From a virus: DNA of 25,721 nt. The notes beneath the pieces are model-generated. The model worked only from the letters and a program-made list of their open reading frames with translations. It was not told the DNA's origin and made no database searches. Both the position numbers and the translations under genes were made by a program. The stretch's first letter is position 1; every line of letters begins with the position of its first letter. Where the stretch lies: positions 1 to 25,721 of the IMG/VR virus record IMGVR_UViG_3300025669_000175; one strand, written 5' to 3'. Positions 1-25,721 of the stretch are shown here, piece by piece.

Positions 1-273
1 TAATTCTTCTTTTATTCCTTCTAAATTATCACAATCTTCTATTATATCTATAACATCAGATTTTGTTATATCTTTACTTTCCCACCTCTCGTCTACCAAG
101 CCTATAATAGTTTTTGCAAAATAGTTAATCTTACTTAAACCTACCATATACTCATAAACTTCAGAAACTTCTGACATAATAAAAGCATAATCTTCTAGTT
201 CTTTCATAACCTGTTCTTCATCTATTTTTCTGTCTTTATAGATTATATCCTCCCAATCTTTTTTATTTAACAT
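1..273 (-). CDS. Hypothetical early protein, C-terminus beyond the window edge
   Basis: The reading frame starts at ATG 273 and stays open for 91 codons to the left edge, so the C-terminus is missing. It begins MLNKKDWEDIIYKDRKI and is acidic, probably all-helical, with no motif I recognise. The start follows an A/T-only stretch (AACAAATAAAAATAT), the same type of context seen at the other early genes, and lies 17 bases after the stop of the XRE regulator. It is the last visible member of the leftward early operon. Function unknown. Confidence 0.75.
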   Translation of the reverse strand, partial: MLNKKDWEDIIYKDRKIDEEQVMKELEDYAFIMSEVSEVYEYMVGLSKINYFAKTIIGLVDERWESKDITKSDVIDIIEDCDNLEGIKEEL

Positions 274-290
274 ATATTTTTATTTGTTGA

Positions 291-578
291 TTAATTATTT
301 TCGTCTACAAATTTAAAAAAATCTCTTACTATAGTTTTTTTGAATAAATAATCATCATTTATGTCTGGTATATTATTGCTACTTAAATGACAATCTCCTT
401 TAAAATAATTTATTGATATATTGAAAGCTGTTGCAAGTTTAATTAAATTACTTTCTGAAATGTTCCTTTTATCTTTTTCTATTAGGGAGATAAGGGATAC
501 TGAACAATCCAAAATTATAGCTAATTCTTTTTGGGTAATTTTATATGTTTCTCTTAATTTTTTTATTTTATTACCCAT
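291..578 (-). CDS. XRE/Cro-type helix-turn-helix regulator
   Basis: This 95-residue protein has a classic HTH_3 (XRE/lambda Cro) DNA-binding domain at about residues 3-58: KIKKLRETYKITQKELA, then the recognition-helix region CSVSLISLIEKDKR, then LIKLATAFNISINYF. The remaining 35 residues form a short acidic tail. Proteins of this kind are phage repressors or modulators of early transcription. Its place at the distal end of the early operon, away from the divergent control region, makes it less likely to be the main immunity repressor than an ordinary operon regulator. Its start is preceded by one copy of the 20-bp junction repeat (582-601). Confidence 0.9.
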   Translation of the reverse strand: MGNKIKKLRETYKITQKELAIILDCSVSLISLIEKDKRNISESNLIKLATAFNISINYFKGDCHLSSNNIPDINDDYLFKKTIVRDFFKFVDENN

Positions 579-581
579 CCT

Positions 582-601
582 TTTTTATTTATTGATTAAA
601 T
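582..601 (-). repeat. Junction repeat copy 1 (20 bp)
   Basis: Plus-strand sequence TTTTTATTTATTGATTAAAT, identical to 979-998 and 1360-1379. In the mRNA it reads ATTTAATCAATAAATAAAAA and lies just before the start of the XRE gene while overlapping the stop codon of the YopX gene. Confidence 0.85.
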
Positions 602-932
602 CTTTGTTTTCGTAAATGTTTCCTAGAATTTCTGTATTAGAAATATCAGATAGAAACTCACACCAAGGTATATCTCCACCACAAGACATACAATCATTTA
701 AACAATTAAATACTTGATATTGTTTACATTTATCACACCAACCTATATATAATCCCTCGTCTATAATATCACCCTCATAAAGCTTTTTACCATTTTTATC
801 TTTAAGCCCCGTGTATTGCATCCAAATATATTTGTTCTCATTATTATATGGGTCATAAGAGTAATAGTTCCCATTCATTTTAGACATTTTTTGTTGTTTT
901 ATATCCCAAGCCCTAAATTTTATTTCTCTCAT
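585..932 (-). CDS. YopX family protein with inserted zinc-ribbon-like segment
   Basis: This 115-residue protein begins MREIKFRAWD and contains MQYTGLKDKNGKKLYEGDII, the signature of the YopX family, which is common in phage accessory regions and has no established function. In the middle there is a cysteine-rich insertion (WCDKCKQ...CLNDCMSCGGDIPWC) that could bind zinc and is not in every family member. The C-terminal residues DLINK come from the 20-bp junction repeat that precedes the next gene, so the tail may be dictated by that nucleotide element rather than by protein function. Family assignment is firm; role unknown. Confidence 0.9.
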   Translation of the reverse strand: MREIKFRAWDIKQQKMSKMNGNYYSYDPYNNENKYIWMQYTGLKDKNGKKLYEGDIIDEGLYIGWCDKCKQYQVFNCLNDCMSCGGDIPWCEFLSDISNTEILGNIYENKDLINK

Positions 933-978
933 ATAATTTTATTTATTTAAAAATATTTGCTTTCTAAGAACTCTTACT

Positions 979-998
979 TTTTTATTTATTGATTAAAT
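979..998 (-). repeat. Junction repeat copy 2 (20 bp), no start codon directly after it
   Basis: Exact copy of the 20-bp element at 582-601. Here it overlaps the stop of the 982-1356 gene. It is followed by AGTAAG where the other copies have a start codon. The next gene starts about 45 bases later, after a second A/T-rich run. This may mark where a gene was lost. Confidence 0.8.
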
Positions 999-1356
999 CT
1001 TTTATTTCTTTTTTAATATCTTCTATATAATACTTTTTTACTTGTTTCCAATTTTTTACTATTTCTGATGGAATCATCCTTTCAAAATATTTATCCATAA
1101 GATTACCAATTATATTGAATGAGCCATCTTTTAATTTAATCATTCTAAAATTAGGAAAAAATGCGTGTAAAATAGAATAATCAATCTCAATTTTATTAGT
1201 TCTTTTATTTACTTCTATAGGAATTTCATTTTCAAGTATCTGATATTTTAAAGAAACTTTCGCTTTCTCATAAGAAAAATTATCATCACTCCAAAAATCA
1301 CAATTTCCCTTTGAGTAGTCATCAAAATTCCCTATTTTAAATTCTTTATCTTTCAT
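982..1356 (-). CDS. Hypothetical early protein, 124 aa
   Basis: The protein begins MKDKEFKIGNFDDYSKGN and has a mixed hydrophobic and charged composition with no transmembrane segment, no cysteine pairs and no motif I recognise. It ends in the same DLINK residues as the upstream YopX protein, because the junction repeat overlaps both stop codons. The start is set by the next copy of that repeat at 1360-1379, which ends right before GGTATG. It is co-oriented with the early operon on both sides. Function unknown. Confidence 0.8.
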   Translation of the reverse strand: MKDKEFKIGNFDDYSKGNCDFWSDDNFSYEKAKVSLKYQILENEIPIEVNKRTNKIEIDYSILHAFFPNFRMIKLKDGSFNIIGNLMDKYFERMIPSEIVKNWKQVKKYYIEDIKKEIKDLINK

Positions 1357-1359
1357 ACC

Positions 1360-1379
1360 TTTTTATTTATTGATTAAAT
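1360..1379 (-). repeat. Junction repeat copy 3 (20 bp)
   Basis: Third exact copy of TTTTTATTTATTGATTAAAT (plus strand). It lies just upstream of the start of the 982-1356 gene and overlaps the stop of the NUMOD4-HNH endonuclease gene. Confidence 0.85.
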
Positions 1380-1934
1380 AAACTTCCAAATAAAACCTCC
1401 TGCTGTTTTAACTTTTTTCCTGCAAACACTTGAAATATTAGAGTTACTTATACCAGTTTTATTTCTTGCATCATATTGACTTACATATTCAGCTATAAAG
1501 TTTCCCTCCAAATCATATTGTTGTACTGGTTTTGATAAATGACTGTCTTTACCATAGAGTTTTTTACAAAAACCATTTTTCCAAGCGTGTTTTATGTTTT
1601 CTTTTGCAGTACACCACTCAAGATTATCTACACTATTATTTAATTTATCTCCATCTATATGATTTACTTGTGGTTTGTTTTCTGGATTTAGTATAAAGGC
1701 TTGTGCAACTAATCTATGAATAAGATATTGTTTTATCTTTTTGTCTTTACACAACTTTACACAACCATATCCTATATTCATTACATATACTTTTAATATT
1801 TTTTCTTTAAATAAACAAATCTCTACATTCCTAATATAACTTTTTTTATATTTACTAAGAGATTTTATTCTTCCTTTATCAGATACTTGGTATAAACTTT
1901 TATATCCCTTAATATCTTTAAATATTTCTTGCAT
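1374..1934 (-). CDS. NUMOD4-HNH homing-type endonuclease
   Basis: This 186-residue protein has three parts. Residues 1-30 (IFKDIKGYKSLYQVSDKGRIKS) match NUMOD4. Residues 70-110 form the HNH nuclease (LIHRLVAQAF, then QVNHIDGDKLNNSVDNLEWCT, with His73, His92 and Asn100 as the likely metal and catalytic residues). Residues 135-186 resemble NUMOD1 (PVQQYDLEGNFIAEY...ISSVCRKK...GGFIWKF), a DNA-binding module of mobile endonucleases. Such proteins cut DNA at specific sites and spread as free-standing homing endonucleases in phages. There is no sign of an intron around it. Probably a selfish insertion in the early operon. Confidence 0.92.
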   Translation of the reverse strand: MQEIFKDIKGYKSLYQVSDKGRIKSLSKYKKSYIRNVEICLFKEKILKVYVMNIGYGCVKLCKDKKIKQYLIHRLVAQAFILNPENKPQVNHIDGDKLNNSVDNLEWCTAKENIKHAWKNGFCKKLYGKDSHLSKPVQQYDLEGNFIAEYVSQYDARNKTGISNSNISSVCRKKVKTAGGFIWKFI

Positions 1935-1945
1935 AATTAGTTTGG

Positions 1946-2074
1946 TTATTTATTTATAAAAAATAACATTATAAAAGTTGACAAGCCTAAATATCCTAAT
2001 ATCCTAAACCACTTTACATTGTACCCATACCCTAGACAAAGACAGCCTAGGGTAAGTATCAGTATTGTTTCCAT
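1946..2074 (-). CDS. Small membrane peptide, 42 aa
   Basis: A short frame from ATG 2074 encodes METILILTLGCLCLGYGYN followed by VKWFRILGYLGLSTFIMLFFINK. It has two hydrophobic stretches, so one or two membrane passes. Spacing to both neighbours is only a few bases, and the start follows an A/T run (AATTACTAAAA), which supports translation. The first residues resemble those of the 25-residue peptide at 2588-2665. Small membrane proteins flanking a larger one suggest a membrane-active set, but no function can be assigned. Confidence 0.6.
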   Translation of the reverse strand: METILILTLGCLCLGYGYNVKWFRILGYLGLSTFIMLFFINK

Positions 2075-2076
2075 TT

Positions 2077-2577
2077 TTAGTAATTAAAAGTATTTTCTTC
2101 TGTAAATTTGCTAAAACTTTTCATAGATGATTTTTCTAAATCTGATGACCTATCTCTCAATAAATCTATTTGAACATCATAATAAGAATATATAAAATCA
2201 GACATTCTAGGATAAGTATCGTTAAATAAATCTATCAACATATCATCATATTCAGCTAATAAATCAGACATTCCATATATATAAGGTCTTATCATAACAT
2301 CAAATCCAGTTCTTAAAGTGTTAACATCTTCAAGTGCTAAATCTTTATATATTGTCATCAAATCTAATTCAACTTCTAAATTCTCATATTTACTATCTGA
2401 ACTATCTAATTTGCCACTTATAATATTTATTTTATTATTTGCAAGGCTTATCTTTTCAACCATTCCTCTTGATTGGAAGTAAGATAAGAATACTGAAGCC
2501 ATCAATAATAATATAGCACCACATAAACAGAATATTGTTATTGGAATTATTCTATCGCTTTTCATTATTTTTTTCAT
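2077..2577 (-). CDS. Single-pass membrane protein with coiled-coil-like ectodomain
   Basis: This 166-residue protein has an N-terminal basic segment (MKKIMKSDR) and then one strong transmembrane helix (residues about 10-32, IIPITIFCLCGAILLLMASV). The remaining 130 residues are helical and charged, and begin with a heptad-like stretch (LANNKINIISGKLDSSDSKYENLEVELDLM). The topology suggests a bitopic inner-membrane protein with the C-terminal domain outside the cytoplasm. Two tiny hydrophobic peptides flank it (1946-2074 and 2588-2665). Roles such as superinfection exclusion or a lysis accessory are possible but not supported by any motif. Confidence 0.8.
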   Translation of the reverse strand: MKKIMKSDRIIPITIFCLCGAILLLMASVFLSYFQSRGMVEKISLANNKINIISGKLDSSDSKYENLEVELDLMTIYKDLALEDVNTLRTGFDVMIRPYIYGMSDLLAEYDDMLIDLFNDTYPRMSDFIYSYYDVQIDLLRDRSSDLEKSSMKSFSKFTEENTFNY

Positions 2578-2587
2578 TTTTATTTAT

Positions 2588-2665
2588 TTATTTTATTAAA
2601 TCTATTGCTAAATATACTAAACTAACTCCTGCTAATATTGTTCCTACTATAAGTATTATTTCCAT
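2588..2665 (-). CDS. Tiny single-pass membrane peptide, 25 aa
   Basis: ATG 2665 opens a 25-codon frame, MEIILIVGTILAGVSLVYLA then IDLIK, almost entirely one transmembrane helix. It is tightly packed between neighbours. Its start follows the 20-bp repeat at 2667-2686, which is also placed before the 2683-3060 gene. That shared start element is the main evidence that it is translated. Confidence 0.55.
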   Translation of the reverse strand: MEIILIVGTILAGVSLVYLAIDLIK

Positions 2666-2666
2666 T

Positions 2667-2686
2667 TTGTTTATTTAATTTATTAT
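2667..2686 (-). repeat. Second junction repeat class, copy 1 (20 bp)
   Basis: Plus-strand TTGTTTATTTAATTTATTAT, identical to 3062-3081. In mRNA sense it reads ATAATAAATTAAATAAACAA and ends directly before a start codon in both places. Confidence 0.85.
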
Positions 2687-3060
2687 TTCTTATTATTTGG
2701 GTATATCTTAAAATTTTCCTTCATCTCAGTTTCTAGTGTTCTATCCCCAAGGGATACTCTCATAAGTCTATTTAATATTTCAATAGTTCGATGTCGTTCT
2801 GATTCCATACCCTCATTTCTATGACTGAAAGAGTGCAATTTAGCAATTTCTTTTAGTATTTCACTACAGTCATAAGTATCTACATCAAAAATTTTATTAG
2901 TAATATTCCCCCAGCTATCCTTTTCTATAAATCGGTTCGAATTTAACATACCCTCTATATTCATAATCACATCTCTGAACTTGTTATAAATATAAAGATT
3001 TCGTTTATCAAGTTTATCGCACTTTGCCTCTAAATCTTCTATTTGTTGTTGTTTAGTCAT
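2683..3060 (-). CDS. Hypothetical protein, 125 aa, N-terminal coiled coil
   Basis: Residues 1-25 (MTKQQQIEDLEAKCDKLDKRN) look like a short coiled coil. The rest is helical with no recognised domain. The start codon follows the second junction repeat (3062-3081), and the first bases overlap the end of the upstream HNH gene by 8 bases, suggesting coupled translation. Function unknown. Confidence 0.8.
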   Translation of the reverse strand: MTKQQQIEDLEAKCDKLDKRNLYIYNKFRDVIMNIEGMLNSNRFIEKDSWGNITNKIFDVDTYDCSEILKEIAKLHSFSHRNEGMESERHRTIEILNRLMRVSLGDRTLETEMKENFKIYPNNKK

Positions 3061-3580
3061 CTTGTTTATTTAATTTATTATATTGTCTTCTTAAAAAATG
3101 ATGTAATTTTGTATGCTCTCCTTTATACATTAAAAGTAAATTACTAATTTTATTGTTGCTTTTATTCTGGTCAAGATGATGGATTACTTCATTTTCGTAT
3201 AATTCTCTACCAATAAAATCTTCCATTATTATTATATGCTCATAAACCAATCCTTTATTATCTGCTCTTTTATGATTTGGTTCATGTATTTTTAAATAAC
3301 CATTAGTTATAACCTTTTCTTTATAACAAGGGCTTTCTTTTCCTTTCCTAATAGTATTTTTTTGATATATATAAAGGCACTTTCTACTACAAAACTTTCC
3401 ACCTCCTTTATTTATTTCTGTTATACAAGTTCCAAATTCTTGACCACACACTAAACATTTTTTTTTAATATTCCTAGAGCTTATTTTAATTCTTTTTTTT
3501 GAGCATTCTTTACACTCTCCTTGAAACCCATAAAATAAACTCTCATCTTTTAATATTCCACACTCCTTACATTTTTTCAT
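3053..3580 (-). CDS. HNH endonuclease with N-terminal zinc ribbons
   Basis: In this 175-residue protein, residues 4-26 hold a CxxC...CxxC ribbon (CKECG...CKECS) and residues 42-68 hold a second (CLVCG...CSRKC), both likely zinc-binding DNA-recognition knuckles. The C-terminal half is an HNH nuclease: residues 114-115 (EH), 134-138 (HHLDQ), 143-148 (NKISNL) and 156-160 (HTKLH). This arrangement is typical of phage free-standing mobile HNH endonucleases. It has its own extended -10 promoter directly upstream (3607-3615), so it starts a sub-operon. Confidence 0.9.
   Translation of the reverse strand: MKKCKECGILKDESLFYGFQGECKECSKKRIKISSRNIKKKCLVCGQEFGTCITEINKGGGKFCSRKCLYIYQKNTIRKGKESPCYKEKVITNGYLKIHEPNHKRADNKGLVYEHIIIMEDFIGRELYENEVIHHLDQNKSNNKISNLLLMYKGEHTKLHHFLRRQYNKLNKQDD
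3062..3081 (-). repeat. Second junction repeat class, copy 2 (20 bp)
   Basis: Exact copy of 2667-2686. It lies inside the 3' end of the HNH gene (coding for its last residues) and directly upstream of the 2683-3060 start. Confidence 0.85.
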
Positions 3581-3606
3581 AAATATATTTTAATAGTTAT
3601 ATATTT

Positions 3607-3615
3607 ATTATAACA
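3607..3615 (-). promoter_or_regulatory. Extended -10 promoter for the HNH sub-operon
   Basis: Minus strand reads TGTTATAAT, an extended -10 element with a perfect TATAAT. There is no clear -35 at 16-18 bases. It lies in the only sizeable gap of this part of the operon, between the SSB-tail gene and the HNH gene. The same TGTTATAAT word occurs upstream of other genes at 14262, 16105 and 20262. Confidence 0.55.
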
Positions 3616-3641
3616 TACCTTTTTAAATTAGGCTATTCCTT

Positions 3642-3998
3642 TCAAAAGGGCACATCTTCTATATTTATTTCTTCTTCATTATCTAAATTTATAGTAGGTA
3701 ATGCTGGTGCTGGTTCTGGTTGAACTGTTGTATTAGTTGGTGCTGTTGCATTTGGATATGAAGGCATTGGAACTGCTGTATTCTTGTTAGGAGCAGTATA
3801 TCCACGACTTTTATTTTCCTCATCTCTAGGCTCTTGTGTGTAATACTTTTCACTAGGGGTAGCATAGAGTTTGATTATTTGTCTATCACCATCTGCACTA
3901 GGGAAAGTCACTATCTCTCCTATCCTATGGTAATAACTCTTTTCTTCATTTGCTTTATTTGTGTATCTTTCTCTTGATACTATATATTTTTTTGTCAT
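3642..3998 (-). CDS. SSB-like protein with acidic C-terminal tip
   Basis: This 118-residue protein has a compact N-terminal part (about residues 1-65), a low-complexity linker rich in Pro, Ala, Thr and Asn (66-104), and an acidic tail ending EEINIEDVPF. That layout, with a terminal acidic-PF tip, is the hallmark of bacterial and phage single-stranded-DNA-binding proteins, whose tip recruits replication and recombination partners. The N-terminal part is short for a full OB fold and I do not recognise it as canonical SSB, so the call rests on the tail and on the position in a recombination operon with recT, exonuclease and ninB-like genes. It ends with TGA. Confidence 0.6.
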   Translation of the reverse strand: MTKKYIVSRERYTNKANEEKSYYHRIGEIVTFPSADGDRQIIKLYATPSEKYYTQEPRDEENKSRGYTAPNKNTAVPMPSYPNATAPTNTTVQPEPAPALPTINLDNEEEINIEDVPF

Positions 3999-4007
3999 AT
4001 ATATTAT

Positions 4008-4223
4008 TTAGTTAATAAATTCTTTTTCCCACTTTTTCATTGCCTCTGTTATTCCCTCTAATTCTCTTTTTTTTAATCTTTTACATTCCTTAAATTGTTC
4101 TTTTATTTGGTCTGGTGTTCCTGTAAAAGATATTTGTAAACTTCTTACATAATCTTTCCTTACTGTAACCCAACCAGAATCGCAAGAATATTCTAATATC
4201 CATTTATATGTTCTTTCTCTCAT
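4008..4223 (-). CDS. Hypothetical protein, 71 aa
   Basis: A small protein (MRERTYKWILEYSCDSGWVTV...) with a beta-rich start and a basic, helical C-terminal half (CKRLKKRELEGITEAMKKWEKEF). Its start lies directly after the TGA of the NinB-like gene (TGATATG), so the two are very likely translationally coupled. No family recognised. Confidence 0.75.
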   Translation of the reverse strand: MRERTYKWILEYSCDSGWVTVRKDYVRSLQISFTGTPDQIKEQFKECKRLKKRELEGITEAMKKWEKEFIN

Positions 4224-4224
4224 A

Positions 4225-4662
4225 TCATTGAAATTGATTATTTATCTCTGGGAATACATCACTTAAATTATCACGAAGCCTGTATTCCTCAGGTGTTGGC
4301 GTATAAACTTCTAGGTCGCTATTAGCGAACATTCTTACCTTTTCTATATAGTTTGAAAATTGTTTTGTATTCAAACTTTTTGTAGATAAAGTAAATTGGT
4401 CTTCTTTTTTAGTTAATTTATTAAGTCTAAAAACTTTTAAGAACATTGAACCGAAGTAAGCGTGTAGTTCATTTGTTGTATGTCCAGTATGTCCAGACAC
4501 CATTCCAAGAACAGCCCAGTAGTAATTATTTTGTAAAAAACTGCGACTATTTCTTTTCTTTTCTATATTTAGAACTAGCACATCATCATCAGAATATGTT
4601 TTTAAATGTTCTGTTATTTGTTCTGCATTTACTTTTAAATATTTGTCTGTTTTAAATATCAT
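4225..4662 (-). CDS. ninB: NinB-like recombination protein
   Basis: The 145-residue protein contains EKKRNSRSFLQNNYYWAVLG, a segment very like the conserved core of lambda NinB (Orf) family proteins, and a later stretch (STKSLNTKQFSNYIEKVRMFA) also typical of them. NinB/Orf proteins bind single-stranded DNA and SSB and can replace host RecFOR functions in phage recombination. The position between the SSB-like gene and the RecT/exonuclease pair fits that role. The start region overlaps the end of the upstream gene by 11 bases. The family call is good; exact activity in this phage is inferred. Confidence 0.75.
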   Translation of the reverse strand: MIFKTDKYLKVNAEQITEHLKTYSDDDVLVLNIEKKRNSRSFLQNNYYWAVLGMVSGHTGHTTNELHAYFGSMFLKVFRLNKLTKKEDQFTLSTKSLNTKQFSNYIEKVRMFANSDLEVYTPTPEEYRLRDNLSDVFPEINNQFQ

Positions 4663-4972
4663 TTGTAAAAAATTTATCTTTCTCTAATTTATTATTTTCT
4701 CTATAAGATTTTAATTGTTTATCATATTTTTTATTTATAAAAGTATTGTTCCAACTTCTTTTAATAATATATATGCAATTCCCCCAAGTTCTCATACCAG
4801 CAATATTTTTACTCTTATATTGTAATGTATCTATAACATATTTATACCTCAATCTTTGTATATTAGAAGATAATCTACCTATACCATATTTATACATTTC
4901 ATTACGAGAAACATCTCCATCTCTCAATAACATTTCCTCTATTATTTTATCTTGACAAGCATCATAATCCAT
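4652..4972 (-). CDS. Hypothetical protein, 106 aa, probable winged-helix-like
   Basis: The N-terminal 75 residues (DKIIEEMLLRDGDVSRNEMYKYGI then RLSSNIQRLRYKYVIDT) have the pattern of a small winged helix: helix, short loop, recognition-like helix and a strand pair (TWGNCIYIIKRS). The C-terminus is very basic. It could bind DNA, but no named family is recognised. It overlaps the NinB-like start by 11 bases. Confidence 0.75.
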   Translation of the reverse strand: MDYDACQDKIIEEMLLRDGDVSRNEMYKYGIGRLSSNIQRLRYKYVIDTLQYKSKNIAGMRTWGNCIYIIKRSWNNTFINKKYDKQLKSYRENNKLEKDKFFTNDI

Positions 4973-4977
4973 TTTTT

Positions 4978-5130
4978 TTATTTATTATTTATATATTCAT
5001 CTAATTTAATTTCCATTTGATTAACTAAAAAGTCTGTTAAAGTTATATCATCCATTTTTAGATAACCTATAAGTTTGTTTTTCATCTCCTTTTCTACGCT
5101 AAACATAAATTTTGCCATTTTTTCACTCAT
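4978..5130 (-). CDS. Ribbon-helix-helix-like small protein, 50 aa
   Basis: ATG 5130 opens MSEKMAKFMFSVEKEMKNKL, then IGYLKMDDITLTDFLVNQMEIKLDEYINNK. The strand KFMFSV followed by helix, turn (DDITLTDF) and second helix matches the CopG/Arc ribbon-helix-helix plan, a dimeric DNA-binding fold found in phage and plasmid regulators. An alternative start is Met5. It is 5 bases from its downstream neighbour, and its start context is A/T-only. Confidence 0.65.
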   Translation of the reverse strand: MSEKMAKFMFSVEKEMKNKLIGYLKMDDITLTDFLVNQMEIKLDEYINNK

Positions 5131-5132
5131 AT

Positions 5133-5258
5133 TTATTTTGATAATTTATTAAATGTATTTTTTATTCTTTTCAGATGATTTTTTAATTCTTTTTTATCTG
5201 TTTTTAATTCTTTTATGAATTTCTCGTGTTTCCACATAGTGTAATTTAATGATGACAT
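5133..5258 (-). CDS. Small basic helical protein, 41 aa
   Basis: ATG 5258 encodes MSSLNYTMWKHEKFIKELKT then DKKELKNHLKRIKNTFNKLSK, a lysine-rich probable coiled coil. It fits without gaps between the exonuclease gene and the ribbon-helix-helix gene. Function unknown; translation is inferred from packing only. Confidence 0.5.
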   Translation of the reverse strand: MSSLNYTMWKHEKFIKELKTDKKELKNHLKRIKNTFNKLSK

Positions 5259-5275
5259 TATTATGTCAAAATCTT

Positions 5276-5893
5276 CTATTGTTTTTTGACTTTCTTTATT
5301 AGATTTTTTATCATTATTTCTCCCTTAACAAATCCCTCTTGAAGTTTTGTTTGCATTATTTTACCAGGATAGATTCTATATATTAGTATAGACTTATTAA
5401 AATTAGGATTGTAAAAAACTAAATCAAACCATTTTCTTCCAATAACGAGTAAATTATTCTGCACTTGCCACTTATATGTAGAATCAATAGCACTTTCTCC
5501 ATTTAAAAGCATCTTAAAATAATTAACATCATTAGGGCATTTAATCTCTACCCCCCCGTCTTTTCCCACAAGTCCGTCTGGCGAACAACCTACATATTTA
5601 TTATATTCTACAAAACCAACTTCTTTAACCTCATTCCCCGTTTCTAATTCATAAATTGACCTAGCTTGTGGTTCTAATTCATTACCTCTCTCTAAATCTT
5701 TATTAGTATAATTTACTCTCTCGGCAGTAGAATAATACTCTGAAACTAACTGATAAATATAAGTTTCTAAACCTTTACCAGCATTTCCTATTGCTGTTCC
5801 ATGGGATGCAGTCATTTTTAATTCCCTTAATTTAAACCATTCAGGAGTTTGTTGGATTAAGTCATAATGATAAATTGGATATTTATTTTCCAT
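5276..5893 (-). CDS. YqaJ-type (lambda Exo-fold) 5'-3' exonuclease
   Basis: This 205-residue protein carries the motifs of the YqaJ viral recombinase family: PEWFKLRELKMTAS near residues 17-30, RGNELEP at 69-75, GCSPDGLV at 102-109 with catalytic Asp106, and GGVEIKCP at 113-120 with Glu116 and Lys118. This family degrades one strand of double-stranded DNA ends and hands the 3' overhang to a single-strand annealing protein. The RecT gene lies directly upstream and overlaps by 11 bases, the usual exo-annealase pairing. No active-site residue appears missing. Confidence 0.93.
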   Translation of the reverse strand: MENKYPIYHYDLIQQTPEWFKLRELKMTASHGTAIGNAGKGLETYIYQLVSEYYSTAERVNYTNKDLERGNELEPQARSIYELETGNEVKEVGFVEYNKYVGCSPDGLVGKDGGVEIKCPNDVNYFKMLLNGESAIDSTYKWQVQNNLLVIGRKWFDLVFYNPNFNKSILIYRIYPGKIMQTKLQEGFVKGEIMIKNLIKKVKKQ

Positions 5894-6665
5894 CTTTTAT
5901 AAGTTTAGTTTTTTTAGCCACTATCAATTCATTAAATGTTGCCTTGTCTTCGACCTTATCTTTATTCGCTAAATAATATTCCCTTAACTCTTTAACTGTT
6001 TTTATTTCCTTTATTTTTCCTGCTTCTTTTATTTCTTCTATTGGTTTTTCTAGGTCATAATTCTTATTATCTTCTTCATCCATTTTTTCGTAAATATCTG
6101 AAAAATGTAATTTAACTGCTTTTCTTATTAAAGTTTTATAGCTCATTTCGGCATACCAACTTTTCCAAATAAAATCAGTTTTTGCAATTCCCCTATGTTT
6201 ATCAAATTCATCTTTATTCAATATAGTTATGAATTCTCCTCTTTTGTTTTTAATTACTACATACCCACCAGTTATTTTATCAACATCTCTATCAAAAGGA
6301 TTAAGAATATTGTGTTGATATAATACACTTCCACTTTCTTTTGCTACATTAAAAGTATCGCCTTCATAAACGAGTTGAATATCAATTTTAGTTTCAGGAT
6401 ATGCTAGGAGCATTTTGTTTTTATAAGCTATGTAATCATACTGTATCCCCCTATAAGACAAGGTTATATGAATACCATCAAAAACTAATCCCTCTTTATT
6501 TACTGCTCTAAATAATTCAGATAAATTATCAGCAGTGTAGTTATTTATAAAAGAGTTTTTTGGGTCTTGTGATGTTTTATATATATAATTTATATAAGTA
6601 TTTACTTCTTCGTGGTTGTAATCTTTTAGAAGTTTTTTTATTTCGTTAAATATTGTATTGTCCAT
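5883..6665 (-). CDS. recT: RecT/Bet-type single-strand DNA annealing protein
   Basis: This 260-residue protein shows the RecT core: IDIQLVYEGD, GGYVVIKNKRGE, KDEFDKHRGIAK, and the diagnostic WKSWYAEMSYKTLIRKAVK around residues 165-185. The C-terminal third is charged and variable (KPIEEIKEAGKIKEIKT). RecT forms rings or filaments on single-stranded DNA and anneals complementary strands during phage recombination, repair and concatemer formation. It partners with the overlapping YqaJ exonuclease gene. The start at 6665 follows AATAAATATAAATAT. Confidence 0.93.
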   Translation of the reverse strand: MDNTIFNEIKKLLKDYNHEEVNTYINYIYKTSQDPKNSFINNYTADNLSELFRAVNKEGLVFDGIHITLSYRGIQYDYIAYKNKMLLAYPETKIDIQLVYEGDTFNVAKESGSVLYQHNILNPFDRDVDKITGGYVVIKNKRGEFITILNKDEFDKHRGIAKTDFIWKSWYAEMSYKTLIRKAVKLHFSDIYEKMDEEDNKNYDLEKPIEEIKEAGKIKEIKTVKELREYYLANKDKVEDKATFNELIVAKKTKLIKDGK

Positions 6666-6679
6666 ATATTTATATTTAT

Positions 6680-6979
6680 TTAATTACATTCATTTAATTG
6701 TATTTCTTCTACTAGATACCCTATTTGGTCATCTAATATCTCATTTGAAATTTCGTAAGAAGCTAGTCTTATAATTTTTTCTAGGGTTAATTTTCCTAGG
6801 TCTGTATCTTTTGTAATCCATTCTTCTATATCTCTCCTATCCCAGAATCCATTATCGTGTAATTTGTTTATCTTTTCTATTTTTGTGTCTACATCTAAAC
6901 CATATTTTTCTAATAAAGTTTGATATTCTTCTTCGCTGTCTAGCTTAGAATCTATCATTTGTGAATTTGGGTCTTCCAT
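6680..6979 (-). CDS. Hypothetical acidic protein, 99 aa
   Basis: An acidic helical protein (MEDPNSQMIDSKLDSEEEYQ..., later WDRRDIEEWITKDTDLGKLT) with no recognised family. It lies directly upstream of recT with a 14-base gap, and its start context (AATCAAATAAAAAAAAGGT) resembles the junction repeats. Possibly a recombination accessory, by context only. Confidence 0.75.
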   Translation of the reverse strand: MEDPNSQMIDSKLDSEEEYQTLLEKYGLDVDTKIEKINKLHDNGFWDRRDIEEWITKDTDLGKLTLEKIIRLASYEISNEILDDQIGYLVEEIQLNECN

Positions 6980-6996
6980 ACCTTTTTTTTATTTGA

Positions 6997-7161
6997 TTAT
7001 ATTATTAATTTATCGTGTAAGTCTTGATATTTTTCGATAGACTTTTGGAACCTTTTAGTTCTAGTTGTCCCATAAAATGTTATATTTAACTCGCACATAT
7101 CTATTGCATCTTCTAGTGCTAAAATAACAGTTATTAAGTTTTTTTCATCTAATCCTTTCAT
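6997..7161 (-). CDS. Small helical protein, 54 aa, first gene after a sigma70 promoter
   Basis: ATG 7161 opens MKGLDEKNLITVILALEDAI DMCELNITFYGTTRTKRF and so on, ending HDKLII. It is a helical protein with no known family. It is preceded by a strong promoter (7189-7216) and an A-rich start context (TAATAAAAAATT), and is followed 17 bases later by the 6680-6979 gene, so it is very likely real and the lead gene of the recombination sub-operon. Confidence 0.7.
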   Translation of the reverse strand: MKGLDEKNLITVILALEDAIDMCELNITFYGTTRTKRFQKSIEKYQDLHDKLII

Positions 7162-7188
7162 AATTTTTTATTACTTAGTTATGTATAT

Positions 7189-7216
7189 AGTATACCTTAT
7201 GTATATATACTGTCAA
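7189..7216 (-). promoter_or_regulatory. Sigma70 promoter for the recombination genes
   Basis: The minus strand has a perfect -35 TTGACA (7211-7216), a 16-base spacer and -10 TATACT (7189-7194). The -35 overlaps the TGA stop of the Ros-like gene. Transcription would start near 7182 and cover 7161 leftwards into recT and exo. The spacer and -10 region also contain two near-repeats of TATGTATATA. Confidence 0.75.
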
Positions 7217-7608
7217 GAAAAGTTATGCACAGGTTTTTTTAGCTTATGTAAGCCCTTTAATATCTCCGTTGTTATTGGTGAACGCTTATAAATTCCAACT
7301 CCTTCTTGTCCTTTTTTAAATCTGAACTTTGCTCCAGATTCTAAATTCTTATAAGTTTTATTTTTCAAAGCTAAATCTCCTTTCATTTTCCTATACCATT
7401 CTGGACTTACACCTCTCTTAACTTCTAAATTAAATTTCTCTCTGTATTCCCTTGCTGTCATGTGGTGGACTTGTCTTACGTGCATTCCAACTTGAACATA
7501 CCATTGACCACAGATTAAACATTGACATTTATGTTTTGGGTCTGGAGTATTTGCAATTTCATCTCTCTTGGCTTTTTGCCAAAGCCTCATATATTCTGTT
7601 TTATTCAT
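7213..7608 (-). CDS. Ros/MucR-type zinc-finger protein
   Basis: This 131-residue protein has a single C2H2 finger at about residues 30-50 (CLICGQWYVQVGMHVRQVHH, ligands Cys30, Cys33, His43 and His48 or His49), followed by MTAREYREKFNL, the conserved continuation of the Ros/MucR family. Ros/MucR proteins bind AT-rich DNA as transcriptional regulators. The C-terminal half is strongly basic (MKGDLALKNKTYKNLESGAKFRFKKGQ). As an early-operon member next to an internal promoter it may control the recombination genes, which is inference from context. Confidence 0.85.
   Translation of the reverse strand: MNKTEYMRLWQKAKRDEIANTPDPKHKCQCLICGQWYVQVGMHVRQVHHMTAREYREKFNLEVKRGVSPEWYRKMKGDLALKNKTYKNLESGAKFRFKKGQEGVGIYKRSPITTEILKGLHKLKKPVHNFS
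7223..7231 (+). promoter_or_regulatory. Isolated DnaA-box match TTATGCACA
   Basis: A perfect TTATNCACA word inside the 3' end of the Ros-like gene, just upstream of the TTGACA promoter. A single match in AT-rich DNA is weak evidence. It matters only because the same words cluster at 9263-9374. Confidence 0.3.
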
Positions 7609-7614
7609 ATTATT

Positions 7615-7971
7615 TTATAAATTTTTTAAAATCATACTCTTATTTCCTTGTTTATCTATAATTTCTTTATAAGGGCTGTCTTGTGTTTTTTCTGTTTCTG
7701 CTCTACATCCACATTTCTGACCTCTTTCATGCCAATTGCCAAAACTACATTTCCAATCCCCATTCTTTCTTCTAGTTACTTCTTCTAAAGTGTTAGCTTC
7801 AAATATTCCAACTACATCTGCTGTGTTTATCATTTCATTTCCTATTTCTACAAATCCTTTACCATTATTCTTTAGAAAACCTTTAAGACTTAGTATTCTT
7901 TCTTCTTCTAACCATAAGTTAATACCATTTCTCATAGAGATACACATTAGTTTTTTTGTTAAATCATTCAT
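7615..7971 (-). CDS. Hypothetical protein, 118 aa, with Cys/His cluster
   Basis: The N-terminal part (GINLWLEEERILSLKGFLKN...INTADVVGIFEANTLEEV) is followed by WKCSFGNWHERGQKCGC around residues 93-109, a likely zinc site. I have an impression of similar proteins in other phage early regions but cannot name a family. It lies between the initiator side and the Ros-like gene in the early operon. Function unknown. Confidence 0.8.
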   Translation of the reverse strand: MNDLTKKLMCISMRNGINLWLEEERILSLKGFLKNNGKGFVEIGNEMINTADVVGIFEANTLEEVTRRKNGDWKCSFGNWHERGQKCGCRAETEKTQDSPYKEIIDKQGNKSMILKNL

Positions 7972-7997
7972 ATTATTTTATTTACTTAATAAATAGA

Positions 7998-8207
7998 TTA
8001 TATTTTATGATTGATTATTTGTTCCATTTTAAATTCTTCTTCTGCTTGGTCTTGCCACTTTTTCCTATCTTCTAATTCTTGCAATGTATATTTTTTACAA
8101 TATTCTTGTAATTTTTTATGATTATTTCTACTACAAAAACCAGCACATTTATTATCTTTTGAAGCTAATGGAACGCCAAATCTATCATTTTGGTTTATTT
8201 CTTTCAT
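7998..8207 (-). CDS. Hypothetical protein, 69 aa
   Basis: A short charged protein (MKEINQNDRFGVPLASKDNK, then CAGFCSRNNHKKLQEYCKKY...) with a possible CxxxC zinc site and a helical C-terminus. It starts only 4 bases from the stop of the replication initiator gene and is probably coupled to it. No family recognised. Confidence 0.75.
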   Translation of the reverse strand: MKEINQNDRFGVPLASKDNKCAGFCSRNNHKKLQEYCKKYTLQELEDRKKWQDQAEEEFKMEQIINHKI

Positions 8208-8211
8208 ATAT

Positions 8212-8904
8212 TTATATTTTAATATAATTATTAGTCTTGCCTTTGTTTTTAATTATTAGTTTATTTATATTTCGTTCTAGTTCGGTTGGTTTAGTTATAC
8301 AATAGTATTGGTCTGGATTATCTATAGCCCATTTAATAAGGTTCTCAGTTTTCTCATATCCATACTTCTTAACAAACCTTTCTAAAACTCCACGTTCTGT
8401 TTTGTTTTTAAAGATATTCTCATAAGTGAGATTTACAGTTTTAAATAATTCTATAAGGGGGTTTATATTTTGCAAAACTTTAGGTTTGCTAATCTTATTC
8501 TTATCATTCTTTTCATTCTTATCATTCTTGTTAGTGGTTGCTTGTTGGTTGCTTGTTGGTTGCTTGTTGGTTGTTTTGTTGGTTACTTTATCTGTTGGGT
8601 TTATATCATAGACTATGTCAGATATGAGCTTACCTATTGTTCCCTTGTTGGTTGTTTTAAAGGTTACAATTTGATACTTTTCCAAAAAAAGTTTTGAAGT
8701 CCTATATTCTTGTCTTGACATTCCATAATTTTTATAATCTCCTAAAAGACATTCTCCTATTTTTAAATTATCAAAATGTTCTTCATTTGTTCTTCTTGCC
8801 CTTAACGCTATAATAGTTAAAAGAATAAAGGCATTTTTATTACTAAAAATAAGTCCTTCTATATATTTATTTTCTCTATTCAATTTTATAAATTTTTCTG
8901 ACAT
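8212..8904 (-). CDS. Phage replication initiator (replisome-organiser type), start corrected to 8904
   Basis: With the start at ATG 8904 the protein is 230 residues, beginning MSEKFIKLNREN, which matches the FIKLxR opening common in phage replication proteins of this type. Residues 24-95 form a winged helix (GECLLGDYKNYGMSRQEYRT, then LFLEKYQIVTFKTTNKGT). Residues 103-140 are a Thr/Asn/Gln/Lys linker, and 145-225 a C-terminal helical domain. A longer frame exists to ATG 8964. It would add MKKHRISPRFLVLFYINNKQ, but that stretch is the attenuator hairpin, while 8904 has the A-rich start context AATAATAAACAA. The gene carries iteron-like repeats in the linker (8536-8586) and lies beside the control region, so it probably binds its own gene as origin. 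Confidence 0.82.
   Translation of the reverse strand: MSEKFIKLNRENKYIEGLIFSNKNAFILLTIIALRARRTNEEHFDNLKIGECLLGDYKNYGMSRQEYRTSKLFLEKYQIVTFKTTNKGTIGKLISDIVYDINPTDKVTNKTTNKQPTSNQQATTNKNDKNEKNDKNKISKPKVLQNINPLIELFKTVNLTYENIFKNKTERGVLERFVKKYGYEKTENLIKWAIDNPDQYYCITKPTELERNINKLIIKNKGKTNNYIKI
8502..8527 (-). repeat. 9-bp in-frame tandem repeat in the initiator linker
   Basis: The plus strand shows consecutive copies of ATTCTTATC with one variant (ATTCTTTTC). On the coding strand they encode NDK-NEK-NDK. Because the unit is a multiple of three, it can be explained by protein-level low complexity, unlike the adjacent 11-bp array. Confidence 0.6.
8536..8586. repeat. 11-bp iteron-like tandem array inside the initiator gene
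   Basis: Three perfect copies of GGTTGCTTGTT (8536-8546, 8547-8557, 8558-8568) are followed by a 12-bp variant (8569-8580) and the start of a further unit. A related stretch (TTGTTGGTTGTTTT) recurs near 8645. Since 11 is not a multiple of three, the encoded protein is not periodic, which suggests that selection acts on the DNA. Repeats one helical turn apart within the initiator gene are the usual form of lambda-like phage origins. Confidence 0.65.
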
Positions 8905-8921
8905 TTGTTTATTATTTATAT

Positions 8922-8984
8922 AAAAAAGCACAAGAAATCTAGGGGAAATCCTGTGCTTTTTCATACAATTAAATTTTCCCCTAG
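8922..8984 (-). promoter_or_regulatory. Attenuator/pseudoknot in the initiator leader
   Basis: Two perfect 10-bp inverted repeats are interleaved. In plus-strand terms, AAAAAGCACA (8923-8932) pairs with TGTGCTTTTT (8952-8961), and CTAGGGGAAA (8939-8948) pairs with TTTCCCCTAG (8975-8984). In the minus-strand RNA the second stem forms first. The first stem ends in a U-run, as in an intrinsic terminator. The two can either form an H-type pseudoknot or compete. Both lie between the predicted promoter (9018) and the preferred start codon (8904), so they can control initiator expression. Confidence 0.7.
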
Positions 8985-9017
8985 TTATATTTAATTGCCT
9001 TTTAAATTGTTAATTAC

Positions 9018-9026
9018 ATTATAGCA
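9018..9026 (-). promoter_or_regulatory. Extended -10 promoter of the initiator operon
   Basis: Minus strand TGCTATAAT, with the TATAAT core at 9018-9023. No good -35 is seen. The predicted start is near 9011, giving a leader of about 107 nt before ATG 8904 that contains the attenuator-like structure. Confidence 0.6.
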
Positions 9027-9042
9027 CATTTACATTTTTTTC

Positions 9043-9256
9043 TATAATGTTAAATAAGAGAAGACGATTAGCTGAGTAATGTTGAGGTCTATAAGTATTC
9101 AGAAAAAATAAAAGGTTATGAAAACTCTATTGCAAAATTTTTTGGTATCTAACACTATTCAGCGTGTCTATACTATCTTGCGATAATATCCCAGCCATAT
9201 ATATGACACCTTTTTTATAGATATATGGTAGTCGCCTCCTTTTATTTAACATTATA
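9043..9256 (-). ncRNA. Candidate structured RNA closed by a 25-bp inverted repeat
   Basis: Positions 9043-9067 and 9232-9256 are inverted repeats, 22 of 25 identical. In the minus-strand RNA two of the three differences become G-U pairs, leaving one mismatch. A minus-strand promoter (9262-9289) predicts a start at about 9255, the end of the right arm. Inside are an 8-bp hairpin with a GCAA tetraloop (9170-9189), a CCATATAT/ATATATGG hairpin (9195-9228) and an ACAC/GTGT hairpin (9152-9166). One further stem (9072-9078 with 9096-9102) pairs better in the plus-strand RNA. No protein frame of note. It could be a free RNA, a leader or an origin transcript. Confidence 0.5.
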
Positions 9257-9261
9257 TCTCT

Positions 9262-9289
9262 ATTATACACCAACTAAATAATAATTCAA
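9262..9289 (-). promoter_or_regulatory. Sigma70-like promoter reading into the structured RNA
   Basis: Minus strand -35 TTGAAT (9284-9289), 16-base spacer, perfect -10 TATAAT (9262-9267). The start is predicted near 9255. A DnaA-box-like word (9263-9271) overlaps the -10, so binding there would occlude the promoter. Confidence 0.55.
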
Positions 9290-9374
9290 CCAATAGTTAT
9301 ACACAGCCACTAATATAACCTGGGCTATAGCTTAATAGAGTTATGCACAGGGTGTTGAAACACTGGTATTCACA
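9263..9374 (+). promoter_or_regulatory. Cluster of DnaA-box-like sites (candidate origin)
   Basis: Two perfect TTATNCACA words, TTATACACA (9297-9305) and TTATGCACA (9341-9349), are flanked by two one-mismatch words, TTATACACC (9263-9271) and GTATTCACA (9366-9374), all on the same strand. They lie in the non-coding divergent region next to the initiator gene. A replication-origin role is inferred. Confidence 0.5.
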
Positions 9375-9397
9375 AATATAAATAGTTGTGATATAAT
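9369..9397 (+). promoter_or_regulatory. Sigma70 promoter for a leaderless HNH transcript
   Basis: -35 TTCACA (9369-9374), 17-base spacer, -10 TATAAT (9392-9397) with TG extension. Only six bases separate the -10 from ATG 9404, so the start site should fall on or beside the A of the start codon. Confidence 0.75.
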
Positions 9398-9403
9398 TAA
9401 AGT

Positions 9404-9754
9404 ATGAAAAATGATACAAAACCATTAAGAGATAAATTATCAAAAGCATGGAGCATCAGAATTAAAAATAATGCAGAACATAGATGTGAGAGATGTGGCT
9501 CAATGTATAATCTATCACCCCATCATATTATAGGAAAAGCAAACACTGGATTGAGATGGGAAGAAAAGAATGGAGTATGTTTATGCTTCGATTGTCATAG
9601 GATGGCTCACGATAAACCTGATAAATTTAAAAAGGAATGGCTCTATAAATATATAGGTAGAAAAGTATATGATGATTTAGTAGTTGAAGGCTCTCAGATA
9701 TGTAAAATGAGAAAAGAACAGATGGAAGAATTATTAAAGAGTTTAAATAATTAA
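9404..9754 (+). CDS. HNH endonuclease, first rightward gene
   Basis: This 116-residue protein is a compact HNH nuclease. Cys28 and Cys31 (HRCERCG), the catalytic HHI (residues 40-42, SPHHIIGKANTG), and Cys61, Cys64 and His65 (CFDCHRMAH) form the zinc-stabilised beta-beta-alpha fold. Small HNH proteins near the terminase genes of HK97-type phages are needed with the large terminase for specific DNA cleavage. This protein is separated from the terminase by a run of small genes, so that role is plausible but not proved. The alternative is a NinG-like or mobile HNH. No leader precedes the start codon. Confidence 0.9.
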   Translation: MKNDTKPLRDKLSKAWSIRIKNNAEHRCERCGSMYNLSPHHIIGKANTGLRWEEKNGVCLCFDCHRMAHDKPDKFKKEWLYKYIGRKVYDDLVVEGSQICKMRKEQMEELLKSLNN

Positions 9755-9763
9755 TATAATCAA

Positions 9764-9937
9764 ATGGATGAAGATTTATTACCTATATTAGAAAAATTAG
9801 ATATAGTAATAGAACTATTAGAAAAAATGGCTAATCCGATTATTATATCAAACGAATTTGTAGAGCCAAATGAAACACCTAATAATCCTAATTGTGCCCC
9901 TATGTGTTCAGAAGGAGAAGTGCTTTTAAATAAATAA
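9764..9937 (+). CDS. Small acidic protein, 57 aa
   Basis: ATG 9764, ten bases after the HNH stop, opens MDEDLLPILEKLDIVIELLE then KMANPIIISNEFVEPNETPNNPN, ending CAPMCSEGEVLLNK. The N-terminal half is an amphipathic helix, and a CxxxC pair sits near the C-terminus. No family recognised. Confidence 0.6.
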   Translation: MDEDLLPILEKLDIVIELLEKMANPIIISNEFVEPNETPNNPNCAPMCSEGEVLLNK

Positions 9938-10035
9938 AGTAAAAAGAAATCACATAGTTATCATATAAGGAATAAGCCAAGGTTAGCAAAGATATAGTAT
10001 AACTACATAAATATATATAAATTAATCATATAAGA

Positions 10036-10194
10036 ATGGAAGTAAACGATTTAATAATAAAAGGCACACTAACAGATATGGATGTAAAAATAACACCTAA
10101 TAATTGTGTTAATTTAGTGTATACATTAGATGGTGAGAGATGTTCAATTATTTTACCAATAGAATCATTTATAAGAAAATTTTTAGATATATAA
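10036..10194 (+). CDS. Small protein, 52 aa
   Basis: MEVNDLIIKGTLTDMDVKIT, then PNNCVNLVYTLDGERCSIIL, ending PIESFIRKFLDI. The alternating pattern suggests a small beta barrel or sandwich. The preceding 98-base gap (9938-10035) has a weak inverted repeat (TAGTTAT/ATAACTA, 9955-9961 and 9999-10005) and nothing else obvious. Function unknown. Confidence 0.6.
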   Translation: MEVNDLIIKGTLTDMDVKITPNNCVNLVYTLDGERCSIILPIESFIRKFLDI

Positions 10195-10195
10195 T

Positions 10196-10300
10196 ATGAA
10201 AACCAAAACCATAACATATTTGGATGAAATAGCACAACATATAATAGCGTTCTTTTTTGGGTATACAGTGATTCCCATTATATTAAAAATAATAAAATAA
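10196..10300 (+). CDS. Tiny membrane peptide, 34 aa
   Basis: MKTKTITYLDEIAQHIIAFF then FGYTVIPIILKIIK: one hydrophobic helix with basic ends. It starts one base after the previous stop (TAATATG), consistent with coupling. Translation is inferred from packing. Confidence 0.5.
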   Translation: MKTKTITYLDEIAQHIIAFFFGYTVIPIILKIIK

Positions 10301-10333
10301 AATGATAAATGTGTAGAATTATATCCTAAAGAA

Positions 10334-10435
10334 ATGGGATATACAGCTGAGCCAATAATTAAACAAAGAGTTCCAGACAGATATAGAACAAAAGATAAAA
10401 CTTATATTGTGGATGTAGCAAAAGATATAAAATAA
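10334..10435 (+). CDS. Small YTAEP-motif protein, 33 aa
   Basis: MGYTAEPIIKQRVPDRYRTK followed by DKTYIVDVAKDIK. Its first 17 residues match the start of the 61-residue protein at 11438-11623 (KYTAEPTIKQKIPDKY), with pairs such as Arg/Lys and Val/Ile exchanged. Conservation at the protein level while the codons differ supports real translation of both. Function unknown. Confidence 0.6.
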   Translation: MGYTAEPIIKQRVPDRYRTKDKTYIVDVAKDIK

Positions 10436-10460
10436 ATATTTATTAATACAGTAAAATAAT

Positions 10461-10604
10461 ATGTTAAATATAAAAGATAATGAATTATTAATAAGAACAC
10501 TTATACTGGACGGTATATTTGACAAGAGAAGAAATAAAAAGAAATTAATGAAAGAAGTAGATGAGATATATGAGCTATTTATAAAAATAAATAATATAAA
10601 ATAG
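10461..10604 (+). CDS. Small basic protein, 47 aa
   Basis: MLNIKDNELLIRTLILDGIF then DKRRNKKKLMKEVDEIYELF, ending IKINNIK: a helical, lysine-rich protein. Its TAG stop is part of TATAAAATAGAATG (10595-10608), a junction motif repeated exactly at 10825-10838 before the next gene pair. Function unknown. Confidence 0.55.
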   Translation: MLNIKDNELLIRTLILDGIFDKRRNKKKLMKEVDEIYELFIKINNIK

Positions 10605-10605
10605 A

Positions 10606-10839
10606 ATGGTAGAAATAATAAGCCGACCACCTATACGCACAAATAGATTCTTGGATAGAAAATTAAGAAAAGAGATAAGAAAAATAAATAAAGAGAATAA
10701 GAGAAAAGAAGCACATATAAATATATGTCCAGAAGAATGGTTTAATGATGAAGAAAAGAAAAGAAGAGATGCTAGAATACTTAATAAAGCAATCAATAAT
10801 ATATACGAATACATTAGAAATAAATATAAAATAGAATGA
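10606..10839 (+). CDS. Small very basic protein, 77 aa
   Basis: MVEIISRPPIRTNRFLDRKL, followed by a run of Lys/Arg/Glu helix (RKEIRKINKENKRKEAHI) and PEEWFNDEEKKRRDARIL. The charge pattern suggests nucleic-acid contact or a coiled coil. It ends in an ATGA overlap with the metallopeptidase-like gene. No family recognised. Confidence 0.7.
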   Translation: MVEIISRPPIRTNRFLDRKLRKEIRKINKENKRKEAHINICPEEWFNDEEKKRRDARILNKAINNIYEYIRNKYKIE

Positions 10840-11234
10840 AATCATACTACCAACCAACCTATAGAAGAAACATATTTGTAATAGAATATAAAGATATAAA
10901 TGATGTTCATAAAGAAATAAATCAGGGGATAAAAGAAAATAAGATAGAGATGGATAAAGACGATAAGATTATAGATACTTTATATCAAGAAGATATATCA
11001 GGCTATTCAATGGTATTACATAAGACTGATAGAATAATATATTTAATAGGAATCAATACAAAAATCTGTAAAACTAATAAAGAAAAGAATCTAACATTAA
11101 TACACGAATTGATACATACAATATATAAGATATATAAAGGAATCGGAGTAGATAGTGTAGACTGTGATGGTATAAGCAAGAATGAACCAGAAGCATATTT
11201 AATATCAGAGTTATATAAAGAATTTCAATTTTAA
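10836..11234 (+). CDS. Small HExxH metallopeptidase-like protein
   Basis: This 132-residue protein has a zinc-protease signature at residues 87-95 (LTLIHELIHT, so HELIH at 90-94). A downstream acidic cluster (NEPEAYLISELYKEF, Glu117 or Glu119) could supply the third ligand, as in minimal gluzincin or ImmA/IrrE-like proteins. Upstream, SGYSMVLHKTDRIIYL looks like the edge strand. In ImmA-type systems such proteases cleave repressors. Phages also carry HExxH proteins of unknown target. The start overlaps the previous stop (ATGA). Catalytic potential is seen; substrate unknown. Confidence 0.7.
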   Translation: MKSYYQPTYRRNIFVIEYKDINDVHKEINQGIKENKIEMDKDDKIIDTLYQEDISGYSMVLHKTDRIIYLIGINTKICKTNKEKNLTLIHELIHTIYKIYKGIGVDSVDCDGISKNEPEAYLISELYKEFQF

Positions 11235-11237
11235 AAT

Positions 11238-11441
11238 ATGAACAGAAAATTTATAAAATTTTATTTAGGAGATGATGAATCAGTAGATACTTATGTTAAT
11301 GATATATTAGAAAAAGATTCTCATTATATGTATGAAGATATTAAAATGTCTAATACAGATGAGAATAATACTTTATATTTATTAATACTAAAGAAAGATA
11401 ATATAGTAGAATCTAATTTTAAAGATATGGAAATATTATGA
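11238..11441 (+). CDS. Small acidic protein, 67 aa
   Basis: MNRKFIKFYLGDDESVDTYV then NDILEKDSHYMYEDIKMS and so on: a beta-alpha pattern with many acidic residues. Its TGA stop overlaps the ATG of the next gene (11438). Function unknown. Confidence 0.7.
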   Translation: MNRKFIKFYLGDDESVDTYVNDILEKDSHYMYEDIKMSNTDENNTLYLLILKKDNIVESNFKDMEIL

Positions 11442-11623
11442 TTATGAAATATACTGCAGAACCAACAATTAAACAAAAAATTCCTGATAAATATATTATT
11501 TCTGAAACAGAAGTTTTAAGAAAAGAATTAAAGGGAATAAAAAAGCAATTAAGAATAGTAACAGATATAGTAGTATTTTGTTTAGGATATATATTAGCAG
11601 ATATAATAATGAAACTAACATGA
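11438..11623 (+). CDS. YTAEP-motif membrane protein, 61 aa
   Basis: The N-terminus (KYTAEPTIKQKIPDKY) is shared with the 33-residue protein at 10334-10435. It then has a basic helix (LRKELKGIKKQLR) and a C-terminal transmembrane helix (TDIVVFCLGYILADIIM). It is therefore a tail-anchored version of the same motif. Start and stop both overlap neighbouring genes by four bases. Function unknown. Confidence 0.7.
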   Translation: MIMKYTAEPTIKQKIPDKYIISETEVLRKELKGIKKQLRIVTDIVVFCLGYILADIIMKLT

Positions 11624-12312
11624 GTGATTTAATTAAACAAAACAATAAGGATGACAAAATCATAATAGATGATGATGGTAATGAAGTTATAAAGAGTAAG
11701 AAAGATGGAAGATATAATAAGTTAGATGAAGTAGTAGATATAAATGGAGCTATAACAAGAAGGTTACAAAATGCAACAGAAATGAGGAAGGGTAAGGGTA
11801 AAATGACTTCCGAAGTATTAACTCTATTAAAATACTCACTTGTAATGGGAAGCACTGTAAAGGAAGCATGTTTATTCGCTGGAATATCACAATGGAATTA
11901 TTTTGACTGGAAAAAACGTTATCCAAAATTGTTTGACAACATAGAAAGCTTGAAGGACATGCCAGTGTTGAAGTCTAGGTTTACTATATGGAAAAATCTA
12001 GAGAATGTAGAAACTGCAAAGTGGTATTTGGAAAGAAAGAAGAAAGATGAATTTAGTATAAGGACTGAAAGTGTAAATACTAATTTGAATATTAACTATG
12101 ATAAGTTATTGAATAGTATTGAGAAAGGGGATAGTGAGATAGTAACTGATGATGTAGATGGTGTAGTATTGGATAAAATGGATGATATATTTGATGCTCA
12201 TATTGTTAATAAAGAAGAGAAAAGGAAAGTTCAAGCTAAGAATCTAAAAAATAACTTAAAGATACATAAAAATAAATTGGCTAAGACTAGCAAATCAGAC
12301 AAGGTGAAATAG
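11620..12312 (+). CDS. terS: Terminase small subunit
   Basis: This is a 230-residue protein from ATG 11620, which overlaps the previous stop (ATGA). A frame 14 codons longer exists to 11578 but would lie inside the preceding gene. Residues 64-100 hold a helix-turn-helix (LLKYSLVMGSTVKEACLFAG then SQWNYFDWKKRYP), followed by a helical segment (ETAKWYLERKKKDEFS) typical of small terminase subunits. These proteins recognise the packaging site and feed DNA to the large subunit. The large subunit gene is 2.3 kb away because a leftward cassette lies between them, which is unusual. Confidence 0.85.
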   Translation: MSDLIKQNNKDDKIIIDDDGNEVIKSKKDGRYNKLDEVVDINGAITRRLQNATEMRKGKGKMTSEVLTLLKYSLVMGSTVKEACLFAGISQWNYFDWKKRYPKLFDNIESLKDMPVLKSRFTIWKNLENVETAKWYLERKKKDEFSIRTESVNTNLNINYDKLLNSIEKGDSEIVTDDVDGVVLDKMDDIFDAHIVNKEEKRKVQAKNLKNNLKIHKNKLAKTSKSDKVK

Positions 12313-12500
12313 CCTATGTTCCACAAACATCTGACACTAGGAGAAGAAAAGTTATTCCCCGAGAAAAAGGGCAATATTTGGCTAACATTAGCAATCGTGA
12401 TTATTCATTAAAAACTCAATGTTCCACAAGTTTTAGGAGGTGCCTCAAAATCAGTTGAAAGTTTTGGAACTAGGAAGGCAAAAAATTCTGTATTATAAAT
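12313..12500. other. Gene-poor stretch after terS with a repeated 11-mer
   Basis: This stretch is less AT-rich than its surroundings. ATGTTCCACAA occurs at 12315-12325 and again near 12419-12429. The first copy can fold as ATGTT-CCACA-AACAT. A 31-codon frame (12315-12410, MFHKHLTLGEEKLFPEKKGN...) and a start-less frame (12291-12455) exist, but neither is convincing. It could hold a packaging (pac/cos) signal, a decayed gene or a small RNA. Confidence 0.35.
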
Positions 12501-12566
12501 AAAAAAAAATAAAAAAAAATAAAAAAAAATTGAATGTCGCTTTTTGTTATATTGTGCGACACTCAA
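12501..12566 (-). terminator. Strong intrinsic terminator of the leftward cassette
   Basis: On the minus strand a stem TTGAGTGTCGC/GCGACATTCAA (11 bp with one G-U, 15-nt loop; arms 12556-12566 and 12530-12540) is followed by three blocks of nine or more T separated by single A (12501-12530). The stem also forms in the plus-strand RNA with one mismatch, and may weakly stop transcripts coming from terS. Confidence 0.85.
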
Positions 12567-12661
12567 AATTTTCTAAAATATAATTTTCAATAATGCAACT
12601 GTTAGAGTAAAGATTATTATAAATGATATCATGTCTATAACTCCTGAAGCAATATTTTTAA

Positions 12662-12994
12662 TCATAATGTTTTGTATATTTTGATTAACTCCTGAACTCT
12701 TCCACTGTCTTCTATTATATTATTTTTGACTTTTTTACTGATTCTTTGGATGTTGTTTAACTCTTTATAACTTTTAATTGCTGAAGCTGACTCGCTATCT
12801 ATTCTTTTATTTATAACTTTTTTTATAACTGATTGGAACTGGTAGACCTCCCATGTTCTATTGTAGTATCTTATCTTTACCTCCTCAACCGTATAATTAT
12901 TGCCGATGACCAAAGATGCTACATGACCCCATCTACCACCAGAATCCCAACTATCAGCAACGATTATATAATGTTTAAAATTTTTTATTAACAT
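12662..12994 (-). CDS. Cassette protein, 110 aa, unknown
   Basis: It begins MLIKNFKHYIIVADSWDSGG RWGHVASLVIG, giving a compact beta-rich N-terminal half with many aromatic residues (WDSGGRWGH, YYNRTWEVYQ), then a basic helical C-terminal half. No family recognised. It is the last gene of the leftward cassette, 96 bases from the terminator stem, and is preceded by a 9-bp hairpin (13034-13057). Its start has the same A/T-only context as other genes here (TAATTATAAAATT). Confidence 0.75.
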   Translation of the reverse strand: MLIKNFKHYIIVADSWDSGGRWGHVASLVIGNNYTVEEVKIRYYNRTWEVYQFQSVIKKVINKRIDSESASAIKSYKELNNIQRISKKVKNNIIEDSGRVQELIKIYKTL

Positions 12995-13033
12995 AATTTT
13001 ATAATTATTTTATTTTATTATAGACCTTTTATA

Positions 13034-13057
13034 AGCTCCAGAATCACCTCTGAAGCT
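13034..13057 (-). promoter_or_regulatory. Intergenic hairpin inside the cassette
   Basis: AGCTCCAGA (13034-13042) and TCTGAAGCT (13049-13057) form a 9-bp stem with a 6-nt loop. The single mismatch on the plus strand becomes a G-U pair in the minus-strand RNA, so it is probably an RNA element between two cassette genes. There is no U-run after it; RNA processing or translation control are options. Confidence 0.5.
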
Positions 13058-13071
13058 CTAAAAAGCTATAA

Positions 13072-13464
13072 TCAATTAATCCTCACCATTCCATCAGCAT
13101 CACCTCCCCATGCTTCCTCTCCATCAGAATCAAACCCTGACAAATAATCTTTTTCTAGTTCTATGAAAGACTCTACAAATAAATCCAGTAACCTTTGGAA
13201 TTTATTTTTTAAAGCCATACTTCCCGTTCTTATACAATCCGATGTATTAATACATCCCATCACTCCTCCCCCCTGATAACTGAATCTACCTACTCCAATT
13301 TTACCTGTCAACTCCTCCTCCTGAATATCCAAACCGTGTAAAGCCTCGCTTTGAATATATAAGCTCGGAGTTTTACCTCCTAACTCATAAAATACATCCT
13401 CAGCCTCTATAAAAAAACCTATTTTTTTTGCCTTACACACAAACCCATCTATAATATAATCCAT
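13072..13464 (-). CDS. Cassette protein, 130 aa, unknown
   Basis: MDYIIDGFVCKAKKIGFFIE, then YELGGKTPSLYIQSEALHGL, GKIGVGRFSYQGGGVMGCIN and an acidic end (FDSDGEEAWGGDADGMVRIN). It looks like a small globular beta-rich protein. Its bases are visibly richer in G+C than the flanking genes, hinting at a different origin. No family recognised. It lies in the middle of the cassette. Confidence 0.75.
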   Translation of the reverse strand: MDYIIDGFVCKAKKIGFFIEAEDVFYELGGKTPSLYIQSEALHGLDIQEEELTGKIGVGRFSYQGGGVMGCINTSDCIRTGSMALKNKFQRLLDLFVESFIELEKDYLSGFDSDGEEAWGGDADGMVRIN

Positions 13465-13483
13465 TTTATTTTTTATTATTTTA

Positions 13484-13825
13484 TTATATAAATTTTAACG
13501 TGTTATTTATCTCTAAAGAGATTGCCTCCTGCTTTAGAATGCTTTTAATATCTTTACAAATTGCCGTGATATTTTTAAAATTCTTTTTTAATAACTCGGA
13601 TGTTGTAAAGCATTGAATAATCAAAACGTGTTCATTAATAACTCTTTTTTTATCCTCTGAATACCATCCACCAAACGCATCATAGGATGTGCAACCTCCA
13701 AAAATTATAGATAGTTTTTTGATTATATCTTTTTTTATATCCTGAAGTTGCCCATCATCAATTCTACAATCTATATTGTAAGTAGATGGTAAATATATTT
13801 TAAAATTATTATCTAATATATACAT
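13484..13825 (-). CDS. Cassette protein with FGGCTSY motif, 113 aa
   Basis: The sequence has a beta-alpha pattern: IYLPSTYNID, a helix with KKLSIIFGGCTSYDAFGGWY, SEDKKRVINEHVLIIQCFTT, and ending KQEAISLEINNTLKFI. I have a general memory of small bacterial and plasmid proteins with this layout (GGxTSYxxxGxW followed by QEAISLEVNN) but cannot name a function. It is compact, without signal or membrane segment, and probably enzymatic or ligand-binding given the conserved-looking polar motif. The start follows AATTAAAATAAA. Confidence 0.75.
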   Translation of the reverse strand: MYILDNNFKIYLPSTYNIDCRIDDGQLQDIKKDIIKKLSIIFGGCTSYDAFGGWYSEDKKRVINEHVLIIQCFTTSELLKKNFKNITAICKDIKSILKQEAISLEINNTLKFI

Positions 13826-13831
13826 TTTATT

Positions 13832-14044
13832 TTAATTATTAATAATCACCATGTTTTTAAAATATTCTAACTCCTTTGCTTTTATTATTTTATTAATTAA
13901 TCCGATTGCTTTTTTTAAATGTGCCTCATTTTTTACTACCTCTCGGAAGTCATCTTTTAAATCTTCCAAATCCTGAATAGATGCATTCAAAATATCTGAT
14001 TCTTTTATCAAATTTACATCTGATAATTTTTTTATTTTTAACAT
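13832..14044 (-). CDS. Cassette protein, 70 aa, helical
   Basis: MLKIKKLSDVNLIKESDILN, then ASIQDLEDLKDDFREVVKNE, and a second helix (LKKAIGLINKIIKAKELEYF). It is a likely helical hairpin or coiled coil. It starts ten bases from the end of the upstream membrane peptide gene. Function unknown. Confidence 0.7.
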   Translation of the reverse strand: MLKIKKLSDVNLIKESDILNASIQDLEDLKDDFREVVKNEAHLKKAIGLINKIIKAKELEYFKNMVIINN

Positions 14045-14054
14045 AGTTTTTTAA

Positions 14055-14231
14055 TTATTTATTAATTGCTCTAAATTGAACGCAACTTATTGACATGTTA
14101 TCAGTGTTGAAGCAATAATCATTCGGATTGACTTCAGCCCTGCATCTACTTGCTATTGCTAAAATTAACATAGATGTAAATATAATAACCATTATTATAT
14201 ACATCATTGACTCAAACTTTTTTTGATTCAT
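14055..14231 (-). CDS. Cassette membrane/exported peptide, 58 aa
   Basis: ATG 14231 opens MNQKKFESMMYIIMVIIFTS then MLILAIASRCRAEVNPNDYC, ending FNTDNMSISCVQFRAINK. A basic start followed by one hydrophobic helix and a short tail with three further residues able to form disulfides (Cys30, Cys40, Cys50) suggests an anchored or exported peptide. The residue before Cys30 is Arg, so it is not a good lipobox. It is the first gene of the cassette, directly downstream of its promoter. Confidence 0.65.
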   Translation of the reverse strand: MNQKKFESMMYIIMVIIFTSMLILAIASRCRAEVNPNDYCFNTDNMSISCVQFRAINK

Positions 14232-14261
14232 AGTGTTTTCTTTTATTAATTAACTACATTA

Positions 14262-14270
14262 ATTATAACA
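14262..14270 (-). promoter_or_regulatory. Extended -10 promoter of the leftward cassette
   Basis: Minus strand TGTTATAAT without a recognisable -35. The position of the -35 is occupied by three 9-bp tandem repeats (14268-14294). Confidence 0.6.
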
Positions 14271-14294
14271 TAATAAACATAATATACATAATAT
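14268..14294. repeat. Three 9-bp tandem repeats at the cassette promoter
   Basis: ACATAATAA, ACATAATAT, ACATAATAT in direct succession, overlapping the region where a -35 element would be. They could be binding sites for a regulator. Confidence 0.6.
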
Positions 14295-14295
14295 A

Positions 14296-14315
14296 GTTAT
14301 GAACATGTTAATAAC
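14296..14315. promoter_or_regulatory. 20-bp palindrome, probable operator
   Basis: GTTATGAACATGTTAATAAC: nine of the ten positions match across the dyad. It lies next to the tandem repeats and upstream of the cassette promoter, as expected for a dimeric regulator site. Confidence 0.6.
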
Positions 14316-14553
14316 TCTGGAACTGGAACGCCCTTATGATAAAAAACATTTATGTTTTATCTATTGAAAAATTGGATACCCCCCTACAATAAAGATGTTT
14401 ACATCTACATTATTCTGAAGCTGATATAATCAAACTTATTATTTTATACAATATATAATAGAAAGATATACCACTGACATGATTGAGTGACCCACTCCCA
14501 AAAATAATCTTTTCTTCTCTCCACCCCTTTTCAACCACCCCAAATATTTCCAC
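14316..14553. other. Intergenic stretch between cassette and terL
   Basis: This is the rest of the 356-base gap between the divergent units. No gene or clear RNA element is seen. The last part is C-rich on the plus strand (CCACTCCC, CCACCCC), unlike the surrounding DNA, and leads into the terL promoter. Confidence 0.4.
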
Positions 14554-14581
14554 TTGACAAAAACTCCCAAAATGTCATAAT
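14554..14581 (+). promoter_or_regulatory. Sigma70 promoter for a leaderless terL transcript
   Basis: Perfect -35 TTGACA (14554-14559), 16-base spacer, -10 CATAAT (14576-14581). Six bases then separate it from ATG 14588, the same spacing as at 9404, so the RNA should start at or next to the start codon. Confidence 0.75.
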
Positions 14582-14587
14582 AAAACC

Positions 14588-16099
14588 ATGCCAAACGCAC
14601 TAATTCAAAAACTCTCTAATAAAGACTGGAGATTAGAACATCTCTATAAAATCGTAAATAAAGAATCACGACTCGTGGTTTTTAAGTTGAATTCTATTCA
14701 AGAGAAATTTAATACCGAAAAACATAATCGTAATATTATATTGAAAGCTCGTCAGCAGGGTTTTACTACTTATGAATGTGTAGATGGGTTAGATGATGTG
14801 TTATTTCATAGGAACTTTACTATGGTTATAATCGCTCACGAAGATAGGGCTGTTAAAACTATTTTTAAGAAAATTAGGAGAGCATGGGATGAGATTGATA
14901 ATGATTTAAAGGTATATCTTAATTTGACTGTTAATACTGATTCTGCGAATGAGTTATCTTTTAATAATGGGTCAGTTATTAGGGTTGCTTTGTCTTCTAG
15001 GTCAGATACTGTTAATAGGTTGCATATTTCTGAGTTTGGGAAGATATGTTCTAAATATCCTGGGAAAGCTGAGGAAATTATATCTGGTGCCTTTCCTTCT
15101 GTTACTGATGGTGGAAGAATTGATATTGAATCTACTGCTGAGGGAGAATTGGGAGAATTCCATGACTTATTCTGGGAATATTGGGGTAAAAAGCCACAAA
15201 CATCTAAGGAATTTAAATCTTTTTTCTTTCCTTGGTTTGGTAATCCAGAATATCAGATGAAAGCTAAAGTTAATTTACCTAACGACATTGTTGATATTCA
15301 AATTAAATTTGGTTTAACTAATGAGCAAATGATTTGGTATTATTTTGAAGAGAAAGTTCAGAAGAGAAATATGAAACAGGAATACCCCTCTACCCCAGAA
15401 GAAGCATTCTTATCTACAGGTAACTCTCTATTTGATACTGTTGTTGTAGGTAATATTAGGACTATGGAGGGTAAAAAGGTTGGGGATTGGACTTATTTCT
15501 TCGATTATTCGCCTGGTCATCTATATGTATTGGGTGCAGATGTAGCAGAAGGTATAGGTAGGGATAGTTCTACTTGTGTAGTGTTAGATGTTACGAAAGT
15601 TATACCAAAAGTAGTTGCAGAATATGCAAGTAATATGATTATGCCTGATTTATTCGCTTATGAAGTTAAAAATGGTGCTACTAGATATGGAAATTGCCTC
15701 GTTGGTGTAGAAAGGAATAATCATGGTCATACTACCCTCTCAAAATTGAAAGAAATCTATCATAATATCTATACAGAGGAGAAATTTGATAATTTATTGA
15801 ATCGTAAGACCACAAAATTGGGTTGGCTTACAAGTGGAGCTACAAAACCAAAGATGATTTCTGAATTATGCTCTGCTGTAAATGAAAGTGATATAGAAAT
15901 TATAAGTCCTAATATAAAAAAAGAATTAAGAACATATCAAAGAGAAGATATGAATCAGATAAAAATTGCAAAAGACCAAACAAAACATTGGGATTTAATA
16001 ATGGCTATTGCTATCGCATATCAGCTAAGACGCAATGTAGCAGCCAAAAAATCGTCTTATACAGACGTAAAAACATTTGACCCGTATAAAAGTTTCTAA
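14588..16099 (+). CDS. terL: Terminase large subunit (ATPase and nuclease)
   Basis: This 503-residue protein has both halves of a packaging motor. ATPase: Walker A-like KARQQGFTT (53-61) in the Arg/Gln-containing form common in phage terminases, and Walker B LHISEFGK (145-152) with Glu149. Coupling segment: GGRIDIESTAEG (175-186). RNase H-like nuclease: GADVAEGIGRDSS (316-328) with Asp318, GVERNNHG (373-380) with Glu375, and KHWDLIMAIAIAY (466-478) with Asp469. It drives DNA into the prohead and cuts the concatemer. Length is normal. Its promoter places the start codon at the RNA 5' end, and the gene is separated from terS by the inserted cassette. Confidence 0.96.
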   Translation: MPNALIQKLSNKDWRLEHLYKIVNKESRLVVFKLNSIQEKFNTEKHNRNIILKARQQGFTTYECVDGLDDVLFHRNFTMVIIAHEDRAVKTIFKKIRRAWDEIDNDLKVYLNLTVNTDSANELSFNNGSVIRVALSSRSDTVNRLHISEFGKICSKYPGKAEEIISGAFPSVTDGGRIDIESTAEGELGEFHDLFWEYWGKKPQTSKEFKSFFFPWFGNPEYQMKAKVNLPNDIVDIQIKFGLTNEQMIWYYFEEKVQKRNMKQEYPSTPEEAFLSTGNSLFDTVVVGNIRTMEGKKVGDWTYFFDYSPGHLYVLGADVAEGIGRDSSTCVVLDVTKVIPKVVAEYASNMIMPDLFAYEVKNGATRYGNCLVGVERNNHGHTTLSKLKEIYHNIYTEEKFDNLLNRKTTKLGWLTSGATKPKMISELCSAVNESDIEIISPNIKKELRTYQREDMNQIKIAKDQTKHWDLIMAIAIAYQLRRNVAAKKSSYTDVKTFDPYKSF

Positions 16100-16104
16100 A
16101 ATTG

Positions 16105-16113
16105 TGTTATAAT
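16105..16113 (+). promoter_or_regulatory. Extended -10 promoter before the portal gene
   Basis: TGTTATAAT in the 38-base gap between terL and portal, about 24 bases before the start codon. No good -35. It is the same word as at 20262 and, on the other strand, at 3607 and 14262. Confidence 0.5.
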
Positions 16114-16137
16114 ATAAAAATATAACCCTAAAAAATT

Positions 16138-18060
16138 ATGGAAGAAGAAAAAAAAGATTTACAAGAGCAATTAGTATATAATCCAAAGGAAATTTCGTAT
16201 CTAAATTATTTAGTTACAAGGATTCAACACTCTCGTGATTTAAGAAATGCACCACACTGGCAATTTGATAATATGACTTACCCAGATTGGTATAAGTCAA
16301 ATGCAAAAGCTGCAGTTGGTTTCAAAGCACCTAGGGCAAACCCAACAGACACAGAGGTTACGACTGCCTTGACAAGTCAAAAAGTTAAGACACTTGTTAA
16401 TATCTTAATGGGATTCAATTACTCAATAGACATAACTTCTGTTAATAAAGACAGCAGAATACAAGTTGAGATGGGAAATTGCATGGAAGAGCTAGTAAAA
16501 CAGACAAAAAGGAACGAATCAGACAATTTGAAGAAAAAATCTCTAAGATTTAAAGAAATGATTGAGCAGGGAGATGTTTTTGTAGAAGAATATTTCAAAG
16601 AAAGTCAAAAAATGTCTAAAACACCTAAAGGAAAGTTTACTGGTAGTATGAAATTCGAGTGGACTGAGAAATTAGAAGATGTTTTAGGTCAAGCAGAAAC
16701 AAAAATTATACCTGGGCTAAATTTTTATCCTGGTGATGTTACAAGTCCAGATATGGAAGAACAACCATTTGTTTTTACTGCTTCTACAATGTCATACGCA
16801 CAAGCAGAGAAAATGTATGGTAAATGGGATAGATTTAAATTTGTTCCTAAAGATTTAGTAACTTTTAGTGATACTTTATACTATGGTTCTATTATCTCTT
16901 TAGAAAAAGAAACAAAAGAGAGAGTAGAGATGGTAAAATACTTTGATAAATGGGCTAATGAATTTATGATTATGTTAAATGGTGTAATGATGATGCCTAT
17001 TAAATTCCCACTTACTATGGTAAGCCCTAGTGGAGATTATCCTGTAGCGAATGGTTCTCTATACCCTAGAAAAGATTTCTTTTATTCTAAATCTCTTGCT
17101 GCTGATACAAAAACATTACAAGAAATTGTAGATGCTGCATTTATGGGAATGGTTTGGAAACAACAATACTCTTCAAGACCTAGTGTAGTTAATAATTCTG
17201 GTAGAAAATTACCTTCTTCTGTATATCAAGGTGGAATTATAATGGAAAATATACAAAATCCTGAATTAATAGTTCCTTTATTTCCTAGTATTCAAATAAC
17301 TGAAGCTGATTTTAATTATTTCCAATTAGTAAATCAATTAGTAGAGAAAAATTCTTTTTCTTCTATTATAGAAGGACTTGGTGGGACTGGTGATACTGCC
17401 ACTCAATCAATACAGCAACAACGTAACTCAATGAAAAAGTTAGGTAATGTAATAGATGCTGCTGTAGCAGTTGAAACTAAATTATATTGGCTTAGAATTT
17501 ACAATATAATTAAAAATTACACAGATAATGACAAAATAAAGAAAGTATTTAGAAAAATTATCACAAGAACTAAAAAAGATGGTAAAGATGGCTACAAGAT
17601 TTATTCTTTTGATGAAGAAAAAGCTAAACAAGACCCATTGCTAACAAAAGTTGAGGCTGGTATAGTTTCTAACGAAAATTTAGGTAAAGGAGTAGAGATG
17701 ATATACATAGACCCTAAATTATATAAAGAATCTATCAATAATATATGGATTGTTAATGTAATTGCAGAATCTAGCACTGTTTCTGAACTTCAAAAGGCAC
17801 AATTATTAGAACTTGTGCAAGTAGTTGCTACTTTCGCACCACAACAAATGAATACAGATTACATATTGACTAGAATTATTGCTCTATCTGGTGAAGACCC
17901 TTCTAAATGGTTAAAGACACAGAATCAAGCAATGCCACAAGAACAATTAGCAGCTCAGGCAGAAGCAAGACCTACTGGAACAATAGAAAAACAGTTAAAG
18001 CAAGGTGTAGGTAACCAAGCTAAAGCACCTAGTATTAATACATTAATGGGTCAAGTCTAA
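16138..18060 (+). CDS. Portal protein
   Basis: This is a 640-residue protein directly after terL. The long acidic and helical N-terminus, the central region with KFEWTEKLEDVLGQAETK and ETKERVEMVKYFDKW, and the helical block SFSSIIEGLGGTGDTATQSI followed by AAVAVETKLYWLRIYNI agree with phage portal proteins, where a long helix plus a wing and crown form the 12-subunit DNA entry ring. The C-terminus is Gln/Ala-rich (QAMPQEQLAAQAEARPTG), as expected for the crown. I rely on position, size and these features, not on a specific motif. Confidence 0.85.
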   Translation: MEEEKKDLQEQLVYNPKEISYLNYLVTRIQHSRDLRNAPHWQFDNMTYPDWYKSNAKAAVGFKAPRANPTDTEVTTALTSQKVKTLVNILMGFNYSIDITSVNKDSRIQVEMGNCMEELVKQTKRNESDNLKKKSLRFKEMIEQGDVFVEEYFKESQKMSKTPKGKFTGSMKFEWTEKLEDVLGQAETKIIPGLNFYPGDVTSPDMEEQPFVFTASTMSYAQAEKMYGKWDRFKFVPKDLVTFSDTLYYGSIISLEKETKERVEMVKYFDKWANEFMIMLNGVMMMPIKFPLTMVSPSGDYPVANGSLYPRKDFFYSKSLAADTKTLQEIVDAAFMGMVWKQQYSSRPSVVNNSGRKLPSSVYQGGIIMENIQNPELIVPLFPSIQITEADFNYFQLVNQLVEKNSFSSIIEGLGGTGDTATQSIQQQRNSMKKLGNVIDAAVAVETKLYWLRIYNIIKNYTDNDKIKKVFRKIITRTKKDGKDGYKIYSFDEEKAKQDPLLTKVEAGIVSNENLGKGVEMIYIDPKLYKESINNIWIVNVIAESSTVSELQKAQLLELVQVVATFAPQQMNTDYILTRIIALSGEDPSKWLKTQNQAMPQEQLAAQAEARPTGTIEKQLKQGVGNQAKAPSINTLMGQV

Positions 18061-18078
18061 CAATTAAATATAAGTCCT

Positions 18079-18411
18079 ATGCTCAAATATGACAACATCA
18101 ACGAATTATTCGAAGGTATTACCTTGGAAAGTTCTAACGAAAGTTTCAAAGAAACAGATTCTTTTAGTAGATTTGAAGAAACTCTGACTTTAGAAGACAA
18201 AGAAGACCTTATAAATTGGTCTAATATGATGTTCAAAAATAAATGGTTCTTACAGATGTTCCAATTTCTAATGAATGAGATTGTTAATAGAACTATAAAA
18301 GGTCGTGGCGATATAGATTCTGCCTATTTTATGATGGCAGGTCTTTCTTTATTTAAAAAGGAATTTGAACGATTGAGTTTGAATTTCGAAGATAAAAATA
18401 ACCCAAAATAA
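18079..18411 (+). CDS. Hypothetical head-region protein, 110 aa
   Basis: MLKYDNINELFEGITLESSN, then a helical stretch (DKEDLINWSNMMFKNKWFLQ MFQFLMNEIVNRTIK) and GRGDIDSAYFMMAGLSLFKK. It is helical with no recognised family. It lies between portal and the scaffold-like gene, 1 base before the latter. A structural or assembly role is likely by position only. Confidence 0.75.
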   Translation: MLKYDNINELFEGITLESSNESFKETDSFSRFEETLTLEDKEDLINWSNMMFKNKWFLQMFQFLMNEIVNRTIKGRGDIDSAYFMMAGLSLFKKEFERLSLNFEDKNNPK

Positions 18412-18412
18412 C

Positions 18413-19009
18413 ATGGATATAGAATTTCAAACTTTTTTTGATGCTGATGGTAAAGAGATTCAAGGTGTTGCTAAAGAAACATTCGAATCAACAACATCAG
18501 AACTCAATACACAGCTCGAAGAAGTAAATAAAAAATTATCAAATAGAGAACTTGATATAGGAAATATAAAAAAGAAATATTCTGACCTTTCAGATGAAGA
18601 AAAAGAGAAAATGTCTGCTGAAAAACAAGAAATAATGAAAACTAAGGAAGATTTGCAAATTAAATTAGACCAAATAGAAAATGAAAGGAATGGTGAGTAT
18701 AAAAACAATGCCTTTTCTGGATATTCTATAAATGATGATGATTTGGTTATCGCAAGAGCTAATTTTGATAGAATTTCTTTGACAGAAGAAGAACAAAAAT
18801 TGCCACTCAAAGAACAAATAGAATTAAAGACAAAATATGCTATAAATATGTCTGGTTTTGAAAGACCAAACGTTCTAAATGTTTCTACAAATTATAATTC
18901 TAAGCAAGAACCTGCTAGTTACCCTGATACAGAAGAGGGTATAGCAATGTCTGCACAAATGCTCGGTATGTCGGTTGAGCAATACAAAGAAAAAAATAAA
19001 ATAAAATAA
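18413..19009 (+). CDS. Scaffold-like capsid assembly protein
   Basis: A 198-residue protein with a strongly charged central coiled coil (residues about 28-90, TSELNTQLEEVNKKLSNREL ... EKQEIMKTKEDLQIKLDQIE) and a C-terminal segment PDTEEGIAMSAQMLGMSVEQYKEKN. This layout and the place between portal and capsid genes are typical of phage scaffold proteins, which guide capsid assembly and leave before or during packaging. The function is inferred from layout; sequence alone does not prove it. Confidence 0.7.
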   Translation: MDIEFQTFFDADGKEIQGVAKETFESTTSELNTQLEEVNKKLSNRELDIGNIKKKYSDLSDEEKEKMSAEKQEIMKTKEDLQIKLDQIENERNGEYKNNAFSGYSINDDDLVIARANFDRISLTEEEQKLPLKEQIELKTKYAINMSGFERPNVLNVSTNYNSKQEPASYPDTEEGIAMSAQMLGMSVEQYKEKNKIK

Positions 19010-19013
19010 TTAT

Positions 19014-19592
19014 ATGGCAGAAGAAAAAAAAATAACAGGAACTTTAGAAAAAAAAGAAGTAGTAGTTCCAAAAGTTAATATAGATATGGAAAAGGTAAAT
19101 GAGTTAGTAGAGCAAAACAAAAGATTACAAGAACAGATAGAAAAGTTAGAAAAAAAGGCTGATAGAAATCCTAAAGCAAAACTTGTAAAAGAAAGTAGCG
19201 TATATATAAAAATGTTTGAAGGTAGTTATGTAATAGGGATAACACCTGAAACTGGTTGTAAGAAAACAATCAAAGCTAAAAATGGTAGAGAACATCTTAT
19301 AGTTGATATAGAATTAATGGATACTGATGGAAATATAACAACTAAAAAAGATGTTAGTTTAAATGACCTTGTAGCTTCTAATAAAAAAGTAAAAGTTCCA
19401 GTTATGAATTTTTATAGAGAGAAGCAAATACAAAATAATGGAAAAGTAGAGAGAGTTGTATACAAAGATTGGAGCAGTGAGTTCACAGGTCAAGAGGTAG
19501 ACGATATTGTAGTTACTGAAAAAGTTACTACAGAATTAGAATTACCTAATGGTGAGGTAGTAGAACTTAAATCTAATGTAATAAATTTATAA
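19014..19592 (+). CDS. Hypothetical virion-region protein, 192 aa
   Basis: Residues 20-50 form a coiled coil (MEKVNELVEQNKRLQEQIEK). The remainder is beta-rich (ESSVYIKMFEGSYVIGITPE, later EFTGQEVDDIVVTEKVTTEL and ELPNGEVVELKSNVINL). A helix followed by a beta domain suggests an oligomeric structural or head-associated protein. No family recognised. It is packed between the scaffold-like gene and the next gene (one base gap). Confidence 0.75.
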   Translation: MAEEKKITGTLEKKEVVVPKVNIDMEKVNELVEQNKRLQEQIEKLEKKADRNPKAKLVKESSVYIKMFEGSYVIGITPETGCKKTIKAKNGREHLIVDIELMDTDGNITTKKDVSLNDLVASNKKVKVPVMNFYREKQIQNNGKVERVVYKDWSSEFTGQEVDDIVVTEKVTTELELPNGEVVELKSNVINL

Positions 19593-19593
19593 T

Positions 19594-20001
19594 ATGACTG
19601 ATAAAGAAATAAAAAAACAAGTTAAAATTGAAAGGGAGAATAGAGATAAAATAACTACTCCTTTTACAAGAGAAATGATTAGCATCATAGGTCAATATGA
19701 TGGTAGTTTATCTTATGATATTAAATTAGAAGATGAAACTAAAAAGTATGTTGAGGCTATTTTAGGTCTTGTTTCTACAAAAGAGATGTCTGTAATAGAT
19801 TTTAAAGTTTGTATTACAAAAGCTACTACTATAGTAAATTATATTTTAGAAGGACTTACAAAATCTATCGGAATTGTAGAAGATAGTTTTATTAGAAAGG
19901 TCTTTGGAAAAAATGTAAGTGAGATGCAAATAAAAGAACTTCACAACACATTATTAGGTAATATAAATTATGAGAAAAAATCTAAGTTACATACAAAATG
20001 A
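19594..20001 (+). CDS. Hypothetical protein, 135 aa
   Basis: A helical protein (TREMISIIGQYDGSLSYDIK, DFKVCITKATTIVNYILEGL, FIRKVFGKNVSEMQIKELHN) with a basic start. It overlaps the next gene by 32 bases in another frame. The head-to-tail region setting suggests a structural or assembly function. No family recognised. Confidence 0.75.
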   Translation: MTDKEIKKQVKIERENRDKITTPFTREMISIIGQYDGSLSYDIKLEDETKKYVEAILGLVSTKEMSVIDFKVCITKATTIVNYILEGLTKSIGIVEDSFIRKVFGKNVSEMQIKELHNTLLGNINYEKKSKLHTK

Positions 20002-20236
20002 GATAGCAAAACATTTAGATGAGGTTTATGACGAATTTGAAATTCCAGAGGATAAAAGAACTCTCGCAACTATATTTGATGAAAAACAGAAAAACTATGA
20101 TGTTGATTACATTAATGAAGAAGGAAATATTTTGGAAATGTCTAGTAGGATATTTTTTCATAATGAAACGAAAGAAGAGTTTGATAAAAATCTTATAAGG
20201 CAACTAAGAAATGTAATTTCTATGCTTATAAAATAA
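19970..20236 (+). CDS. Hypothetical protein, 88 aa, overlapping start
   Basis: MRKNLSYIQNEIAKHLDEVY, then DEFEIPEDKRTLATIFDEKQ and a helical end (KNLIRQLRNVISMLIK). Its start lies 32 bases inside the previous gene, after AATATAAATT, which fits the A-rich start context. It is the last gene before the promoter and leader of the capsid block. Function unknown. Confidence 0.75.
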   Translation: MRKNLSYIQNEIAKHLDEVYDEFEIPEDKRTLATIFDEKQKNYDVDYINEEGNILEMSSRIFFHNETKEEFDKNLIRQLRNVISMLIK

Positions 20237-20240
20237 CATT

Positions 20241-20269
20241 TTGTTTATTTCGTGAAAATGTGTTATAAT
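20241..20269 (+). promoter_or_regulatory. Sigma70 promoter of the capsid block
   Basis: -35 TTGTTT (20241-20246), 17-base spacer, perfect -10 TATAAT (20264-20269) with TG extension. The start is predicted near 20276, leaving a leader of about 200 nt before ATG 20476. Confidence 0.75.
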
Positions 20270-20276
20270 AATTTCA

Positions 20277-20475
20277 AATAGACAACTTTGCAGGAAACCA
20301 ATAACCTGTCGAAAAAAATTGGTGCTGTTCTGTAGGAGAAAACCTATCTAAAAAACTCACAGTAAACATATTTATGTTTATTGTTGGAGGAAATAGACAT
20401 TAATATACAATGTCTATTTTTTCTGGTGAATCCTCCACCATTAATGAGGACAATTAATAAATTTAGTAAAACAAT
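20277..20475 (+). ncRNA. Structured leader RNA of the capsid block
   Basis: The leader begins with an H-type pseudoknot: stem 1 GCAGG (20290-20294) with CCTGT (20305-20309), stem 2 ACCAAT (20297-20302) with ATTGGT (20318-20323), a 2-nt first loop and an A-rich third loop. Then come TAGG/CCTA (20333-20346), a 10-bp hairpin (20360-20383) and an 11-bp hairpin (20391-20419) followed by U-runs. TGGAGGA (20385-20391) can pair with TCCTCCA (20431-20437). That site can alternatively fold as TGGTG/CACCA (20424-20440) or pair with GAGGA (20446-20450). The competing pairings suggest a regulatory switch. No riboswitch class recognised. Confidence 0.65.
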
Positions 20476-20877
20476 ATGGTAAATGTTCACAGTGGTGTAG
20501 TTATCACTAAATACAAAAACAAGACAGCTTCTACTGCTATTGCTATGGGTGCAATGCTTGAAATTTCAAGTGGTTATGTAACTCCAATAACATCAACGTC
20601 TGCACTTGTTTATGGTTCATCACAAGTTACTGTAACATCAGCTTCTGATGATTACGCTTCAACAACAAGAATTCCAATCACAGTTCCTACAAGTAGGACT
20701 ATGTTTAGAATGACAGTTACTGGAACTTTCGTAGCAACACAAGAAGGAGATTTATTTGATGCTTCTGATTCTGTTACTGTAGATGCAGATGCTTCTACTT
20801 ATGATATATTCTTATGTGAAAAATATATCTCTGCTACAGAAGGTATCTTTAGTATCCCAGCACCTCTTAGACAATAA
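20476..20877 (+). CDS. Probable head decoration/stabilisation protein
   Basis: This 133-residue protein is rich in Ser, Thr, Ala and Val with alternating strands (VHSGVVITKYKNKTASTAIA, VTVTSASDDYASTTRIPITV, FRMTVTGTFVATQEGDLFDA), as in small beta-sandwich capsid decoration proteins. It lies directly before the major capsid gene and shares its promoter and leader, so high expression is expected. Position and composition support the call; no exact family is recognised. Confidence 0.65.
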   Translation: MVNVHSGVVITKYKNKTASTAIAMGAMLEISSGYVTPITSTSALVYGSSQVTVTSASDDYASTTRIPITVPTSRTMFRMTVTGTFVATQEGDLFDASDSVTVDADASTYDIFLCEKYISATEGIFSIPAPLRQ

Positions 20878-20899
20878 TTATTAATTAAATTAGAACAAT

Positions 20900-21925
20900 A
20901 TGGCAGAAAGTACAGCTAATTTAATAAGTACACTTTCATTGAAAAATCTTGTGGATTTAACAAGAAGAAACTTCCTTCCTGCAATGGGAATGGTTGAAAC
21001 AAGAGCAATGGATTTATTTATTAAAGATGTAGTTCCAAAAGGCTACGGCAACACAAAACTTCATCAAGAAATTGATGTAGGAACTTTTGGTAATATAAAA
21101 AGAGAAGGAGCAGATGCTCAAAAGAAAAGGGTAGGACTTGGTTATACTAAAACTGTTACTGCTAAAAGAATAGCAGCAGAAGTTGATATAACTTGGGAAA
21201 TGAGAGAATACAGAAGAGATGCAGAAGTAATTTCTACTTTTACAGACTTATATCATTTTTGTCCACAAAGAATGGAATTAGATGCAACACATATTTTAAC
21301 ATTTGCTGCTTCTACTTCTTACACAGATATGGATGGTGAAACTGTTACTGTTTCTGGTGGTGATAGTTTAGCTCCTGTTTATGCTTCACACACACTTGCG
21401 TTTTCTAATGACACTTATTCTAATGTTATCGCAAACAACCCTCAATTTTCACAGGGTGCTTTAGAAATAGGTGAGAAGGTATTTTCAACACAAATCTTAA
21501 ATAACTTTGGTCAAAAAAGAGTTTTAAGAGCTTCACATTTATATTGTGCTGACAATCCTGTAGTAGAAAGAGCTATGAGGCAAGTTATGCAATCTACAGC
21601 AGATGTAGATACAAATAACAGTGGTATTATAAATACTTTTAAAGGTAAATACCAAATCGTTGTTCTTCCTTACTTAGCTTCTAGTGCTGATGGTAGTTAC
21701 GATTCTACAAAAGAAAATTACTGGGGATTAATCGCTGCTACTGGTTCTATCAAAAATAGAGCTCAAATTTACATGACTGTATTCGAAGAACCAAATCTTA
21801 AAACTCCTGCTACTGGAAACAATGGAGAAGATTTCCATAATGACAACTGGTCATTTGGAGTAAGAAGTTCTTACACAGTTGATGTAGTATGTGCTAAAGG
21901 TTTAGCTTCTTCAATGGCTACTTAG
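20900..21925 (+). CDS. Major capsid protein
   Basis: A 341-residue protein with the size, position and composition of an HK97-fold major capsid protein: a helical N-arm (STLSLKNLVDLTRRNFLPAM), a stretch rich in basic and aromatic residues (RIAAEVDITWEMREYRRDAE), a helical spine (GALEIGEKVFSTQILNNFGQ ... NPVVERAMRQVMQST), and a beta-rich P-domain-like end (YWGLIAATGSIKNRAQIYMT VFEEPN). It has more evenly used isoleucine codons than the early small genes, consistent with optimisation for high expression. The gene is followed by a 10-bp hairpin. Confidence 0.85.
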   Translation: MAESTANLISTLSLKNLVDLTRRNFLPAMGMVETRAMDLFIKDVVPKGYGNTKLHQEIDVGTFGNIKREGADAQKKRVGLGYTKTVTAKRIAAEVDITWEMREYRRDAEVISTFTDLYHFCPQRMELDATHILTFAASTSYTDMDGETVTVSGGDSLAPVYASHTLAFSNDTYSNVIANNPQFSQGALEIGEKVFSTQILNNFGQKRVLRASHLYCADNPVVERAMRQVMQSTADVDTNNSGIINTFKGKYQIVVLPYLASSADGSYDSTKENYWGLIAATGSIKNRAQIYMTVFEEPNLKTPATGNNGEDFHNDNWSFGVRSSYTVDVVCAKGLASSMAT

Positions 21926-21939
21926 TATTTTATAAAACT

Positions 21940-21983
21940 TATTAAGAATTATGTTTAAAAGGACGGATGGTGGATTCTTAATA
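21940..21983 (+). promoter_or_regulatory. Hairpin downstream of the major capsid gene
   Basis: TATTAAGAAT (21940-21949) and ATTCTTAATA (21974-21983) form a perfect 10-bp stem with a 24-nt loop containing GGACGGATGGTGG. It is AT-rich with no U-run, so it is not a standard terminator. It could stabilise or process the capsid mRNA. Confidence 0.5.
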
Positions 21984-21996
21984 TAATAAAAAATTT

Positions 21997-22992
21997 ATGT
22001 ATAATAAAAATTCAGGATATGGTTTATTACAAGCTATGGCTGTAGCAAATGGTTTACCAACTATTGGTAAATTCTTTGTAGTAATGCCTACTTCAGATGC
22101 AAATTATGACAGATTTTCTGACATAGTTACTGCAGACCCAGAAGGTAAAATTAGATTATTTACTACAATTTCAGAAGCGTATGATGCTACTACAACTAAT
22201 GCTCATGATGTAATATTCATATCTGCAAACTCTGGTCATACTCAAACTTCAATGCTTACTATTGCTAAAAATAGAATTCATTTTGTAGGATTGGGTGGTA
22301 GAGTAAAAAATAATAGTTATGGTTTAGGTGCAAGAACTAGAATCTCAATGGGAGTTACTACTGTTGCAACTGACCTTGCTGTAATGCAAAATACTGGTGT
22401 AGGTAATACTTTTACTGGTATTAAATTCAGTTCTGCTAATACAAAAGATGAAAGTCTTTATGCTGTAGTAGAAGCTGGTGAATACACAATTTATGATAAT
22501 TGTGAATTTTATAAATCAACAGATTTAGATGAAACTGCTGCTGCTGAAGTTGCTAATAATGGTGATTCAGCTCAATGGTTAAATTGCGTATTTGGTTCAG
22601 ATTCAAACATAATTGCAGACAACAAAATAAGACCTAACATGTTACTAACTGGTGGTATAGTAAGTGGTAAAAAATGTAGAGATAATATAATTTCTCATTG
22701 TTTATTCTTAGTAAAAGCTGCTGGAACTGAAGCTGTTAGAATTTATGGTGCTAATGCTACTGATGTAGAAAGAATGTTACTTGTTGAAAATTCAATTTTC
22801 TTAAGTAATGCTCTTGGTGCTGCTACTCCTGCTCATGCAGTAGGATTTGGAGCTGAACAAACTCAAGGTAGTGTTATTTTAAAGAATTGCACTTCTGTAG
22901 ACCATACAGTAATGGCAGAGGCTTCTGTAGGAATTTATGTTGATGGTGCAGTTCCTACATTTGCAACAGCTGGTGTTTCAGTTCTTACTTAA
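21997..22992 (+). CDS. Right-handed beta-helix virion protein
   Basis: A 331-residue protein with repeated short strand-turn units ending in small and aliphatic residues (FISANSGHTQTSMLTIAKNR IHFVGLGGR, GNTFTGIKFSSANTKDESLY, TIYDNCEFYKSTD, WLNCVFGSDSN, ISHCLFLVKA, LLVENSIFLSNA, VILKNCTSVD), the typical pattern of a pectate-lyase-like beta-helix. Such proteins serve as head fibres, tail spikes or glycan-binding decorations. No catalytic residues are evident. The place right after the major capsid gene favours a capsid-associated fibre over a tail spike, but this is inference. Confidence 0.75.
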   Translation: MYNKNSGYGLLQAMAVANGLPTIGKFFVVMPTSDANYDRFSDIVTADPEGKIRLFTTISEAYDATTTNAHDVIFISANSGHTQTSMLTIAKNRIHFVGLGGRVKNNSYGLGARTRISMGVTTVATDLAVMQNTGVGNTFTGIKFSSANTKDESLYAVVEAGEYTIYDNCEFYKSTDLDETAAAEVANNGDSAQWLNCVFGSDSNIIADNKIRPNMLLTGGIVSGKKCRDNIISHCLFLVKAAGTEAVRIYGANATDVERMLLVENSIFLSNALGAATPAHAVGFGAEQTQGSVILKNCTSVDHTVMAEASVGIYVDGAVPTFATAGVSVLT

Positions 22993-23010
22993 CCACTAAT
23001 ATAGAAACAG

Positions 23011-23130
23011 ATGACTAAAAAGAAAACTAAAGAAATCAAAACTCCAAAAGTAGAACCTATCGTAGAACCTATCATAGAACACGAGAATTCTGACCAAAGA
23101 GAAATGAGAGAGTATTTAGAATCACAATAG
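23011..23130 (+). CDS. Small charged protein, 39 aa
   Basis: MTKKKTKEIKTPKVEPIVEP then IIEHENSDQREMREYLESQ: lysine-rich start, a PIVEPIIE repeat and an acidic end. It fits the gap after the beta-helix gene. No family recognised; translation plausible from position and start context. Confidence 0.5.
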   Translation: MTKKKTKEIKTPKVEPIVEPIIEHENSDQREMREYLESQ

Positions 23131-23133
23131 AAA

Positions 23134-23227
23134 ACACTAAGGGTAGGAGAGCAATCTCTCCTATCCAAAGGTGTAGTTTATTGAGCATAGGCTATATTTA
23201 GGAATTATAAGCCGATTATAATTCCTA
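23134..23227 (+). ncRNA. Structured intergenic RNA element before the fibre block
   Basis: GGGTAGGAGAG (23141-23151) and CTCTCCTATCC (23156-23166) make an 11-bp stem with a CAAT loop, flanked by ACAC/GTGT (23134-23137 and 23171-23174). A second hairpin, TAGGAATTATAA/TTATAATTCCTA (23199-23210 and 23216-23227), is a perfect 12-bp stem with loop GCCGA. The loop can pair with GGC upstream (23190-23192) as a pseudoknot. There is no U-run after either stem. It lies between a small gene and the 23258 gene. Confidence 0.55.
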
Positions 23228-23257
23228 TAATGTAACTTATTTATTAAACAAAAAAAT

Positions 23258-23653
23258 ATGCGTTCAATGACAAAAAATAGAACTTTATTTACTGCAAAGG
23301 CAGCAAATGGAACATCAGCAGTTTTAATCAACACAAGTAGTTATAGAAATACATTATTTTCTATATTTGCAGCTACAAGTTCTACTGGAACTATAAAAAT
23401 AAAAGGTTCAAATGAAGAAACACCTGCTTTTAGCTCTGCAGCATCTGCTTCTAATATGTGGGATTATGTAGCAATAGTTAATTTACAAACACATACAGAA
23501 ACTGCTGGTGATACTGGTGTAGCATTTGCAGCATCTACTGGTGTAGAAATTGTAGAAGCAAATATTAATGCTTATAGATGGATGACTGTAGAGTTATCTG
23601 GATATAGTGCAGGAGCTTTTACAGTAGTAGCTTGTCAATCAAATAATCAATAA
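23258..23653 (+). CDS. Small beta-rich virion protein, 131 aa
   Basis: MRSMTKNRTLFTAKAANGTS AVLINTSSYRNTLFSIFAAT, then TIKIKGSNEETPAFSSAAS and MTVELSGYSAGAFTVVACQS: short strands rich in Ser, Thr, Ala and Gly. It resembles a small capsid or tail-associated beta-sandwich protein. The strand pattern is similar to carbohydrate- or capsid-binding decoration domains, but no family is named. Its leader holds the hairpins at 23134-23227. Confidence 0.75.
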   Translation: MRSMTKNRTLFTAKAANGTSAVLINTSSYRNTLFSIFAATSSTGTIKIKGSNEETPAFSSAASASNMWDYVAIVNLQTHTETAGDTGVAFAASTGVEIVEANINAYRWMTVELSGYSAGAFTVVACQSNNQ

Positions 23654-23656
23654 ATA

Positions 23657-25030
23657 ATGTTGAAAAGAAAAAGCCCACTCAAAATTACAGCAGAGGAGGT
23701 AATAGCAAGAAGAGAAAAAAGAATCTCTGATGATTTTAAGAATAAAGGAAAAAAATTATCACTATTACAAGAAGAAGTTTTTTCTGAACAAAATGATGTT
23801 AATAGACTTAATAACACAAAACTAGAATTAGACAACAAAATTTTAAATGAAGAAGAAAAATTATTAAGACTCAGAGAAGAAATAAAAAAAGAAAGTAAAT
23901 ATTTGTATAGTATTGAACACAATATAAATAGTAAGAAAGTAGAATATTCTAAATTAGAAAATAAGAATACGGATTTAGCTTATAAGACTACTATGAAAAT
24001 TGAAGATTTATATGATATAAAATGTGAACATATAAGGATAAAAAATGATGTTATAAATATGAAAAATAAAAAACAGGAACTATTTGATGAAGTTTCTGGA
24101 ATTTTTGATGCTATTTATAAAAAGAATACAGAGTTACAAAACTTATCCAATACAATAAATAAAAATACTCTGAATAGTGCTTCTGAATTATCAGAGATTG
24201 AAAGAGCAAAATTTAATTCAAGAAAAGAGGCTAGTAGAATAAATGATGTAATAAAAGAGAAAACTGAAATTATAGATGGAATAAAAAAGGAAATAGATAA
24301 AAACTCTCGTAAAAAGACAAGAATAGAAAGAGATTTGAAAGAAATAGATATAAAATTATCTAATAAAGAAGAAAAGAATAAAGATTCTGTAGAAATATTG
24401 AATAAGTTTTTAGAATCTAAAATAAAAGAACTTAAAAAGTTGAACACAGAATTTACAGATGTAAATAATAAAAAAGATATTGTTTTGCAAAATTCAGATA
24501 AAATAGAAGCAGAATATAATCAAAAAAGATTATCATTCGTGAATTTCAGTAATCAGATAAATTCTATAAAAGATGAGATAACTTTCCTAGAAGATAAAAA
24601 GAATAATGATGCAGATACTACAGCTAAAGAAAATAGTAGATTAGGAAGACAAATAAAATTAAAGAAAGAAAAATTTGATGAATTATTCGGATTAGTCGAA
24701 TCCAAGAATAAAGAAATGTCTAATGTTAAAGATAAGATAGCAGAAAACGAACATCAACTACTTGTTATATCAGGACTCATAGAAAAATATAAAGAAGCAA
24801 AAGAAACACAAGAACAAGAAGTATTTGATTTGAAAAGCAAGAGTTCGTCTATAAAAGAAGATTTAGACAAATCAAAAAATGTTTTAGACAAACTTATATC
24901 ATCAAAAAAAGAAGAATTGATGGGGATTGATGCTTCTATAAGTGATAGAAAATTCAAACTATCAAAATTACAAACTGGATATATGAATTTGAATAAAACA
25001 TATAAACTTTTACAAAATAAGATGAAATAA
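23657..25030 (+). CDS. Long coiled-coil protein, 457 aa
   Basis: Nearly the whole length is predicted coiled coil: long runs of Glu, Lys, Asn and Leu with heptad spacing (NRLNNTKLELDNKILNEEEK, KIEDLYDIKCEHIRIKNDVI, KIKELKKLNTEFTDVNNKKD). It lacks transmembrane helices and recognised domains, so it is not a normal tape measure, which would have a hydrophobic section. It starts just after the previous stop and ends two bases before the fibre gene, suggesting a rod-like fibre or tail component. An SMC/Rad50-like role is unlikely because no Walker motifs are seen. Confidence 0.75.
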   Translation: MLKRKSPLKITAEEVIARREKRISDDFKNKGKKLSLLQEEVFSEQNDVNRLNNTKLELDNKILNEEEKLLRLREEIKKESKYLYSIEHNINSKKVEYSKLENKNTDLAYKTTMKIEDLYDIKCEHIRIKNDVINMKNKKQELFDEVSGIFDAIYKKNTELQNLSNTINKNTLNSASELSEIERAKFNSRKEASRINDVIKEKTEIIDGIKKEIDKNSRKKTRIERDLKEIDIKLSNKEEKNKDSVEILNKFLESKIKELKKLNTEFTDVNNKKDIVLQNSDKIEAEYNQKRLSFVNFSNQINSIKDEITFLEDKKNNDADTTAKENSRLGRQIKLKKEKFDELFGLVESKNKEMSNVKDKIAENEHQLLVISGLIEKYKEAKETQEQEVFDLKSKSSSIKEDLDKSKNVLDKLISSKKEELMGIDASISDRKFKLSKLQTGYMNLNKTYKLLQNKMK

Positions 25031-25031
25031 T

Positions 25032-25721
25032 ATGGCAAGAGCCTTTGCACTAACAAAAGAAGAAGCATTGATAATAACTTCGCTAGATACATTAGCTGAT
25101 ACTGGAACGAATCAGGTAATTGCAAAAGAGGGTGGTATTATTGTTAATAAAGATGTTGATTTAGGAGCATTTAAACTTTCAAAATTATATCAACCAGATT
25201 TAACTAATCCTTTTGTATATACAGACAATAGTGGTGGATTACATATTGATGGTGATATTTACCAAGAAGGAACAGCTTATGATACACATGCAGAAGAATT
25301 CTATACAACAAAGGATATGATAATAACAAGGGATGAAGCTATAGCTGGATTATCACTAGGACAAATTTCAGGTATAACTGTTACTAAGTATGATGGTTCT
25401 TCTGATATAATGTTTGGAGCAGATATGAATGGGTATTTTAAAGTAGGTGAAACAGGTGATTTACAAATTTTAGCAACTCGTGAAGATACACCAGAATCTG
25501 GAGGTGTTGCTTTTTGGGATGATACAAATAAAAGATTTGATACAACTACGAATTTAACTTGGGACGATACAAATGATAGATTAGGAATTGGTGTTGCTTC
25601 TCCTTCTACTACTTTAGATGTTTCTGGTATTACTTCTTTAGATGGTGCTGTTACTATAAATGAGAGTGGTGCTGATGTTGATTTTAGAGTGGAGGGTGTT
25701 GGTGCTGCTAATGCTTTGTTT
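25032..25721 (+). CDS. Tail fibre/spike protein, N-terminal part, cut by window end
   Basis: The frame is open to the last base, giving 230 residues of a longer protein. It begins MARAFALTKEEALIITSLDT and has short beta repeats, including GGIIVNKDVDLGAFKLSKLY, GGLHIDGDIYQEGTAYDTHA and WDDTNDRLGIGVASPSTTLD VSG. The last motif is common in phage tail fibre and spike proteins, where it lies in the shaft. The N-terminal part would attach to the virion, and the missing C-terminus would hold the receptor-binding or chaperone domain. Confidence 0.85.
   Translation, partial: MARAFALTKEEALIITSLDTLADTGTNQVIAKEGGIIVNKDVDLGAFKLSKLYQPDLTNPFVYTDNSGGLHIDGDIYQEGTAYDTHAEEFYTTKDMIITRDEAIAGLSLGQISGITVTKYDGSSDIMFGADMNGYFKVGETGDLQILATREDTPESGGVAFWDDTNKRFDTTTNLTWDDTNDRLGIGVASPSTTLDVSGITSLDGAVTINESGADVDFRVEGVGAANALF

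Follow-up and report, generated by a model that had tools for sequence, protein, structure and literature searches.

A conserved leader RNA with tandem structured elements, a candidate transcription attenuator, precedes the capsid genes of an uncultured phage family

The stretch of DNA analysed here (hereafter the window) comprises 25,721 nucleotides of the IMG/VR virus record IMGVR_UViG_3300025669_000175 and carries genes for a decoration protein and a major capsid protein, preceded by a structured leader (Table 1). Transcription of this block is expected to start near 20276-20277, behind a promoter that a first-pass annotation had proposed and that we located as TTGTTT and TATAAT boxes with a TG extension. 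It is absent from the output of a stock sigma-70 scan because TTGTTT gives just three of six matches. The same annotation had claimed a structured leader for the capsid block, and this is borne out by the minimum free energy of the window leader (-48.3 kcal/mol, z -3.36 against shuffles) and by a layout kept among relatives. Elsewhere in the window, on the minus strand, we noted two HNH endonuclease genes (1374-1934, with NUMOD4 and NUMOD1 domains, and 3053-3580) and adjoining genes for a YqaJ-type exonuclease and RecT, a recombination pair (5276-6665).

Table 1. Leader features and adjoining genes in the window
Feature	Position	Strand	Details
Promoter	20241..20269	+	-35 TTGTTT 20241-20246, 17-nt spacer, extended -10 TGT-TATAAT 20261-20269
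Element A, H-type pseudoknot	20290..20323	+	shuffle score and partner-swap tests
Element A, S1	20290-20294/20305-20309	+	GCAGG/CCTGT
Element A, S2	20297-20302/20318-20323	+	ACCAAT/ATTGGT
Element A, loops	20310-20317 (L3)	+	L1 2 nt; L2 2 nt; L3 8 nt, A-rich
Element B	20323..20364	+	partner-swap tests, folding model
Element B, outer stem P1	20323-20328/20359-20364	+	TGCTGT/ACAGTA
Element B, inner stem P2	20332-20336/20343-20347	+	
Element B, hexaloop	20337-20342	+	AGAAAA
Element B, A-run	20350-20355	+	
Hairpin H3	20360..20383	+	10 bp; pair probability near 1
Terminator-like hairpin H4	20393..20422	+	hairpin 20393-20417, U-tract to 20422; pair probability near 1
TCCTCCA segment	20431..20437	+	38 nt before ATG; can pair with TGGAGGA 20385-20391
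Decoration (cement) protein gene	20476..20877	+	133 aa; AlphaFold pLDDT 93; best Foldseek matches capsid-surface proteins, best E 1.1e-3
Major capsid protein gene	20900..21925	+	341 aa, HK97 fold; AlphaFold pLDDT 82.5; Foldseek E 7e-10 to phage capsids

Relatives were collected through the capsid gene, giving 36 non-redundant leaders and then about 20 more. The capsid protein has relatives at 44 loci in IMG/VR, and a second search, started from the motif-bearing clade, returned 59 loci, about 20 of them new; at the sensitivity used, no capsid relative was found among INPHARED phages (DNA and protein) or GTDB genomes. Over 7.3 kb, one contig matches the window almost perfectly (99.99%). In nearly all loci the gap upstream of the decoration gene measures about 70-460 nt, and the order across the family is promoter, element A, element B, terminator-like hairpin, decoration gene and capsid gene, with promoter-like sites in 12 of 54 leaders (3.5 in shuffles). 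Conservation in homologous phages, on which the first-pass annotation had staked its reading, was examined, and the leader is conserved in relatives. The first-pass annotation had also suggested that the leader might compensate for the missing Shine-Dalgarno sequence; start codons lacking an obvious one, as judged by eye, are common in these relatives, whether or not they bear the motif.

Inspection by eye showed that the gaps have in common a hairpin with (N)GU(N) and then an A-run behind it, and the motif copies were initially chosen in this way. A covariance model of the hairpin (R1), made from ten copies of the first leader set, picked up further copies within the same leaders; applied unchanged to the new loci, it gave eight matches at E<0.02, all eight lying in the leader on the plus strand. 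On 20 whole records, its best 17 matches were capsid leaders, eight being training copies. The number of similar elements per leader ranges from one to three. The hexaloop consensus is A-N-N-N-A-A (A1 in 19/20, A5 in 18/20, A6 in 20/20), and about half of the motif copies have loops of other lengths. The motif is missing from some relatives (L009, L012, L023). In four leaders with no terminator after the motif (L033, L034, L037, L083), another recurring hairpin, whose loop is close to TAAGCGACTGG, is located upstream of the motif.

Element A is a hairpin across the family, forming in some leaders an H-type pseudoknot with an A-rich loop 3. The pseudoknot that the first-pass annotation had described in the window is confirmed and exceeds chance, its stacking score being reached by none of 300 dinucleotide shuffles of the window leader. 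Over all leaders, a loose count of pseudoknots showed a modest excess (35 against 24.1 in shuffles, sd 4.2), and partner-swap tests, in which partners are exchanged between sequences, were used instead. Small pseudoknots, some with an A-rich loop and some in tandem, also characterize the T4 gene 32 leader, the preQ1-I riboswitch and STAXI. The parallel with T4 gene 32 drawn in the first-pass annotation fits the pseudoknot alone, not the layout of tandem elements plus terminator. Rfam covariance models, including preQ1-I and STAXI, had no match in the window or ten relatives; at permissive E-values the only hits were eukaryotic snoRNAs and miRNAs, which we discarded as chance.

Element B is a second element, resembling the first and absent from the first-pass annotation. 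In the family it consists of a hairpin with an AxxxAA loop and an A-rich tail, closed by the outer stem P1; in the window, base 20323 is common to P1 and to S2 of element A. An N-padded alignment (A8) for counting P1 pairs was discarded, both for the columns that MAFFT had shifted and for the visual choice of P1. Partner-swap tests over 25 copies, listed before any outer stem was noticed, gave 27/20,000 for the pseudoknot and 7/20,000 for the outer stem without splitting. When copies were divided into first and last, a split decided post hoc with the data already seen, the 5' copies supported the pseudoknot (3/20,000) and not the outer stem, and the 3' copies supported P1 (0/20,000) and not the pseudoknot. 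Pooling all instances yielded 0/50,000 for P1 and 28/50,000 for the pseudoknot, and leaving out the window changed these values to 0 and 208/50,000. In the new leaders alone, where copies are few, power is low and three loci are related, P1 received moderate support (p 0.035) and the pseudoknot was not replicated (p 0.10).

Both strong hairpins recognized earlier in the window, H3 and H4, are recovered with the pair probabilities given in Table 1; the terminator-like character of the latter goes beyond that annotation. H4 passes our terminator test as a weak, A+U-rich hairpin (-7.0 kcal/mol, just at the cut-off), and a stock terminator scan did not list it, its stem being A+U-rich. Terminator-like hairpins occur in 23 of the 36 leaders, against 2.6 (maximum 5) in shuffles, and are absent by the test from the other 13; counted at the same loci, they mark 30/52 capsid leaders versus 9/93 other gaps. 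At the family level, hairpins with a U-tract are therefore found above chance, as befits an intrinsic terminator. The promoter precedes the terminator in all nine leaders where both were called (the window, L010, L017, L021, L026, L027, L028, L029 and L035). In L034, L036, L065 and L083 the terminator lies upstream of the motif.

In seven relatives (L017, L027, L029, L032, L035, L038, L041), 3-6 nt belong both to the 3' strand of P1 and to the terminator 5' arm. When P1 5' strands were matched to terminator 5' arms among these seven, the true partners came out best of 5040 permutations. Folding of the growing transcript ended in the terminator in 7/7, with a probability of about 1 once it was complete. 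According to the folding models, P1 appears before the terminator in four (0.58-0.93 in L017, L029, L035 and L041), and in the nested model it stays below 0.1 in L027, L032 and L038. A third fold spanning the terminator is possible in L017, L035, L038, L052, L053 and L055, in which the sequence after the U-tract pairs back; in L038, ATTACACAA/TTGTGTAAT is an example of pairing across the terminator.

The window differs in that P1 and the terminator do not touch: P1 conflicts with H3 instead, which overlaps its 3' strand. In the folding model, the probability of P1 rises to 0.87 for RNA ending near 20376, after which H3 displaces this stem. If the 3' arm of H3 paired with the 5' arm of H4, this relay would couple P1 to the terminator in the sense seen in the relatives; such a pairing is equalled by 2758 of 20,000 shuffles (14%), and the link in the window itself is indirect and weak. 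As only this weak pairing would connect P1 to the terminator, we infer the window's switch from the family. The three partners claimed earlier for the TCCTCCA segment exist on paper, but its pairing with 20385-20391 is weak (about 0.01 in the nested ensemble). The first-pass interpretation thus stands in part: a structured, regulated leader with mutually exclusive folds is supported, but the conserved conflict opposes the outer stem of element B to the terminator rather than involving the TCCTCCA pairings.

We propose, with moderate confidence, that the leader attenuates transcription of the decoration and capsid genes, which would be ON as long as some factor keeps element B closed. RNA polymerase would start near 20277, synthesize element A as a pseudoknot and then element B with its hairpin and A-rich tail, and reach an intrinsic terminator ahead of the first gene. 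By default, the RNA would end in the terminator fold (OFF). Were a putative factor, for instance a ligand or a protein of phage or host origin, to keep element B closed, P1 would remove bases needed by the terminator and transcription would continue (ON). Element A presumably has a role in this, and the window presumably works like its relatives. Attenuation by a leader peptide was considered and set aside: the window has a short frame, MFIVGGNRH*, starting at 20374, of which no equivalent was seen by eye in L017 or L038.

Among known systems, ANTAR target RNAs, RAT sites and HK022 putRNA appear nearest in working, and the leader may be a variant of antitermination leader RNAs with a predicted function. 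In RAT sites, a hairpin with an asymmetric internal loop has its 3' side overlapping the terminator 5' arm. The leader can be likened to these LicT/BglG targets by layout, not consensus, the overlap being that of the relatives, and differs in its tandem elements; a Pfam scan covering 30 window proteins revealed no CAT-RBD (LicT/BglG) domain. The lambda pR'-tR' region shares a late promoter, a leader of roughly 200 nt, a terminator and structural genes downstream. It differs in that Q loads by way of a DNA site within the promoter and not an RNA structure (PMC6606751).

ANTAR target RNAs, recognized by EutV, NasR and AmiR, consist of tandem hairpins whose hexaloops begin with A and have G as their fourth base (PMC3369931, PMC8934654 for these RNAs; PMC3369931 for the loop rule). 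Shared with them are the tandem small hairpins, hexaloops starting with A and a second hairpin mutually exclusive with the terminator, the last in the seven relatives and not directly in the window. We rejected membership in this class, as G4 occurs in 2/20 hexaloops and A5 and A6 are kept instead; unlike ANTAR RNAs, the leader also has an A-rich tail, an outer stem and the other loop lengths noted above. No ANTAR domain was detected among the same 30 proteins, although the record may be partial and such a protein could be the host's.

HK022 putRNA, of about 70 nt, folds into two stem-loops, the first with a minor-groove RNA triplex, and putL sits just after its promoter (PMC9378689). By description, not sequence, our leader resembles it in having a pair of structured elements shortly after a phage promoter and an A-rich strand placed against the first stem; it differs in serving a late capsid operon rather than early genes and in the terminator overlap of the relatives. 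If it worked in the same manner, the tandem structures would bind RNA polymerase itself and cause terminators to be ignored, with neither a switch nor an extra factor. Two elements behind a promoter, and an A-rich strand in element A placed to lie in the S1 groove, are in line with such a mechanism, but it does not need the overlap between P1 and the terminator, and we consider it unlikely.

Rather less probable to us is autogenous control, in which capsid or decoration protein would bind the elements and shut off or tune its own expression. In the records searched, the motif is confined to the capsid leader, both downstream genes encode shell proteins and T4 gene 32 offers a precedent, yet in seven relatives a stabilised element B would switch expression on, opposite to what simple feedback requires. 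We give slightly lower credence to an ordinary juxtaposition, with the terminator closing the upstream operon and the remainder being loosely conserved structure: it suits L012 and L034, where the terminator is near the upstream gene, but clashes with the position of the promoter before the terminator in the nine leaders with both and with the specificity of the P1/terminator pairing. Least probable, in our estimate, is that pseudoknot and hairpins merely shield the 5' end of the mRNA from decay, which would agree with strong 5' structure and the repetition of one to three similar elements but leaves both the conserved loop and tail sequence and the terminators unexplained.

Literature searches returned no description of such a leader. 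We see an even chance that it represents an undescribed class of antitermination RNA, acting through its own factor or directly on RNA polymerase, which controls capsid genes in an uncultured phage family with at least one member using the TGA=Gly code of Gracilibacteria or Absconditabacteria. If the attenuator model is correct, an RNA switch before capsid genes would be a form of late-gene control unlike that by the lambda N and Q proteins. The tandem element points to an RNA-binding factor, or a direct action on RNA polymerase, to search for, and for phages known from metagenomes only, a conserved and testable RNA provides a handle on gene control.

The window shows no sign of the TGA=Gly code. 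In L050, the capsid gene (3001-3984) has three in-frame TGA codons and is readable only with TGA as glycine (code 25); at least two of these codons line up with glycines conserved among relatives, which suggests a Gracilibacteria or Absconditabacteria host for this phage. Three other loci have peculiarities of their own. The capsid gene of L069 (2000-3735) is interrupted, its frame breaking off after an initial part and continuing at a later point, which may reflect an intron or mobile insertion. A tRNA-Met (CAT) gene occupies the start of the capsid leader in L048 (2169-2240), and at the matching place L082 carries a tRNA-like 3' half that ARAGORN does not call.
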